Below, piece by piece: positions 1 to 64,000 of a stretch of 64,000 nucleotides of DNA. Numbering within the stretch: the stretch's first letter is position 1; each line of letters begins with the position of its first letter. Under the pieces are notes generated by a model. It searched no databases and was not told where the DNA came from. It saw only the letters and a program-made list of their open reading frames with translations. The stretch is from Alteracholeplasma palmae J233. Lineage in GTDB: Bacteria; Bacillota_I; Bacilli_A; Acholeplasmatales; Acholeplasmataceae. A program made the translations under genes and the position numbers. The DNA lies in contig NC_022538.1 in assembly GCF_000968055.1 (NCBI RefSeq), forward strand, positions 496,001-560,000. The letters run 5' to 3'.

Positions 1-2
1 AT

Positions 3-83
3 ATTGAGGCAATTAAAAAATACGGTATTACACCTATTCATAGAAAAACTTACGAACCAATTAAAACATTGATTAAAAAATAA
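3..83 (+). CDS. C-terminal end of an unidentified protein (partial)
   Basis: The open frame enters from the left edge and ends at TAA 81-83. Only 26 residues are visible, ending in a lysine-rich tail (TYEPIKTLIKK). This is too little to assign a family. It is read as coding because it stays open from the edge and a hairpin with a T-run begins at its stop codon. Confidence 0.5.
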   Translation: MEAIKKYGITPIHRKTYEPIKTLIKK

Positions 84-114
84 CCTTAAAAGTGTAAATT
101 AGGGTTATTTTTTT
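75..114 (+). terminator. Intrinsic terminator of the left-edge gene
   Basis: AAAAAATAACC (75-85) is the exact reverse complement of GGTTATTTTTT (103-113), with a 17-base loop and a T-run. The 5' arm overlaps the end of the partial gene. The A/T-rich arms also make it potentially active in both directions. Confidence 0.6.
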
Positions 115-160
115 ACCGAAATATAGTAAAATTAAAAAACACCAACTATAGGAGTAGAAA

Positions 161-3100
161 ATGACAAATTACGAATTATATTTAAATAAAGATAAAGAAG
201 CATTAGAAAAATTAGCTATAGATCATAATAGCAGTGAAGCCTATATATATCTAGGACTCATACATCATGACGGAAATGGAGTACCTTTAGATTTATATAA
301 AGCCAAAGAATATTTTCAACAAAGTTATATGATAGATGAAAACCCTAAATCAATTTACTATATTGGATGGATGACAGAACTTGGAATAGGGGTTGAACCT
401 AATTACAATCTTGCTAGTCAATATTATGAAAAAGCCTTTGAAGGATTATTAAAAGAAGCTGATAATGGTGATGCAGTTAGCCAATATATTATGAGTATTT
501 ATTTTGAAAATGGACTTGCAATGGTCGAAAAAAATTTAGAACTTGCTTATGAATATTGTGAGAAAGCAGCTCATAATAATTTCAGCATTGCACAAGTTGT
601 TTTAGGTTATTATCATAGAGAAGGTATCTCAACAGAAAAAAATGATGATATTGCTTTTTACTGGTATGAAAAAGCAGCAGAACATAAAACTCCTGTAGCA
701 TTATATAATCTAGCTATGTGCTATCAATATGGCATGGGAACTGATGAAAACTTAAGCCAATCCTTTGAATTATTAAAAGATGCAGCAGCTAATAATCATA
801 TTAGTTCACAAGTAGAATTAGCAAGATTTTATTTTTACGGTATTGGCACAACAAAAGATACAAAATTAGGACTTTATTGGTATGAAAAAGCATCAGATGC
901 TAATAATGTTTATGCATGCAATGCATTAGGCTATTTTTATGAAAATGGAATTGAAGTGGAACAAAACAGTGACTCAGCTTTCTATTGGTATGAAAGAGCT
1001 GCTCAGTATGGTTACCCACCAGCAGTGTTTAGTATAGCGTATTACTATGATTATGGAATTTCTGTTGCTGAAGATAAGGAAAAAGCTTTTAATTTTTATA
1101 AAGAGGCTGCAGAAAAAGAATATGCACCAGCACAATATAATTTAGCAGATTTTTATCGCAATGGAATTTTTGTAGAAAAAAATATGACAGAAGCAATTTA
1201 TTGGTATGAAAAAGCAGCTGAAAAAGAATATACAAGAGCCTATATTGCACTAGGTTACATTTATGAAGAAGGAATTAGTGTTGAATCAGATTTACAAAAA
1301 GCTACTCATTATTACTACGAAGCTGCCACAAGAGAAGATGCTGCAGGTCAAGTCAACTTAGGGTATTGTTATGAAGTTGGAATGGGTGTTGAACAAAATT
1401 ACGAACAAGCAGCTTACTGGTATGAAAAAGCAGCTGAAAAAGGACACCCTAGAGCTTTAAATAACTTAGGTTATTTATATGAAATAGGCTATGGTGTTGG
1501 GCAAAGTAACGTCAAAGCATTTGAATATTATGAACAAAGTGCTCATGCAGGATTTACTTTAGGAAAGTATAACTTAGGGATTGCTTATGAGTATGGATTG
1601 AATGGTGAAAAAAGCATGGAAAATGCTTTTTATTGGTACGAACAAGCGGCCAATGATAACTATATTCCAGCAGTTAATAGCTTAGCGTACTGTTATGAAT
1701 ATGGATATGGAATAGAAAAAAACGAAGAGCTAGCTTTTAAAAATTATGAAAGAGCAGCTAAAGAAGGCTATGTTGCCGCTAAAACTAATTTAGCAGATTG
1801 TTATCGCTATGGTGTATATGTTGAAAAAGACTTAGAACAAGCAGTTTATTGGTATGAACAAGCAGCAAACGATAACTCTGGTAGAGCTTGTTCAATCCTT
1901 GGTTATTTTTATTCAAATGGTATTTATTTTGAACAGGATCATAATAAAGCATTTGAATACTATACAAAAGGTGCAGAACTTGGATACACATACGCTCAAT
2001 CGAATCTAGCTGCATGCTATTCTGATGGTGAAGGAACAGAAGTAGATGTAGAAAAGGCAATTTATTGGTATGAAAAAGCAATCGAACAAGGCAATGACAC
2101 AGCTTATAATAACCTTGCGATTATATACGAACTAGGAAGACACAACGGAACACCAGATTTAGAAAAAGCATTAGTCTTGTTTAAAGAAGCTGCTAAATTA
2201 GGTGATCCTATAGCTAAAACTAATATAGGGGTTTTCTATGAATTTGGAAAAGGTGTTGAAATAGACTATGTTGAAGCACATAAATGGTACATAGAAGCAG
2301 CCGAAGCAGATGATGGAAAAGCACAATATAACCTAGGGCAACTCTATACTTATGGAAAAGGCGTTGAAATAGATTATGATAAAGCAATAGATTGGTATCT
2401 TGCTTCTGCAAATAACGGATATATATCAGCATATGTTAGTTTAGGATTTATGCATGATAGAGGTTATGGTGTTGAACAATCTCATGAAAAAGCCTATGAT
2501 TTTTATAAAATAGCAGCTTTATTTGATAATGAAGTAGCGCAACATAACATTGGACATATGTATGATAAAGGAATAGTTGTAGAGCAAGATTACCAACAGG
2601 CACTTTATTGGTATGAGAAAGCAGCAGCCCAAAAGTATCCATCTTCTTTACTGAACATAGGCTTCCTTTATGAAGGCGGTTTAGGTGTCGATCAAGACTA
2701 TGAAAAAGCCTATCATTATTATTTAGAAGCCTCAGAGTTGGGAGATCCAATTGCTCAAAGTAATTTAGCTTATTTATTTGAAGTAGGAAGATATGTAGAA
2801 CAAGACTATGAAAAAGCCTTTTATTGGTATGAGCAAAGTGCTTTAAAAAACCACCCAAGAGCACAAAATGCTTTAGGTTATTTATATGAAAAAGGTTATG
2901 GAGTTACTAAAGATAAAGAAAAAGCCTTCATTTGGTATGAAAAAGCTGCTCGTAATGGTGATAGAATCGCTCAATACAATCTTGGACTATGTTATGAATA
3001 TTCAAAAGGAGTTACTAAAGATTTTAAACAATCACTATACTGGTATGAACAATCTGCTCAAAAAGGATACCTTGATGCACAATATTCTCTAGGAGAAATA

Positions 3101-4417
3101 TATGAAATAGGTCTTAATGTTAGAGAAGATATCAAACTAGCTTTTAAATGGTATAAAACAGCTGCTGACAATGGATTTGCAAAAGCCCAATACCATGTTG
3201 CATCTATGTATGAAAATAACCGAGGGGTATCTTTTGATCCAAATGAAGTAATTAGATATTATAAACTTTCATCTGATAATGGATATACAGATGCACAAAA
3301 TCAATTAGGACTCTACTATGAATTAGGAAAATATGTAGAACAAAATATGGAAACTGCCTTTGCTCTATATGAAAAAGCAGCCCTTAACAACCATGGTGTT
3401 GCTCAATATAATTTAGCTTTATGTTATCATTATGGAAAAGCAGTAGAAAAAGATATTCAAAAAGCAATCAAATGGTATGAAAAAGCTGCAGACAACGGAT
3501 ATGTTGAAGCATCATTTGCCTTGGGTAAACTTTATGAATATGGTGAAGAAATTAAACAGGATTATATAAAAGCATTTGAAAATCACTTCCAAGCTGCAAT
3601 TAATTATCATGCTGAAGCACAAAATAAAGTTGGTATTTTCTATGAACTTGGTAAAGGTGTTGAAAAGAATTTAGAACAAGCATTTACTTGGTACGAAAAA
3701 TCAGCAACTAATTACTTTTCATATGCTCAGTATAATTTAGCGCTTTGCTATGAATACGGAAAAGGAACTGAAAAAAATCTAAAAGAAGCATTACATTGGT
3801 ATCATAGAGCAGCTGATGCAGGGCATATGGATGCACAATATCAAGTAGCAACTATGTTTGAATATGGAGTAGAAACTGAACCTAATTTAGAAGAAGCACT
3901 AAAATACTATCTGAAAGCTTCCGAAAAAGGTCATGCTGAGGCACAAAATAAAGTTGGATTATTTTATGAATTAGGAATTACAGTAGAACCTAATTTAGAA
4001 CAAGCATTTACTTGGTATGAAAAATCAGCTAATGAGGGATATACAGTTGCTCAATATAACCTAGCATTATGCTATGAATACGCAAAAGGAACTCCTAAAA
4101 ACTTAGAACAAGCTTTAAAATGGTATGAACAAGCTGCTCATAATCAATATGCAGCATCTCAAAATAAACTAGGCTTATTCTATGAATTAGGAATAGCTGT
4201 TAATGAAAATATGGAAGAAGCATTCAAGTGGTATCAATTAGCAGCAAAAAATGGTGATGCAATCGCACAATATAATCTATCACTTTGCTATGAATATGCA
4301 AAAGGGACTACAAAAGATTTAAACCAAGCTTTAAAATGGCTAGAAGAAAGTGCTTCTAATAATTATGAAAATGCTATAAGTAAGTTAGAAGAATTCAAAA
4401 ATAATCACTTAAAATAA
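161..4417 (+). CDS. Giant Sel1-like (TPR-related) repeat protein, 1418 aa
   Basis: Nearly the whole protein is an uninterrupted array of roughly 38 Sel1-like repeats of about 36 residues, each a helix-turn-helix unit of the form A-x-x-x-L-G-x-x-Y-E-x-G-x-G-V-x-x-D/N, with the recurring phrase 'A.YWYEKAA'. Sel1 repeats form a superhelical solenoid used as a protein-protein interaction scaffold. No signal peptide or membrane segment is visible, so it is probably cytoplasmic. The start at 161 is supported by GGAG about ten bases upstream. It seems monocistronic: a terminator lies before it and topA has its own promoter after it. Most Sel1 proteins carry far fewer repeats, so the length is unusual. 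The binding partner is unknown. Confidence 0.9.
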   Translation: MTNYELYLNKDKEALEKLAIDHNSSEAYIYLGLIHHDGNGVPLDLYKAKEYFQQSYMIDENPKSIYYIGWMTELGIGVEPNYNLASQYYEKAFEGLLKEADNGDAVSQYIMSIYFENGLAMVEKNLELAYEYCEKAAHNNFSIAQVVLGYYHREGISTEKNDDIAFYWYEKAAEHKTPVALYNLAMCYQYGMGTDENLSQSFELLKDAAANNHISSQVELARFYFYGIGTTKDTKLGLYWYEKASDANNVYACNALGYFYENGIEVEQNSDSAFYWYERAAQYGYPPAVFSIAYYYDYGISVAEDKEKAFNFYKEAAEKEYAPAQYNLADFYRNGIFVEKNMTEAIYWYEKAAEKEYTRAYIALGYIYEEGISVESDLQKATHYYYEAATREDAAGQVNLGYCYEVGMGVEQNYEQAAYWYEKAAEKGHPRALNNLGYLYEIGYGVGQSNVKAFEYYEQSAHAGFTLGKYNLGIAYEYGLNGEKSMENAFYWYEQAANDNYIPAVNSLAYCYEYGYGIEKNEELAFKNYERAAKEGYVAAKTNLADCYRYGVYVEKDLEQAVYWYEQAANDNSGRACSILGYFYSNGIYFEQDHNKAFEYYTKGAELGYTYAQSNLAACYSDGEGTEVDVEKAIYWYEKAIEQGNDTAYNNLAIIYELGRHNGTPDLEKALVLFKEAAKLGDPIAKTNIGVFYEFGKGVEIDYVEAHKWYIEAAEADDGKAQYNLGQLYTYGKGVEIDYDKAIDWYLASANNGYISAYVSLGFMHDRGYGVEQSHEKAYDFYKIAALFDNEVAQHNIGHMYDKGIVVEQDYQQALYWYEKAAAQKYPSSLLNIGFLYEGGLGVDQDYEKAYHYYLEASELGDPIAQSNLAYLFEVGRYVEQDYEKAFYWYEQSALKNHPRAQNALGYLYEKGYGVTKDKEKAFIWYEKAARNGDRIAQYNLGLCYEYSKGVTKDFKQSLYWYEQSAQKGYLDAQYSLGEIYEIGLNVREDIKLAFKWYKTAADNGFAKAQYHVASMYENNRGVSFDPNEVIRYYKLSSDNGYTDAQNQLGLYYELGKYVEQNMETAFALYEKAALNNHGVAQYNLALCYHYGKAVEKDIQKAIKWYEKAADNGYVEASFALGKLYEYGEEIKQDYIKAFENHFQAAINYHAEAQNKVGIFYELGKGVEKNLEQAFTWYEKSATNYFSYAQYNLALCYEYGKGTEKNLKEALHWYHRAADAGHMDAQYQVATMFEYGVETEPNLEEALKYYLKASEKGHAEAQNKVGLFYELGITVEPNLEQAFTWYEKSANEGYTVAQYNLALCYEYAKGTPKNLEQALKWYEQAAHNQYAASQNKLGLFYELGIAVNENMEEAFKWYQLAAKNGDAIAQYNLSLCYEYAKGTTKDLNQALKWLEESASNNYENAISKLEEFKNNHLK

Positions 4418-4460
4418 AAACTACTTATATATAAGTAAAGTAAAACTATTCACTTTTTGA

Positions 4461-4480
4461 GATTAAAGGCTAATCTTTTT
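4461..4480 (+). terminator. Weak intrinsic terminator after the Sel1 gene
   Basis: GATTA (4461-4465) pairs with TAATC (4471-4475) around a 5-base loop and is followed by TTTTT. The stem is short, so termination is only probable. A 14-base palindrome (ACTTATATATAAGT) lies just upstream. Confidence 0.4.
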
Positions 4481-4483
4481 AAC

Positions 4484-4511
4484 TTGACAATCAAAAAAAG
4501 CATAATATAAT
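4484..4511 (+). promoter_or_regulatory. Consensus sigma-A promoter of topA
   Basis: TTGACA (4484-4489) and TATAAT (4506-4511) are both perfect hexamers with a 16-base spacer. Transcription would start near 4518, which rules out the in-frame ATG at 4515 as the topA start. Confidence 0.85.
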
Positions 4512-4547
4512 TAAATGGTATTAAAAACTAAACAAGGAGGTATTTTT

Positions 4548-6380
4548 ATGGCAGATAAAGTCATTATTGTGGAATCTCCATCTAAATCTAAAACAATTAG
4601 TAGTTACTTTGATAATAAGGTAACCGTATTATCTTCAAAAGGGCATATTAGAGATTTGGCTATTAGTGGGCCAGGTGGACTAGGAATCGATGTTGAAAAT
4701 GGATTTATGCCTATGTACCAAGTTATTAAAGGTAAAACGGTATTAGTTAAAGATCTTATTAAACAAACAAAAGGTAAAGAAGTTTATCTTGCAACCGACC
4801 CGGACCGTGAAGGTGAAGCAATTGCTTGGCATTTAGCACAAGTATTAAATTTAGATGTTACACAAAAAAATCGTGTTATTTTTAGAGAAATCACAAAACC
4901 AGCTGTCTTAAAGGCAATCCAAGAACCATCAGTTATTGATGAACCTTTAGTTGAGTCACAAGAAACAAGAAGAATGCTTGATAGAATTATAGGATTTAAA
5001 CTATCTAGTTTATTACAAAAAAAGATAAAATCTAAATCAGCAGGACGTGTACAATCCGTTGCCTTAAAATTAATTGTAGACTTAGAAAAAGAACGCGATG
5101 CGTTTGTCCCAGAAGAATATCATACAATCACAGCAGAATTTCAAAACTTTAAAGCAGATTATATTATTAAAAAAGACTATAAGATTAAAGCAGAAGAAGC
5201 TAAAAGAATCGTAGATGGATCAACAAATCCATTTACAGTTTCTAAGGTAGAAAAAAAGGAAAACAAAAGAAAAGCAAAACAACCTTTTACAACATCCACA
5301 TTACAACAAGATGCAATTAATAATCTATCTATGTCATCTAGTAGAACAATGAGCGTTGCTCAAAGTTTATATGAAGGTATTGAAATTGAGGGAGAACATG
5401 TAGGGTTAATTACTTATATGAGAACGGATTCTACAAGACTTTCAGATATTTTTGTTACAGAAACACAAGACTTTATTAAAAACTATTTTGGAAAAGAGTA
5501 CCTAGGCGAATATAAAGTTAAAAAAAGTGATAATGCTCAAGATGCCCATGAAGGAATTAGACCTACAAGTGTTTTAAGAACACCTGAATCAGTAGAACAA
5601 TACTTATCAAAAGATGAGTTTAAACTCTATCAAAGAATTTATCAAAGAGCAGTTTCAAGCTTAATGTCTGATGCAGTATTTAGTCAAACGAAAGTAACCC
5701 TTACAACTAACGGATATGATTATTTAGCAGAAGGTGTTATCAGAATGTTTCCAGGATATCAAAAATTATTTGATGATAGTGCAAAAGATAAACTGCTTCC
5801 TGATATAAAAGAAAATGAAACGTATAATGCTAAGAAAGTAGAGGCTACACAAAAGTTTACTACGCCACCTGCAAGGTTCTCAGAAGCAACCCTGATTAAA
5901 GAATTAGAAAAATTAGGAATAGGTAGACCTTCTACGTATGCTCAAATTATTAAAACCTTAAAAGATCGCTTATATGTTGAATTAGAAGAGAAAAGATTTA
6001 AACCAACTAAACAAGGTATTTTAACTTCTGATAAATTAACAGAATTCTTTAGTAACATTATCAATGTTGAATATACATCTAATATGGAAAAAGAATTAGA
6101 TGAGATTGCTGAACATAAAGTGAATGGTAAAGTATTATTAAAAGACTTTTACGATCGCTTTATTCCAACTCTAGAGTTAGCTGATCAAAAAATGGAAAAA
6201 ATTGGGCCAGAAGTAACAGATAAGATTTGTCCTTTATGTGGGCACCAATTAGTTATTAGAAGGAGTAAACATGGAGAATTCTTAGGTTGCTCTAACTTTC
6301 CTAAATGTAGACATACAGAAAACATAGAGACAAACCCAGAAAATAAAGAAATAATTGAAGAAAATAAACAAAATGAATAA
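4548..6380 (+). CDS. topA: DNA topoisomerase I (type IA)
   Basis: This 610-residue enzyme relaxes negatively supercoiled DNA through a 5'-phosphotyrosyl intermediate. The N-terminal Toprim domain shows the E in VIIVESPSKSKT and the DPDRE metal motif. The catalytic tyrosine is Tyr290 in TYMRTDS. The C-terminus has a single four-cysteine zinc ribbon (CPLCG...GCSNFPKC), whereas many bacterial homologues have several. ATG 4548 is chosen because AAGGAGG lies just upstream and because the consensus promoter would start transcription after the more upstream in-frame ATG at 4515. It has its own promoter, and a long structured intergenic region follows it. Confidence 0.96.
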   Translation: MADKVIIVESPSKSKTISSYFDNKVTVLSSKGHIRDLAISGPGGLGIDVENGFMPMYQVIKGKTVLVKDLIKQTKGKEVYLATDPDREGEAIAWHLAQVLNLDVTQKNRVIFREITKPAVLKAIQEPSVIDEPLVESQETRRMLDRIIGFKLSSLLQKKIKSKSAGRVQSVALKLIVDLEKERDAFVPEEYHTITAEFQNFKADYIIKKDYKIKAEEAKRIVDGSTNPFTVSKVEKKENKRKAKQPFTTSTLQQDAINNLSMSSSRTMSVAQSLYEGIEIEGEHVGLITYMRTDSTRLSDIFVTETQDFIKNYFGKEYLGEYKVKKSDNAQDAHEGIRPTSVLRTPESVEQYLSKDEFKLYQRIYQRAVSSLMSDAVFSQTKVTLTTNGYDYLAEGVIRMFPGYQKLFDDSAKDKLLPDIKENETYNAKKVEATQKFTTPPARFSEATLIKELEKLGIGRPSTYAQIIKTLKDRLYVELEEKRFKPTKQGILTSDKLTEFFSNIINVEYTSNMEKELDEIAEHKVNGKVLLKDFYDRFIPTLELADQKMEKIGPEVTDKICPLCGHQLVIRRSKHGEFLGCSNFPKCRHTENIETNPENKEIIEENKQNE

Positions 6381-6397
6381 AAAAGTAAGTTTAACTC

Positions 6398-6426
6398 TTT
6401 ACAAATTAAATTAAACATGTTATCAT
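6398..6426 (+). promoter_or_regulatory. Putative promoter of a small RNA
   Basis: TTTACA (6398-6403), a 17-base spacer and TATCAT (6421-6426) make a reasonable promoter. The predicted start, near 6432, falls at the foot of the first hairpin of the following structured region. Confidence 0.45.
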
Positions 6427-6431
6427 AACTA

Positions 6432-6536
6432 TGCATCCGTTATTGGATGCTACTTATCCCCTATTAACGTGTACGCGAGTACACAAAATCCCCTTTAATT
6501 TGGTCTTCTAGTCTTTTGCTAGAAGACCTCTTTTTT
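6432..6536 (+). ncRNA. Candidate ~105-nt small RNA with two CCCCT loops
   Basis: The region between topA and tpx has three hairpins in order: GCATCC/GGATGC (6433-6438, 6445-6450), GTGTAC-GCGA-GTACAC with a GNRA-type tetraloop (6469-6484), and a strong terminator (6502-6528 plus T-run). Two unpaired linkers carry the same C-rich element, ATCCCCTATTAA (6456-6467) and ATCCCCTTTAA (6488-6498). Promoter, hairpins and terminator fit a discrete transcript. By analogy, C-rich single-stranded motifs of Firmicute sRNAs such as RsaE pair with Shine-Dalgarno sequences. That function here is inference. The alternative is a leader or attenuator for tpx, but tpx appears to have its own promoter downstream. 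Confidence 0.5.
6502..6536 (+). terminator. Strong intrinsic terminator before tpx
   Basis: GGTCTTCTAG (6502-6511) pairs perfectly with CTAGAAGACC (6519-6528) around a 7-base loop, followed by TCTTTTTT. It ends either topA read-through or the candidate small RNA. Confidence 0.85.
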
Positions 6537-6563
6537 GCTTTTTTAAAAAAAATAAGATATAAT
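6535..6563 (+). promoter_or_regulatory. Putative tpx promoter
   Basis: TTGCTT (6535-6540) and TATAAT (6558-6563) are 17 bases apart. A second TATAAT sits at 6571-6576. The start would fall before the ribosome site AAAGGA and the ATG at 6595. Confidence 0.5.
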
Positions 6564-6594
6564 GTATAAGTATAATAAAAAAGGATGGTTAGAA

Positions 6595-7095
6595 ATGAAA
6601 ACATTCAAAGGTAAAAAAATTACTGTTTTAGGAAGTGTAAAAGCAGTTGGTGATATTGCACCAGACTTTACAGTTCTAAATTCAGAATTAGAACCAGCAA
6701 GTTTATCAGACTATAAAGAAAAATATATTGTTTTAAACGTAGTACCTTCACTAGATACTTCAGTTTGTGATTTACAAACAAGAACAGTTAACCAAGAACT
6801 TGCAGATAATAAAGATACTTTAGTACTAACAATTAGTAATGATTTACCATTTGCACAAAGCAGATGGTGTGGTAACTCAGGAATTGATAATGTAATTACT
6901 TTAAGTGATTATAAAGATTTAGACTTTGCAAATAAATATGGTGTTCTAATTGAAGAAAATAGATTACTTGCACGTGCAATCTTTGTTCTAAATGAAAAAA
7001 GAGAAATTATTTATTTAGAATATCTAGATGAAATGGGAAAACACCCTAATTATGATTCATTAATCGAATTTATGAAAAACTTACCAGAAGCTTAA
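6595..7095 (+). CDS. tpx: Thiol peroxidase (Tpx, atypical 2-Cys peroxiredoxin)
   Basis: This 166-residue cytoplasmic peroxidase reduces H2O2 and alkyl hydroperoxides with electrons from thioredoxin. The peroxidatic Cys58 lies in PSLDTSVCD and the resolving Cys92 in SRWCG, close to the usual Tpx spacing. Length matches the family. The start is ATG 6595, with AAAGGA upstream; an in-frame ATG at 6562 overlaps the -10 element and would add an unlikely N-terminal extension. It appears to be transcribed alone, between the terminator at 6502 and the one overlapping its own 3' end. Confidence 0.95.
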   Translation: MKTFKGKKITVLGSVKAVGDIAPDFTVLNSELEPASLSDYKEKYIVLNVVPSLDTSVCDLQTRTVNQELADNKDTLVLTISNDLPFAQSRWCGNSGIDNVITLSDYKDLDFANKYGVLIEENRLLARAIFVLNEKREIIYLEYLDEMGKHPNYDSLIEFMKNLPEA

Positions 7096-7110
7096 AACTT
7101 CTGGTTTTTT
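7083..7110 (+). terminator. Intrinsic terminator overlapping the tpx stop
   Basis: ACCAGAAG (7083-7090) pairs with CTTCTGGT (7098-7105), followed by a T-run. The 5' arm encodes the last tpx codons. Confidence 0.85.
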
Positions 7111-7182
7111 CTTTTACCTCAAAGTTATCTTTATAATTTAAATGATAAATGTTATAATAAGATAGAAAATGGAGTTGATGAT

Positions 7183-8139
7183 ATGGGGTTTTTTAGTAAA
7201 CTATTTAAAAAGAAACCAAAAAATGAAAAATATGAATTAGGATTACACAAATCAAGAGAAAGTTTTGATAACCTAAAAAAATTATTAGAAGAATCACCTA
7301 AAATAGATGAAGATTTATATGAAGCATTAGAAGACTTATTTATACAAGCTGATATAGGTGTTGAAACAGTTATTTACTTTGTTAATGAAATTAGAAAAGA
7401 AGTAGATCTTAAAAATATTACTCAACCTATGGACTTATCTGAGCTTATAGTTGATAAGATGTTTGAACTATACTTAAAGGGTGAATTTGTTGATACAACT
7501 TTAAAATATGATGAAAATGAACTGAATGTCTACTTATTTGTAGGTGTGAATGGCGTGGGTAAAACTACGAGCATTGGTAAACTTGCAAAACAATTTAAAA
7601 ACCAAGGCAAAAAAGTGATGCTTGTTGCTGGAGATACATTCAGAGCAGGAGCTATTGATCAACTCATTGAATGGGGTAAACGTAGTGATACGTATGTTTA
7701 CTACAAAGAGGCAATGTCAGACCCATCTAGTGTTATTTTTGATGCTTTAAAAATTGCTCAAGATGAAAAGTATGATATCGTTTTATGCGACACTGCAGGT
7801 AGATTACAAAATAAAGCTAACTTAATGAATGAACTAGCTAAAATGAAGCGTGTCATTGAAAGAGTTCTACCAACAGGACTTAAAGAAACGCTACTTGTAA
7901 TAGATGCGACAACCGGACAAAACGGAATGAACCAAGCAGCTGTTTTTAACGAAATAACAGAGGTTACAGGTATTGTCTTAACTAAGTTAGATGGAACAGC
8001 TAAAGGCGGCATTGTACTAGCAATAAGACATTTATATGGGTTACCAATTAAATATGTTGGGCTCGGTGAAAAAATAGATGATTTAATCTCATTTGATATT
8101 GAAGAATATATATATGGATTATTTAAAGGTTTCTTTTAA
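7183..8139 (+). CDS. ftsY: Signal recognition particle receptor FtsY
   Basis: This SRP-type GTPase receives Ffh-bound ribosomes at the membrane. The 318 residues contain an N-terminal four-helix N domain (about 1-105) and a G domain with GVNGVGKTTS (G1), DTAGR (G3) and TKLDG (G4). The acidic N-terminal A domain of E. coli FtsY is missing, as is common in Gram-positive relatives; a short basic amphipathic start (FFSKLFKKKPK) may contact the membrane. GGAG precedes the ATG. A TATAAT at 7153-7158 probably starts the ftsY-ylxM-ffh unit. The stop codon overlaps the ylxM start by one base. Confidence 0.96.
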   Translation: MGFFSKLFKKKPKNEKYELGLHKSRESFDNLKKLLEESPKIDEDLYEALEDLFIQADIGVETVIYFVNEIRKEVDLKNITQPMDLSELIVDKMFELYLKGEFVDTTLKYDENELNVYLFVGVNGVGKTTSIGKLAKQFKNQGKKVMLVAGDTFRAGAIDQLIEWGKRSDTYVYYKEAMSDPSSVIFDALKIAQDEKYDIVLCDTAGRLQNKANLMNELAKMKRVIERVLPTGLKETLLVIDATTGQNGMNQAAVFNEITEVTGIVLTKLDGTAKGGIVLAIRHLYGLPIKYVGLGEKIDDLISFDIEEYIYGLFKGFF

Positions 8140-8453
8140 TGGATAGAGTAGAGAAAACAGAACAACTTAATAATTTATTTGAAATATATCAAGAACTATT
8201 AACAGAAAAACAAAAAAAATATTACGAATTATATTATTACGAAGACTATTCCTTACAAGAAATTGCGGAAATTTTTGAGATTAGCAGAAATGCTGTATTT
8301 GATCAATTAAAAAAAGTTGAAAAGCATTTAAATCATTACGAAGAAAAATTAAAAATATATAATAATAAAGAACAGAGAATAAAATATTTAGAAAAATATG
8401 AAGAATCAAAAGATGAAAAATATTTAAAATTACTCAGAAAGATGGATGAATAA
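8139..8453 (+). CDS. ylxM: YlxM/p13-like DNA-binding helix-turn-helix protein
   Basis: This small 104-residue protein has a sigma-70 region 4-like helix-turn-helix (about residues 20-70, with YSLQEIAEIFEISRNAVFDQLKK). YlxM proteins are conserved next to ffh in Firmicutes and have been linked to SRP function, though the exact role is not settled. It overlaps ftsY by one base (TAATG) and ends two bases before ffh, so the three genes are clearly one translation-coupled operon. Confidence 0.93.
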   Translation: MDRVEKTEQLNNLFEIYQELLTEKQKKYYELYYYEDYSLQEIAEIFEISRNAVFDQLKKVEKHLNHYEEKLKIYNNKEQRIKYLEKYEESKDEKYLKLLRKMDE

Positions 8454-8455
8454 TC

Positions 8456-9871
8456 ATGTCAACTACAAGTAATAGTTTAAGCGATAAATTACAAATGACA
8501 ATGCGCCGTTTAACAGGCCGCGGCAAGTTAGATGAAAAAGATATTGAAGAAATGATGAGAGAGGTAAGACTATCATTATTAGAAGCCGATGTTAACTTTA
8601 AAATCGTAAAATCATTTACACAAAGTGTTAAAGAACAAGCATTAGGAGAAAAAATTCTTAAAGGTCTTAACCCAGGACAACAAGTAGTTAAAATCGTTCA
8701 TGATGAATTAAAAAAGGTCATGGGTGATGAAGCAGAAGGCATTAGATTTAAAATCAATGGAATGACTACTATCATGACAATTGGGCTTCAAGGTAGTGGT
8801 AAGACAACAGCGATTGGTAAAATGGCTGTATGGCTAAGAAAAAAAGAAAAGAAAAAGGTTTTAATGATAGCAGCAGACGTCTATAGACCAGCAGCTATCC
8901 AACAACTCCAAACAATTGGTAAACAAGTTGATATTGATGTATATCAAGAAGGACTTATTGACGCAAGAACAATTGTAAAAAATGGATTAAAGTATGCATC
9001 TGAAAATAAATATGATGTAGTGATTGTAGATACTGCAGGAAGACTTAATATTGATGAAGAAATGATGCAAGAATTAAAAGATGTTAAAGAAATTGTTAAA
9101 CCAGATGAAATTTTATTAACAGTTGATGCGATGATGGGACAAGAAGCAGCCAATGTTGCTAAATCATTCCATGATCAAATAGGGGCAACCGGAGCTATTC
9201 TAACTAAAATGGATGGTGATACTCGTGGTGGTGCTGCATTATCAATTAGAGAAATTTCTAACATTCCAATTAAGTTTTCATCAGCTGGAGAAAAAATGGA
9301 TAGCTTAGAAGCTTTCCATCCAGAAAGAATGGCTTCTCGTATCCTTGGTATGGGAGATATGCTGACTTTCATCGAACAGGTTACTGATAATATTGATGAA
9401 GATGAAGCTAAAAACATGATGGAAAAATTGATGACTGATGATTTTAATTATAATGATTTGATGAAACAATTTAAAATGATTAAAAGAATGGGATCAATGA
9501 GTAAACTTTTAGGATTTATACCTGGATTAGGTGCTAAATTAAAACAAGCAAGAACTGCAATTGATGATAAACAATTTGATAAAATGGAAGTTATCATTAA
9601 GAGTATGACTGAAGAAGAAAGAAAAAATCCTAAATTAGTGGATCAAAGCAGTAAAAGAAGAGAAAGAATTGCCAAAGGGTCTGGAACTGCAGTCTCAGAT
9701 GTTAATAAACTAAAAGAAGCTTTAGAAACACAAAAGAAAATGTTTAAAAAGATGGCAAGTATGGATGAAAAGGAACTAGAAAGATTACAAAAGGACCCAT
9801 CATCACTTATGAACCAAGCACCTCAACCTAAAAAAGGTAAAGGAAAAGGTAAAGGTGGATTCAGATACTAA
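8456..9871 (+). CDS. ffh: Signal recognition particle GTPase Ffh (SRP54)
   Basis: This 471-residue protein binds SRP RNA and hydrophobic signal sequences and pairs with FtsY. It has an N domain (about 1-90), a G domain with GLQGSGKTTAIGK, DTAGR and TKMDGD, and a methionine-rich M domain (about 300-440) with the RNA-binding SKRRERIAKGSG helix-loop. The tail is Lys/Gly-rich (KKGKGKGKGGFRY). The ribosome-binding site is poor, consistent with translational coupling to ylxM two bases upstream. No SRP RNA gene was recognised in the window. Confidence 0.97.
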   Translation: MSTTSNSLSDKLQMTMRRLTGRGKLDEKDIEEMMREVRLSLLEADVNFKIVKSFTQSVKEQALGEKILKGLNPGQQVVKIVHDELKKVMGDEAEGIRFKINGMTTIMTIGLQGSGKTTAIGKMAVWLRKKEKKKVLMIAADVYRPAAIQQLQTIGKQVDIDVYQEGLIDARTIVKNGLKYASENKYDVVIVDTAGRLNIDEEMMQELKDVKEIVKPDEILLTVDAMMGQEAANVAKSFHDQIGATGAILTKMDGDTRGGAALSIREISNIPIKFSSAGEKMDSLEAFHPERMASRILGMGDMLTFIEQVTDNIDEDEAKNMMEKLMTDDFNYNDLMKQFKMIKRMGSMSKLLGFIPGLGAKLKQARTAIDDKQFDKMEVIIKSMTEEERKNPKLVDQSSKRRERIAKGSGTAVSDVNKLKEALETQKKMFKKMASMDEKELERLQKDPSSLMNQAPQPKKGKGKGKGGFRY

Positions 9872-9880
9872 TAAATATAG

Positions 9881-9905
9881 GTGAGGTTTCCTCACTTTTA
9901 TTTTT
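9881..9905 (+). terminator. Intrinsic terminator after ffh
   Basis: GTGAGG (9881-9886), loop TTT, CCTCAC (9890-9895), then TTTTATTTTT. It closes the ftsY-ylxM-ffh unit. Confidence 0.8.
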
Positions 9906-9984
9906 AAAATAATTAATAAAAGAAAAAACTTACTTTAGGTCGAAGTTTTCCACAGTTAATGTGGGTAAAATTATACTCAAAGTA

Positions 9985-9993
9985 TGCTAAAAT
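9985..9993 (+). promoter_or_regulatory. Putative extended -10 promoter of polA
   Basis: TGCTAAAAT is an extended -10 element (TGn-TAAAAT). The predicted start near 10000 leaves room for AAGGAAG and ATG 10019. It excludes the upstream in-frame ATG at 9959, which lies before the promoter. No good -35 is visible. Confidence 0.4.
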
Positions 9994-10018
9994 AGATTTA
10001 ATAAGGAAGTGGATAATA

Positions 10019-12688
10019 ATGGAACATTTAACATTAGTTGATGGTAACTCAGTAATGTTTAGAGCATATTATGCAACTGCATATCCAGGAGCGGTTCTAA
10101 TGCAAACAAGTCAAGGCGTTTATACAAATGCAGTTTTTGCCTTTGTTAATATGATGGATAAAATATTAGAACAAACCAATGGACATATACTGGTTGCATT
10201 TGATACTGCACACCCTACTAAAAGACATGAAAAGTATCAGGAATATAAAGCAGGTAGAGCGGCTATGCCAGAAGAACTTGCTCAACAAATACCCCTTGTA
10301 AAAAAATATTTAGACAAAGCTGGTATTAAACAACATGAACAAATTGGCTATGAAGCAGATGACATTATCGGTACACTTGCTAAAGAAGCGAGTCAAAATA
10401 ATATAAAAGTTGATGTATACTCAAGTGATAGAGACCTACTCCAATTAGTAGATCAAAATATTACAGTTCATCTTTTAAAAAAAGGAATGAAGGAATTAGA
10501 TCACTATACACCTGAAAGTCTTTATGAGAAGTATGAATTGACTCATCATCAAATGATTGATTTAAAAGCTCTTATGGGTGATCCATCAGACAACATCCCT
10601 GGTATTCCTGGTGTGGGTGAAAAAACTGCAATCAAACTGTTAAAAGAATATGAAACAATTGAAAATTTATATGTCCACCAAGATGAAATAAAAGGTAAAA
10701 TGGGAGAAAAAATTAGAGAAAATAAAGAACTTGCTTATCTAAGTAAAGATTTAGTAACTATTAATGTTGAATCTCCTTTGCCATTTAGTTATTTAGAGAC
10801 AGAAAAAATAAAAATTGAAACTTCAGATTTAATTGATTTTTTTAAAGAATTAGAGTTAAAACAACTTGTTGTTAGAATGGCTAATCAAAATCAAAATACT
10901 TTATTTAAAGATGAAGAAAAAAGTGATAAAAAGACTGATAAAAGTTTTTCATATGATTTAATTCTAAATGATGAAAAATTAAATGATATAATCTTTAATC
11001 ACCAAGAACCAATGTCTATACATTTTGAATTTAGTGAACCTAATTACCATAAAGCAGAATTATGGGGGATAGGACTTTCAAATGGAGAAAATACATATTT
11101 TATTGATCCTAGCATAGCACTTAATAATCAAACTTTTTTAAATTATCTTAAAAATAAAGAAATTGAAAAATATACATTTGACTATAAGGCAATTAAAGTG
11201 TTTTTAATGTGGCATAAAAAAGCTATTCATACTATCAGCTTTGATATGTTATTAGCGGCTTATTTAATTAAATCATCCATTGGTAAGGAAGACTTTACAA
11301 CGATTACTAGTCTATTTTCTTCAATAGATATTTCATATGAAGAACAAATATACGGTAAGGGTGCTAAAAAAGGTTTACCAGAAAATAAGGAACTATATTA
11401 TGAACATATTGCTAAAAAAGCTAGTGTTATTTATAAGTTAAAAGATGATTTACTAGAAACCTTAAAAGATCAAAACCAATTAGAATTATTACAAAAAGTA
11501 GAAATACCACTTTCAGAAGTACTAGCTTCAATGGAGTTTAGTGGTCTTCTAGTAGATAATAAGGAACTTCTTAATCAAAAAGAAGTATTAGAAAAAAGAA
11601 TCAATGTACTAGAAGAGTCTATATATAAAGAAGCGGGTGAAACCTTTAATATTTCTAGCCCTAAACAATTAGGTGATATTTTATTTGAAAAGCTTAATCT
11701 ATCCCAAGGCAAAAAAACAAAAACTGGGTATTCTACAAATGTTGAAGTATTAGAAAAATTAAAAGATGAACATCCAATTATTCCTTATATTATGGAATAT
11801 AGACAACTTGCTAAACTATATTCTACATATATTATAGGTATTTCACAAAGTATTTTTTCAGATAACAAAGTGCATACAATATTTAATCAAGCTCTAACAA
11901 CAACCGGACGTCTATCTTCAATTGAACCGAACTTACAAAATATTCCTATTAGAACAGAAGAAGGAAGAAAAATTAGAAAAATATTTGTAGCAGAGAAGAA
12001 TCATTATTTACTAGGTGCCGACTATTCACAAATTGAACTAAGAGTATTAGCTGATATTGCAAATGTTAAACATCTAAAAGAATCATTTTTAAATAATGAA
12101 GATATTCATAAAAGTACAGCTCAAAAAGTTTTTCATGTAACTGATGTTACAAGTGAACAAAGACGCCAAGCTAAAGCTGTAAACTTTGGAATTATCTATG
12201 GCATTGGAGCATGGAGTTTAGCGGAAGATATTCATGTGAGCCCAAAAGAAGCACAAATGTTTATAGATAGATATCTTGAAATATATCCAGAAATAAAACA
12301 ATATATGCAAGATACAGTTGAATTCGCAACAGAAAATGGCTACGTAAAAACATTAATGAATAGAAGAAGATATATTCCAGAAATTAATTCTAAAGTATTT
12401 ATGCAAAAAGAATTTGGTAAAAGAAACGCAATGAATGCACCTATTCAAGGAAGTGCAGCTGATATTATTAAAGTTGCGATGGTAGATTTATTTAAGTATT
12501 TAGAAGAAAATGACAAAAAAAGTAAAATCATTCTTCAAGTACACGATGAGCTCATCTTAGAAGTACCTGAGGAAGAATTAGAAGAAATGAAAGAGTTAGT
12601 ACCTGCTATTATGAAAAAGGCTGTAAAACTTACAGTATCATTAGAAACATCATGTGATGTTGGAAAAAATTGGTATGAACTAAAATAG
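10019..12688 (+). CDS. polA: DNA polymerase I
   Basis: This 889-residue repair and Okazaki-maturation polymerase has three parts. The N-terminal 5'-3' flap exonuclease (about 1-290) has conserved acidic residues (EADDIIGT, SSDRDLLQL, GDPSDNIPGIPGVGEKTA). A middle 3'-5' exonuclease-like domain (about 310-480) follows, then the polymerase with motif A ADYSQIELR, motif B RRQAKAVNFGIIYG and motif C QVHDELILEV. The proofreading DxE motif is not present (MSIHFEFSEP), so proofreading is probably inactive, as in Bacillus Pol I. Start ATG 10019 follows AAGGAAG. mutM starts eight bases downstream, and coaE follows. Confidence 0.97.
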   Translation: MEHLTLVDGNSVMFRAYYATAYPGAVLMQTSQGVYTNAVFAFVNMMDKILEQTNGHILVAFDTAHPTKRHEKYQEYKAGRAAMPEELAQQIPLVKKYLDKAGIKQHEQIGYEADDIIGTLAKEASQNNIKVDVYSSDRDLLQLVDQNITVHLLKKGMKELDHYTPESLYEKYELTHHQMIDLKALMGDPSDNIPGIPGVGEKTAIKLLKEYETIENLYVHQDEIKGKMGEKIRENKELAYLSKDLVTINVESPLPFSYLETEKIKIETSDLIDFFKELELKQLVVRMANQNQNTLFKDEEKSDKKTDKSFSYDLILNDEKLNDIIFNHQEPMSIHFEFSEPNYHKAELWGIGLSNGENTYFIDPSIALNNQTFLNYLKNKEIEKYTFDYKAIKVFLMWHKKAIHTISFDMLLAAYLIKSSIGKEDFTTITSLFSSIDISYEEQIYGKGAKKGLPENKELYYEHIAKKASVIYKLKDDLLETLKDQNQLELLQKVEIPLSEVLASMEFSGLLVDNKELLNQKEVLEKRINVLEESIYKEAGETFNISSPKQLGDILFEKLNLSQGKKTKTGYSTNVEVLEKLKDEHPIIPYIMEYRQLAKLYSTYIIGISQSIFSDNKVHTIFNQALTTTGRLSSIEPNLQNIPIRTEEGRKIRKIFVAEKNHYLLGADYSQIELRVLADIANVKHLKESFLNNEDIHKSTAQKVFHVTDVTSEQRRQAKAVNFGIIYGIGAWSLAEDIHVSPKEAQMFIDRYLEIYPEIKQYMQDTVEFATENGYVKTLMNRRRYIPEINSKVFMQKEFGKRNAMNAPIQGSAADIIKVAMVDLFKYLEENDKKSKIILQVHDELILEVPEEELEEMKELVPAIMKKAVKLTVSLETSCDVGKNWYELK

Positions 12689-12696
12689 GTGAAAAG

Positions 12697-13509
12697 ATGC
12701 CAGAACTACCAGAAGTTGAAGTTGTTGTACAAACATTAAAATTACAACTCATTAACCAAACAATTATAAAAACAGATGTTTTTTATGAACCTATTGTAGA
12801 AAGTGCAATGGAGTTTAAAAAAATAGAAGGCAAAAAAATACTTGATATTAGTAGAAAAGGAAAGTATTTGATTTTTATTTTATCTGATGATCTAGTTATA
12901 GTTGGACATTTAAGGATGGAAGGCAAGTTTTATTTAAAAAAAATAGACGAACCTATTTTAAAACATGAACATTTTATGTTAACATTATTCAATGGAATTA
13001 CAGTGAGATATCATGATTTTAGAAAATTTGGTAGATTTGTTGTTCAAAATAAACATACTTATTTAAAAGAACAACCTCTAGTTAAACTTGCTAATGATCC
13101 TAAGGATATATCTTTTGATGATTTTTATGAAAAAGTGATTAAAAGAAAAACAGAAATTAAAAAAGTGCTACTTGATCAAACAGTTATTGCGGGACTTGGT
13201 AATATATATGTTAATGAAGTTTTATTCGCATCTAGAATCCACCCAGAAAAAATAGCTGAAACGCTCACAAAAAAAGAAGTTAAAAGCATTTTAGAAAATG
13301 CCATCATGATTTTAGAAAAAGCAATCTCTTTAGGTGGGACTACTATAAGTACGTATGAGTCCAGTTTGGGAGTACATGGAAAGTTTCAAAATAACCTTTT
13401 AGTCCACGGCAAAGAAAAACAAGCATGTCCTATTTGTCAAACAACAATTACTAAGATTAAAGTTGGAGGTAGAGGAACCTATGTCTGCACAACCTGTCAA
13501 AAAAAATAA
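12697..13509 (+). CDS. mutM: Formamidopyrimidine-DNA glycosylase (Fpg/MutM)
   Basis: This 270-residue bifunctional glycosylase/AP lyase removes 8-oxoguanine and FaPy lesions. Pro2 and Glu3 of the MPELPEVE start are the catalytic N-terminus. The helix-two-turn-helix is around NIYVNEVLFASRIHP, and the C-terminal zinc finger uses four cysteines (CPIC...CTTC). The length fits the family. It sits directly after polA and overlaps coaE, a repair and replication gene order common in Firmicutes. Confidence 0.97.
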   Translation: MPELPEVEVVVQTLKLQLINQTIIKTDVFYEPIVESAMEFKKIEGKKILDISRKGKYLIFILSDDLVIVGHLRMEGKFYLKKIDEPILKHEHFMLTLFNGITVRYHDFRKFGRFVVQNKHTYLKEQPLVKLANDPKDISFDDFYEKVIKRKTEIKKVLLDQTVIAGLGNIYVNEVLFASRIHPEKIAETLTKKEVKSILENAIMILEKAISLGGTTISTYESSLGVHGKFQNNLLVHGKEKQACPICQTTITKIKVGGRGTYVCTTCQKK

Positions 13510-14071
13510 ATTAATTGGATTAACAGGTGGGATTGCTACTGGCAAGACAACTGTAAGCAATTATTTAGAAAATAAAGGATACTATGTGATTGATAGTGAT
13601 AAAATAGTAAATGAACTCATGAACACAGATGAGATTTTAAATGAAATGAAAAAATTTCATGTTGTTGAAAATAATACAATTAATAGAAAAGCATTAGCTG
13701 ATATTATTTTTACTGATTCAAAGAAAAGAGAAAAAATCAATCAAATTATCCACCCAAAAGTTTTTAATGAAATAGAAAAAAGAATTACAGCATATCAAGA
13801 CCTAAAACCTATTTTTATTGATATGCCGTTATTAATCGAAACAGGATATTATAAAAAAGTAGACGCTATTTTATTAGTATATACAACAAAAAATATTCAA
13901 ATTGAAAGATTAATGAAAAGAAACAATTTAAATCAAAAAGAAGCTGAAATTAGACTTAGTGCTCAAATGCTAATTGATGAAAAAAGAAGTTATGCAACAC
14001 ATATAATTGATAATTCTGGAACAATTTTTGAATTAAATGAACAAATTGATGATTATTTAAAGAAAGTATAA
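13481..14071 (+). CDS. coaE: Dephospho-CoA kinase
   Basis: This enzyme phosphorylates dephospho-CoA at the 3' hydroxyl, the last step of CoA synthesis. The 196-residue protein has the P-loop GLTGGIATGKTT near its start, a DSD motif, and the family phrases IHP and DMPLLIE. ATG 13481 is preferred over an upstream TTG at 13463 because GGAGG lies at 13465-13469. The gene starts inside mutM (29-base overlap), so expression is coupled to it. Confidence 0.94.
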   Translation: MSAQPVKKNKLIGLTGGIATGKTTVSNYLENKGYYVIDSDKIVNELMNTDEILNEMKKFHVVENNTINRKALADIIFTDSKKREKINQIIHPKVFNEIEKRITAYQDLKPIFIDMPLLIETGYYKKVDAILLVYTTKNIQIERLMKRNNLNQKEAEIRLSAQMLIDEKRSYATHIIDNSGTIFELNEQIDDYLKKV

Positions 14072-14083
14072 GGCAAATTAAAA

Positions 14084-15262
14084 ATGAAAAGACATACATT
14101 TAAAACAATGATATCTGCTGACTTATCAGCTGATGACCATAAAGTACTCGTTTTATTATATCAACCCATTATGGGGATTAACTCATATAGTTTATATTTG
14201 AGTCTTTTTCATTTAGTTAATAAGCAAAACTATAAGTCAGATATACAAACGCATTCTTTTTTATTTGATTTACTTAACATTAAAGAAGAAGAGTTTACTG
14301 CTGCTAAAGACCAATTAGAAGCTCTTAATTTACTTGAAAGTTATGTAAATAAAACAGAACATATTTATGTATTAAAAAATCCTTTATCAGCTAAACAGTT
14401 TTTATCAGATACTATATTTGGACAATTCTTATTATGTGAAATTGGCGAAAATATGTATTTAAATCTAACGAGACAATTTGAATTAGAAAAAGAAGATTTT
14501 AGTCAATTTAAAAATGTAACGAAACAATTTGATGATTTATATGAGTTTAAACCAATTAATATCAAAGATAATAGTAGTTACATTGGCAGAAGAAATAATG
14601 GCGGAGTATCTTTTGAAAGTAACTTTGATTATGAAAAATTTACTGAATTACTTCCGGAAAGATTGAAAAAACCAATTCTTGTCAATTGGAAAACAGTTGA
14701 GTACATTAATAAATTAAGTTTTGTCTATCAAATTGATGAAAGAGAAATGTCAGAAATATATATACAAGCAGCAACTCCAAATGGTGATGTTGTCTTAACT
14801 CAGTTGAACCTTAAAGCAAAAAATTATTATGATCAAATCTCTAATCATTCACAAACAATTATAGATAAGAAAATAGATGATTCAACAGTTGAAATGATTG
14901 AATATTTGAAAAAAGCAACACCACAAAGAATTATTAAAAATTACTGTAAAAATAATTATCAAGCAGTAGCAAGCGATACTGTTATGCAACTTATGGAACG
15001 AAATCAAGTAGAATTAGGTGTTATTAATGTTCTTCTTATACATATTTTAAAATATAAAGATGGCATTTTACCTAATATTAATTATTTAGAAAAAGTACTT
15101 GAAACATGGTCTACTAAAGGAATTATAACAACTGAAGCTGCCTATAATTTAATTACTGAAAAAGAAACATTGGAAAAATCTAAAACTCATAATAAAAAAT
15201 CAAAAGATCCAGAATGGTTAGATGACTATCTAAAAGAACTTGATAAATGGGGGACAAACTAA
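14084..15262 (+). CDS. dnaB: DnaB-like replication initiation / helicase-loading protein (Firmicute DnaB type)
   Basis: This 392-residue protein resembles the Bacillus DnaB family, which helps DnaI place the replicative helicase at origins and stalled forks; it is not the E. coli DnaB helicase. The N-terminal part has a winged-helix character, and the C-terminal part (about 270-370) has a DnaD/DnaB2-like helical domain. The assignment rests on fold pattern and on the immediate downstream dnaI, a pairing conserved across low-GC Gram-positives. It follows coaE by 12 bases and ends one base before the dnaI start. Confidence 0.82.
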   Translation: MKRHTFKTMISADLSADDHKVLVLLYQPIMGINSYSLYLSLFHLVNKQNYKSDIQTHSFLFDLLNIKEEEFTAAKDQLEALNLLESYVNKTEHIYVLKNPLSAKQFLSDTIFGQFLLCEIGENMYLNLTRQFELEKEDFSQFKNVTKQFDDLYEFKPINIKDNSSYIGRRNNGGVSFESNFDYEKFTELLPERLKKPILVNWKTVEYINKLSFVYQIDEREMSEIYIQAATPNGDVVLTQLNLKAKNYYDQISNHSQTIIDKKIDDSTVEMIEYLKKATPQRIIKNYCKNNYQAVASDTVMQLMERNQVELGVINVLLIHILKYKDGILPNINYLEKVLETWSTKGIITTEAAYNLITEKETLEKSKTHNKKSKDPEWLDDYLKELDKWGTN

Positions 15263-15263
15263 T

Positions 15264-16052
15264 ATGAAATTAGAAGAAATAAGACAAATAGTAAAAAATA
15301 ACCCAGAAACTAGAGATTTAGAACTATCAGACACAGATCTAATTACTGTTTATCAATACTTAGAAAATAAAAATAATCTTAAAAATGGATACAAAGAAGT
15401 ATTAAAAACAAAACCTCATATTCATATTGTTTTAGTACCGACTAAAGAAAAAAAAGAAGCTCAAATTAAAGATTATCTTAATAGACAACAAGAAATATTT
15501 GAAGGAGATGTCTTCATTCAAGATGCCTATTTAGATGAATTTAGAACTGATACCCCTAACAAAGAAAAAGCGTTAGAACATGTTAAAAAATTTATAAGTG
15601 AATATCCTAAAGTTGATAAAGGGCTATATTTATATGGTCCTTACGGAACAGGTAAAAGTTACCTTCTTTCTGCCATGGCTAAAGAGCTAACCAAAAATAA
15701 TCTTAATGTACTATTCATCTTTATGCCAGATTTAGTTAGAAGTATTAAAAATGATATGCAAAATGGTATATTAGAAAAAAGAATTAACCAACTTAAACAA
15801 TGTGACTGCTTAATATTAGATGATTTAGGTGGGGAGAATGTATCTGATTGGTTTAGAGATGAAATATTATTTCCTATTCTACATTATAGACTATCTGCAC
15901 ACCTTCCTGTTTTTATAACAACAAATCTAACGCCAAAGCAATTAGTAGACACTTTAGCGCAAACTAAGAATCCAGACGCAAAAGTAAAATCAGCTAGACT
16001 TATCAGAAGAGTGGTTGATTTAACAATTGCATGTGATTTTGGTAACGTTTAA
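15264..16052 (+). CDS. dnaI: Primosomal helicase loader DnaI (AAA+)
   Basis: This 262-residue AAA+ ATPase loads the replicative helicase. Walker A is GPYGTGKS (residues 125-132) and Walker B is CLILDDLGG; a sensor-like TTNLTP follows. The N-terminal domain is shorter than in Bacillus and has no cysteines, so the zinc-binding fold described for B. subtilis DnaI is absent or different. ATG 15264 is chosen with GGGG upstream; an upstream ATG at 15240 lies inside dnaB. It forms a functional pair with the preceding gene. Confidence 0.92.
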   Translation: MKLEEIRQIVKNNPETRDLELSDTDLITVYQYLENKNNLKNGYKEVLKTKPHIHIVLVPTKEKKEAQIKDYLNRQQEIFEGDVFIQDAYLDEFRTDTPNKEKALEHVKKFISEYPKVDKGLYLYGPYGTGKSYLLSAMAKELTKNNLNVLFIFMPDLVRSIKNDMQNGILEKRINQLKQCDCLILDDLGGENVSDWFRDEILFPILHYRLSAHLPVFITTNLTPKQLVDTLAQTKNPDAKVKSARLIRRVVDLTIACDFGNV

Positions 16053-16133
16053 AACAGATTTATGAAGTATTTTGTTTGAAAAATTTCATTAAAAGTGTTA
16101 AATTTAAGTATAACATTTTATCAGGAGGATAAT

Positions 16134-16685
16134 ATGAACAAGTTAAATTTAAACAGAGTTTTAGAATTTATCAGTGGGATTGCGCTTTTAATTATGGGTA
16201 TATTATCACTATTTAGCAGAATATTCACCTTAGAAGTTGTTTCATATATGACAGTTTACTCAATACTTTTTTATGGTATTTTACAAATAGCTTTAATATT
16301 TAAAGCAGACAAAGATAAAAAGTCTACCCACTTAATTTTAGGTATTTTATTAACAACACTTGGTTTTGTCTCACTTTATAATATGGGATTAACAAAAGTA
16401 ACAGTTGTTGTTTATACATATATCTTCTTTGGTATTTCATTTATTGTAATGTCGGCTACTTCGTTAGTAAATCATATTCAAAATATTAGAAAACACAATT
16501 TAATTATAGGTATACTATTAATTGTTTTCAACTTACTATTATTAGTATTTAGTATTAACTTATTCTTCACACCAGCTGCAGAAACAAGAGTTATCTCAAT
16601 GTTTATTGCCCTTAACTTAATCTTTGCAGGTGCTAGTGCAATTGGTAATTCAGTTAATGAAAATTTAGAACCAAAAGATTTATAG
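16134..16685 (+). CDS. DUF308 (HdeD-like) membrane protein
   Basis: This 183-residue protein has about six hydrophobic segments in three similar pairs, with the family-like pattern of short TM hairpins seen in DUF308/HdeD proteins. The function is unknown; E. coli HdeD is linked to acid stress, but that role cannot be carried over. AGGAGG lies seven bases before ATG 16134, which is a far better start than the upstream in-frame TTG. A TATAAC at 16109-16114 may be its -10. The thrS T-box promoter begins immediately after its stop. Confidence 0.75.
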   Translation: MNKLNLNRVLEFISGIALLIMGILSLFSRIFTLEVVSYMTVYSILFYGILQIALIFKADKDKKSTHLILGILLTTLGFVSLYNMGLTKVTVVVYTYIFFGISFIVMSATSLVNHIQNIRKHNLIIGILLIVFNLLLLVFSINLFFTPAAETRVISMFIALNLIFAGASAIGNSVNENLEPKDL

Positions 16686-16688
16686 TTA

Positions 16689-16716
16689 TTGACAGTAAAC
16701 TAAATTGTGCTATAAT
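16689..16716 (+). promoter_or_regulatory. Consensus promoter of the thrS leader
   Basis: TTGACA (16689-16694) and TATAAT (16711-16716) with a 16-base spacer, directly after the DUF308 stop codon. Confidence 0.88.
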
Positions 16717-16721
16717 TAAAC

Positions 16722-16937
16722 CAACAACAGAGAAAAGGACACGATTATCTTAAAAAAAGCGACGTAGAAGGGTGAAAGCTACGATATAAGATTAATTACT
16801 ACCTTGGAGTTGGTACCGAAAGGCTACCCGGTTTCCCCGTTATAGGAATTTGAGGGCTGGATTTATCCAGAACTAAGGTGGTACCGCGAATAATAATCAT
16901 TTCGTCCTTAGATATTTTATATCTAAGGATTTTTTTA
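16722..16937 (+). promoter_or_regulatory. T-box riboswitch controlling thrS
   Basis: The leader has a stem I region, the diagnostic T-box bulge AAGGTGGTACCGCG (16875-16888), and a terminator TCCTTAGATA/TATCTAAGGA (16905-16914, 16920-16929) with a T-run. CTAAGG (16873-16878) is complementary to CCTTAG (16906-16911) in the terminator 5' arm, giving the alternative antiterminator. Uncharged tRNA-Thr would favour read-through. The specifier is probably ACT or ACC at 16798-16803; the exact triplet is not certain without folding. Confidence 0.93.
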
Positions 16938-16958
16938 TGCAAAAAAGGAGAATAGAAA

Positions 16959-18887
16959 ATGATCAAAATTACATTTCCTGATGGAAGTATAAAAGAATTT
17001 AACAAAGGCATTACAGCTTTAGAAGTTGCACAGTCTATCTCTATTAGTCTAGCTAAAAAAGTTTTAGCAGCTGTTTTTAACGAACACTATATAGAATTGA
17101 ACTTACCACTTAATGAAGATGGATCATTAGAATTATTAACAGAATCAGATAAAAGAAGTTTAGATATTATTAATCATAGTACAGCACATTTAATGGCTCA
17201 AGCAATTAAAAGACTTCATCCACACGCAATGTTTGGTGTTGGACCATATATCAAAGAAGGTTTTTACTATGATGTTGATTTTGGTGATGATAAATTTTCA
17301 GATGAAGAATTACCAAAAATAGAAAAACTAATGCATGAAATAGCTGCTGAAAACATAGATATCGTAAGAGAAAATGTCACATATGAACAAGCCAGAGAAA
17401 TATTTAAAGATGACATCTATAAATTACAAATTATTGAAGATTATAAAAACGATCAATTAAGTGTTTACAGACAAAAAGAATTTGTTGACTTATGTCGTGG
17501 TGGTCATTTATTAAATACTAAGTTAATTAAGCATTTTAAAATATTAAACTTAGCTGGTGCTTACTGGCGTGGGGATGTTAAAAATAAACAATTAACTCGT
17601 ATCTATGGAACTTCATTTTATTCTAAAAAAGACTTAGATGCACATCTAGTTTTATTAGAAGAAAGAAAAGAACGTGACCACAGAAAATTAGGGAAAGAAT
17701 TAGATATCTTCATGGTTCAAAAAGAAGTTGGTTCTGGTCTACCATTCTGGTTACCAAAAGGTGCGACTGTTAGAAGAATCATTGAAAGATATATTACTGA
17801 TAAAGAAATAGAATTAGACTATTTACATGTTTATACACCAATTATGGCAAATGTTGAGTTTTATAAAACATCTGGACACTGGGATCACTATAAAGAAAAC
17901 ATGTTCCCTCCAATGGACTTAGGAGATGGTGAACAACTAGTCTTAAGACCAATGAACTGTCCACACCATATGATGATTTATAAAAAAGATTTACACAGTT
18001 ATAGAGAATTACCAATTAGAATTGCCGAACTTGGTATGATGCACAGATATGAAAAATCAGGAGCTTTATCTGGATTACAAAGAGTACGTGAAATGACTTT
18101 AAATGATTCACATATTTTTGTTAGACCTGATCAAATAAAAGAAGAGTTTAAAAGAACAGTAAGTTTAATCTTAGAAGCATATAATGATTTTAATATTAAA
18201 GATTATCGTTTTAGATTAAGCTATAGAGATCCACTAGATACTGAAAAATATTTCCCAGATGATGAAATGTGGGAAAAAGCTGAAAGTGTCTTAAAAGAAA
18301 CAATGGATGAATTAGGAGTACCTTACACAGAAGCAATCGGAGAAGCGGCATTCTATGGTCCTAAACTAGATGTTCAAGTTAAGACTGCTTTAGGTAATGA
18401 AGAAACATTATCAACTGCTCAAATAGATTTTTTACTCCCTCAAAAATTTGACTTAACTTATGTTGGTGAAGATGGTAAAAATGATCATAGACCAGTTGTT
18501 ATTCACCGTGGTGTGGTATCAACAATGGAAAGATTTGTTGCCTATTTATTAGAAGAATACAAAGGCGCATTCCCATTATGGTTAGCTCCAGTTCAAGTTA
18601 AGTTGATACCAGTATCCTTACAAGCACACACAGAATTTGCTAAAGAATTACAACAAAGATTAGCTAAATCCAAAGTTCGTGTTGAAGTAGACGTTAGAGA
18701 TGAAAAACTTGGTTATAAGATTAGAGAAGCACAAAGCCTAAAAATACCTTATCAATTAGTTGTTGGAGATAATGAAGTTGAAAACCATAGTGTAACTTAT
18801 AGAAAATATGGAAGTACAGAACAAATAAACGTGTCTATTGATGAATTTGTTCAGTTATTAGAAAAAGAAATTAACGAAAAAAGATAA
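16959..18887 (+). CDS. thrS: Threonyl-tRNA synthetase
   Basis: This class II synthetase has 642 residues. It has an N-terminal TGS domain (about 1-62), an editing domain with [11 protein letters not shown] and CRGGH, a catalytic core with zinc ligands in MNCPHHM, motif 2 around [20 protein letters not shown], motif 3 [11 protein letters not shown], and a C-terminal anticodon-binding domain. The start follows AAAGGAG. It is controlled by the T-box immediately upstream and ends at its own terminator. Confidence 0.98.
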
Positions 18888-18901
18888 ATAAAATATAGTG
18901 G

Positions 18902-18934
18902 AAAGATCTTTTAATTAAGATCTTTTTATTTTTT
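18902..18934 (+). terminator. Intrinsic terminator after thrS
   Basis: AAAGATCTT (18902-18910) pairs with AAGATCTTT (18917-18925), followed by a T-rich run. Confidence 0.8.
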
Positions 18935-18968
18935 ATAATAGAAAATAATTTTAAATAATAAAAAGTAA

Positions 18969-18996
18969 TTGAAAACTTAAATTAATGTAGTATAAT
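18969..18996 (+). promoter_or_regulatory. Promoter of the ABC-2 exporter pair
   Basis: TTGAAA (18969-18974), a 16-base spacer and TATAAT (18991-18996) precede the ATPase gene, whose ribosome site is AAGAAGGA. Confidence 0.75.
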
Positions 18997-19030
18997 GAAC
19001 TTATAAGAAAATAAAGAAAGAAGGAATAGT

Positions 19031-19933
19031 ATGCTAGAAGTAGTTAATGCAAAACTCATGTATGGTGATTTTACCGCAGTCGATGGACTAAGCTTCAGTG
19101 TAAAAAAAGGCGAAATATTTGGTCTTTTAGGAGCCAATGGTGCTGGTAAAACCACAACTTTCAGAATGATTATGGGGCTTTTACAACCAACTGAAGGATA
19201 TGTTAAATATGATGACAAATATGTAAGTTATGAAACAGTTGATAAAATAGGATATATGATTGAAGAACGTTCATTACTTACAAAGATGACTGTTAAAAAC
19301 TTAATGCTTTATTATGGACAACTTAAAAATGTTTCGAAAGAAGATATTTTAAAAAGACTTGATATGTGGTTAAATAGATTTGGAATTGCCAAATATAAAG
19401 ATAAAAAAATTAAAGAATTATCAAAAGGTAATCAACAAAAAATACAATTTATTTCAGCCCTTATCAATGAACCTACCCTTTTAGTATTAGATGAACCTTT
19501 CAGTGGATTAGATGTTATTAATGTGGAACAATTTGTAGAAGTCATTAAAGAATTTAAAGATAAAGGCGCAACCATTATCTTTTCATCTCATCAAATTGAT
19601 CATGTCGAGTCATTTTGTGAACAATTACTTGTCCTACAAAAAGGTAAACCTATTTTAGAAGGTCAAATAAAGAATATTAAAAAAGAATATAAAAAACACA
19701 ATATTAAAGTTGTAGGAGATGTTGATGTTTCTAAACTGCTTAAGATTAAAGGCGTTTATGATGTTGTCTCAAACTCAAATGAGTATATTGTAAAAATTGA
19801 AGGCTTTGAATATACCCAAAGTGTATTTGACTATGTAGCAACATGTAAAAATGTAACTAAGTTTATTGTAGAAGAAGCATCATTAGCTGAAATATTTATT
19901 GCGAAAGTAGGTAATTCATATGAAGAAATTTAA
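19031..19933 (+). CDS. ABC-2 type exporter ATPase (NatA-like)
   Basis: This 300-residue nucleotide-binding subunit has Walker A GANGAGKTT, signature LSKGNQQK, Walker B LLVLDEPFSGLD and the H-loop SSHQIDH. The C-terminal extension of about 90 residues is typical of NatA/ABC-2 drug or ion exporter ATPases. The partner permease overlaps its 3' end by 14 bases. NatAB of Bacillus exports Na+; the substrate here is not shown by the sequence. Confidence 0.9.
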   Translation: MLEVVNAKLMYGDFTAVDGLSFSVKKGEIFGLLGANGAGKTTTFRMIMGLLQPTEGYVKYDDKYVSYETVDKIGYMIEERSLLTKMTVKNLMLYYGQLKNVSKEDILKRLDMWLNRFGIAKYKDKKIKELSKGNQQKIQFISALINEPTLLVLDEPFSGLDVINVEQFVEVIKEFKDKGATIIFSSHQIDHVESFCEQLLVLQKGKPILEGQIKNIKKEYKKHNIKVVGDVDVSKLLKIKGVYDVVSNSNEYIVKIEGFEYTQSVFDYVATCKNVTKFIVEEASLAEIFIAKVGNSYEEI

Positions 19934-21224
19934 GTATTTATTTATGTATGGACTTAAAAAAAGAATACTAACTAAATCATTTTTAATTTCAAATATAATA
20001 ATAGGTGTGCTGATTCTAGCGTTAACACTTGTCCCATCATTTATCAATTTAGCAAATAATAATACAGAGCCTGTTTCAAATGAAGTGACTGGAGAAGTCT
20101 ATTATCATATTAATGAAGCAGATCAAGAATATTTTGATGAAATTATCAAACATGCCAAAGAACAAACTGAAAAAAATCAATTTGTTTGGAAAGTTGAAAC
20201 CAAAAAAGCTACTTTTGATGCTAATCAATATTACGCTGATGAAAAATATGAAAAAAGCGTACTAGTAGTCTTTGTTAAGACAAACGACAAATATTCAATT
20301 AATTACTATGATTATAATGCCAATACTCAACTATCTTCAGTTTTACAAACTTCATTGGTTGAATTAAACCGCATTATTTATCAGAAAGAAACAAACACTA
20401 GTTACGATAAAATCGAAAATACAACAGTTATACCGATAGAAAATGAAAATCAAAGTAAAAAAGAAATAGAAAAAGTAGTTGGTAGCGCCGTATCTAGTAT
20501 ACTTATTGTACCAATGTTTATCTTAGTAATTATGGGAATCCAATTTATTGGGACAGACATTATAGAAGAAAAATCTACTAAAGCAATTGAAGTTATTATC
20601 GCAAGTGTTCCACCTAAAACTCACTTTTATTCAAAAATTGCCTCTACAATATCATTTTTAGCAATACAACTATTAATTATTTTATCTTTCTCAATGCTAG
20701 GTATTTTAATTAATTCACTTATAGGCAATGCCACAAATTCTGGAATATCTTGGGGACAAATCTTAGGTGATAAAACTCAAATGATCGCGGTAACTATTTT
20801 ACTTACAATTCTATTTGCGTTATTAGGAACCTTACTATACTTAATATTTGGAGCATTCTTAGCATCTGTAGCGGTGAATCAAGAAGATTATCAACAAGTA
20901 CAATCACCAATCATGATGATTCTTATGATAGGATACTTTGTTTCTATAGCAGCTAATTCTATTAATTTACCTATTCTAACTAAGATACTTGCATATATTC
21001 CATTTACCTCAGCACTAACAGCACCAGGAGCATATTTTTCCGGGACAATAGGAATAGTAGATGTTGTGATAAGTATCATTATTCTAATTGTTACAGTCAT
21101 TTTAGTTACTTATATTTTAGCGCCAATATATAAAGCTTCTATCTTAAGCTATGATGATGGTAAACTATTTAAACGTATCAAAAAAATTATCAAAAGTTCA
21201 AGAACAATGAAAGTTAAAAAATAA
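19920..21224 (+). CDS. ABC-2 family permease (NatB-like)
   Basis: This 434-residue membrane subunit has one N-terminal TM helix (about 16-38), a large extracytoplasmic loop (about 39-190) and a cluster of five or six C-terminal TM helices. The phrase EEKSTKAIEVIIASVPP is typical of the NatB/ABC2_membrane_3 family. It overlaps the ATPase gene, so the two should form an exporter. Substrate uncertain: Na+, a peptide or a drug are all possible. A strong terminator follows. Confidence 0.87.
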   Translation: MKKFKYLFMYGLKKRILTKSFLISNIIIGVLILALTLVPSFINLANNNTEPVSNEVTGEVYYHINEADQEYFDEIIKHAKEQTEKNQFVWKVETKKATFDANQYYADEKYEKSVLVVFVKTNDKYSINYYDYNANTQLSSVLQTSLVELNRIIYQKETNTSYDKIENTTVIPIENENQSKKEIEKVVGSAVSSILIVPMFILVIMGIQFIGTDIIEEKSTKAIEVIIASVPPKTHFYSKIASTISFLAIQLLIILSFSMLGILINSLIGNATNSGISWGQILGDKTQMIAVTILLTILFALLGTLLYLIFGAFLASVAVNQEDYQQVQSPIMMILMIGYFVSIAANSINLPILTKILAYIPFTSALTAPGAYFSGTIGIVDVVISIIILIVTVILVTYILAPIYKASILSYDDGKLFKRIKKIIKSSRTMKVKK

Positions 21225-21230
21225 GTATTT

Positions 21231-21262
21231 AAGGTGTAGCGATTAAGCTACACCTTATTTTT
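21231..21262 (+). terminator. Intrinsic terminator after the ABC-2 pair
   Basis: AAGGTGTAGC (21231-21240) pairs perfectly with GCTACACCTT (21247-21256), then ATTTTTAT. Confidence 0.8.
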
Positions 21263-21296
21263 ATGTTATACTATTAATAGATATTGAGGTGTTAGA

Positions 21297-22286
21297 ATGA
21301 GTGAAAAAAAATTATATAATGCACTAGGCTTAATTATTGATCCTTATTACGATAAAAACTTAGCAGAACTTGACTCTATTAAGATATTTAATATTGAAAA
21401 TGATATTGTAGATATTAAAATTGCATTAGGCAATAAAACAAAAGATCAAGAACAAGTCAAATTAGAAATAGCTAAATTAGTTAAAATAACATTTAGTTAT
21501 AAAGGGGTTAAAATAGAAGTTATTGATAGTGATAGAAAGGCTCTAATAAAGGAAGAAAAGTATATTTATATAGGGATTGCCTCAGGTAAAGGTGGGGTAG
21601 GAAAGTCAAATGTAACAGCGAACTTAGCGGTTGCTTTTAATAGATTAGGAATTAAAACAGGGGTTATTGATGCAGATGTCTATGGAGCAACAATACCTTA
21701 CTTATTTTCATTGCCTATTAGTCCACTAGATGTCACAGATGATGATAAGATAATACCTGCTAATAAAGAGGGTGTACAAGTAGTTTCTACAGAATTTTTT
21801 ATGCCAGAAGATAAACCAGTATTATGGAGAGGGCCAATGCTAGGTAAATTATTAACTCATTATTTTAATGAAGTTGCCTGGGAAAATGAAACCAAATTGA
21901 TATTAATAGACCTACCTCCTGGAACAGGTGATATTGCACTAGACATAAAAGAATACGTTCCAACATCTAAGATGATTATTGTTACAACTCCATCACTAAG
22001 TGCTTCACATGTTGCGATTAAAGCTGGACTAGCAGCACAAGAAATGAATCATGATATTATTGGTGTAATTGAAAATATGAGTTATTTTTATGATGCAGAA
22101 CATAAAAAGTATCATTATTTATTAGGCGAAGGTGGTGGCAAGAAAGTTGCTGAAAAACTAGAAACAGAGTTATTAATACAACTACCGATGCAAGAAAATA
22201 GTGATAAAATATATGAGAATAATCATATGAACGCTAAGATGTTTTTAGCACTAGCAGATAGAATAAAAAAAATACTAGAATTATAA
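21297..22286 (+). CDS. Mrp/NBP35-family P-loop ATPase lacking cysteines
   Basis: This 329-residue protein has a MIP18-like N-terminal domain (about 1-85) and a Mrp ATPase domain with the deviant Walker A GKGGVGKSN, and LIDLPPGTGD. Classical Mrp/ApbC proteins carry an Fe-S cluster on a CxxC just after NMSYF. Here that segment reads YDAEHKK, and I saw no cysteine anywhere in the protein. It therefore keeps the ATPase but cannot bind a cluster in the known way. GAGGTG precedes the ATG. The family call is firm; the Fe-S carrier role is doubtful. Confidence 0.9.
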   Translation: MSEKKLYNALGLIIDPYYDKNLAELDSIKIFNIENDIVDIKIALGNKTKDQEQVKLEIAKLVKITFSYKGVKIEVIDSDRKALIKEEKYIYIGIASGKGGVGKSNVTANLAVAFNRLGIKTGVIDADVYGATIPYLFSLPISPLDVTDDDKIIPANKEGVQVVSTEFFMPEDKPVLWRGPMLGKLLTHYFNEVAWENETKLILIDLPPGTGDIALDIKEYVPTSKMIIVTTPSLSASHVAIKAGLAAQEMNHDIIGVIENMSYFYDAEHKKYHYLLGEGGGKKVAEKLETELLIQLPMQENSDKIYENNHMNAKMFLALADRIKKILEL

Positions 22287-22335
22287 AAGAAAAACAATTA
22301 GATCACACTATCATAATAATATGAGAAAAGGTGAT

Positions 22336-23010
22336 ATGATGATCAGTGATATGCCACGTGAAAGATTAGAAAAATTAGGGGCATCTGCTTTAAAAACAGA
22401 AGAGTTGATTGCTATACTACTATCAACAGGAACAAAAGAAACTAATGTATTTGATTTATCTAAACAAATACTAGAAAAACTACTTAGTTTAGATGAACTC
22501 AAAAACTTAACTTATGAAGAGCTCTTAACAATTAAAGGTATAAAAAAAGCAAAAGCTTCAAAAATAATTGCGGCAGTAGAACTTGGAAGAAGACTCAGTT
22601 ATATTGGAAATGAACATAAACATAAGCTCAATCATTTAGAAGATGTATACAAACTAGTTTCCTATGATTTAAGTAATAAGGAACAAGAACACTTTATGGT
22701 TATTTATCTTAATAGTAAAAGTGAAATTATACAGAAACAAACAGTTTTTATTGGCACAATTAATCAAACAGTGATTCATCCAAGAGAAATATTTAAACAA
22801 GCAATTAGATTAAACTCGGTTGCAATTATATGTTTACACAACCATCCAAGTGGTAATTCAGATCCTTCAAGGGCAGATATAGAATCAACTAAAAATTTAG
22901 TTTTAGCATCTGAACTTTTAAATATTAGTTTGGTTGATCATTTAATAATTGGTAAAAACGAATATTATAGTATTCTAGAAAAGAAAAAGTATTTTATAAA
23001 AAACACATAG
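22336..23010 (+). CDS. radC: RadC family protein (JAB/MPN domain, UPF0758)
   Basis: About 224 residues. An N-terminal helix-hairpin-helix region (LLTIKGIKKAKASKI) is followed by the MPN domain with the JAMM zinc motif HNHPSGNSDPSRAD. Despite its name, the role of RadC in repair is not established. ATG 22336 (with 22339 in tandem) is preferred over 22321 because AAAAGG lies just before it. It is followed 10 bases later by an Smr-domain gene. Confidence 0.92.
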   Translation: MMISDMPRERLEKLGASALKTEELIAILLSTGTKETNVFDLSKQILEKLLSLDELKNLTYEELLTIKGIKKAKASKIIAAVELGRRLSYIGNEHKHKLNHLEDVYKLVSYDLSNKEQEHFMVIYLNSKSEIIQKQTVFIGTINQTVIHPREIFKQAIRLNSVAIICLHNHPSGNSDPSRADIESTKNLVLASELLNISLVDHLIIGKNEYYSILEKKKYFIKNT

Positions 23011-23020
23011 GGGAGATTAG

Positions 23021-23350
23021 GTGAAAACTTATTTAGAATTTCATGGTGAAACAAGAGTCATTAATATTGAAGAAGAATTACTTAAGATTTTTAAAAAAGA
23101 AACAAAGCATTTTAAAATTTTAACTGGGTATGGCAAAAGCACAGGAGTATCAAAATCACGACAAAAAGTTTTAACGGTACTCAAAAAAAGTATGGAAAAT
23201 GGTAAAATTAAAGGATACTTTCCGGCAGATGTAAAGTTTAAATTATTAGACCAAAAATCAATTTATTTTGAATCTAAATTAATTTATGAACAGTATATTA
23301 AAAAAGATAGTGATTATGGAAATCCTGGTATTATTTATGTATTCTTATAA
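23021..23350 (+). CDS. Small Smr-domain-like protein
   Basis: A 109-residue protein with the two hallmarks of the Smr fold: an LDxHG-like start (LEFHGET) and a TGxG turn (LTGYGKSTG), followed by a PADVKFKLLD segment and a C-terminal strand (GIIYVFL). Smr domains of MutS2 and relatives bind or nick branched DNA or RNA; a stand-alone role is not known here. The start is GTG 23021 with GGGGAG upstream. It lies between radC and a DUF697 gene, probably in one transcript. Confidence 0.7.
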   Translation: MKTYLEFHGETRVINIEEELLKIFKKETKHFKILTGYGKSTGVSKSRQKVLTVLKKSMENGKIKGYFPADVKFKLLDQKSIYFESKLIYEQYIKKDSDYGNPGIIYVFL

Positions 23351-23384
23351 AAAAATATGAAATTTTTATGAAAAGAGGGAAGAA

Positions 23385-24338
23385 ATGAAAAAAGAAAAAA
23401 CGGCTAGAAAGTTTTGGTATGCTATAGCAATCGGTGTCGTGATATTATTTTTACTGATATTAATCAGTAGTGTTTTATCCGTTGGGGAGCGATTAAGTAA
23501 AATACATGCATATATAGCATATGCATTTTATGGTATTGCATTTATATTAACGTACTTACTTATTATTAGACCGGTTCATATAGTTCTTTTTTCTCCATCT
23601 TTTTCGGTAGAAACAACCTTAGATAAGACAAGTAGAAGAGGGTTTAGAATATATAAAAAGGTTGCTAAAAGACTTTTAGAACAAGAAGATATACCAGAGG
23701 CAAGCAAAGAATCTATTAGAAAAGCCATGGATAATAAAGATGAATTAAGAGAAGTCCTAAACCACACATATAATCATTATATTAAAAAAAGAATTAATAG
23801 GATTGTAAAGAATCATGCAAAAACGGTAATGATTTCAACCGCAATCAGTCAAAATGGAAGATTAGATTTCTTTACAGTGATTGTTGTTAATTTAAGAATG
23901 ATTAAAGAAATTGTATTAGTTTGTGGCTTTAGACCTTCTTATAAGAATTTAGCTAAACTTACAATCAATGTATTTACAACTGCACTGATTGCTGAAGGAC
24001 TTGAGAATATAGATATTCAAGATATACTACCACAAAGTACAATGAATACGCTGGGGGAAATACCTCTAATTAAACCAGTTTTATCCTCAGTAACTCAAGG
24101 AATATCAAACGCACTCTTAACCCTAAGAATAGGCATAGTGACAAGAAAATATTTATTTTCAGATGCCCAAGAGATAACAAAAGAGACAATTAGAAGAGGT
24201 GCATTAATTGAAGCTGCTAAATTGTTACCTGGAGTAATAGCAGAAGGCATCATATTATTCCCTAAAAAATTATTTGGATTATTTAACTTTGGTGGCAAAA
24301 AGGATAAAACATCTGATGAAAATATAGATAAAGAATAA
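23385..24338 (+). CDS. DUF697 (YcjF-like) membrane protein
   Basis: This 317-residue protein has two N-terminal TM helices (about 12-34 and 41-63). A cytoplasmic helical region follows, then the DUF697 core with the phrases TAISQNGRLDFFTVIVVNLRMIKEIVLVCG and FRPS (split here only for length), and a hydrophobic C-terminal part. DUF697 proteins are often fused or adjacent to GTPases; none is adjacent here. Function unknown. It is followed by the rplU promoter region. Confidence 0.78.
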   Translation: MKKEKTARKFWYAIAIGVVILFLLILISSVLSVGERLSKIHAYIAYAFYGIAFILTYLLIIRPVHIVLFSPSFSVETTLDKTSRRGFRIYKKVAKRLLEQEDIPEASKESIRKAMDNKDELREVLNHTYNHYIKKRINRIVKNHAKTVMISTAISQNGRLDFFTVIVVNLRMIKEIVLVCGFRPSYKNLAKLTINVFTTALIAEGLENIDIQDILPQSTMNTLGEIPLIKPVLSSVTQGISNALLTLRIGIVTRKYLFSDAQEITKETIRRGALIEAAKLLPGVIAEGIILFPKKLFGLFNFGGKKDKTSDENIDKE

Positions 24339-24417
24339 GTGAAAGCTATAATTAAATTTTCAGGATAATTGATTTTTTAAAATTTAAAAGTAAATTATAG
24401 ATATCTTTAAAAAATAT

Positions 24418-24446
24418 TTGACAACATTTACAAAAAAGTGTATAAT
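24418..24446 (+). promoter_or_regulatory. Consensus promoter of the rplU-prp-rpmA operon
   Basis: TTGACA (24418-24423) and TATAAT (24441-24446), both perfect, with a 17-base spacer. Confidence 0.9.
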
Positions 24447-24451
24447 GTTAA

Positions 24452-24541
24452 CGTTGTACCACATAGAAAAGGTTATAAAAATTTATCTTGCATAGATTAC
24501 CTTAATAGTGTGTCTTAATAAAAATAAAAGGAGGTAACAAC
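24452..24541 (+). promoter_or_regulatory. Structured rplU 5' leader (candidate L21 leader)
   Basis: The ~90-base untranslated leader contains nested complementary segments: CACA (24460-24463) with TGTG (24509-24512), and AAGGT (24469-24473) with ACCTT (24499-24503), then AAAGGAGG before the ATG. Ribosomal-protein leaders of this operon in Firmicutes (L21 leader) mediate autoregulation. Whether this leader belongs to that family is inference. Confidence 0.45.
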
Positions 24542-24850
24542 ATGTTTGCAGTAATTAAAACTGGTGGGAAACAAGTTCGTGTTGTTGAAGGTCAAGAAAT
24601 CTACGTTGAAAAACTGGATGTTAATGAAAATGATACATACGAATTTACAGAAGTTTTAGCACTAGGTGGAGAAACTACAGTTCTTGGTCAACCACTAGTA
24701 GATGGTGCTAAAGTAGTGGCTAAAGTTATGAAACAAGGTAGAGGTAAAAAAATTATCGTCTTCAAATATAAGAGAAGAAAAAACTACCGTCGTAAACAAG
24801 GTCATAGACAAGCTTATACTAAACTTGTTATAGAAAAAATTATTGCTTAA
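24542..24850 (+). CDS. rplU: Ribosomal protein bL21
   Basis: A 102-residue large-subunit protein that binds 23S rRNA. It opens with [14 protein letters not shown] and has the basic [17 protein letters not shown] stretch typical of L21. AGGAGG precedes it. It is the first gene of rplU-prp-rpmA, with 3-base gaps. Confidence 0.98.
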
Positions 24851-24853
24851 TTT

Positions 24854-25171
24854 ATGATTAAGTATAGTATCAAAAAACATAATGATCAGATACAAGAAAT
24901 TAAAGTAACAGGACATGCTGATTATTCAGAGTCAGGTTCAGATATTGTATGTGCATCAGTCTCTACAGCAATTATTCTAACGGTTAATGGAATTGAATTT
25001 CTAGGATCAATAAAGAATATTGAAGTAGATTTAAAAGAAGGATATTTTAATTTAATAGTAAAAGAAAACGATAAAATCGTTGAAGGTTTGCTTAAAAATT
25101 TAGAATATACATTCGAACAACTAAAAACAGATTATAAAAAATATATTAAAAACCAGAAAAAGGAGGGATAA
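24854..25171 (+). CDS. prp: Ribosomal processing cysteine protease Prp
   Basis: A 105-residue protein (formerly YsxB) with the catalytic pair His21 (VTGHADY) and Cys33 (DIVCAS). In Firmicutes, Prp removes the N-terminal extension of bL27. The next gene encodes an L27 with exactly such an extension, so substrate and protease are adjacent. The start is ATG 24854, three bases after rplU. Confidence 0.95.
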   Translation: MIKYSIKKHNDQIQEIKVTGHADYSESGSDIVCASVSTAIILTVNGIEFLGSIKNIEVDLKEGYFNLIVKENDKIVEGLLKNLEYTFEQLKTDYKKYIKNQKKEG

Positions 25172-25174
25172 CAC

Positions 25175-25453
25175 ATGTTAAAACTTAATATACAGTTATT
25201 CGCATCTAAAAAAGGTGTTGGGTCAACTAGAAATGGTCGTGACTCACATTCAAAAAGATTAGGCGCTAAATTGTCAGATGGACAATATGCTACTGCTGGT
25301 TCAATTATTTACCGTCAAAGAGGAACTAAAATTCATCCAGGTAATAATGTTGGTATCGGTGGAGATGACACATTATTTGCAAAAGTAAGCGGAGTAGTTA
25401 AATTCGAAAGAAAAGGCCGCGATCGTAAACAAGTATCAGTGTACGAAGGATAA
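25175..25453 (+). CDS. rpmA: Ribosomal protein bL27 with cleavable N-terminal extension
   Basis: A 92-residue protein whose mature N-terminus reaches the peptidyl-transferase centre. The first nine residues, MLKLNIQLF, form the Firmicute-type extension; cleavage after Phe9 by Prp would expose [15 protein letters not shown] lies just upstream. The 3' end overlaps the terminator stem. Confidence 0.98.
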
Positions 25454-25475
25454 TTTAAAAAATTATCCTTTTTTT
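25446..25475 (+). terminator. Intrinsic terminator after rpmA
   Basis: AAGGATAATTT (25446-25456) pairs with AAATTATCCTT (25460-25470), then a T-run. The 5' arm includes the last rpmA codons and stop. Confidence 0.85.
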
Positions 25476-25512
25476 ATGGTAAAATAAATCAGAAAAGGAA
25501 GGAGGCGTTATT

Positions 25513-26766
25513 ATGGACTTTATTGATGAGGTCGTAGTCGAAGTTACTGCCGGTAAAGGTGGAAACGGAATGGCGTCTTTTAGAAGAGAAAAATACGTAG
25601 AATTTGGTGGACCTTCAGGTGGCAATGGTGGTAATGGTGGTCATGTTATCTTTATTGGTGAAGAAGGCGAGAATACATTATTAAAACTTAAATATAATAG
25701 ACATATAAAGGCTGAACCAGGAGTTAATGGTTCAAGCAAATCAATGCATGGTGCTAATGCTACGCACAAATATGTTAAAGTTCCATTAGGGACAGTTGTT
25801 TATACACTTGATGGTAGATTTATCGGAGAAGTGTTAAAACACGGAGAAGAATTAATTGTCGCTAAAGGTGGTAGAGGCGGAAAAGGAAATCAAGCCTTTG
25901 CTAGTCAAAAAGATCCTGCACCTGCTTATGCTGAAAATGGGGATATGGGAGAAAAACTAAAAGTAAGATTAGAGCTTAAGGTTTTAGCTGATGTTGGATT
26001 AATTGGATATCCAAGTGTTGGAAAGTCAACACTTATATCTGTTATTTCTAATGCTAAGCCTAAAATCGCTGATTATCCATTTACTACACTTGTACCAAAC
26101 TTAGGGATGGTATATGTAGGAGAGGAAAGTTTTGTGGTTGCTGACTTACCAGGTCTTATTGAAAATGCTCACTTAGGACAAGGATTAGGTATACAGTTTT
26201 TAAGACATATTGAAAGATGTAGAGTACTTGTTCATTTGATTAGTATGGATAGTGAAGATCCTTATCAAGATTATCTAGCAATTAATCAAGAACTGCGTGA
26301 ATATAACGAAAAAATTATAGAACGCCCACAAATTGTTGTAACTAATAAAATGGATTTAGAAGATGCAGAACAAAAATATGAAGCATTAAAAGAAAAATTA
26401 CCAAATCAAGTAGTGTTACCTATTTCAGCTTTAACTAAACAAAATTTAGAAACACTTAAGTATGAAATATTAAAGACACTACATGAAAATCCTATTGTTG
26501 AACCAGTTAAAAAAGAAGTTGTTTATCAATTAGAAGAAGAAATAGTACCATTTGAAATTAACAAAGATGAGGAAGGAGTTTATGTCTTATCAGGAGAAGT
26601 TGCTGAGAGATTATTCTACCGTACAAACTTTGTTAATGAAGATTCAGTTAGAAGGTTTTCACATCAACTAAAAGGAATAGGTGTTGATGAAGCTCTAAGA
26701 CAAATGGGGGCTAAAAATGGAGACATTGTTAGAATTTTAGAATATGAATTTGAATTTTTTGACTAA
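25513..26766 (+). CDS. obg: GTPase Obg
   Basis: A 417-residue essential ribosome-associated GTPase. It has the glycine-rich Obg fold (1-157; GPSGGNGGNGGHV), a G domain with GYPSVGKST, DLPGL and TNKMD, and a C-terminal OCT domain (about 340-417). GGAGG precedes the ATG. The linkage to rplU-rpmA is the usual one in Firmicutes. It ends at a bidirectional terminator shared with a convergent gene. Confidence 0.98.
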   Translation: MDFIDEVVVEVTAGKGGNGMASFRREKYVEFGGPSGGNGGNGGHVIFIGEEGENTLLKLKYNRHIKAEPGVNGSSKSMHGANATHKYVKVPLGTVVYTLDGRFIGEVLKHGEELIVAKGGRGGKGNQAFASQKDPAPAYAENGDMGEKLKVRLELKVLADVGLIGYPSVGKSTLISVISNAKPKIADYPFTTLVPNLGMVYVGEESFVVADLPGLIENAHLGQGLGIQFLRHIERCRVLVHLISMDSEDPYQDYLAINQELREYNEKIIERPQIVVTNKMDLEDAEQKYEALKEKLPNQVVLPISALTKQNLETLKYEILKTLHENPIVEPVKKEVVYQLEEEIVPFEINKDEEGVYVLSGEVAERLFYRTNFVNEDSVRRFSHQLKGIGVDEALRQMGAKNGDIVRILEYEFEFFD

Positions 26767-26774
26767 TTAAACAT

Positions 26775-26830
26775 AAAAAAACTCTATGTAAAGTGACTTT
26801 TTGAATAATTTCACTTAGATAGAGTTTTTT
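26775..26830. terminator. Bidirectional terminator between obg and the coiled-coil gene
   Basis: AAAAAACTCTAT (26776-26787) pairs with ATAGAGTTTTTT (26819-26830). An inner stem AAGTGA/TCACTT (26791-26796, 26811-26816) extends it. A-runs and T-runs flank the stem on both sides, so it can serve both convergent genes. Confidence 0.85.
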
Positions 26831-29800
26831 ATTTTAATGTTTTATGCTTAAACTTATAGCTTTTATTTAAATCTTGCACTTCTTTTTTAGAACCATGAAT
26901 CACTTCTTTTTTACTAATAATCATTTTTTTCATATAAGATGATTTAAGCAGTAATAACTGTTTGTGGTTAATATGTTTTAACTTTCTATAGTCAGTTTTT
27001 AAAGAAGTTTTTAGATCTTCGATAGAGTTTTTAATTTTATCCATTTGTTTCTTATAGGATAATTGAGTGTGTTTTAAGTTTTTAATGGAGCGTCTATTGT
27101 TTAAGTTAAAACGATGAATAGTTGAATTATTTTTTCCTTCAAGAGAAATAAAAGTATCTTTCAAATCTTTTTCTCTTTTCTCAGCTAAAGTAGTTAACTT
27201 TATTTGTTCATCTTTTAAATTAGTATTTAAAAGTAATAATTCATTTTCATGTTCCTGGTCTAATTTTTTTAATGCAGCTGCCAAGTTTTGTTCAATATAT
27301 GAAGTATCTAATTTAAATTGATTAGAATTGTTTGCAATTTTATTTTGATTAGACAATTTATTCTTATTTAAATTAGATAGGTTTTTCTCATATGTTTGAA
27401 TAAGCTCAGTATGCTTAATTTTTTTAATTAAATCTAGCTCAGAAGTTTTTTTATAAATATGAAGGGTATATTTTTTTTCAAAAATAGAGTTAAAACTATT
27501 AAGACGTTGTTCATTTTTATTAAAAGAATCTTCTAAATTAAGTAAAGAAAATTGGATGTTTTTATTTCGTTTTATGGTATTCTTTTCAAACTCTGAGTTA
27601 ATAGACTGAATGATTTTTTCGATTTTTTGAATATAAGAATTAATTACTTTAAAAGAAGTAGTTGATTTTAAAATCAAATTTTGTATATTCAAAGATGCAT
27701 GCTCTTTTGTCAATAGTACTAAAATAGATTTGTAGTACTCATTACTTATTCTTAATGAGTCATCAATTGTATAACACAATATTTTTTCTAAGTGATTCAT
27801 CTTTTTTATATAGGTCAAATGCTCTTTTTTTAATAAAATAATTGCTTTTTTAAATTCTTCTGAGTTCTTTAATTCCCTTTTTTTATAGGCTTGTATTTTA
27901 TTTCTCAATATAGATAATTGTTTTTCATCCGCTTTAATATGTCTCCGCAATGCATTAATAAGAGTTAATGTATTGATATCCAAATGTTCTTTTGAATTTG
28001 AGTTAATTGTTTTTTGTTTCTCTACAATAGCAGATTCTAATAAATTAATTTCTCTTTCAACTAAAGTCATTTCAGATGATATAGTATTGTTTTTATACGT
28101 ATAAAAACTTTTCGTTTTATCATAGTATAATTGATATAAAGCTTTAAGAAAATTATTAATGATATAACTAAAAAGAAGTGATAGATTTTTTTTATTAGTT
28201 TCTGTCACTATTTTCTGAGAATTTATTATTTGTGACTCAAGATTAGAGAAAATAGCATATAAAGAATCACTGTTATCTTTATTTAAAACTTCATAAGTCA
28301 AAATTTGAGTTAAAAATGAATTCAAATTATTAATACTATTATGAATATTTTTAAATAAAGTGGTTGCCTCAAAAGTAACATTATGAGTCAAAATATTCTT
28401 ATTTGTAGTAAATGTTTCTAAACTAGAAATAGTCTCATACGTTTTTTTGGTCTCATTAGCAATTAGTATACCTATATTTGTCAATATTGTGAACTGTGAG
28501 TATAACTCTTTTTCTTTAAGAGAGGTAATTTGATAAGTCGCATTTACAATGTCTTGATCATGGTTTAATTCAAAGCGTTTAAGGTTAATACTGTGTTCTG
28601 TATTAAGCATGGTTGTCGCATAATCAATATTATAAGATTCTTTAATAAAATCTAAGTTATCTTTATTAAAATCAAATTCTCTTTTCACTTTTTCAATATC
28701 TAATTGAAAAGTTAAAATAGCCTTTTTTTCTTCAAAACTTCTTTTAAGAGAAGTAACTGTTTTTTGATATTCAATTGCATTTACCTTATAATCTCTATTA
28801 CTAGAAAGAGTATCTAAGTCAGCTTGAATACTTAAGTTAATATAAGTTGTATCGTTAGATAGTATAGCTAATTCTCTATTTTGAATATCTAAAGATCTTT
28901 TCAATTGGACTTCTAAAGGTGCTATCATATTTAAATGATCCAATTCATTTAAAACTTTATTTTTTTGATACAAATTTTTGAGGTAAAGTTTTTCTAGATT
29001 CATTCTTTGAAAAAATAGTGTTTTTTCATTTTCTAAAACTAGCAAGCTTTGTTTATGCTCTAAGTCTAATGTTGCGTGTTCTATTCTCCATGATGATAAT
29101 TTTTTAAGATAATCTAGCTCATTTAGATAAGCTTTTTTTTGATAAGAAATTTTCTTTTGTTCAATTGCCTTATTTGTTTTTAAAATAAATCTATTAATAT
29201 CACGATTTAATTCTTTTATTTTTCTGTTTAGTGAAGTATCTGTGCCCTTTTCTTTCTGGTAGATCTTAATTTCTTCTGAAACTCGTTCTCTATAAGAAGA
29301 CATAGAACTATTTAAGATAGAAATAGCATTGTGGTACTCAAAGTCAATCTTTTGAACAGCCGTTTCATAGTCTCGTTTGAGTTCATCAAATAAATTATTA
29401 TGTTTATCTAATTTGTTTTGATACTCCAAATTAGCTTGATTGAGGGTTGTTGCTTGACCATCCAGATATTTTTTTTCTTTCATTTCAAAATTTGATAGTT
29501 TAGATAAATAGTTTGTCTCCAAATTAGAAATTGTATTTTGCGATAATACTTTTAATTCATTTAATTTCTTGTTAAAACTGATACTAGCTTGGTTGTAAGT
29601 TTGCTTGATGGAAAGGTAATTTTCATCACTTTGTTGTTTAGCAATATTACTTTTTTCAAGTAAGATAGCTTCTTTTTTACTAAATTCAGCCATTTCCTTT
29701 TGTAAAGAACTGTCTAGCTTTTTAGAAGTAGTATCATAAGTTTTTTTAAGGGTTGTCATTTTTTCTTGGTAGGCTTGTTCTAGAATGCTAATTTTTTGCT

Positions 29801-29837
29801 TGAGTAAGGTTTGGTGCTCATAAAGTTCTTTTTGCAA
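26829..29837 (-). CDS. Very long coiled-coil protein, main part (frameshifted gene)
   Basis: About 1000 residues, almost entirely charged heptad-like helix rich in Lys, Glu, Leu, Asn and Ile, with no recognisable catalytic motif, signal peptide or TM helix. It looks like a cytoplasmic rod or filament protein (SMC-like appearance but without ATPase heads). The nominal TTG start at 29837 has no ribosome site. The reading frame continues upstream in another phase that is also coiled-coil. This is therefore the downstream part of one gene that begins at ATG 30251 and carries two compensating frameshifts. The rebuilt product would be about 1140 residues. Confidence 0.75.
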   Translation of the reverse strand: MQKELYEHQTLLKQKISILEQAYQEKMTTLKKTYDTTSKKLDSSLQKEMAEFSKKEAILLEKSNIAKQQSDENYLSIKQTYNQASISFNKKLNELKVLSQNTISNLETNYLSKLSNFEMKEKKYLDGQATTLNQANLEYQNKLDKHNNLFDELKRDYETAVQKIDFEYHNAISILNSSMSSYRERVSEEIKIYQKEKGTDTSLNRKIKELNRDINRFILKTNKAIEQKKISYQKKAYLNELDYLKKLSSWRIEHATLDLEHKQSLLVLENEKTLFFQRMNLEKLYLKNLYQKNKVLNELDHLNMIAPLEVQLKRSLDIQNRELAILSNDTTYINLSIQADLDTLSSNRDYKVNAIEYQKTVTSLKRSFEEKKAILTFQLDIEKVKREFDFNKDNLDFIKESYNIDYATTMLNTEHSINLKRFELNHDQDIVNATYQITSLKEKELYSQFTILTNIGILIANETKKTYETISSLETFTTNKNILTHNVTFEATTLFKNIHNSINNLNSFLTQILTYEVLNKDNSDSLYAIFSNLESQIINSQKIVTETNKKNLSLLFSYIINNFLKALYQLYYDKTKSFYTYKNNTISSEMTLVEREINLLESAIVEKQKTINSNSKEHLDINTLTLINALRRHIKADEKQLSILRNKIQAYKKRELKNSEEFKKAIILLKKEHLTYIKKMNHLEKILCYTIDDSLRISNEYYKSILVLLTKEHASLNIQNLILKSTTSFKVINSYIQKIEKIIQSINSEFEKNTIKRNKNIQFSLLNLEDSFNKNEQRLNSFNSIFEKKYTLHIYKKTSELDLIKKIKHTELIQTYEKNLSNLNKNKLSNQNKIANNSNQFKLDTSYIEQNLAAALKKLDQEHENELLLLNTNLKDEQIKLTTLAEKREKDLKDTFISLEGKNNSTIHRFNLNNRRSIKNLKHTQLSYKKQMDKIKNSIEDLKTSLKTDYRKLKHINHKQLLLLKSSYMKKMIISKKEVIHGSKKEVQDLNKSYKFKHKTLK

Positions 29838-29936
29838 AAAATCTAATTTTTTTGCTTAATGAGAAGTGTTTCTCTTTCAGTAATATGATATTTTCCGGTA
29901 AACTTTCTTTTTGTTTAATAAAAGCATTTCTTTTTT

Positions 29937-30251
29937 CTAATAATTTTGATTAATAGAAATAAGGTTTTTTTGTCGATTTAATCGCAAAGTATCTAAGTCT
30001 TCTTTTAAAGAATTAATAATGTTATTAGATAAATCTTGTGGTTTTTGAAATTCAGACTTTAAAGAGTTTTTATCTAGTAAAGAAGTGCTTAAAAAATCTA
30101 ATTTTTGGAAATTAGTATTATTTATATTAGCGTTTAAATTTGAAAAAATAAGAGTTACAATCTCTGTTAAATCTTTTAAAGATGTATCACTTAATCCTTT
30201 TAAGCCATTTATTTTATTTAAGATATCTGTTTCTGAAAAATAATTGCTCAT
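29937..30251 (-). CDS. N-terminal part of the frameshifted coiled-coil gene
   Basis: 104 residues, starting at ATG 30251 with AGGAAGTG just before it and a -10 TATAAT on the minus strand at 30276-30271. It ends at a TAG (29939-29937). In the next frame the protein would continue as LLEKRNAFIKQ... for about 32 codons, and then change phase again near 29840-29860 into the main frame. One extra base near 29950 and one fewer in an A7 run near 29850 would give a single ORF of 1141 codons. It lies divergent to ruvA. Function unknown. Confidence 0.7.
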   Translation of the reverse strand: MSNYFSETDILNKINGLKGLSDTSLKDLTEIVTLIFSNLNANINNTNFQKLDFLSTSLLDKNSLKSEFQKPQDLSNNIINSLKEDLDTLRLNRQKNLISINQNY

Positions 30252-30345
30252 ATAATCACTTCCTAGTGTTATTATAGCATAACTCTAATAAGTAAAATAT
30301 GATAAAAAATGTTATAATAAATAATGACTGAAAAGAGGTGTTCTT
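30252..30345. promoter_or_regulatory. Divergent promoters: coiled-coil gene (-) and ruvAB (+)
   Basis: On the minus strand, TATAAT (+ strand ATTATA, 30271-30276) is placed for the coiled-coil gene. On the plus strand, TATAAT (30313-30318) is placed for ruvA. Neither has a strong -35. Confidence 0.5.
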
Positions 30346-30903
30346 ATGTACGGATATATAAAAGGGAAAATAACAAAGATTGTAGCAGAATATATTATTG
30401 TTGAGAATAACGGAATTGGCTATCAAATTATTAGCCCATCACCTTATGATTATGAAATCGATGATGAAGTAGTAGTTTTTACTTATCTACATGTCAGAGA
30501 AGACATCTTTTTACTCTATGGATTTAAAGATACAGAGACGCTTGATTTATTTAAAAAACTTCTAAGTGTTTCAGGGATTGGACCTAAAAGTGCTTTATCG
30601 ATTGTTGCGGCATCCAATAGTAATGATGTATTAAATGCTATTGAAAATGGTGATGTTAAATACTTAACAAAATTTCCTGGTATTGGAAATAAATCAGCTC
30701 AACAAATCATTCTTGATTTAAAAGGAAAATTAATTGTAGTGAATGAAAATAAACTTATACCTGATATAGGAAAAGATGTTTCAGAAGCTTTATTGGCGCT
30801 AGGATATAGCAAAGTTGAAATTGCTAAAGCAATTAAACATATCAATCTAGACCAAAAAATAGAATTAGCCGTTAAAGAAGCACTCGTTTGGCTTTTAAAA
30901 TAA
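30346..30903 (+). CDS. ruvA: Holliday junction helicase subunit RuvA
   Basis: A 185-residue protein that binds four-way junctions and recruits RuvB. It has an N-terminal OB domain (1-62), two helix-hairpin-helix motifs (LLSVSGIGPKSALSI and LTKFPGIGNKSAQQI), and a C-terminal RuvB-binding domain (DVSEALLALGYSKVEIAKA). AGAGGTG precedes the ATG. It is the first gene of ruvA-ruvB-queA. Confidence 0.97.
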   Translation: MYGYIKGKITKIVAEYIIVENNGIGYQIISPSPYDYEIDDEVVVFTYLHVREDIFLLYGFKDTETLDLFKKLLSVSGIGPKSALSIVAASNSNDVLNAIENGDVKYLTKFPGIGNKSAQQIILDLKGKLIVVNENKLIPDIGKDVSEALLALGYSKVEIAKAIKHINLDQKIELAVKEALVWLLK

Positions 30904-30953
30904 CAGAAAAGAGTTGATTTTTATGAGTTATAATAATCAAAGGATTGATATCA

Positions 30954-31961
30954 ATGAAAGATAATAATTTATTGACAAACATGGCATTAAAAGAAGATGA
31001 GGAACAAACTCTAAGACCTCAGATGCTCTCACAATATATAGGACAATCAGACTTAAAAGAAATGCTTTCTATCTATGTAAAAGCTGCTTTGAAAAGAGAA
31101 GAATCATTGGATCATATTTTATTATATGGGGCACCAGGTCTAGGAAAAACCACGCTTGCTCAAATTATTGCAAATGAGATGGGAGTTAATATAAAAATAA
31201 CATCAGGTCCAGCGATTGAAAGAAGTGGAGATTTAGCTGCTTTATTAAGTTCTTTACAACCTGGAGATGTTTTATTCATTGATGAAATCCATCGTTTACC
31301 AAGATATGTAGAAGAAGTGCTATATTCTGCTATGGAAGATTATGTAATTGATATTATTATTGGAAAAGATACAGAATCAAGATCAATTCGAATTGAATTA
31401 CCACCATTTACACTTATTGGAGCAACCACAAGGTTCGGAGATTTATCAGCACCGTTAAGAGATAGATTTGGCGCAGTGATGCGCTTAACTTATTATAAAC
31501 AAGAAGAATTAGAACAAATAGTTTCTAGAACTGCGGATGTTTATCAGAACAAAATTGATGCATTAGCGGTTAAAGAACTTGCAAGAAGATCTAGGGGAAC
31601 ACCAAGAATCGCAAACAGACTTTTTAGAAGAGTGAGAGATTTTGCAGAAATTATGACCGATGGATTTGTTAATGAAGAGATTACTAAATTAGCATTAACT
31701 AAATTAGGAATTGATAGGAATGGCTTAGATGAAAGTGATTACCTTTATTTAAAAGGAATTGTTGAGAGATTCAAAGGTGGACCTGTGGGATTAGAATCCC
31801 TAGCAGCAACCATTGGTGAAGAAGTAGGTACCATTGAAGATGTTTATGAACCATATCTTTTACAAGAAGGCTACATTATAAGAACGCCAAGAGGTAGGGT
31901 TGCAACTAAACTAGCCTATGATTTACTAGGAATTAAATATTATGAAGGAATGTTAGAATAA
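30954..31961 (+). CDS. ruvB: Holliday junction branch-migration ATPase RuvB
   Basis: A 335-residue AAA+ motor with Walker [12 protein letters not shown], Walker B DEIHRL, sensor 1 ATTRFG, arginine finger region LRDRFG, and a C-terminal winged helix ([13 protein letters not shown]). ATG 30954 with AAAGGA upstream is preferred to a TTG at 30945. Its stop overlaps the queA start by one base (TAATG). Confidence 0.98.
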
Positions 31962-32980
31962 TGAATACAAACGATTTTGATTTCAATTTACCAGAGCATT
32001 TAATTGCACAACACCCAAGTGAAAAAAGAGATAATTCAAGACTGATGGTCTTAAATAGAAAAGATGAAACCATTGAGCATAAACATTTCTATGACATTAT
32101 TGACTATCTTGATGAAAATAGTTGTTTAGTGATTAATGATACGAAAGTTTTACCGGCAAGACTTCTTGGAATAAAAAAAGATACTCATGCAGCAATCGAA
32201 GTCTTATTATTAAAAGAATTAGAAAAAGATGTGTGGGAAGCTTTAACTAAACCGGCTAAAAGAGTAAAAGTTGGGACATTAGTAACATTCGGTGATGGAT
32301 TATTAGAATTAGAATGTATAGATGTAAAAGAAGATGGAATTAGACATTTCAAATTACACTATAAAGGTATTTTAATTGAAGTATTAGAAAAATTAGGAAC
32401 TATGCCATTACCACCATATATTGTTGAAAAGCTAGACGATCAATCAAGATATCAAACAGTATATGCAGACGTTTTAGGAAGTTCAGCAGCCCCTACAGCG
32501 GGACTGCATTTCACAAAAGAATTGCTAGAAAAAATTAAACAAAAAGGGATAGAAATTATCCCAGTAACACTACATGTGGGACTTGGAACATTTAGACCGG
32601 TATCAGTAGAAAATGTTTTGGAGCACCATATGCATGAAGAAACCTATATTTTAACAGAAGAAGTTACAGAAAAATTGAACCAAGCAGTTTTAAATAAAAA
32701 AACAATTGTTGCGGTAGGAACAACTTCCGTTAGAACACTTGAAAGTAATTTTGATGGCAAATTTCATGCTGGAAAATTTGACACTAAAATATTTATTTAT
32801 CCAGGCTATAAATTTAAAGTTGTTAATCAACTGATTACTAATTTTCATTTACCTAAATCAACTTTAATGATGTTAATAAGTGCTTTTGCTACAAAAGAGT
32901 ATATAAAAAAAGCCTATAGCAATGCTATAGACCATGAATATAGATTTTTTAGTTTTGGAGACTCAATGTTTATTAAATAA
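31961..32980 (+). CDS. queA: S-adenosylmethionine:tRNA ribosyltransferase-isomerase QueA
   Basis: A 339-residue enzyme that adds the cyclopentene moiety of queuosine to preQ1-modified tRNA. Family motifs include LIAQHPSEKRD, NDTKVLPARL, TAGLHFTKEL and ITNFHLPKSTL. It overlaps ruvB by one base, as in many Firmicutes. The 3' end overlaps the convergent uppP by eight bases. No tgt gene is in the window. Confidence 0.97.
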   Translation: MNTNDFDFNLPEHLIAQHPSEKRDNSRLMVLNRKDETIEHKHFYDIIDYLDENSCLVINDTKVLPARLLGIKKDTHAAIEVLLLKELEKDVWEALTKPAKRVKVGTLVTFGDGLLELECIDVKEDGIRHFKLHYKGILIEVLEKLGTMPLPPYIVEKLDDQSRYQTVYADVLGSSAAPTAGLHFTKELLEKIKQKGIEIIPVTLHVGLGTFRPVSVENVLEHHMHEETYILTEEVTEKLNQAVLNKKTIVAVGTTSVRTLESNFDGKFHAGKFDTKIFIYPGYKFKVVNQLITNFHLPKSTLMMLISAFATKEYIKKAYSNAIDHEYRFFSFGDSMFIK

Positions 32981-33806
32981 CAAATAATATAATTGAAGTC
33001 ACACCGATAATTAAACAGTAAATTGAAAAATAAATTAAGTTTTTAACTTTTACATATTTATTCATTAATTTAACTGTGAATAATGATCCTAAAAAACTAA
33101 ATACAAAAGCAAGAGAATAACCAAGAATGTGAATAGGTTCATTTGTATGAAACATATCATAAATACCTAATAAAGTAACTGGAACTGATATGAGTAAATA
33201 ACATAAAAATGAAAATCTTAAAGTATCTTTTAAATTTATTTTTTGAGCTTGACCACCGACAATAGTAATTCCACTTCTTGATAAACCAGGAAATACTGCA
33301 AACGCCTGGAATAAACCAATGATTGCGGCATTTTTAAAAGTGACATTATTAGTATAGGATCTATTTCTTAAAGAATAAATAGTAAATAATAAGATACTAG
33401 TAACTAGTAATGCTATACCAGTAGATAATAAATTGTTAGGCAAGTGATCTTTTAATAAAAGACCTGTAATTCCAATTGGGATAGCTGCTAAGATTAGTTT
33501 TAAAACATAATTAAATTCGCTTTTATCATTAATTTTTTGTTCTTCATTTCTACTTTTTTTCTTAAATATAAAGTTCCAAGAACCACTAATTAAACCTAAA
33601 ACATCTTTTTTATAATACCAAAGTAGAGCTAAGAAAGAACCTGCATTGGTAATCATAAGAAAAATAGTAAGATTGTTTGTATCTACATTGAAAATTTTTG
33701 AAAAAATAGATAAGTGCCCACTACTTGATACTGGGAAAATCTCTGTAACACCTTGGATAATACCTAAAAAGATATATTTTATAATTTCGATAAATTCTGT
33801 CATCAT
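32973..33806 (-). CDS. uppP: Undecaprenyl-diphosphatase UppP (BacA)
   Basis: A 277-residue membrane protein that dephosphorylates undecaprenyl pyrophosphate to recycle the C55 lipid carrier. It has about eight TM helices and both catalytic signatures: EIFPVSSSGHL near residues 20-30 and FPGLSRSGIT about residue 170. There are two tandem ATGs (33806, 33803); GAGGTG fits the second slightly better. It faces the EIIB-like/HPr/DUF368 operon across a shared promoter region. It is notable in an apparently wall-less lineage, where it may serve glycolipid or exopolysaccharide assembly. Confidence 0.95.
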   Translation of the reverse strand: MMTEFIEIIKYIFLGIIQGVTEIFPVSSSGHLSIFSKIFNVDTNNLTIFLMITNAGSFLALLWYYKKDVLGLISGSWNFIFKKKSRNEEQKINDKSEFNYVLKLILAAIPIGITGLLLKDHLPNNLLSTGIALLVTSILLFTIYSLRNRSYTNNVTFKNAAIIGLFQAFAVFPGLSRSGITIVGGQAQKINLKDTLRFSFLCYLLISVPVTLLGIYDMFHTNEPIHILGYSLAFVFSFLGSLFTVKLMNKYVKVKNLIYFSIYCLIIGVTSIILFVI

Positions 33807-33821
33807 AACACCTCTTTTTTT

Positions 33822-33827
33822 ATTATA
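33822..33827 (-). promoter_or_regulatory. -10 element of uppP
   Basis: TATAAT on the minus strand (ATTATA on +), about 16 bases before the uppP start codons. No clear -35. Confidence 0.45.
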
Positions 33828-33849
33828 GCATGGATAGAAAGAGAAAAGA

Positions 33850-33878
33850 TTGAATTTTTATGCAAAAGACATTATAAT
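33850..33878 (+). promoter_or_regulatory. Promoter of the EIIB-like/HPr/DUF368 operon
   Basis: TTGAAT (33850-33855), a 17-base spacer and TATAAT (33873-33878), followed by AAGGATG and ATG 33900. Confidence 0.7.
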
Positions 33879-33899
33879 GTTAAGTAAGGATGTGAAAAA

Positions 33900-34274
33900 A
33901 TGAATCTATATATAGATAATATGACCTTGATTATTACTGCTTCAGCAGTGTTTGCGGTGCTTATTCTTTTATTTTTAGTTATTTTCTTTATGAGACTAAA
34001 AAAGGCAAAAACAAAAGAAACGGTAAAAATCGATAATAATTATATTCAATCAATTTTAGAAGCATTAGGGACTAAAAATAATATTGAAAGTATTAAATTA
34101 GATAATAAAAGGCTAAAAGTACTAGTAAAAGATACTAAGAAGCTTAACCAAACATTATTTAATGAACTTGACACACCAGCGTTTTTAGTAGGTAAAGAAT
34201 TAAAAATACTAGTTAAATATTCACCTGAAGTAGTATTAGAGGGATTAAATAATATAAGAAATGAGGAAGTATAA
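33900..34274 (+). CDS. Membrane-anchored PTS EIIB-like protein without the catalytic cysteine
   Basis: 124 residues: one N-terminal TM helix (about 9-31), a basic stretch, then a domain matching the glucose-type EIIB fold (ILEALGTKNNIESI...RLKVLVKD). In true EIIB the motif NIxxVxxCxTRLR carries the phosphorylated Cys; here the aligned position is Asp68 in KLDNKRLK, so it cannot be phosphorylated in the normal way. The next gene, immediately adjoining, encodes HPr. This suggests a regulatory or scaffold role linked to the PTS, but that is inference. Confidence 0.72.
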   Translation: MNLYIDNMTLIITASAVFAVLILLFLVIFFMRLKKAKTKETVKIDNNYIQSILEALGTKNNIESIKLDNKRLKVLVKDTKKLNQTLFNELDTPAFLVGKELKILVKYSPEVVLEGLNNIRNEEV

Positions 34275-34550
34275 ATGAGAAGAAAATTTTTAATTGTTGC
34301 AGAATATGGATTACATGCAAGACCAGCTACTCGCCTAGTTAATCAAGCGATGGGCTACCAGTCAGAAATATCATTAACAGCAATGAATAGAACAGTTAAC
34401 TTAAAATCAATTATGGGAGTCATGTCATTAGGAATATACAATGGTGAAGAAGTTATTGTTCACACAGAAGGTTCAGATGCGCAACAAGCGCTAGATGCCA
34501 TAACCGATTTTATCGTAACAGAAGGTTTAGGCAGAGTAGTTAATGAATAA
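34275..34550 (+). CDS. ptsH: HPr family phosphocarrier protein
   Basis: A 91-residue protein with His14 in GLHARPAT, the site phosphorylated by enzyme I, and Ser45 in LKSIMGVMSLG, the HPr-kinase site of Firmicutes. Both regulatory and transport phosphorylation therefore look possible, and Ser-P HPr would be the CcpA co-repressor. It begins at the base after the EIIB-like stop codon and overlaps DUF368 by eight bases. No ptsI lies nearby, so it could be a secondary HPr. Confidence 0.92.
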   Translation: MRRKFLIVAEYGLHARPATRLVNQAMGYQSEISLTAMNRTVNLKSIMGVMSLGIYNGEEVIVHTEGSDAQQALDAITDFIVTEGLGRVVNE

Positions 34551-35436
34551 TATTAAAAAAATTAGCAAAAGCATTTTAGTAGGAATAGGAGCAATCCTGC
34601 CAGGAGTTAGTGGTGGTATGATTGCGGCTTCATTTAATATCTATAAAGATTTAATTGAAGCATTAAATAAAGTGACTAAACATCCAATTAAAGCAGTTTT
34701 AAGCATATGGCAGTATTTAGTTGGAATTTTTATAGGGGTACTTTTAGGTTTCCTACTGGTAAAAATATTATTTAAATATATACCTATTGAATCTACACTT
34801 TTATTTATTGGATTAATTCTTGGTGGAATCCCTGAAATACTATTTTTTGCAAGAAAAAAAGAATATGATTTCAAAGCATACTTAACAAGTGCAATTGGTT
34901 TTTTACTAATGATTGCGGTTATATTTTTAAATAATTTAAGCACAGGCTCAATAGTTAATACAAATATATTTATTTGGATCGTAGTTGGATTTATAGTTGC
35001 ATTAAGTTTTATTATTCCAGGTATTAGCGGGACAATGATTTTATTAGTATTAGGTTTTTATAAACCATTATTAGATTTAGCAACAGAAGTCATGAAAGAA
35101 GTTTCAACTTTTAAATTTCATTTATTAAAAGATAATATATTAGATATGTTAGCAATTGTCATTGGACTAATTTTAGCAGTTATTCTATTATCAAAATTAG
35201 TTTCAATATTATTAAATAAAAAACCAGAGAGATTTTATCAGTTTGTATTAGGTATTATTATTGCATCACCAATTAATATCATCTATAGTTTAAATAATGA
35301 TCTTGGTGATGGACAAATATTTGATTTTAGCAAATACTGGCTTTCGTGGCTGATAGGAATTGCTTTAATTCCTTTAGGTGTTTATATCGCAAGAATTTTT
35401 GCAAAAGGTGAAAAAGATGAGACAAAAGAAAATTAA
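34543..35436 (+). CDS. DUF368 family membrane protein (candidate undecaprenyl-phosphate translocase, PopT-like)
   Basis: 297 residues with about eight hydrophobic segments and two re-entrant-like signatures, LPGVSGGMIA near the start and IIPGISGTMILL about residue 160, typical of DUF368. Members of this family (PopT) have been identified as translocases that return undecaprenyl phosphate to the cytoplasmic face. With uppP divergently placed about 0.7 kb away, a shared C55 carrier recycling role is plausible. It overlaps both HPr and trmB. Confidence 0.85.
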   Translation: MNNIKKISKSILVGIGAILPGVSGGMIAASFNIYKDLIEALNKVTKHPIKAVLSIWQYLVGIFIGVLLGFLLVKILFKYIPIESTLLFIGLILGGIPEILFFARKKEYDFKAYLTSAIGFLLMIAVIFLNNLSTGSIVNTNIFIWIVVGFIVALSFIIPGISGTMILLVLGFYKPLLDLATEVMKEVSTFKFHLLKDNILDMLAIVIGLILAVILLSKLVSILLNKKPERFYQFVLGIIIASPINIIYSLNNDLGDGQIFDFSKYWLSWLIGIALIPLGVYIARIFAKGEKDETKEN

Positions 35437-36019
35437 AGGAATTGATTCGTTATATTTAGAGAAAAAAGGAGTTATTACTAAAGTAACTCCTTTAGTATTT
35501 CCAGAAGGAAACAAAATCTTTGTTGAAATAGGAAGTGGAAAAGGTGATTTTATAACTTCACTAGCCAAAGATCATCCTAACGACTCGTTTGTAGCAATTG
35601 AAAAAATTGATAGTGTCTGTTATAGAATATGGCAAAAGAAAGATGAACTTAAATTAGAGAATCTAACAATTATTTTAGATGATGCGATTTATTTAGAAGA
35701 ATACTTTAAGAGTTATAAAGTAGATCAAATTTATCTTAATTTTTCCGATCCATGGCCTAAAGCTAGACACCATAAGAGAAGACTAACTTATTCAACTTTC
35801 TTGACAAAATACAAAAATGTATTAAAAAAAGAAGGAGAATTACAGCTAAGAACAGATCATTTGGAATTATTTAATGACAGTTTAGAATATATAGAGAAAG
35901 TATTTGATATTACTAAAGAAGATAGAAATCTAGCTGTTAGTAAATATATGACAGAATATGAAGTTAAAAAAAGAAAAACAGGACCAATATATCAATTAAA
36001 CGCGAAGGTGCAATCATGA
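35417..36019 (+). CDS. trmB: tRNA (guanine-N7-)-methyltransferase TrmB
   Basis: A 200-residue SAM-dependent enzyme that makes m7G46 in tRNA. It has the SAM motif VEIGSGKGDF, the acidic VAIEK strand, and the family motif NFSDPWPKARHHKRRL. ATG 35417, with AAAGGTG upstream, is used rather than a TTG at 35378 inside the previous gene; it still overlaps DUF368 by 20 bases. The stop overlaps the next start (ATGA). Confidence 0.96.
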   Translation: MRQKKIKGIDSLYLEKKGVITKVTPLVFPEGNKIFVEIGSGKGDFITSLAKDHPNDSFVAIEKIDSVCYRIWQKKDELKLENLTIILDDAIYLEEYFKSYKVDQIYLNFSDPWPKARHHKRRLTYSTFLTKYKNVLKKEGELQLRTDHLELFNDSLEYIEKVFDITKEDRNLAVSKYMTEYEVKKRKTGPIYQLNAKVQS

Positions 36020-37080
36020 ATAAAATATACGAAGAATTAATGAATTTACCAGGAATCAGTGGGCATGAACAAAGAGTAAGAAAATACATTAAAGACTACA
36101 TGCAAAAATATAGTAAAGCATATGAAATAGTTCAAGATAATTTAGGATCAATTTTTGCAGTTAAAAAATCTAAAAATAAAAACGCTAAAACAGTTATGGT
36201 TGCTGGCCACATGGATGAAGTTGGGCTGATTGTTGCTAAAATACTTGATAATGGATTGATTGTTTTACATAATATTGGTGGGCTTACCGGAGAAGTCTTT
36301 GTTTCCCAAGTTATGCATGTCTATACTAAAAACGATGAAGTCATTAAAGGTATTATTGGATCTATCCCACCACATTTAAAGAAAGAACAAAGTAATGCAA
36401 TTGCTGACTTAAGATTAGATATAGGAGCAACTTCAAAAGAAGAAGTTTTATCTTGGGGAGTATCATTAGGAGATATGGTTTTATTTGCTAATCAATTCTC
36501 ATACACTCATGATAAAAAAAGAGTTATTTCTAAAGCGATAGATAACAGATATGGGTGTGGACTTGCATTAGAAGTGATTGCTGAATTTAGTGATAAAGAA
36601 TTACCATTTAATTTAGTAGTAGGAACAACTGTTCAAGAAGAAGTAGGATTAAGAGGTGCTGAAACGAGTGTTAACTTATTTAACCCAGAAATTTTTATAG
36701 CACTTGATGCATCCCCTGTAAATGATTTATTAGATCCAGTTAACAGTCTTGCAAAATTAGGAGCTGGATTCCTGCTTAGAATGTATGACCCTAGAAATAT
36801 TATGCACAAAGGATTAATGTCATACTTTATTTCTTTGGCAAATGATCATGATATAAAGTTCCAATACTTTACATCAATGGGTGGAACTGATGCAGCTAAA
36901 GCACTTGATATGAATGAAGGTGTTTTAGCAACAACAATTGGCTTACCTTCAAGATATATTCATTCAACAGCAGCAATGATGGATATAAGTGATTTAGATG
37001 AAGCAAGAAAAATGATCTTTCAGGTTTTAAAAGACCTTGATGATAAAAAAATAAAAAAATTATTGGAGGCTAATAGATGA
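36016..37080 (+). CDS. M42 family metallo-aminopeptidase
   Basis: A 354-residue dinuclear zinc peptidase of the glutamyl-aminopeptidase/endoglucanase-like M42 family. Metal and catalytic motifs are GHMDEVG, AIDNRYGCG, QEEVGLRGAE, ALDASP and the C-terminal RYIHST. M42 enzymes form tetrahedral complexes that trim peptides in the cytoplasm. It overlaps trmB by four bases and the following reductase by four, so it belongs to the same transcript. Confidence 0.93.
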   Translation: MNKIYEELMNLPGISGHEQRVRKYIKDYMQKYSKAYEIVQDNLGSIFAVKKSKNKNAKTVMVAGHMDEVGLIVAKILDNGLIVLHNIGGLTGEVFVSQVMHVYTKNDEVIKGIIGSIPPHLKKEQSNAIADLRLDIGATSKEEVLSWGVSLGDMVLFANQFSYTHDKKRVISKAIDNRYGCGLALEVIAEFSDKELPFNLVVGTTVQEEVGLRGAETSVNLFNPEIFIALDASPVNDLLDPVNSLAKLGAGFLLRMYDPRNIMHKGLMSYFISLANDHDIKFQYFTSMGGTDAAKALDMNEGVLATTIGLPSRYIHSTAAMMDISDLDEARKMIFQVLKDLDDKKIKKLLEANR

Positions 37081-37919
37081 AATACAACAAACTATCAAAT
37101 GGTTTAAAAATGCCAGTTTTAGGGCTAGGAACATTTTTAATTGAAGATGGAAGTTCAGTGTATGATACTGTACTAAATGCTCTAAAAATTGGATATAGAC
37201 ATATAGATACTGCCTATATGTATCGTAATGAAAAAGGAATTGGAGATGCAATTAGAGATAGCAAAATTCCAAGAGAAGAAATATTTATTACAACCAAACT
37301 TTCAACTCAAGCGATGGGTAATAAAGAACTATTAGAACAAAGTTTTCAAGAAAGTTTAGATAAATTACAAACTAATTATGTTGATTTACTGATTATTCAC
37401 TGGCCATCTCATAATGAAAAAATTAATGCGATAACTTGGGAATTCTTAGAAGAACAATATAAAAATAAAAAAGCTCTTGCTATTGGCGTTTCAAATTTCC
37501 AAAGACATCATTTAGAAGATTTATTTAAAACTGCTAAGATTAAGCCTATGATAAATCAAGTTGAATTACACCCAGGGCTTTCTCAAGTTTATTTACAAAA
37601 GTATTTAGAAAAAGAAAACATAGCAATTACTAGTTACGGGCCACTAATGAAAGGTATGGTATTTGAAGCACCTTATATTGAAACACTCACTGAGATTGCT
37701 GCTAAATACAATGCTAGTGTTGCACAAATTATTATCGCTTGGGGATTGAAAAGAAATATTTTTATGATTCCAAAATCAGTTAATGAAAAAAGATTATTAG
37801 AAAACTTTAATGCCAAAGATATCAAGTTAGAAAATAAAGATGTAGAAAGAATAAATCAGTTAAATAAAGGTAAAAGGGTTTATACAGACCCAGATAATAA
37901 CCCTATAGCACCTTATTAA
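37077..37919 (+). CDS. Aldo/keto reductase
   Basis: A 280-residue NADPH-dependent (beta/alpha)8-barrel oxidoreductase. The catalytic tetrad is visible as Asp44 and Tyr49 in DTAYMY, Lys74 in TTKLS, and His in IIHWPS. The cofactor-binding MIPKSVNEKRLLEN segment is near the C-terminus. It resembles the 2,5-diketo-gluconate reductase/YtbE group. The physiological substrate is unknown. It overlaps the M42 gene by four bases. Confidence 0.93.
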   Translation: MKYNKLSNGLKMPVLGLGTFLIEDGSSVYDTVLNALKIGYRHIDTAYMYRNEKGIGDAIRDSKIPREEIFITTKLSTQAMGNKELLEQSFQESLDKLQTNYVDLLIIHWPSHNEKINAITWEFLEEQYKNKKALAIGVSNFQRHHLEDLFKTAKIKPMINQVELHPGLSQVYLQKYLEKENIAITSYGPLMKGMVFEAPYIETLTEIAAKYNASVAQIIIAWGLKRNIFMIPKSVNEKRLLENFNAKDIKLENKDVERINQLNKGKRVYTDPDNNPIAPY

Positions 37920-37941
37920 AGATTTATAAGTGGAAGAAAAA

Positions 37942-39378
37942 ATGCAAAATGAATTATCGTTAAAGGATCAGAAGAGACGTCATGCTATATTGAATGGAAA
38001 TTTATATAAAACAGTTTTAGTTTTATCAATTCCTTTAGCGGTATATAGTCTATTTAATTTTTTATATACATTTATTGATATGATATTGGTTGCGAATATT
38101 GGAAGTAGCCATGTCAATTCGGTTGTTTTCATTGACCAAATTAAATCAGCAATTAGTGCTTTTGGAATGGCAATTGCAGCTTCTGGTACAGTTATAGTTG
38201 CAAGACATTATGGTGCATCAGAAATAGAATTGGCTAGAAAAAATGCTGGGTCAACTTTCGTCTTATCAGTTGTTATTAGTACTATAGTGGCTTTGATAAC
38301 AGTAGTTTTTGGTAGACAAATATTAACACTTGCCGGTGCAACTACTGAAATCATTGATACTGGATTGGGTTATTACAATATTCAGATGATTTCAACTACG
38401 TTGATTGCTGTTAATAGTGTTTTTATTGGATTAGAAAAAGCTAAAGGAAATACAAAAATTGTTTTAATGCTTAATTTAATAGTTATGGTTGTGAAACTAG
38501 TACTATCCATTTTATTTGTATATGCATTTGATGGAACAGTCACTGATTTAGCAACTGCAACCCTAATTGCGCAACTTTCTCTTATGATAGTAGCGATATT
38601 TATTATGTTTAATAAAAAAAATGTGTTTAGAATTAAATTTAATGAAATTAGACTTAAAAAAGAATTTATTGTTCCTATTATTGTTTTAGCATTACCAATA
38701 TTTTTTGGAAAGTTTTTATTTAGTATAGGTAAAGTATCAATTAACGGTCTTGCTTTGAAATATGATCCTTACGCTGTTGGAGCCTTGGGGGTTGCTATGA
38801 ATATACACGGAATGTTTAGTGCAGTAGCAACCGTATTTGAAGAATCAGAAGTGAGTATCATCTCACAAAATTTAGGTAATAAAAATCTAAGTAGGGCAAT
38901 TAAGACTTTTAAAATTTCCTTTATATATTTATTAGTCGTAAGTATTCTAGGTATATTAATCTTAAGTTTTACATATGAAGGATTAATTCCCTTGTTTAGT
39001 TCTAACAAAGCCGGTGAGGAACTCACCCCCCATCAAATAGAAATGATTAAAGTGATGTTTAAATGGGAAAAATATTCTTTACTCACATCTCCAGCATTAG
39101 GATTAATCACCGGGCTCTTTGTCGCATTTAAGAAGACGCAAGTTACTTTTATATTAAATATCGTTAGGGTATTTGTTTTTAGATTACCAGTATTATATTT
39201 ATTTTATAAGTTTACTAAGATGAACTACGAAGCAGTCGGAATAACTATGTTTATTAGTAATACCGCAACATTTATTGTAGGTGGAATAGTATACCTCATA
39301 TTTATTAGAAATTTAAAGCATTATGGATATCAAAAAATGACGTTTGATGAACTAAAATTAGAGAATGTCGAAAGTTGA
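37942..39378 (+). CDS. MATE family efflux transporter
   Basis: About 478 residues with twelve predicted TM segments in two halves, typical of Na+- or H+-coupled multidrug and toxin extrusion proteins. The N-terminal half shows the usual PLAVYSLFNFLYTFIDMILV-type opening. The start is uncertain: ATG 37942 has GGAAG upstream, while a GTG at 37930 would add four residues. It ends in TGA, which overlaps the -35 of the uxaB promoter. It is probably the last gene of the run beginning at 33900. Confidence 0.9.
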   Translation: MQNELSLKDQKRRHAILNGNLYKTVLVLSIPLAVYSLFNFLYTFIDMILVANIGSSHVNSVVFIDQIKSAISAFGMAIAASGTVIVARHYGASEIELARKNAGSTFVLSVVISTIVALITVVFGRQILTLAGATTEIIDTGLGYYNIQMISTTLIAVNSVFIGLEKAKGNTKIVLMLNLIVMVVKLVLSILFVYAFDGTVTDLATATLIAQLSLMIVAIFIMFNKKNVFRIKFNEIRLKKEFIVPIIVLALPIFFGKFLFSIGKVSINGLALKYDPYAVGALGVAMNIHGMFSAVATVFEESEVSIISQNLGNKNLSRAIKTFKISFIYLLVVSILGILILSFTYEGLIPLFSSNKAGEELTPHQIEMIKVMFKWEKYSLLTSPALGLITGLFVAFKKTQVTFILNIVRVFVFRLPVLYLFYKFTKMNYEAVGITMFISNTATFIVGGIVYLIFIRNLKHYGYQKMTFDELKLENVES

Positions 39379-39403
39379 CAATTTACCATAAAAAGGGTAA
39401 AAT
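39375..39403 (+). promoter_or_regulatory. Promoter of uxaB-uxaA-uxaC
   Basis: TTGACA (39375-39380, overlapping the MATE stop), a 17-base spacer, and TAAAAT (39398-39403). Confidence 0.78.
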
Positions 39404-39421
39404 ATAAACGATTAAAAAACA

Positions 39422-39441
39422 TCGTTCAAAATACCGAACGA
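39422..39441 (+). promoter_or_regulatory. Operator-like inverted repeat before uxaB
   Basis: TCGTTC (39422-39427) and GAACGA (39436-39441) are perfect inverted arms separated by 8 bases, 19 bases after the -10. The location suits a repressor operator. The cognate regulator is not in the window. Confidence 0.45.
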
Positions 39442-39463
39442 AATGAAGAAAAAGAGGGTTACT

Positions 39464-40909
39464 GTGGAAAAATTAACTAAAAAGATTCATAAAACACCAG
39501 AAAGACCTATATCAATTATGCAATTTGGTGAAGGAAATTTCTTGCGTGCTTTTGTTGATGATTTTATTCAAAAATTAAATGATCAAAAATTAATCAACAT
39601 GGGGGTTGTTGTTGTACAACCAATGCCTTTTGGGCGTATTAAAGAAATGAAAGAACAAGATGGTTTATATACATTGTTCCTTCAAGGATTACAAAATAAT
39701 GAAATTGTTAAAACACATCAAGTAATCGATGTATTATCAGATTTTGTTAACCCATATGAAGAATTAAACAAATATTTAGAATATGGTAAATCAGAAGATT
39801 TACAAATCGTTATTTCAAACACTACTGAAGCTGGTATTGTTTATGAAGAAGAAAAATTAAGTAGAGAAGTTACTCCAAACAGTTTCCCTGGAAAATTACT
39901 TTTATTACTAAACGAAAGATTCAATCATTTTAAAGGTGATAAGACTAAAGGTCTTGAAATCGTTCCATGTGAATTAATCGATTATAACGGTGACACACTA
40001 AAAGAAATATTAATTAAACTAGCAAAATACAATGGATATAGTGAAGCATTTATTGATTGGATTTCAAATGATAATAAATACTATAATACTTTAGTAGATA
40101 GAATCGTTCCAGGATATCCAAAAGACGAAGTTGAAAAACTAGAAAAAGAACTTGGTTATGTTGACCACTCAATGGTTAAAGGAGAAATATTCCATTTATG
40201 GGTATTACAAGGACCAGATACATTAAAAGCTAAGTTACCATTTGATAAATCAGGTTTAAATGTATTATTTGCAGATAGTATTGTTCCATATAAACAAAGA
40301 AAAGTTAAAATATTAAATGGTTCACATACTGCATTAGTACCAGTAAGTTATTTATTAGGAATTGAAGCTGTTAAAGAGTCAGTTGAGGACCCAAGAGTTT
40401 CTAAATTCATCAAAGGATTCATTTATGATGAAGTTGTTCCAACAATTGATTTACCACAAGCTGATATGCATGCATTTGCATATAGTGTAATTGAAAGATA
40501 TTCTAATCCTTTCGTACACCATTTATTATTATCAATTGCGCTTAACTCAATGAGTAAATATAAGTCAAGAAATTTACCAACTGTACTTGACTTAGCTAAA
40601 CAAGGTAAATTCGCATCACATGCATTATTTAGTCTAGCTGCTCTTATAGTGTTCTATAGAGGAGTAGATGAAAAAGGAAACAAGATTCCTTTAAATGATG
40701 ATCCTAAGTTTATTGAATTATTTGAAAAATTATGGGCTAAAAACGATATTCCTGCCCTTGTTAAAGAAGTATTAGAATTACCTTTCTGGGAAACTGAATA
40801 CTTAAAGAATAAAGAAGTAGTTGATTATGTAACAAAACAAGTAGAATTAATTGTTACAAAAGGTATGAAATATGCTGTAGATCAACTTATTAATGGAGCT
40901 GAAAAATAA
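39464..40909 (+). CDS. uxaB: Tagaturonate reductase (altronate oxidoreductase) UxaB
   Basis: About 481 residues of the long-chain mannitol dehydrogenase family. It interconverts D-tagaturonate and D-altronate with NAD(H), the second step of galacturonate breakdown. It has an N-terminal nucleotide-binding part (MQFGEGNFLRAFVDDFI) and the catalytic Lys region VKILNGSHTALVP. GTG 39464 is preferred because AAGAGGG lies seven bases upstream; the ATG at 39443 has no ribosome site. It is followed by uxaA with a one-base overlap, which separates it from fructuronate reductase homologues by context. Confidence 0.92.
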   Translation: MEKLTKKIHKTPERPISIMQFGEGNFLRAFVDDFIQKLNDQKLINMGVVVVQPMPFGRIKEMKEQDGLYTLFLQGLQNNEIVKTHQVIDVLSDFVNPYEELNKYLEYGKSEDLQIVISNTTEAGIVYEEEKLSREVTPNSFPGKLLLLLNERFNHFKGDKTKGLEIVPCELIDYNGDTLKEILIKLAKYNGYSEAFIDWISNDNKYYNTLVDRIVPGYPKDEVEKLEKELGYVDHSMVKGEIFHLWVLQGPDTLKAKLPFDKSGLNVLFADSIVPYKQRKVKILNGSHTALVPVSYLLGIEAVKESVEDPRVSKFIKGFIYDEVVPTIDLPQADMHAFAYSVIERYSNPFVHHLLLSIALNSMSKYKSRNLPTVLDLAKQGKFASHALFSLAALIVFYRGVDEKGNKIPLNDDPKFIELFEKLWAKNDIPALVKEVLELPFWETEYLKNKEVVDYVTKQVELIVTKGMKYAVDQLINGAEK

Positions 40910-42384
40910 TGAGTAAATTTTTAATAATTAACCCTAACGATAATGTCATGGTTTCATTAGAAGATGTTACTAAAGGTAGCGTTGTTAATGGGATTGAAGT
41001 ATTAAGTGACATTGTTAAAGGACATAAAATTGCTTTAAGAGATATCAAAGAAGGTGAAGATATTGTTAAATATGGTTCACCAATTGGACATGCTACTGAA
41101 TTTATACCTAAAGGAGCACATGTTCACGTTCATAACGTTAAAACTAATTTAGGTGCTAAATTAGAATATGATTTTAAACCAGAATATCCAAAATATGATG
41201 TAAAACCAGCTTCAAGAAAAATTAATGTTTATAAAAGAAAAAATGGAGACATTGGTATTCGTAATGAGTTATGGATTGTTCCAACAGTAGGATGTATTGT
41301 TGGACAAGCTAGACAAATTGCAAATGCATTTGCTAAAAATCACCCAGAATTAGAAAACTATGACGGTATCCATGTTTTTGGACACCCATTCGGTTGTTCA
41401 CAAATGGGAGATGACCATGTTAATACTAGAGAAACATTACAAAACATCTCTTTACACCCAAATGCAGGTGGCGTTTTAATCCTTGGATTAGGTTGTGAAA
41501 ATAACCAAATTAAAGAATTTAAAGCAACTTATGAATATGATTCAGATAAAATTAAATTTTTAGCAATGCAAGAAGTTTCTGATGAAATTGAAGCAGCAAC
41601 TGAAATATTAGAAGAATTATATGAAAACTTAATTACTGAAAAAAGATCAGAAACAGATATCTCAGAATTAAGAATCGGACTTAAATGTGGTGGATCAGAT
41701 GGTTTTTCAGGGATTACTGCAAACCCATTATTAGGTAAAATCTCAGATTATATTACATACCATGGTGGAACAAGTGTTCTAACAGAAGTTCCAGAAATGT
41801 TTGGTGCCGAAAAGATCTTAATGAGACGTGCTAAAGATGAAGAAACATTCCATAAGATTGTTAATTTAATTAATGATTTTAAAGGTTATTATGAAGCACA
41901 CAATCAAGTTATTTATGAAAACCCATCACCAGGTAATAAAAATGGTGGTATTACTACATTAGAAGATAAATCATTAGGATGTACACAAAAAGGTGGACAA
42001 TCAATCGTTTGTGACGTATTAAAACATACACAAAGATTAAAAACTAAAGGTTTAAATCTAATTAGTGCCCCAGGTAATGACTTAGTTTCAGTGACTACAT
42101 TAGGTATGTCAGGAGCTCACTTAGTATTATTCTCAACTGGACGTGGAACACCATTTGGTGGGTTTATTCCAACAATTAAAGTATCAACAAACACTGATAT
42201 TTATGAAAGAAAACCAAAATGGATTGACTTTAATGCAGGTAGCTTAGTTGATGGTGTGCCAATGGATGATTTATTAGAAAACTTTGTTGATTTTATCGTT
42301 GAAGTAGTTAATGGTAAAAAGACAAATAATGAAAAAAATGATTTTAGAGAAATTGCTATTTTCAAAGATGGCGTTATCTTATAA
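40909..42384 (+). CDS. uxaA: Altronate dehydratase UxaA
   Basis: A 491-residue iron-dependent enzyme that converts D-altronate to 2-keto-3-deoxy-D-gluconate. The N-terminal SAF-like domain (1-90) contains GAHVHVHNV. The main domain has GHPFGCSQMGDDH, LGLGCENNQ and LKCGGSDGFSG, typical of the UxaA/GarD family. It starts on the last base of the uxaB stop. KDG kinase and aldolase, needed to finish the pathway, are not in the window. Confidence 0.95.
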   Translation: MSKFLIINPNDNVMVSLEDVTKGSVVNGIEVLSDIVKGHKIALRDIKEGEDIVKYGSPIGHATEFIPKGAHVHVHNVKTNLGAKLEYDFKPEYPKYDVKPASRKINVYKRKNGDIGIRNELWIVPTVGCIVGQARQIANAFAKNHPELENYDGIHVFGHPFGCSQMGDDHVNTRETLQNISLHPNAGGVLILGLGCENNQIKEFKATYEYDSDKIKFLAMQEVSDEIEAATEILEELYENLITEKRSETDISELRIGLKCGGSDGFSGITANPLLGKISDYITYHGGTSVLTEVPEMFGAEKILMRRAKDEETFHKIVNLINDFKGYYEAHNQVIYENPSPGNKNGGITTLEDKSLGCTQKGGQSIVCDVLKHTQRLKTKGLNLISAPGNDLVSVTTLGMSGAHLVLFSTGRGTPFGGFIPTIKVSTNTDIYERKPKWIDFNAGSLVDGVPMDDLLENFVDFIVEVVNGKKTNNEKNDFREIAIFKDGVIL

Positions 42385-42404
42385 TAAAAACGAGGAGAAA
42401 AGAA

Positions 42405-43799
42405 ATGAAAACATTTATTAATGATGATTTTCTTTTACATAATGAAGTTGCTAAAAAACTTTTTCATGATTATGCAAAAGATCAACCAATTATCGATTAT
42501 CACTGCCATTTAAGCCCAAAAGAAATTTATGAAGATAAAAAATTCAGAAACCTATTTGATGCTTGGTTATCAGGTGATCACTACAAATGGCGCTTACTAA
42601 GAGCTAATGGAGTTACAGAAGATTATATTACTGGAGATAAACCAGATTATGAAAAATTCTTAAAATGGGCAGAATTAATGCCAACTTTAATTGGTAGCCC
42701 ACTTTACCACTGGACACATTTAGAATTAAAGAAATTCTTTAATATTGATACATTATTAAGTCCAAAAACAGCTCTAGAAATTTGGAATAACGTAAATAAA
42801 CAATTAGAAACACTTACAGCACGTAAAATGATTACTATGAGTAATGTTGAAACGATTGTTACAACAGATGATCCAGTGGATGATTTAGCTTGGCATAAAC
42901 TAATTAAAGAAGACAAATCAATCAAATTTAAAGTATTACCAGCATTTAGACCTGATAAGGCATTTAATATTGAATTATCATGGTTTGCATCATGGATAGA
43001 AACACTTTCAAAAGTTGCAAACATTGAAATTAAAGACAGTAAATCTATCAAAGCTGCTTTAAGAAGTAGAATTGAATATTTCCATGAAAGAGGATGCCGT
43101 TTATCTGACCATGCATTAGATGTTGTATTATATGAAGCAGCAACTGATGCTGAAATTGATGTTATTCTTGCAAAAGGTTTAAAACAAGAAGCATTAACAC
43201 AAACAGAAATTAAAAAATATAAAGGCTATATCTTAACTTTCTTAGGACAAGAATATCATAGATTAAATTGGGTTCAACAATACCATATCGGAGCTTTGAG
43301 AAATAACTCTAAACGTATGTTAGCTAAAATTGGTCCAGATACTGGATTTGACTCAATTAATGATGGATTAGTTGCAGAACCACTTGCGGCTTTACTTGGT
43401 GCATTAGACGAGACAGATCAATTACCAAAAACAATTATTTATACACTAAACCCAAGAGATTTTGAAGTAGCTATTACTTTAATGCAATCATTCCAAGGTG
43501 GTGGAATACCTGGCAAGATTCAATTCGGATCTTCATGGTGGTTCCTAGACTCAATTGATGGCATGACTAAGCAATTTGTTGCTTTAGGAAATAATGGATT
43601 ATTAGCAAGATTTGTTGGTATGTTAACAGATTCAAGAAGTTTCTTATCATATCCTAGACATGAATATTTTAGAAGATTATTATGTAACGTAATTGGAGAA
43701 CAAGTAGTTCTTGGTTATTTCCCAGAGGATTATGAGTTACTATCAAAATTCGTTAAAGATATCTCATATAATAACGCTAAAGAATACTTTAGTTTTTAA
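42405..43799 (+). CDS. uxaC: Uronate isomerase UxaC
   Basis: A 464-residue amidohydrolase-superfamily enzyme that isomerises D-galacturonate to D-tagaturonate (and glucuronate to fructuronate). Characteristic motifs are DYHCHLSPKEIY near residue 30, RLSDHALD, and the C-terminal RHEYFRRLLCNVIG. AGGAG lies before ATG 42405. It is the last gene of the uxaBAC unit and is followed by a long hairpin. Confidence 0.96.
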   Translation: MKTFINDDFLLHNEVAKKLFHDYAKDQPIIDYHCHLSPKEIYEDKKFRNLFDAWLSGDHYKWRLLRANGVTEDYITGDKPDYEKFLKWAELMPTLIGSPLYHWTHLELKKFFNIDTLLSPKTALEIWNNVNKQLETLTARKMITMSNVETIVTTDDPVDDLAWHKLIKEDKSIKFKVLPAFRPDKAFNIELSWFASWIETLSKVANIEIKDSKSIKAALRSRIEYFHERGCRLSDHALDVVLYEAATDAEIDVILAKGLKQEALTQTEIKKYKGYILTFLGQEYHRLNWVQQYHIGALRNNSKRMLAKIGPDTGFDSINDGLVAEPLAALLGALDETDQLPKTIIYTLNPRDFEVAITLMQSFQGGGIPGKIQFGSSWWFLDSIDGMTKQFVALGNNGLLARFVGMLTDSRSFLSYPRHEYFRRLLCNVIGEQVVLGYFPEDYELLSKFVKDISYNNAKEYFSF

Positions 43800-43824
43800 A
43801 TAGCAATTATAAATACTATTACTA

Positions 43825-43860
43825 TAAGTAAGATAATTCAATAAAAAATTATCTTACTTA
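43825..43860 (+). terminator. Long hairpin after uxaC
   Basis: TAAGTAAGATAATT (43825-43838) and AATTATCTTACTTA (43847-43860) make a perfect 14-bp stem with an 8-base loop. There is no T-run after it, so it may protect the 3' end or only partly terminate. Confidence 0.5.
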
Positions 43861-43868
43861 AATTAGTA

Positions 43869-43897
43869 TTGACATCGCTTACATTTAATGTTAGAAT
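43869..43897 (+). promoter_or_regulatory. Promoter of the oligogalacturonide transport operon
   Basis: TTGACA (43869-43874), a 17-base spacer and TAGAAT (43892-43897). The -35 lies inside a cre-like site, and the -10 lies at the edge of an 18-base palindrome. Confidence 0.75.
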
Positions 43898-43961
43898 GTA
43901 TGTGAACATTCCGAAAATGAGTGTTATTATTTTCGTCTAATATACGAAGTAAGCGTTTTCA
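43870..43961 (+). promoter_or_regulatory. Cluster of operators: two cre-like sites and two palindromes
   Basis: cre-like sites are TGACATCGCTTACA (43870-43883) and AGTAAGCGTTTTCA (43948-43961, reverse TGAAAACGCTTACT); both fit the CcpA consensus with one or two mismatches. Palindrome 1 is GAATGT-ATGTGA-ACATTC (43894-43911), overlapping the -10. Palindrome 2 is CGAAAAT-N10-ATTTTCG (43912-43918, 43929-43935). Catabolite repression plus a specific uronate regulator is the likely reading. Confidence 0.55.
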
Positions 43962-43982
43962 AAGAATTGATTGAGGTGTTTG

Positions 43983-44555
43983 ATGACATTAAAGAAATAC
44001 AGATATTTAGATGTGACAATAATGACTGTTTTAGCAATAGTTGTAGATGTCGTTTCTTATTTAGTTACCAGTTATATGCTTAAACAAAACTTTGAAAATG
44101 TATATATAGCTCCTTCAATAGTAGTAATTATTTTCATCTATGTAAGATGGGGAAAAATTGGAGTTATTTCAAATTTTCTCATGTTAATGATTCAATTTAT
44201 TTTATATAGAAATCAAATCTTTTCTACAACTTGGTTTGCTATAGCATTCTCAGTAGGATACTTATCATTAGCAAGTACTCTAATTTGGAACAGAAAGCAA
44301 AAAAATAATATTTTAAGATCTAATCTTAAAACATTAATATTATATTATTTTGTACCCTATTCTATTATGGTAATTTCTGAGATAGGCATATCATATGTTT
44401 TAGGCTTTAAAGGCACTGCAACTTCATTTATCATTAGACATATAATAAACTTTATTTTATGCTTAGTTATAGTTGTAATTGCTAAGGTTCAAAAAAATTT
44501 CATGGTAGACATGTATGGCTATCTTGAAAAACTTCAAAAAGAAAAGGATGAATGA
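43983..44555 (+). CDS. Integral membrane protein, first gene of the transport operon
   Basis: 190 residues with about five or six TM helices. ATG 43983 has TTGAGGTG just upstream; the in-frame TTG at 43971 is part of that ribosome site. I do not recognise the family with confidence. Size and topology are like an ECF-transporter S component, and that is only a possibility. It overlaps the next permease by four bases (ATGA), so it should act with the sugar ABC transporter. Confidence 0.65.
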   Translation: MTLKKYRYLDVTIMTVLAIVVDVVSYLVTSYMLKQNFENVYIAPSIVVIIFIYVRWGKIGVISNFLMLMIQFILYRNQIFSTTWFAIAFSVGYLSLASTLIWNRKQKNNILRSNLKTLILYYFVPYSIMVISEIGISYVLGFKGTATSFIIRHIINFILCLVIVVIAKVQKNFMVDMYGYLEKLQKEKDE

Positions 44556-45643
44556 AACTCATGGATATTAGAAAAAGCAATGAATCTGTGAATCTTCAAA
44601 TAACTCAAAAAGAATTAGAAGAACTAAGAAGAGTTGAAATTGAAGAATACATGCAAAAAACTAAATTAAAAAGATATGCAGGCATATTAAAACAAAATTG
44701 GCAAGTATACGCCATGCTTGTTCCTGTGTTGCTATTTTTCATTTTATTCAGATACAAACCAGTTGGAGAAATGATTGCAGCATTTACAGAATATGATCCT
44801 AAGTTATCTGCATATGATTCTCAATTTTATGGTTTCTATGCACTAAGAAATATTATGTTTGGTACAGAAGCTGTTAAGTTTTGGAGAGCATTTAGAAATA
44901 CATTTACATTGAGTATGTATGGATTATTATTTGGTTTTCCTATTCCAATATTCTTGGCTTTAATGTTTAGTGAAATTAAAAACAGTGGATATAGAGCGGT
45001 TACTCAAATACTTACTTACCTACCTAAATTTATTTCTACGGTAGTTATTACTTCATTACTTTCATTAATGTTAATGGGAGGAAATGGCGGTAATATCGGA
45101 CCTGGGGTTTTAAATAGATTATTACAAGCTTTAGGAGTTATCGGACAACAAGTACAAGTTTTAGACTCACCTAAATATTTTAGAAGTGTATATATACTTT
45201 CTGATATTTGGGAAGGTGCTGGATATGGTTCTATTGTTTATTTCGCAGCTATTATGGCTATTAGCCCTACTAACTACGAAGCAGCTAAAATTGATGGAGC
45301 AAACAAATTAGCACAAATTAGATATGTAACACTTCCTGGTATGGCACCTACTTTAACTGTTATGTTGATTCTGCGTATTGGATCAGTATTGAGTCTAGGA
45401 TATGAAAAAGTAATGTTAATGACTCAAAATAGAGGTGAAGCTGTATTAGAAACTGCAGAAGTAATTTCTACATACGTATTAGGAATGGGTGGATTGCTGA
45501 CTTCCTCACCTAACTCAGGAACGTCATCAACTGCACAAGCACTTGCCACTTCAGCGGATTTATTTAATTCTTTGATTGCTATGTTCTTAGTATTAGGTGC
45601 AAATTTCATCAGTAGACGTGTAAGCGATACGTCATTGTTCTAA
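44552..45643 (+). CDS. Sugar ABC transporter permease (LplB/YteP type)
   Basis: A 363-residue inner-membrane subunit with a cytoplasmic N-terminal extension (about 50 residues), six TM helices and the EAA loop (EAAKIDGANKLAQI) that contacts the ATPase. The LplB/YteP group serves complex plant polysaccharide oligomers in Firmicutes. AAAGGATG precedes it. It pairs with the next permease. Confidence 0.9.
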   Translation: MKLMDIRKSNESVNLQITQKELEELRRVEIEEYMQKTKLKRYAGILKQNWQVYAMLVPVLLFFILFRYKPVGEMIAAFTEYDPKLSAYDSQFYGFYALRNIMFGTEAVKFWRAFRNTFTLSMYGLLFGFPIPIFLALMFSEIKNSGYRAVTQILTYLPKFISTVVITSLLSLMLMGGNGGNIGPGVLNRLLQALGVIGQQVQVLDSPKYFRSVYILSDIWEGAGYGSIVYFAAIMAISPTNYEAAKIDGANKLAQIRYVTLPGMAPTLTVMLILRIGSVLSLGYEKVMLMTQNRGEAVLETAEVISTYVLGMGGLLTSSPNSGTSSTAQALATSADLFNSLIAMFLVLGANFISRRVSDTSLF

Positions 45644-45653
45644 GGAGATTAAT

Positions 45654-46520
45654 ATGAAAAGATTAGATAAAAGTGAATTGATATTTAAAATTATTGCATA
45701 TACTTTGGTAACCTTATTTGCAATTTCTACCTTATATCCATTAGTATATAGCGTTTCAGCTGCTATTAGTAGTAGAACTGCAGTTGAATCTGGACAAGTT
45801 ACCTTATTACCAATTAACCCATCTTTAGAAGTGTTTAAAGCTTTCTTTACAGACGACACATATTCTAAAAAATTCTGGATTTCATATACTAATACATTAT
45901 TCTATACATTCTATGGAACAATATTCAGTATGGGATTAACTATATTTGCTGCTTACGCACTTTCAAAAAGCAACTTGTTATTCAAAAAACAAATTAACTT
46001 CTTCATTGTATTTACAATGTGGTTTAGTGCAGGGATTATGCCAACATATTTAAACTACTTATCACTTGGAATTAATAATAGATGGGGAATTATATATGGA
46101 TTTGGTGTACAAGCATTTAATATTATCTTATTAAGAAATTATTTTAATAGCGTGTCTAAAGAAATTGAAGAAGCAGCTATTGTAGATGGTGCTTCTGAAA
46201 TGCAAATTTTAAAGAGTGTATATTTACCAATGTCCAAATCTGCTCTAGCAACAGTTACATTATTTTACGCTTTGAGCCGTTGGAATGGATATTTTTGGAA
46301 TATGAGACTTGTAGGTTCTAATGAACACCCATTACAAGTTATTCTTAGAGGTATTGTCGATGATGCCGGAAATACAGACTTGATTCTTAATTATTCATTC
46401 TCTCTGTATTCGTTATCATATGCCGCAATTGTACTGTCTATAATCCCAATCATTATTGTATACCCAATCTTACAAAAATATATGTCACAGGGTGTAAATA
46501 CTGGTGGGGTAAAAGAATAG
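45654..46520 (+). CDS. Sugar ABC transporter permease (YtcP/LplC type)
   Basis: A 288-residue subunit with six TM helices and an EAA loop (EEAAIVDGASEMQILKSV), typical of the MalG/LplC/YtcP family. AAGGAG lies before ATG 45654. It heterodimerises with the preceding permease and lies directly before the binding-protein gene. Confidence 0.92.
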   Translation: MKRLDKSELIFKIIAYTLVTLFAISTLYPLVYSVSAAISSRTAVESGQVTLLPINPSLEVFKAFFTDDTYSKKFWISYTNTLFYTFYGTIFSMGLTIFAAYALSKSNLLFKKQINFFIVFTMWFSAGIMPTYLNYLSLGINNRWGIIYGFGVQAFNIILLRNYFNSVSKEIEEAAIVDGASEMQILKSVYLPMSKSALATVTLFYALSRWNGYFWNMRLVGSNEHPLQVILRGIVDDAGNTDLILNYSFSLYSLSYAAIVLSIIPIIIVYPILQKYMSQGVNTGGVKE

Positions 46521-46543
46521 AAAAAAAATAAAGGAGAACAAAA

Positions 46544-48646
46544 ATGAAAAAAATATTTTCATTAATAGTCGCTTCAATTGCAGCTTTAGTATTAGTTGCT
46601 TGTGGCGGTGAAAGTAATGCTGACACAATTAGAATGTCAGTTTGGTTCAAGTCTGGATCTACTGAATATTCAATTAGTTATCGTGGTGCAACTCCATATG
46701 CATCTACATTAAACGGACAAAGATACGTTAAAGGATCAATTTTACCAGTTTGGGAAGAAATAGGTAAAAAACTTGATGTAACTTTCGTTGATGCAGTTGA
46801 TGATGGGGATACAAGTACAGATGCACAATGGGAAAGATTGTCAAAAACTGGTTTTGGCAGTGTTGATTTAGTTAATGGTACTGGTGCTAAGATTACTGAA
46901 GCTGGACAAAAAGGCCAATTCGTTAATATAGCTAAATACTTAGATAGAATGCCATCATTAAATACTTTAATAACAAATGATAAGGCTGCTAAATTATCAA
47001 TGACAACTCCAAAAGGAGAAATTTTCTATACTCCATATTTTGATGGTTCTGGAGAATTAGAACATATGTTCTTAGCAAGAATTGACTGGATAGAAAAATT
47101 ACTTGATACAAATGTAACTGGTGATACAAAAAATTATAGTGGCTCATTCAGTTATACTCCAATTAATGGTACTGAAGGTTATACAGTTAGTGTAGCTAAC
47201 GAAACAGGTACAGGAGAAAATGCTAAGAGAAATGTGACTAAAAACGCAGTAGTAAAAAACGCATTTGATGTAGTTAAAGATGCTCCGAAAACTGGTGCTG
47301 GAATGTTAACGGCATTCAGATCATATTTAAATGAAAGATATGGTAGCTTGGAACAATCAGGATATGCAAAATTATCTGATATCTTTGCAGGAACTGATGC
47401 ATCATATGATGCTGATGAAATGGTAGCATTAATGTATGTAATTAAAGCTAACGAACAAACATTATTAGACGGTATTGCTCAAGTTGGTGCAAAAGCAAAT
47501 TCAATTGTTCCTTACTTCCAACGTGAAAAAGCAGATAACCGCGTTAGACAATATGCACGTGGATTAGAAATGTTTGGTCTTCGTGGTGTAAATGCTCGTA
47601 ATGAATGGTTATTTATCGATAAAAATGGAGAATTACAAGATACTCGTGGTATCAACGACGGAGCAACATTAGTTGATGGATTCTCTAAATTAAATCAATT
47701 ATCAACAGATGGAATAATTCCAGATATTGCTTCATATGCAGATAAATATAATTTTAGAACCAATTTATTAAAGGGTACAAGTGGAGAATTTGGATTCTTA
47801 ACATATGATTACAATGGTACTTCAACAACTGATGATTTAACAGGTGCTGAAAATGGCGGAAGAAAAGTTGATGAAAACTTTAAGTTCCAAGCTATATTAC
47901 CTCCAGTAAACAAATGGGATACTAAACAAGGTAACGAATGGTTCCACTTCTCAGAATCAGTTAGATCTGTAAAAGCTGAAGCATGGGGAATTCCAGTTGA
48001 AGTAGAAAAAAATCCAGCTAAATTAGACAAAGTTCTTAAATTAGTTGACGGATTATATGATTATTCTAGTAAAGATGCAATTGGTAGTATCCATTTATAT
48101 GGACCTTCTCAATGGTTAAGTGATGATTTTGAATTGTACTACAACCCAATCACAAAACAAAGTGATGCAATTTGGAGTTACAAACAAGAAGCAGTTGACG
48201 AACGTAAAACACTTGCTGGTGGAGATATGATTAAATATCTACGTGGTTACTTAGGTGCTACAATGCCAATTGGTCACGTACGTAGTTTAGGATTAGAATA
48301 TCAAACTTTAACTGAAGATGGTAAAGAAGGTATTGGACGTATTAATAAAGCTGTAGCTGCTGAAACATTTAGATTAGCAGGTGTTTATGAATCAAACGAT
48401 CCATTCTATACACCAGTTCCAACTAGCTTACCATTAACACAATTACAAAATACTTCTGTTGGTGCTACTACTTTCAGAAACTATACAAATAATAAAGTTT
48501 TAATTACACTTGTTAAAGAAGGATTTAGTGGTGCATCAGAAACTCTGACTCCTCAAGGATATGCTGATATAATAGCAAAACCAAGTGAGTTCGCAGTATT
48601 CATTAAAGCATATAGAGATGCTTATAAATCAGTAACTTCAAACTAA
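46544..48646 (+). CDS. Extracellular solute-binding lipoprotein of the ABC importer
   Basis: 700 residues, larger than usual for sugar-binding proteins (about 420-560). A lipoprotein signal peptide ends in the lipobox LVAC-G (Cys20), so the protein is anchored to the outer face of the membrane. The mature part resembles family 1/LplA-YtcQ proteins (VWFKSGS, PVWEEIGKKL, WGIPVEVEKNPAKLDKVLKL). It probably captures oligogalacturonides, based on the GH28 gene in the same operon. AAAGGAG is upstream and a large hairpin follows. Confidence 0.9.
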   Translation: MKKIFSLIVASIAALVLVACGGESNADTIRMSVWFKSGSTEYSISYRGATPYASTLNGQRYVKGSILPVWEEIGKKLDVTFVDAVDDGDTSTDAQWERLSKTGFGSVDLVNGTGAKITEAGQKGQFVNIAKYLDRMPSLNTLITNDKAAKLSMTTPKGEIFYTPYFDGSGELEHMFLARIDWIEKLLDTNVTGDTKNYSGSFSYTPINGTEGYTVSVANETGTGENAKRNVTKNAVVKNAFDVVKDAPKTGAGMLTAFRSYLNERYGSLEQSGYAKLSDIFAGTDASYDADEMVALMYVIKANEQTLLDGIAQVGAKANSIVPYFQREKADNRVRQYARGLEMFGLRGVNARNEWLFIDKNGELQDTRGINDGATLVDGFSKLNQLSTDGIIPDIASYADKYNFRTNLLKGTSGEFGFLTYDYNGTSTTDDLTGAENGGRKVDENFKFQAILPPVNKWDTKQGNEWFHFSESVRSVKAEAWGIPVEVEKNPAKLDKVLKLVDGLYDYSSKDAIGSIHLYGPSQWLSDDFELYYNPITKQSDAIWSYKQEAVDERKTLAGGDMIKYLRGYLGATMPIGHVRSLGLEYQTLTEDGKEGIGRINKAVAAETFRLAGVYESNDPFYTPVPTSLPLTQLQNTSVGATTFRNYTNNKVLITLVKEGFSGASETLTPQGYADIIAKPSEFAVFIKAYRDAYKSVTSN

Positions 48647-48659
48647 GATATACAAACAT

Positions 48660-48691
48660 AGTAGTGAAGACGTAATCACGTCTTCACTACT
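48660..48691 (+). other. Large intra-operon hairpin after the binding-protein gene
   Basis: AGTAGTGAAGACGT (48660-48673) and ACGTCTTCACTACT (48678-48691) form a perfect 14-bp stem with loop AATC, with AACAT/ATGTT extending it. Only a weak T-run follows. Such hairpins often stabilise the binding-protein mRNA and reduce read-through to later genes. Confidence 0.65.
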
Positions 48692-48726
48692 CATGTTATT
48701 TTTAAAAATAGCGAGGAAATAAAAAA

Positions 48727-49908
48727 ATGGAAAATGTACAAAAAAGTTTTTCAATAAGTAATATATTTGAAAAAGTCATTAGTTTCTTTAAAACTAATAA
48801 ACAAAATTTATTAAATATTCTTCTCTTAGTCTCTGCTATACTTTTGTTTATTTATTCATTAGGGTTTTCTACTGGCTGGGCTATTGGAAATCAGATTGGT
48901 GGTAGAATTGGTGATTTAGTTATAAAAGAAGCGACACCCGCTAATAAACTAATGTTAATTTTAAGCTTTTTAGTATTAGTTTCTGTAATTATATCAATGC
49001 TATTAGGGACACATAAGAGAAAAAAATTCTCAATTGCTAATTATGTAGCAATTTCAATCACTTCCCTTTTACTAATTACAACTATTATTGTGTACTTTGT
49101 AAAAATCAGTCAATTAAGCAAAGAATTTGAACTTTTATTAAACGATCCAAGTCTTTCAGAAGATTGGAAAACTTTATTTATGATAAATTTTGCTAAACCT
49201 GAAGATATTAGATTAATTTTCAGTTTAGGAATTTATATTATTGCAATCAGTAGTTTAGGATTCATTGGTAATATATATACAATTGTTGATAAAATATTAT
49301 ATGCAAAAGAGTCTAGAGAAACATATACTAGCATGATGAATAAAATTCAAAGTGGCGATGTTACGTTAATTGATAGTAGAAAAAAATCTAATAATAATGA
49401 TGATGAATCAATTACAATTAATGTTGATAAAGAAACTGAAATTATGGATATGAAAGTTGATAAAATGAGATACCAAAATAATGGAGTTTCTTATGGATTA
49501 ATTTTACTGTCAATTTTATTTGTACTTATTGCAGGATTCATGACTATCACATTTAACTCATTTACAAATGATTCAAGCCAAATTAAAGTTGTTCCAAATT
49601 TAAATATCGCATTAGATATCGTTATGATTATTTTAACATTACTATTATCTTTCTTAGGAGCAGAAAAGGTTAAGTTCTATAAAATTAAATGGACTTATGG
49701 TATGATGATAATTTCTGTTGTAACTATAGCAAGAATTTTCTATATTCCTTTACAAGTTTTAGGAAAAGATGAATTACCAGCTGGTAGATTTAGTGTAATT
49801 GTTATTTTAATGTGTATTGCTGCTGGATTACAAATTGCTGGTGCTGTGATTGGTTATATAAAATCTAAAAAATTAGAGAATCATCTTAAGAAAATGGGTG
49901 AAAAATAA
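48727..49908 (+). CDS. Unrecognised multi-spanning membrane protein
   Basis: 393 residues with about eight TM helices in two blocks (about 29-190 and 255-380), separated by a charged cytoplasmic segment (KKSNNNDDESITINVDKE). I cannot assign a family. GAGGAAA lies before ATG 48727, and the stop overlaps the ATPase start by one base. The position inside the ABC importer operon suggests an accessory role in uptake, which is inference only. Confidence 0.7.
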   Translation: MENVQKSFSISNIFEKVISFFKTNKQNLLNILLLVSAILLFIYSLGFSTGWAIGNQIGGRIGDLVIKEATPANKLMLILSFLVLVSVIISMLLGTHKRKKFSIANYVAISITSLLLITTIIVYFVKISQLSKEFELLLNDPSLSEDWKTLFMINFAKPEDIRLIFSLGIYIIAISSLGFIGNIYTIVDKILYAKESRETYTSMMNKIQSGDVTLIDSRKKSNNNDDESITINVDKETEIMDMKVDKMRYQNNGVSYGLILLSILFVLIAGFMTITFNSFTNDSSQIKVVPNLNIALDIVMIILTLLLSFLGAEKVKFYKIKWTYGMMIISVVTIARIFYIPLQVLGKDELPAGRFSVIVILMCIAAGLQIAGAVIGYIKSKKLENHLKKMGEK

Positions 49909-51005
49909 TGGCAACTATGAATTTAAAAAATGTTAATAAAGTCTACCCAAATGGGGTTCAAGCAGTTTTTGATTTTAACCTAGATATTAAAGACGGAGAG
50001 TTTATTGTTTTTGTTGGTCCATCTGGTTGTGGAAAATCAACAACATTAAGAATGATTGCTGGATTGGAAGAAATTTCAAGCGGTGAATTAATGATTGACG
50101 GACAAAATGTTAATGAAACTGCTCCTAAAGATAGAGATATCGCTATGGTTTTTCAAAATTATGCCTTATATGCTCATATGACAGTTTATCATAATATGGC
50201 ATTCAGCTTAGTTTTAAGAAAAGAAAATAGTGATATTATCCATGAAAGAGTCATGTGGGCAGCAGATATACTTGGACTTACTCCATATTTAAATCGTAAA
50301 CCAGCTAACCTTTCAGGTGGACAAAGACAACGTGTTGCTGTAGGTAGAGCTATGGTTCGTAACCCAAAAATATTTTTATTTGATGAACCACTATCAAACC
50401 TTGATGCTAAATTACGTGGTGTGATGAGAAGAGAATTAAAATTACTACACCAACAATTGAAGACTACAATGGTTTATGTAACACATGATCAAATTGAAGC
50501 TTTAACACTTGCTGATAGAATAGTTATTATGAAAGATGGATATATACAACAAGTTGGAACTCCAGTTGAAATATACTCTAATCCAGCTAATAAATTTGTT
50601 GCAAACTTTATTGGTACACCACCAATGAATATGTTTGATAGTAAAATTACAGAAGATGGAAAATTAGCATTTGGTGGACAAATCATTGAGATCAATAGTA
50701 GTAAAGTACTTAAATCACTTGAAAGTTATAAAGGGAAAGATGTTATTATTGGAATTAGACCTGAACATGTTCTAGTTGAAAAAACGACTAAATTTTCTGA
50801 AGGATTGCCTGCAAAATGTACTGACTATGAATTACTTGGATCAGATTCATTAGTTCACTTTGGCGTAGAAGGACAAAAAGTTATAGCAAAAGTCAAGGCT
50901 CGTGAAGTTATTTCAAGAGGAGAAAATATAAGTTATTCATTTAACATTGATAATGTATATTTCTTTGATAAAGAAACGGAGGCAAGAATCTATGCAAACA
51001 AATAA
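49908..51005 (+). CDS. Sugar ABC transporter ATPase (MalK/MsmX type)
   Basis: 365 residues. Walker A GPSGCGKST, Q-loop FQNYALYAHM, signature LSGGQRQRVAVGRAM, Walker B FLFDEPLSNLD, then a C-terminal TOBE/OB regulatory region (about 240-365). This is the energising subunit for the two permeases upstream. In Bacillus the ATPase of such importers is often encoded elsewhere and shared, whereas here it is in the operon. It overlaps the next gene by 14 bases. Confidence 0.95.
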   Translation: MATMNLKNVNKVYPNGVQAVFDFNLDIKDGEFIVFVGPSGCGKSTTLRMIAGLEEISSGELMIDGQNVNETAPKDRDIAMVFQNYALYAHMTVYHNMAFSLVLRKENSDIIHERVMWAADILGLTPYLNRKPANLSGGQRQRVAVGRAMVRNPKIFLFDEPLSNLDAKLRGVMRRELKLLHQQLKTTMVYVTHDQIEALTLADRIVIMKDGYIQQVGTPVEIYSNPANKFVANFIGTPPMNMFDSKITEDGKLAFGGQIIEINSSKVLKSLESYKGKDVIIGIRPEHVLVEKTTKFSEGLPAKCTDYELLGSDSLVHFGVEGQKVIAKVKAREVISRGENISYSFNIDNVYFFDKETEARIYANK

Positions 51006-51504
51006 GGATAATAAAGAAAAAGAAAGCTTTTCATTTAGATTTAAAAGATGGTATTCATTTAATAAACAAAATATACCTTTTTACTTCATGCTTTTATCTG
51101 TATTAATAATTACAGGAACTCTAGATTTTCAATTAGGAAAAGGATTTAGTTTTAAGTCACATATTAATGCGATACTTCAATTAGATACAAACATTGTTGC
51201 TTTCTATCTATTTTTACTTAATATTACTGCACTTGTTCAAACATTCTTCGCATTTTCCTTTTCCAAAGCACAATCTCCTAAAACTCTCATAATGAATACT
51301 GTACTTACACTTTTACAATTAGTTATTACAGTATTATATGTATTAGTATTCTTAACAGAAGGAAGCAGAATTCCAGGCTATAAACCAGGGTCATCTGCAA
51401 TATTGTCAATAATGTTTTTATCTTTAGGGGCATTATTTATGACAATTTCTACAGCTTTTGCTTGGAAATATGTAAATTGGAAGTATGTTAAAATTGAAGA
51501 CTAA
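50992..51504 (+). CDS. Small unrecognised membrane protein
   Basis: 170 residues: a charged N-terminus (KDNKEKESFSFRFKRW) and four TM helices. ATG 50992 has CGGAGG upstream; the upstream ATG in the ATPase gene is less likely. It overlaps both the ATPase gene (14 bases) and the next gene (20 bases), so expression is tightly coupled. No family is recognised. Confidence 0.68.
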   Translation: MQTNKDNKEKESFSFRFKRWYSFNKQNIPFYFMLLSVLIITGTLDFQLGKGFSFKSHINAILQLDTNIVAFYLFLLNITALVQTFFAFSFSKAQSPKTLIMNTVLTLLQLVITVLYVLVFLTEGSRIPGYKPGSSAILSIMFLSLGALFMTISTAFAWKYVNWKYVKIED

Positions 51505-52039
51505 TAAGAACGACGATCAACAAACTCCTAACCCATACGGAATTGATAAATTTTCAAATATAAAACCTGGTATTAAAATCGGGTTTTTAAAATTTTGGCT
51601 AGCAGGAGCTTCTTACCTGTTATCATATATGACGCCGCAATTACTAAGTCAAGATGGTTCAACAGAGTTACTTGCGTTATTTATTATTATGTCATTATTA
51701 ACTGAGTATCTAGTTAATAGTGTAATAGTTTGGATGAATAATGATAAACAGCCTACTTATAAATACTTACCATTAGGCTATATTAACAGAAAGTCTATAT
51801 GGAGCTTATTTGCAAGTATGCTATATGTAATTGTTACTTTGGCCATTACTTTTTTTGAAGCATTCTTACTTAACTCATTATTCTCTGCTTTGAAAATACC
51901 AACACTTGCAGGACTTTTAGTTGGAGATAGTAATAGCATGGAGCCAATTACATTTGGATTGCTTTTTGTTTTAGCTGATTACATATGGTTAGTCGCAAAA
52001 AGACTAATATTAAAAATAAAGAAAAAGGAAAAAAAATAG
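51485..52039 (+). CDS. Small unrecognised membrane protein before the polygalacturonase
   Basis: 184 residues with about four hydrophobic segments and a basic C-terminus (LILKIKKKEKK). The start is uncertain: ATG 51485 has GGAAG almost abutting it, and coupling to the overlapping upstream gene may supply ribosomes. It ends one base before the GH28 start. No family is recognised; an accessory role in uptake is only a guess from context. Confidence 0.6.
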   Translation: MLKLKTNKNDDQQTPNPYGIDKFSNIKPGIKIGFLKFWLAGASYLLSYMTPQLLSQDGSTELLALFIIMSLLTEYLVNSVIVWMNNDKQPTYKYLPLGYINRKSIWSLFASMLYVIVTLAITFFEAFLLNSLFSALKIPTLAGLLVGDSNSMEPITFGLLFVLADYIWLVAKRLILKIKKKEKK

Positions 52040-52040
52040 A

Positions 52041-53591
52041 ATGAAGTTTAATTTAGTATTCAAGTCATCTAGAAGTTTTACTTTCGAACTAGATAATAAA
52101 GATATATATTTTAATAAAGAAAAATTTGATGTATTAGTAAATGGCAAAGTTGAACTTAGCGGTATTAATACAAATGTATTTTCAATATATAATTTAGATT
52201 CCAATACGGAGTATGCAATCACTGTTGGAAAAACAACAGAAAAATTTACTACAGACTATGAATCATCAGTAGTAAATGTAAGAGACTTTGGTGCTATTGG
52301 CGATGGTGTTACTGAAGATACTTTAGCAATACAATCAGCTATACTAAGTGTTTTAGAAAATGGAAGAGTATTAATTCCAGAAGGAACATATTTAGTTAGA
52401 CCATTATTCTTAAGAAGTAATATAACAATTGAAATTGTTAAAGGTGCTACATTGCTTGGAGAAACAGATAGATATAAATATCCAGTATTACCAGGACAAA
52501 TTAAAAATAACGATGGATCAACTTTTGAATTAGCTAGTTGGGAAGGAACACCAGATGCTACATATGCTAGTATTATTACAGGTGTTTCAGTTTCAAATGT
52601 TAAGGTTATTGGTGAAGGAATTATTGATGCAAATGCACAAAACTCAGACTGGTGGGTTGATGTGAAAAATAAACGTGGACAATGGAGACCTAAAGGTGTT
52701 TTCTTATCTAACTGTAATCATATAGGATTCCAAGGTGTCACTGTAAAAAATACGCCATCATGGAATCTACATCCATACTTTAGTAACTATATTGATTTTA
52801 TTGATATGAAGTTAATGAGCCCAAAAGATTCACATAACACAGACGGATGTGACCCAGAAAGCTGTGATTATGTAAATGTTATTGGTGTTAACTTTTCAGT
52901 TGGAGATGATTGTATCGCAATTAAATCTGGAAAATATGAAATGGGTATGAAATATCGTAAACCAACATCTCATATGACAGTTAGAAACTGCTTTATGAAT
53001 CATGGACACGGAGCAGTTGTTTTAGGAAGTGAAATGAGTGGTGGAATTACTGATTTATCGGTATCACAATGCTATTTCTATAAAACAGATAGAGGATTAA
53101 GAATTAAAACACGTCGTGGACGCGGAGAATCAGCAATCATAGATGGTATTACATTTGAAAATATATATATGGATGGCGTTTTAACACCATTAGTAATGAA
53201 TATGTATTACTACTGTGATCCTGATGGGAAAACAGAATATGTTTGGAGTAAAGAAGCATTAAAAGTTGATGAAAGAACTCCTTATTTAGGTAAGTTTGTA
53301 TTTAAAGACATGAAATGTATTAATGCTCACGCCGCAGCTGCTTTCTTCTATGGATTACCTGAACAACCAATTAAATCAATTACAATTGAAAATGTTGATA
53401 TTTCGTTTGCTGAAGATGCTAAACCAGCAAGACCAGCAATGATGAGTTTCCAAGAAGAACAACTAAAAGCTGGACTACAATTCAGATATGTTGATCATGT
53501 AGAATTAAAAAATGTTAACGTTTCAGGTGTTGATACAGACAATTACGAACCAATTGTTTTAGAAAATGTAAAAGAGTTTATTCAAAAATAA
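52041..53591 (+). CDS. Intracellular GH28 polygalacturonase
   Basis: A 516-residue right-handed beta-helix hydrolase of glycoside hydrolase family 28. It has an N-terminal FnIII-like domain (about 1-75), then the catalytic part beginning VVNVRDFGAIGDG. All four GH28 motifs are present: N266-T267-D268, D289-D290, G322-H323-G324 and R354-I355-K356. There is no signal peptide, so it acts in the cytoplasm, probably releasing galacturonate from imported oligogalacturonides. It is the last gene of the transport operon and feeds the uxaCBA pathway. A close rhamnogalacturonan or xylogalacturonan substrate cannot be excluded. Confidence 0.93.
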   Translation: MKFNLVFKSSRSFTFELDNKDIYFNKEKFDVLVNGKVELSGINTNVFSIYNLDSNTEYAITVGKTTEKFTTDYESSVVNVRDFGAIGDGVTEDTLAIQSAILSVLENGRVLIPEGTYLVRPLFLRSNITIEIVKGATLLGETDRYKYPVLPGQIKNNDGSTFELASWEGTPDATYASIITGVSVSNVKVIGEGIIDANAQNSDWWVDVKNKRGQWRPKGVFLSNCNHIGFQGVTVKNTPSWNLHPYFSNYIDFIDMKLMSPKDSHNTDGCDPESCDYVNVIGVNFSVGDDCIAIKSGKYEMGMKYRKPTSHMTVRNCFMNHGHGAVVLGSEMSGGITDLSVSQCYFYKTDRGLRIKTRRGRGESAIIDGITFENIYMDGVLTPLVMNMYYYCDPDGKTEYVWSKEALKVDERTPYLGKFVFKDMKCINAHAAAAFFYGLPEQPIKSITIENVDISFAEDAKPARPAMMSFQEEQLKAGLQFRYVDHVELKNVNVSGVDTDNYEPIVLENVKEFIQK

Positions 53592-53596
53592 TGATA

Positions 53597-53623
53597 TAAA
53601 GGAGCTGTAAAGAAATGAAGTAA
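53597..53623 (+). other. Two-codon mini-ORF (Met-Lys-stop) with a good ribosome site
   Basis: AAAGGAG (53598-53604) is followed by ATG AAG TAA (53615-53623). The start codon lies at the edge of a small hairpin GAAGTA/TACTTC (53617-53622, 53629-53634). It could be a start site left after loss of the following gene, or a minimal regulatory ORF. No longer ORF follows. Confidence 0.4.
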
Positions 53624-53634
53624 TTCACTACTTC

Positions 53635-53658
53635 AAGAACTTAACAGTTCTTTTTTTC
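53635..53658 (+). terminator. Intrinsic terminator of the transport/GH28 operon
   Basis: AAGAACT (53635-53641) pairs with AGTTCTT (53646-53652), followed by TTTTT. It directly follows the smaller GAAGTA/TACTTC hairpin. Confidence 0.75.
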
Positions 53659-53714
53659 TTATATCTACCGTGAACTATGTGGATAAAATCAAAAAACATC
53701 TACTTTTAGGCGTC

Positions 53715-53740
53715 AAAAAAGAAGATTCTATTAAAATCTT
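53715..53740 (-). terminator. Terminator of the transposase gene
   Basis: AAGATT (53722-53727) and AATCTT (53735-53740) form a stem; on the minus strand it is followed by a T-run (A-run at 53715-53720 on +). It lies just after the transposase stop. Confidence 0.55.
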
Positions 53741-53757
53741 AAGTTTATTGTAGATAT

Positions 53758-55257
53758 CTATTCTGTTATTCTATACTTTTTATTATGATATTTTCTCAAA
53801 TTATACCCAATCGCTGTTAAATAAAACTCCATTTTAACATTATGAGTTAATCTTCGTCTAAATCTTCTTACTTTAAATGCTTCTTTAATCACTCCAAAGG
53901 CACCCTCAACTTGAATTGACCTTTGAACTCTTAATTCAATTCCTAATGGTGATGTAAGATTTTTAATAACCTCTTTTTGGTATGTAAGATTTTCATCATT
54001 AATCTCTTTACGCTTACCATTTGGTAATTCATATACATCATTACCTCGATTATTTCTATACAGATACTTTAAAGTATCTCCATTAGGTGTTAAATAATCA
54101 TTACCTGATTTAGTAAGGTTAAATGGAAAATATGGATCTTTCATTCTTTTTTTGTCATGCGTATCTTTAGCATACATTGCATATTTTTGATAAAGCTCCA
54201 TATCGTTTAGTTTTAAATAACGATAATTCGTTAATCCACCATATCCAGCATCCGCTACTGGATATTTTGGATAGAAGTCATAACTTTTCTTAAATCCTTC
54301 TAAAAAAGGAATCAAAGTTTTATAATCACTACGTTCTTTATAGATATCTAGATGTAGGATATATTCATTTGATACACCAATTTGTATATTATACCCTGGT
54401 TTTAATTGACTATTACGCATATGATCTTCTTTCATATGCATAAAAGTCGCGTCTATATCTGTTTTAGCATATGAGTTTCTATCATTACCCATAATCTTTA
54501 AATGTCTTTCATACTCTACAAGTTTAGCTAAATATTCTAAGATATGTTCATAATCTCTTTGTAAAGTAGTTTTTCTTTGACCTTTACCATATTTAAACTC
54601 TATTAATTCCCTATCTATCTCATTAAGTAGAAAGTCTTTGATGCTATTTAAATTATCAGTGTTATATGTTTCATGTATTGGAAAGAAGATATCTGAGTCT
54701 TCATATCTTTTATTTAAGGATTCTATCTGTTTGGTTATTTTTTTATATAACTTATCTCTAAACTTTTCAATAGAACCACGCCATGTAAAACTATATTTAT
54801 TAGCCACCGATTCTATTTTAGTACCATCTATATATAATTTATCTGTATCAATAGATTCTTTTTTTATTAAGTACTTACTTAGTTCATAAAAGATTTCATC
54901 TATTCCTTTAACTAAGTATTTATCCATAAAGGTTTTTATTGTTTGATGACTTGGCATTAATTCATCTGTAAGCCACATGATTCTAATATCATTTTTAGCA
55001 GCTTTTGCCATATCTCTTAAGGATTGAATCTTTTCCATTTGACAAAACATGATCAGTTTTAACATTTGAACCGGATTATAACCCATACGACCTCTTGGGT
55101 CTTTTGAGCTATTTAAGTATTTTTTTATCTCCAATTTTCTAAATACTTCATCAAATGTACGAACTTCACTATCAAAAGGAATTTTTATGTCTAATTGTAG
55201 TGGTAATTTTAACTGTTTTGGGTTAAAATTATGTTGTATATTTTGTTGTGTTTGCAT
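53758..55257 (-). CDS. IS1182 family DDE transposase
   Basis: A 499-residue transposase. It has an N-terminal DUF772-like region (about 35-115; MGYNPVQMLKLIMFCQMEKIQSLR, broken here only by length), then the DDE core: first Asp in LYIDGTKIES, second in VADAGYGG, and Glu in QVEGAFGVIKEAF. The frame is intact, so the element may be active. It lies convergent to the GH28 operon and divergent from the giant surface-protein gene. The start is ATG 55257. Confidence 0.92.
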   Translation of the reverse strand: MQTQQNIQHNFNPKQLKLPLQLDIKIPFDSEVRTFDEVFRKLEIKKYLNSSKDPRGRMGYNPVQMLKLIMFCQMEKIQSLRDMAKAAKNDIRIMWLTDELMPSHQTIKTFMDKYLVKGIDEIFYELSKYLIKKESIDTDKLYIDGTKIESVANKYSFTWRGSIEKFRDKLYKKITKQIESLNKRYEDSDIFFPIHETYNTDNLNSIKDFLLNEIDRELIEFKYGKGQRKTTLQRDYEHILEYLAKLVEYERHLKIMGNDRNSYAKTDIDATFMHMKEDHMRNSQLKPGYNIQIGVSNEYILHLDIYKERSDYKTLIPFLEGFKKSYDFYPKYPVADAGYGGLTNYRYLKLNDMELYQKYAMYAKDTHDKKRMKDPYFPFNLTKSGNDYLTPNGDTLKYLYRNNRGNDVYELPNGKRKEINDENLTYQKEVIKNLTSPLGIELRVQRSIQVEGAFGVIKEAFKVRRFRRRLTHNVKMEFYLTAIGYNLRKYHNKKYRITE

Positions 55258-55271
55258 ACTATAATTATACC

Positions 55272-55306
55272 AAAAAACCGCCCTAGGATTCTAGAGCGGC
55301 TTTTTT
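55272..55306. terminator. Bidirectional hairpin inside the IS end
   Basis: CCGCCCTAG (55278-55286) and CTAGAGCGG (55291-55299) pair with one mismatch around GATT. An A-run lies on one side and a T-run on the other. It sits just upstream of the transposase and would block outside transcription from reading into it, a common IS safeguard. Confidence 0.65.
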
Positions 55307-55472
55307 GTTTTATAGACTGTTACTTTTATTTCGTTACAGTCCCTTTTAATTTTATACTCATATCATATTTATCAAAATATCTAACAAAAGTAACAATTTA
55401 CTAAAATAATGCATTTTAGGACATTTTCAAAGCATTCTATTACATGTAAAGGATACACATACTAATTATATA

Positions 55473-55478
55473 TATAAT
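55473..55478 (+). promoter_or_regulatory. -10 element for the giant surface protein gene
   Basis: TATAAT lies 50 bases before ATG 55528. No good -35 is visible. The stretch 55344-55527 between IS and gene is AT-rich and shows nothing else I can support. Confidence 0.4.
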
Positions 55479-55527
55479 AAGGCTAATGTATTATAAAAAA
55501 TAAGTGTATATAGAAAAGAGGGAAATG

Positions 55528-58500
55528 ATGAATAGAAAAATAGTAAATAATACAAAAACAATGCTTTTCATTTTCATGATTATAATAATAGGGATTTCGG
55601 TACTTATTTACCCGTCATCAAGCAGAAAAAAGCAAACCGGCTATTTTGAAAATCAACTAATAGATGACTGGAATAGTCAACAGTTAAACGCAATAGTTCA
55701 AGGTATGCCACCATTAGGAAATAGAATAGAAAATCCACATATTAGATATAATAGTACTGCAAGCACTATACCTTCTTGGAGAATTGATGCTACTAATGAT
55801 GTATTCAGTGGAACCACTCAAAACGTACGAATAAGTAATTCTAGTACAACGAATAATTTTCGAAATTTACAAGGTTTTTCCTCATTTAGGCTGATTTCTG
55901 ATAATCAAAGTGGTGTCTTTAGCTCTAAATCTGTAGGAACAGTACCATCAAGTGGATCTAATGCTGCTTTTTATCTATTAGCACAAACAGCAAAACTAGT
56001 TCCTGGGAAAAAATATTACTTTAAAGCAGAATTAAGTAGCGCACTAGGAAGTAATCGAGTTGCACTAAATATTTATCCAGGAACACAAACTGCTGGGAAT
56101 GGAATATTAGCAACAACAAATGAAACAATCACAGGGGATCAGTCACAGTACTATGAACTAGAATTTGTTGCCCCACAGGAAAATGTAACACTAAGTATTA
56201 GACACATCAGAAGAAATACTGATGCAACCCTTCGTATCCATCAAGTAGGTTTTTACCTAGAAGATGACTACATATTACAAAATGACTTAAATGACTTATT
56301 TCAAACATTAGAATTAAAAAATTTAAAACTAGATACATTAACTTCGATTAATGAAAAAATTGCAAGCATTCAAAATAGACTCACCAATAATCCTAACTTA
56401 TATTCACCAGAGGTTAAAAAATATGTTGAAGATGCTTTAGTTACAGCAATCAACCAAAGAGATCAATTTGTTAATATCTATAATAAAATAGATTCAGCAT
56501 ATACAGATGATACAAAACAAAACTTAAAACCTGAAATAAACCAAGAATACTTGAATAATCTATTAAATGATATTAATCAAGTAACTAATGAAGCTTTTAA
56601 AAATGATTTCATTCAAAAGTATACAGAACTTAATAGAATATATGAACTTAGAAAAGAAGGACAATCTAGAAAAGAAGAATATGCACTAATTGCAGAAGAA
56701 AAGAAAAAACAAATAGACCTTTTAAATTATTTAACAGATGAAGAAAAACAAAACTATAAAGATAGAATTACAGATGAACTAGATAAATTTAACAAATCTA
56801 TAGATGAGTCTAAACAAATGTCAGATTATGATACGATTGAAAATGAATTTAATACAAATGTCGGTAATATAGTTAGCAAAGCATCTGACATAGAGAAAGT
56901 TAGGGCTAAAGCAGAAAGTTTAAGTCAAATGATAAGACAACTTGAAAATCTTAGCAATGATGAGAAAGCTGATCATCTTGAGCAAATAAGAATAACTAGA
57001 AATCAGGCAATAGGTAATATTAAAAATGCGGAAAATGCAAATCAAATTACAGAAGCCTTTCAAAATGGAATTACAAAGTTAGAAGATGTATTCTTAAAGG
57101 CAAACCAAATTAGTGCTAAAAATGAGCTAGAAGTATTAGCCTCTAAAGAAACTATTAAAATAGAAAATCTAAAATCAATAGATGAAGATAAAATAAAAAC
57201 TTACCTAAAAGATATTAAGGATAAACTTGAAGATGCTATAACATCAATAAGTGAGGCAAATACTAAAGAAGAAGTGCTTAACTTTAAAGAAACAGCTAAA
57301 CCAAAAATTATACTTATTACTTTAAATGCAACCAAAGAAAATGCTAAATTTGAATTAGAAGAATATGCCAAAGATAAAACTACTGAACCTTTTTCTACAG
57401 AATTAAGTAAAATTATTTCAGATTATCAAACTGAAATAGATAAAATAACAGACATTGATGATGTAGAAGATAAAGTTAATGAAGCGAAAAAAGCAATTGA
57501 TCTACAAGTAGAAAAAGAAAAAAGTGTTAACGATTTAGAAAAAATTATCCTTGAGATAAAGACAAAAATAGATCAAGAAGGTAATTTCAGTCACTTAACA
57601 CAAGAAGAAAAAGATGATTATAAAGCATCACTTGATGCGCTTTTAGAAGAAAGAAAAAAGGATATATATAGTAAAACTACTATAGATGATGTAAAGACTG
57701 AAAAAGAACTGATAGAAAAAGAATTACAAGAAATTTTATTAAATGTCGGAAAGCAAAATGCTAAAAAGAATTTAGAAAAAATTAAAAATTCTCATGAAAA
57801 TCTAATAACTGACCTAAAACTATCTCCTGAAAGAACTGCTGATTATGAAGGTTTACTTAGTGATGCAGTGACAAACGCAGAAACTGCGATTAATAGAAGA
57901 ACAAATCAAGATACAGTAGACTATGAAGAAGAAAATGGAATAAAAAATTTAAATAAAATATTACTTGATGCACAAAAAGAAAGTTATTCAAAAAAACTAG
58001 ATGAAGCATTAGCTCTACATCTTGGAGAATTAGAGGGACTAACAAATCTAGGAGAAACAAAAGCAGAATTTGAGGCTGCTTTAAGAAAAGTAGTTACTGA
58101 TGCTAAAGAAGAAATTAACAATCAAGATACTTTAGAAGATGTAATAACAATATATGATAAAGCAATAAGAGATTTATTAAGAGAATATAGATCAGCTGAA
58201 CAACAAAACTCAGGAGAATATAGTAATGCTAAAACAAGTTATCAATCAGACTTAGCAGCAAAAGCTCAAGCTATGAAAGACATTATAAATTCCATGAACT
58301 ACTTAGGAGATAAAAAAGCAGGGTATACACCAAAAATTGACCAAATAGTTACGGATGGAAATGCTGCTATGGATGCTTTAGAAGGAGAAGATAAAGCTCT
58401 ACTAAGACAGGAATATAACAATGCTGTTCAAAAATTAGAAGAACAATTACTAGATGCCAGAATAGAAAATGAAAAAGGAAGATCAATAGAAAGTATTACA

Positions 58501-60696
58501 AATAGATATGCCCAAGCGATAAATGTCTTAAAGACAGTCTCACCTTTAACAGAAAAACAGGAAGCAGAACACAAGGCGACATTAGATAAGGCTTTATCAG
58601 ATGGGATTTCTGCGATTGGAGAACTTAAGAGTCTTGCAGAGATTGCAGCTAAAAGAGAAGAAATTATCACAGAAATAGATAAAGTATATCCAAGAGCACA
58701 TAGAGATAAATCATATAATGAAGTTATGAATACCTATAACTACGTTAATGATCAGATTGACAATGTTTTAACTCATTTAAGTGATGACCGTAAAAATGCA
58801 CTGAAACAAGAAACATTAGTTATTATTACTAATTTAAAAGAGGATATAGATGCAGAACCAACAATTGAAGCTGCTCATCAATTGGCACTTTCAAAAATAA
58901 ATGAGTTAAATAAAATTTTATTAGATGGTAAACTTGAAAATCAAAATGAAATACAAATAAAAAAAGATGAGTTAATAGCTGCCTTAAACAAAAAAGCTAG
59001 TGATGCTATTGCCCAAATAGAAGGTTATGATAGTCTAACTCCGGGTGAAAAGAAACGTTTCATTGAAGAAGAAATAGAAAGAATAAAACTATCTGGTATT
59101 AAACAAATAGAAAATGCTGCTACATATGAAGAAGCAATTCAAATACATGATGAAAAAGTCAAACAAATTGATGAAGTCTTATTAAACGCTAAAAGAGAAA
59201 ATGCTTATGGAGAAATTGAAGAACATGTACTAGATTTATTAGATGGAGGTTCTATAAGTCAAGAAGTTGCTAGAATAGTAGTAGAAAACTTCTATGAAAT
59301 ATCACAAGAAACGGACTATGTTAAAATTGATGAAATAGTTGAAAAAACAAAAAAACTACTTACAGAAACAATATTATCAGAAATTTTAGAGACTCAAAAG
59401 TATGTTAAAGAACAACTTGAAAGCTATGCTAAAGATCCTAACTTAGATGCGATTAAAGATATTATTGAACAAAAGATGAATGAAGTAGATCAACATAATT
59501 ATAATAGTCCATCTGAGGTCAATGGAATTATAGAAGAAGGAAAAAAACTAATTGATGAACATTTCAAGAGTCTAGTAGATGAAGTTAAAGATAAGGTAAG
59601 AAAAGAACTTGAAGAAGTCGCATATAAGCCAATTAGTCCTGAAAATAAAGAAATTATTGAAGAACAAGCTAATAAAGTAGATATTGATAATTATGATAAA
59701 CCTGATATCATAGAAGAAATCATCAATGAAGGAAAAGATAAAATTAATAACCAAAACAAAGAAGAGTTAGAAAAAGCAAAAGAGGATGTTAAAAAAGAAC
59801 TTGAAGAACATGCTTCAAAACCTATTACAGAAGAAGAAAAAGAAATTATCGAAGAACATGTTAATAAAATTGATGATAAAAATTACTCTGATAAAGAATC
59901 AGTAGACAAGATTATCCAAGATGGAAAAGAAGCTTTAGATAAACAAAAAGCAATCGATGCAGTAAAAAAAGTGTATGAAGAAAAAAAGAATACAGGATTT
60001 TATAAGGGTGAGGACTTAAAAGCAATTGAAGATATATACTATAAAGCAGTCGAAGATATCACTAAAGCAACTGATAATATAAGAGCCATTAGACAAGAAG
60101 CAATTAATAATTTAAACAATATTAAAGTAAAAGAAGTCACAACAGGAGACTTTAGTTATGGTAATGGAAATATAGAATATAAAGATGGAAGTCCAAAAGT
60201 AATTACATCTATTATGAATCAAGAAGGTATGCTTGCTGGAACTCAAATAAAAATTGAAGTAGGCAATTTAACAAAAGATAAAATAAAAGAATTAGAAAAC
60301 TTGATTAAAAGTAATAACTTAGACTTATTATCTAATAAAAAAATTATTGCTAAATATAATATTTCTCTTATGACTCAAGACGGTATTATCATAACCGAAT
60401 TTGAAGGAAGATATGAAGTTAGAATTCTTTTAACAAAAGATATGAGAAATATTGAAAAACCAATAGTGTTTCACCAAGGAACAGAATTAAAAATATTAAA
60501 TACTAAATTAGAAAGTGGATGGCTAATTTTTGAAACAGAACACTTTAGCGAATTCTATTTAATGGAAGAATCTAAAACGAATATGTTAGATAATTTATTA
60601 GATTATATTATTATTCTATTATCTGTAACAATATTGATTGAAATACTGATTATACTTATTAAAAAAAGAAGAAAATACATAAGAAATATTCAATGA
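55528..60696 (+). CDS. Giant membrane-anchored helical-repeat surface protein, 1722 aa
   Basis: It has an N-terminal TM/signal helix (about 10-31, no lipobox), then a beta-rich carbohydrate-binding-like region (about 85-245; PGKKYYFKAEL, YYELEFVAPQENVTLSI). About 1250 residues of charged helical repeats follow, marked by a recurring LLxAxxEN phrase (periods of about 75-90 residues). Three 64-residue tandem repeats lie near residues 1290-1475, then a beta-rich module (about 1530-1680) and a C-terminal TM helix with a basic tail. The layout resembles Ebh- or DUF1542-like adhesins, but I cannot name the family. ATG 55528 is chosen with AGAGGG upstream; a GTG at 55504 is less likely. It is flanked by an IS and an IS remnant. 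Confidence 0.85.
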   Translation: MNRKIVNNTKTMLFIFMIIIIGISVLIYPSSSRKKQTGYFENQLIDDWNSQQLNAIVQGMPPLGNRIENPHIRYNSTASTIPSWRIDATNDVFSGTTQNVRISNSSTTNNFRNLQGFSSFRLISDNQSGVFSSKSVGTVPSSGSNAAFYLLAQTAKLVPGKKYYFKAELSSALGSNRVALNIYPGTQTAGNGILATTNETITGDQSQYYELEFVAPQENVTLSIRHIRRNTDATLRIHQVGFYLEDDYILQNDLNDLFQTLELKNLKLDTLTSINEKIASIQNRLTNNPNLYSPEVKKYVEDALVTAINQRDQFVNIYNKIDSAYTDDTKQNLKPEINQEYLNNLLNDINQVTNEAFKNDFIQKYTELNRIYELRKEGQSRKEEYALIAEEKKKQIDLLNYLTDEEKQNYKDRITDELDKFNKSIDESKQMSDYDTIENEFNTNVGNIVSKASDIEKVRAKAESLSQMIRQLENLSNDEKADHLEQIRITRNQAIGNIKNAENANQITEAFQNGITKLEDVFLKANQISAKNELEVLASKETIKIENLKSIDEDKIKTYLKDIKDKLEDAITSISEANTKEEVLNFKETAKPKIILITLNATKENAKFELEEYAKDKTTEPFSTELSKIISDYQTEIDKITDIDDVEDKVNEAKKAIDLQVEKEKSVNDLEKIILEIKTKIDQEGNFSHLTQEEKDDYKASLDALLEERKKDIYSKTTIDDVKTEKELIEKELQEILLNVGKQNAKKNLEKIKNSHENLITDLKLSPERTADYEGLLSDAVTNAETAINRRTNQDTVDYEEENGIKNLNKILLDAQKESYSKKLDEALALHLGELEGLTNLGETKAEFEAALRKVVTDAKEEINNQDTLEDVITIYDKAIRDLLREYRSAEQQNSGEYSNAKTSYQSDLAAKAQAMKDIINSMNYLGDKKAGYTPKIDQIVTDGNAAMDALEGEDKALLRQEYNNAVQKLEEQLLDARIENEKGRSIESITNRYAQAINVLKTVSPLTEKQEAEHKATLDKALSDGISAIGELKSLAEIAAKREEIITEIDKVYPRAHRDKSYNEVMNTYNYVNDQIDNVLTHLSDDRKNALKQETLVIITNLKEDIDAEPTIEAAHQLALSKINELNKILLDGKLENQNEIQIKKDELIAALNKKASDAIAQIEGYDSLTPGEKKRFIEEEIERIKLSGIKQIENAATYEEAIQIHDEKVKQIDEVLLNAKRENAYGEIEEHVLDLLDGGSISQEVARIVVENFYEISQETDYVKIDEIVEKTKKLLTETILSEILETQKYVKEQLESYAKDPNLDAIKDIIEQKMNEVDQHNYNSPSEVNGIIEEGKKLIDEHFKSLVDEVKDKVRKELEEVAYKPISPENKEIIEEQANKVDIDNYDKPDIIEEIINEGKDKINNQNKEELEKAKEDVKKELEEHASKPITEEEKEIIEEHVNKIDDKNYSDKESVDKIIQDGKEALDKQKAIDAVKKVYEEKKNTGFYKGEDLKAIEDIYYKAVEDITKATDNIRAIRQEAINNLNNIKVKEVTTGDFSYGNGNIEYKDGSPKVITSIMNQEGMLAGTQIKIEVGNLTKDKIKELENLIKSNNLDLLSNKKIIAKYNISLMTQDGIIITEFEGRYEVRILLTKDMRNIEKPIVFHQGTELKILNTKLESGWLIFETEHFSEFYLMEESKTNMLDNLLDYIIILLSVTILIEILIILIKKRRKYIRNIQ
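59403..59960 (+). repeat. Three tandem ~192-bp repeats inside the giant gene
   Basis: Repeat starts are at 59403, 59595 and 59787, a period of 192 bases (64 residues). The shared protein pattern is V-K-x-E-L-E-E-x-A...EIIEExxNKVD...NY...IIxEGKxxID. The last unit is slightly truncated. The copies differ at many codon positions, so the array is not very recent. Confidence 0.8.
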
Positions 60697-60702
60697 GACA
60701 GT

Positions 60703-60848
60703 ACTGACTATAAAACAAAAAGCCGCTCTAGAATCCAAGAGCGGTTTTTATGCATAATTATAGTATGACAAGTACACAAAGTATACATAGATATTATGAT
60801 CCGGAATAGTTAAGATTATAATTAGAGACCCAAAATCCTTATGATTAG
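60703..60848 (+). pseudogene. Decayed inverted remnant of the IS1182-like element (5' end and transposase start)
   Basis: Bases 60703-60764 match the reverse complement of 55258-55320 with few changes, including the hairpin and the TATAATTATAGTATG run into the start codon. From ATG 60765 the translation MTSTQSIHRYYDPE parallels the intact transposase start (MQTQQNIQHNFNPK). A TAG at 60807 replaces CAG, then L-R-L matches L-K-L, a 6-base deletion follows, and similarity continues to about 60845 through further stops. It is a dead copy in opposite orientation to the intact element. Confidence 0.82.
60723..60750 (+). terminator. Terminator after the giant gene, supplied by the IS remnant
   Basis: CCGCTCT (60723-60729) pairs with AGAGCGG (60738-60744), followed by TTTTT. 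It is the remnant of the hairpin at the intact IS end, now 27 bases after the stop codon of the giant gene. Confidence 0.75.
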
Positions 60849-61073
60849 AAAAAATAAGTAATAAACGATTTTGGGAATATAAAGACAATGCTTAGAAAAT
60901 ATTTTCTAAAGTTATCAATTAAATTTCATATTATTTTTTAGGATACTTAATACATGTAAAACTTTTTCTAAATCTATCATGAACTTATTACCAGTATTGC
61001 AGATAATGGATAAGCATTCTTGATTTAGATTCATAGTAGTCTTCAAATAGATATATTATAGTATAAATAAAAA

Positions 61074-61089
61074 ATTACCGATAGGTAAT
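61074..61089 (+). promoter_or_regulatory. Operator-like palindrome 1 upstream of nagB
   Basis: ATTACC-GATA-GGTAAT is a perfect 16-base palindrome followed by ATTTT. A near-identical copy begins 59 bases downstream. The form is typical of a dimeric repressor site; no regulator gene is in the window. Confidence 0.5.
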
Positions 61090-61132
61090 ATTTTCCATAA
61101 AAGAGCGTTATTCTATTTAGAAATACACTAAA

Positions 61133-61148
61133 ATTACTGCTCGGTAAT
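61133..61148 (+). promoter_or_regulatory. Operator-like palindrome 2 upstream of nagB
   Basis: ATTACT-GCTC-GGTAAT, one change from a perfect palindrome, followed by the same ATTTT as site 1. The two sites share arm sequence but not loop sequence, as expected for operators under selection. Confidence 0.5.
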
Positions 61149-61231
61149 ATTTTAATTAGAAAATATTATAGTTGAATTAAGTTTTTTTCGTAATTTTTCT
61201 ATATAGAGTATAAAAAAATATAGATAAATGG

Positions 61232-61237
61232 TATAAT
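61232..61237 (+). promoter_or_regulatory. -10 element of nagB-glmM-glmU
   Basis: TATAAT, with no recognisable -35, so an activator or an unusual promoter is possible. Transcription would begin near 61244. Confidence 0.5.
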
Positions 61238-61251
61238 ATTTCTTGTCTAAC

Positions 61252-61265
61252 ACGCATGAATGCGT
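61252..61265 (+). promoter_or_regulatory. Perfect 14-base palindrome at the nagB transcription start
   Basis: ACGCAT-GA-ATGCGT lies just after the predicted start and 24 bases before the ATG. It could be an operator or a 5' hairpin in the mRNA. It is more GC-rich than its surroundings. Confidence 0.45.
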
Positions 61266-61288
61266 TTAAATCAAAATAGAGGGAAAAA

Positions 61289-62002
61289 ATGAAAATCAAA
61301 ATATTTCAAAATGATGAACAGTTATATAATGAAATTAAAAATCATATTATATCTGAAATCAGGGAGTTACCCAGTTTTAATTTAGGGCTGGCAACAGGAT
61401 CAACACCAGAAAAACTCTATCTCAAACTCATAGAAGCTTATACAAGCAAGGAATTTGATCCATCAAGTATTAAAACTTTTAATCTAGATGAATATATAGG
61501 ACTAGAAGAAAGTCATGAAGCAAGTTATCATTACTACATGCAAACTAAATTATTCCAACATATTCCATTTAAAGGATCACATGTACCAAAATCTACTGGA
61601 AATCCAGAAGAAAATGTTAAAGAGTATAACAAATTATTAGAAGAAAATCCTATAGATTTACAAATACTAGGAATAGGATCTAATGGACATATCGCATTTA
61701 ATGAACCTAATACATCATTTTTAGAAACAGTTCATATCGCTACTTTAACAGAAAAAACAATTATCGATAACTCACGGTTTTTTAATTCCATTGAAGAAGT
61801 GCCTAAAACTGCAATCACAATGGGGTTAAAAAATATTATGAATGCTAAAAAAATTATCCTAATCGCAACAGGATTAAATAAAGCAGATGCTATTTTCAAA
61901 ACAGTAAAAGGCGAAGTAACAGAAAAAGTACCAGCAAGTATCTTGCAACAACACCCTAATGTTACTATCTATCTTGATAGTGAGGCAGCATCTAAATTAT
62001 AG
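61289..62002 (+). CDS. nagB: Glucosamine-6-phosphate deaminase NagB
   Basis: A 237-residue enzyme that interconverts glucosamine-6-phosphate and fructose-6-phosphate plus ammonia. Motifs are LATGSTPEKLY, FNLDEYIG, GIGSNGHIAFNEP and a C-terminal ILIATGLNKADAI. The length is that of the short Gram-positive NagB. GAGGG precedes ATG 61289. It lies nine bases before glmM, so it may supply (or drain) the glucosamine-6-phosphate used by GlmM. Confidence 0.96.
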   Translation: MKIKIFQNDEQLYNEIKNHIISEIRELPSFNLGLATGSTPEKLYLKLIEAYTSKEFDPSSIKTFNLDEYIGLEESHEASYHYYMQTKLFQHIPFKGSHVPKSTGNPEENVKEYNKLLEENPIDLQILGIGSNGHIAFNEPNTSFLETVHIATLTEKTIIDNSRFFNSIEEVPKTAITMGLKNIMNAKKIILIATGLNKADAIFKTVKGEVTEKVPASILQQHPNVTIYLDSEAASKL

Positions 62003-62011
62003 GGAGAACAT

Positions 62012-63322
62012 ATGAACAAAAAATATTTTGGAACAGACGGCATTAGAGGCGTTGCTTTTTCTAAACTCAATTCTGAATTAGCGTTTAGAGTGGGAATAGC
62101 AATTGCTAAGGTCTTTAAACCTGAGACAATAGTAATTGGTCAGGACACAAGAAAATCATCTAATATGCTTGCATATAGCGTTGCTTTAGGGGCATCAACA
62201 TTAGGTGTATCAGTAAAATTAGCAGAAGTAGTATCAACACCAATGTTAGCTTACTACTCAAAAGAAAAAAATATGATAGGGGTAATGATTACAGCTTCTC
62301 ATAACCCATATCAAGATAACGGTATTAAAATATTTAAATACGGATATAAGATGCTTGATGAGGAAGAACTAGCTGTAGAAAAAATAATTGATGAAGCCAT
62401 TTCTATTAGTGATGCTAATTTAGGGTTAGTTACTTTAACAAACGAAGTTACTGAGATTTATGAAGCATATTACGAAACACTTCATTTACCTCAAACCAAT
62501 TTAAAAATCGCAATCGATACAGCAAATGGGGCAACTTATAAAATAGCGCCTAGAATGTTCTCTAATTACTCAAATAATTATTATCAAATAGGTAATATTC
62601 CAGATGGAGAAAATATTAATTTAAATGTAGGTTCTACGCACTTAGATGCTATTATAGAAAAAGTAAAAGAAACAAAGTCAGACCTAGGTTTTAGTTATGA
62701 TGGTGATGGCGATCGTATTTTAGTAGTCGACCAAAATAAAGTATATGATGGTGATATGATTATTTATATTATTGCTAAATATTTAAAAGAAAAGAATTTA
62801 TTAAAAAAAGATACAGTCGTTTTAACTAAAATGAGTAATCCAGGTATTATCAAATCATTTAACAAACTAGGCATTAAAGTATCACTAACAGATGTCGGTG
62901 ATAAGTACGTATCAAATGAAATTATGACAAATGGATACTCAATTGGTGGAGAAAATTCAGGACACATTATCTTAAATGATTTATTGCCATCAGGAGATGG
63001 TGTACTTGTTTCCTTATTTATTACAAAGATTTTAACAGAAAGTAAAATGACTTTAGCATCATATACAAAAGATCTTGAAATTTACCCTCAAAAGTTAATC
63101 AATATTAAAAATGTAGACACAAATATACTTTCACATAAAGATATTATAAATGCTTTAGAAGAAGCCAAAAAAGAACTAGGAGAAGATTCACTACTTTTAG
63201 TAAGAAAAAGTGGTACAGAGCCATTAGTTAGAGTAACAGTTAGTCATAAAGATGAATTAGTATTAAACAAAGTTATTACAAAACTAGTAGACTTAATTAC
63301 TAAGTTAGGAGCCTTAAAATGA
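62012..63322 (+). CDS. glmM: Phosphoglucosamine mutase GlmM
   Basis: A 436-residue phosphohexomutase that converts glucosamine-6-phosphate to glucosamine-1-phosphate. It has the start FGTDGIRG, active serine motif TASHNPYQDNGIK, metal loop DGDGDRI, sugar-binding GGENSGHI, and phosphate-binding RKSGTEPLVRV. AGGGAG lies before the ATG. The stop overlaps the glmU start (ATGA). The TGA stop supports the standard code. Confidence 0.96.
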   Translation: MNKKYFGTDGIRGVAFSKLNSELAFRVGIAIAKVFKPETIVIGQDTRKSSNMLAYSVALGASTLGVSVKLAEVVSTPMLAYYSKEKNMIGVMITASHNPYQDNGIKIFKYGYKMLDEEELAVEKIIDEAISISDANLGLVTLTNEVTEIYEAYYETLHLPQTNLKIAIDTANGATYKIAPRMFSNYSNNYYQIGNIPDGENINLNVGSTHLDAIIEKVKETKSDLGFSYDGDGDRILVVDQNKVYDGDMIIYIIAKYLKEKNLLKKDTVVLTKMSNPGIIKSFNKLGIKVSLTDVGDKYVSNEIMTNGYSIGGENSGHIILNDLLPSGDGVLVSLFITKILTESKMTLASYTKDLEIYPQKLINIKNVDTNILSHKDIINALEEAKKELGEDSLLLVRKSGTEPLVRVTVSHKDELVLNKVITKLVDLITKLGALK

Positions 63323-64000
63323 AAAATTATGCATTAGTGCTTGCTGCTGGAAAAGGAACTAGAATGAAAACAGACATTCCTAAAGTTGCTTTCCCTATTT
63401 TAAAAAAACCTATGATTGAATACATTGTTGAAAATATTGAAAAATCAGTAGTAGATGAAACAGTATTAGTCTTAGGATATAAAAGAGAGTATATTGAAGA
63501 AATCTTAGGAAATAGATCTAGTTATGTTTATCAAGAAGAACAACTTGGAACAGGACATGCTGCTATGCAAGCAACTAACTATTTTAAAGATAAAAAAGGA
63601 AATACATTTATCATGCCTGGCGATGTTCCATTAATTTGGTATAAAGATATTAATAAAATGTTTTTAGCCCATGAAGAAAATGGAAACGACCTAACAGTAG
63701 TTACAGCCATTTATGACAATCCAAAATCATATGGTAGAATTGTTAGAAACGCACAAGGTGCGATTCAAGCAATTGTAGAAGAAAATGATTGTAATGAATA
63801 CCAAAAAACAATTAAAGAAATTAATACAGGAATTTATATTGTTAATAATGAAAAATTCTTTCCTTTACTAGAAAAATTAGAAAAAAACCCTAAAAAAGGT
63901 GAGTACTATATTACTGATATGATTGCCCTAATGAAAAAAGATTATAAAGTCGGAACATACACAGTGAAAAACAATAGTCTAGTTATGGGAGTTAATGATT
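63319..64000 (+). CDS. glmU: UDP-GlcNAc pyrophosphorylase GlmU, N-terminal part (runs off the window)
   Basis: The first 227 residues of a nucleotidyltransferase are visible. They include LAAGKGTRMKTDIPKV (the pyrophosphorylase signature), QLGTGHAAM, MPGDVPLI, VEENDCN and EINTGIYI. GlmU makes GlcNAc-1-P and then UDP-GlcNAc. Whether the C-terminal acetyltransferase (left-handed beta helix) is present cannot be seen. ATG 63319 overlaps the glmM stop by four bases. Confidence 0.93.
   Translation, partial: MKNYALVLAAGKGTRMKTDIPKVAFPILKKPMIEYIVENIEKSVVDETVLVLGYKREYIEEILGNRSSYVYQEEQLGTGHAAMQATNYFKDKKGNTFIMPGDVPLIWYKDINKMFLAHEENGNDLTVVTAIYDNPKSYGRIVRNAQGAIQAIVEENDCNEYQKTIKEINTGIYIVNNEKFFPLLEKLEKNPKKGEYYITDMIALMKKDYKVGTYTVKNNSLVMGVND

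Follow-up and report, generated by a model that had tools for sequence, protein, structure and literature searches.

A conserved C-rich small RNA predicted behind topA in Acholeplasmataceae, with linkers that may pair with Shine-Dalgarno sequences

RsaE/RoxS of Staphylococcus and Bacillus (RF01820), whose expression is under ResDE/SrrAB and nitric oxide control, is a small RNA of about 110 nt with a strong terminator, a CCCC motif that occurs twice and several C-rich regions left unpaired, and is presumed to block Shine-Dalgarno sequences. RoxS carries CCCCUUUGUU twice, its C-rich region 3 keeps 30S subunits from binding ppnKB mRNA, and C-rich regions are also found in predicted single strands of FsrA and CsfG of Bacillus (PMC4409812). 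LhrC (RF00616), which is multicopy in Listeria, has UCCC motifs in single strands and pairs with Shine-Dalgarno sequences. We have found that a locus without annotation in the 64,000-nt stretch of Alteracholeplasma palmae J233 DNA analysed here (the window), lying between topA and tpx, is predicted to encode an RNA that is like RsaE/RoxS in its length, unpaired C-rich regions, doubled CCCC motif, strong terminator and presumed Shine-Dalgarno blocking, like FsrA and CsfG in its C-rich predicted single strands, and like LhrC in its motifs and presumed pairing and, in part of the family, in occurring in several copies per genome.

The RNA nevertheless differs from RsaE/RoxS in having three separate hairpins and exactly two C-rich linkers, with cores ACUUAUCCCCUA and CA(C/A)AUCCCCUU, in its topA-ftsY locus and in its phylogenetic range. 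The RF01820 model scores it at 14.6 bits (E 3), below the cut-off of 79, exceeds that cut-off in 0 of 88 Acholeplasmataceae genomes and 0 of 395 class genomes (a B. subtilis control was positive), and reaches at best 25.1 bits among relatives (L388); the CCCCUUUGUU element, expected twice in a member of RsaE/RoxS, is absent from the window linkers. This score and this absence leave membership in RsaE/RoxS unsupported. The first-pass annotation, made from the letters of the window without database searches, had proposed a C-rich base-pairing RNA of the RsaE type; the signature that it described (hairpins, CCCC linkers, promoter and terminator) stands, but the assignment to RsaE/RoxS is not supported. 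LhrC differs in structure and loci, and its model finds no match in the window and at best 27.4 bits elsewhere (L388) against a cut-off of 110, while FsrA and CsfG, which lie at other loci, are set apart by locus and by an Rfam scan of the window alone, in which neither matched. No family of Rfam 15 exceeded its gathering score in the window, or at the RNA in distant relatives. Because the RsaE/RoxS and LhrC models reject it, we assign the RNA to a new family among the C-rich antisense RNAs, one that would resemble RsaE/RoxS-type RNAs in the outline of its action. A search of open-licence papers found none describing it, and a survey of structured RNAs with an Acholeplasma motif reports a uORF motif before aroF and nothing at topA (PMC8632094). 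Regulation after transcription has scarcely been explored in Acholeplasma and related bacteria, and Rfam holds no entry for this RNA, which would add a further widely conserved C-rich antisense-type RNA, distinct from RsaE/RoxS by covariance models. Being one conserved gene in a syntenic place, with its seeds defined, it offers a ready handle. The parts of the locus in the window are as follows.

4515..6380, + strand: topA, type I DNA topoisomerase (TIGR01051, 690 bits), the conserved upstream neighbour
6398..6426, + strand: promoter, with -35 TTTACA at 6398-6403, a 17 nt spacer and an extended -10 TGt-TATCAT at 6418-6426
6432..6536, + strand: small RNA, predicted at about 104 nt, from a start site near 6432 to the end of the T run near 6535
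6433..6450, + strand: hairpin 1, GCATCCG-TTAT-TGGATGC, at or adjoining the 5' end
6451..6468, + strand: linker 1, TACTTATCCCCTATTAAC, single-stranded, presumed seed
6469..6484, + strand: hairpin 2, GTGTAC-GCGA-GTACAC
6485..6501, + strand: linker 2, AAAATCCCCTTTAATTT, single-stranded, presumed seed, pairing with tdk start regions in relatives
6502..6536, + strand: intrinsic terminator, an 11 bp stem and T run
6595..7095, + strand: tpx, thiol peroxidase (NF001808, 208.7 bits), the downstream neighbour, not in all relatives
7183..8139, + strand: ftsY, the next gene in the window, directly after the RNA in distant families

The topA stop codon lies 51 nt before the start of the unit. Upstream of topA, positions 161-4417 encode a 1418-aa protein that, as read from its sequence, seems to consist almost entirely of Sel1-like repeats.

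Positions 6432-6536 are predicted to form three hairpins with two single-stranded UCCCC linkers between them, at a stability of -35.3 kcal/mol for the 104-nt RNA; shuffled sequences average -13.6 (z -7.65; 0 of 200 shuffles as stable). A blastn search of the 88 Acholeplasmataceae genomes with a query of 161 bases gave strong matches, of which 30 were read and 29 distinct ones aligned, and RNAalifold returned the identical structure from this alignment unprompted, with compensatory changes in 17 of 23 pairs; 0 of 500 shuffles reached the observed covariation counts, and pairing collapsed when partners were slid. An alignment of 58 sequences, which was fitted to the model and is thus biased towards it, whereas that of 29 was not, has compensatory change at 22 of 23 pairs and 97% pairing, against 30-55% in slid structures. 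Within it, helix 1 shows both-sided changes at 6/6 pairs (98% paired) and helix 2 at 5/6 (96.5% paired), and all 11 pairs of the terminator stem covary, its sequence being almost free while pairing is kept. Covariation is alike in 20 further class-level sequences. The two compact hairpins and strong terminator of the first-pass annotation are thereby confirmed at 6433-6450, 6469-6484 and 6502-6536, and its unit of about 105 nt is refined to about 104 nt (~6432 to 6535); the GCGA tetraloop that it singled out is present in the window but carries no weight, since the loop of hairpin 2 varies among homologues.

In the window the two linkers, reading AUCCCCUAUUAA and AUCCCCUUUAA, both contain the proposed repeat and are predicted to be about 90-100% unpaired. 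All 29 aligned homologues have TTATCCCCTA in linker 1 and CCCCT in linker 2, together with a hairpin on either side of linker 1 and a terminator, so that both the conserved covarying hairpins and the conserved CCCCT named at the outset as support were found. The consensus in Acholeplasmataceae is NTGCAUCC-loop-GGAUGC UACUUAUCCCCUAUU GUGUAC-loop-GUACAC AAAAUCCCCUUAA terminator; ACTTATCCCYTA is retained in linker 1 throughout the class, and distant copies share a common plan with cores ACUUAUCCCYUACAUA and CACAUCCCCUUCC. Mean identity is 0.84 and 0.78 in the linkers, equal to the conservation of helices 1 and 2, against 0.53 in the terminator stem, as expected for seeds on a scaffold. These conserved, unpaired C-rich motifs are complementary to Shine-Dalgarno sequences, specifically to AAGGGGAU, a ribosome-site variant before many starts in these genomes, and AAGGGGATA..ATG sites precede many gene starts.

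We therefore favour, with a probability of roughly two in three, a trans-acting and independently transcribed regulatory RNA of a new family, whose linkers would pair with Shine-Dalgarno sites and so cause repression. By comparison among homologues its order is promoter, 5' terminal hairpin, linker 1 (AUCCCCU), hairpin 2, linker 2 (AUCCCCUU) and terminator. Hairpin 2 would keep the two open C-rich linkers apart, and these would pair with the G-rich AAGGGGAU of selected mRNAs, blocking 30S binding and thus translation. It is likely that the RNA acts through pairing with ribosome sites; that the paired mRNAs are repressed is something we infer.

The clearest candidate target over much of the Acholeplasmataceae is the start of tdk (thymidine kinase), which may be reached through linker 2 or linker 1. 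Set against 353 background start regions, the tdk start falls within the top 5% in 25 of 39 genomes, with a median rank of 3.4%. The test is lenient because background start regions were mechanically predicted and pooled over genomes, and the count does not represent independent events because the genomes are related. Pairing exceeds that of 95% of shuffled linkers in 26 of 39 genomes, C-rich RNA being one that pairs with ribosome sites fairly often through composition alone, and the signal persists in 22 of 36 once the three genomes that first drew attention to tdk are set aside. Among nine ortholog groups tdk is the strongest (mean -12.3 kcal/mol, against -6.5 to -7.4 for six groups), and 8 of the 9 AAGGGGATTTTG..ATG sites listed in the 88 genomes and assignable to a gene start belong to tdk, a further listed site, which lies some 300 nt upstream of tdk in G061, falling outside these nine. 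In many genomes of genus g10 tdk starts with AAAGGGGATTTTG..ATG, which is complementary to linker 2 together with the neighbouring arm of hairpin 2, and in G042 there are 14 contiguous pairs (-23.0 kcal/mol); the match runs past CCCC into the flanking letters. In the window's own genome the tdk site is GGGAGG, with weak pairing and a rank of 5.4%. The tdk start lacks pairing with the RNA in G016, G029, G045, G079 and G080, the last three of which have a diverged RNA and ordinary tdk ribosome sites, and genus g14 retains AAGGGG before tdk although the search found no RNA there. Taken together, tdk is the best target lead, fairly strong as a comparative lead and poor in the window's genome; we would put the chance that it is a true target in most carrier genera at about even, and it is a testable one. 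In most Acholeplasmataceae a conserved CACGTTTTTTATT stretch that resembles a terminator precedes the tdk ribosome site (L227-L256), so that tdk may depend on read-through or on a very short leader.

The best site found in the window's own genome is an ABC transporter start near G000:C1:82590 (AAAGGGGATAAGCAGATG, -18.4 kcal/mol), with 10 contiguous pairs to linker 1. The list of about 80 genes with AAGGGGATA..ATG, whose names were read from sequences, hints at nucleotide metabolism (thyA, tdk, nrdF, purA, hpt, guaC and a deoxynucleoside kinase), and of these tdk alone was taken to further tests, in which it stood up. Sites at thyA and purA were seen in only two genomes each. We rejected nrdF as a conserved target, its start sites differing between genera, and matches of the Shine-Dalgarno pattern in rpoB are internal codons.

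The C-rich strands might instead bind a protein or titrate other RNAs, the trans-acting RNA then serving as a sponge or scaffold with no call on ribosome sites. Over 10-13 nt linker 1 hardly varies even in distant families, a constancy greater than a changing set of mRNA targets seems to require; a pair of similar hairpin-held motifs resembles multi-site protein sponges, and the candidate target lists differ between genera. We nonetheless think this improbable: tdk starts pair with the linkers far above background in many genera, and past CCCC, and the RNA lacks GGA loops of the CsrA type. We know of no candidate protein that would bind the linkers.

A covariance model built on the 29 sequences, which scores the window RNA at 102.9 bits, has matches in 47 of 160 genomes of the order, including 42 of the 88 Acholeplasmataceae, with strong homologues in ten genera of that family, and then in more distant families of the class. 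The search of Acholeplasmataceae proposed by the first-pass annotation thus succeeded, while its remark that such an RNA would be unusual in Mollicutes needs rewording, the RNA being widespread in the class and overlooked. A second model, built on 58 sequences, matches 77 of 395 sampled class genomes at E<=0.001 against a chance expectation of about 0.4, in eight families (f1, f2, f4, f9, f12, f16, f19 and f24). Carriers with names include Acholeplasma laidlawii, A. oculi, A. granularum, A. equifetale and Tenericutes bacterium MO-XQ. The covariance search found the RNA in 0 of 29 genomes of genus g11, small genomes that are probably phytoplasmas and appear to have lost it; this apparent loss leaves a loss of targets or of a signal open to study. 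Five core-pattern matches in Bacteroidetes proved to be one coding sequence, and carriers there were rejected. Five genomes of family f16 (G170, G203, G227, G306 and G452) have two or three copies each, with one copy at topA and the rest elsewhere where these were read.

With ftsY located in relatives by tblastn of the window FtsY, members in families f4, f9 and f16 have the order topA, RNA, ftsY, and those in f1 lie between topA and tpx-ftsY or other genes; the kept topA/ftsY neighbourhood in these four families argues for common descent. A chromosomal copy is nearly always close behind topA, which could mean that the RNA is no more than the tail of the topA mRNA, made up of its 3' untranslated region with the terminator, either processed or passive and perhaps protecting that mRNA. 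We find this very unlikely, as a promoter stands at fixed spacing before the RNA, paralogues and recombinase-linked copies away from topA have promoter-like sequences of their own, and of the two exceptions to the topA neighbourhood (L029 and L078) the second, in G142, lies behind a tgt-like gene instead. The promoter-like pair reported at first is present and fits the consensus at 10 of 12 positions; since such a match alone is near chance (14 found in the region, 10.3 expected), it counts as evidence only through conservation, and TTTACA-17-TAWNAT indeed recurs before hairpin 1 with constant spacing in almost every one of 30 relatives, which places the expected start of transcription at the base of that hairpin. 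Terminator-like sites are rarer by chance (4 found, 0.4 expected). In sequence, then, the RNA has the own promoter and intrinsic terminator of C-rich trans-acting small RNAs, and the unit in the window is almost certainly a real, independently transcribed structured RNA. The promoters of three distant relatives (L072, L080 and L084) have a CTTTACAAACGCTTACA-like sequence, resembling a cre (CcpA) site and overlapping the -35, that is not conserved in the window's family, the Acholeplasmataceae.

A cis-acting leader, whether riboswitch or attenuator, of either tpx or the ftsY operon could be imagined from the position of the RNA before tpx in the window and before ftsY elsewhere and from the terminator at its end. 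There is little to recommend it. The gene 3' of the RNA may be tpx, an ABC transporter, a peptidase or ftsY (it is not tpx in L019, L023, L024, L028 and L036), from which the RNA is not the leader of tpx, and unrelated genes follow the mobile copies; the terminator is present in all, and no alternative antiterminator helix is supported. The same change of downstream gene between genomes defeats the opposing suggestion that the region is continuous with tpx mRNA and not conserved. A short protein-coding gene, for which the window genome has 26 codons open from ATG 6431 (ATG CAT CCG ...), can be dismissed: in most relatives the frame runs for only 4-15 codons before a stop, differences in loop length are out of frame, the first codon is not constant, and space for a ribosome site is lacking.

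Lastly, the trans-acting RNA that we favour presents an unusual case, a core small RNA that also travels on recombinase-driven mobile elements. A variant near the f16 type follows a pair of adjacent serine recombinases, about 35-50 nt beyond the second one; the best NCBIfam relatives of these recombinases are CcrB, CcrC and XisF, all under their cut-offs. The copy on the MO-XQ plasmid (CP017949.1 15010-15078, L403) is 97% identical over 69 nt to an f16 copy, and recombinase-linked copies also occur in several class genomes and in four IMG/VR contigs, one with a recombinase that exactly matches that of the plasmid. It is conceivable, if doubtful, that an ancient class-wide regulatory RNA, with a chromosomal role that includes thymidine salvage, was captured by mobile elements that use or mimic a host translation regulator. 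An HTH gene, tandem Ccr-like recombinases and a copy of the RNA occur together at L403, L082, L438, L383, L386, L450, L452 and L454, and the recombinase-RNA module is conserved in plasmid- or virus-classified elements and in chromosomes of different families. An 81.8-kb virus-classified contig (L451 4343-4450, IMGVR_UViG_3300039098_000035) carries the RNA in altered form: the loop of hairpin 2 holds a long insert, and neither a nearby recombinase nor an obvious promoter accompanies it. This copy may be a decoy or a diverged version of the RNA. We also note that tmRNA or tRNA genes lie near mobile-type copies (L384 1893-2238, L386 1819-1901 and L438 1169-1251), as would be expected for integration sites.
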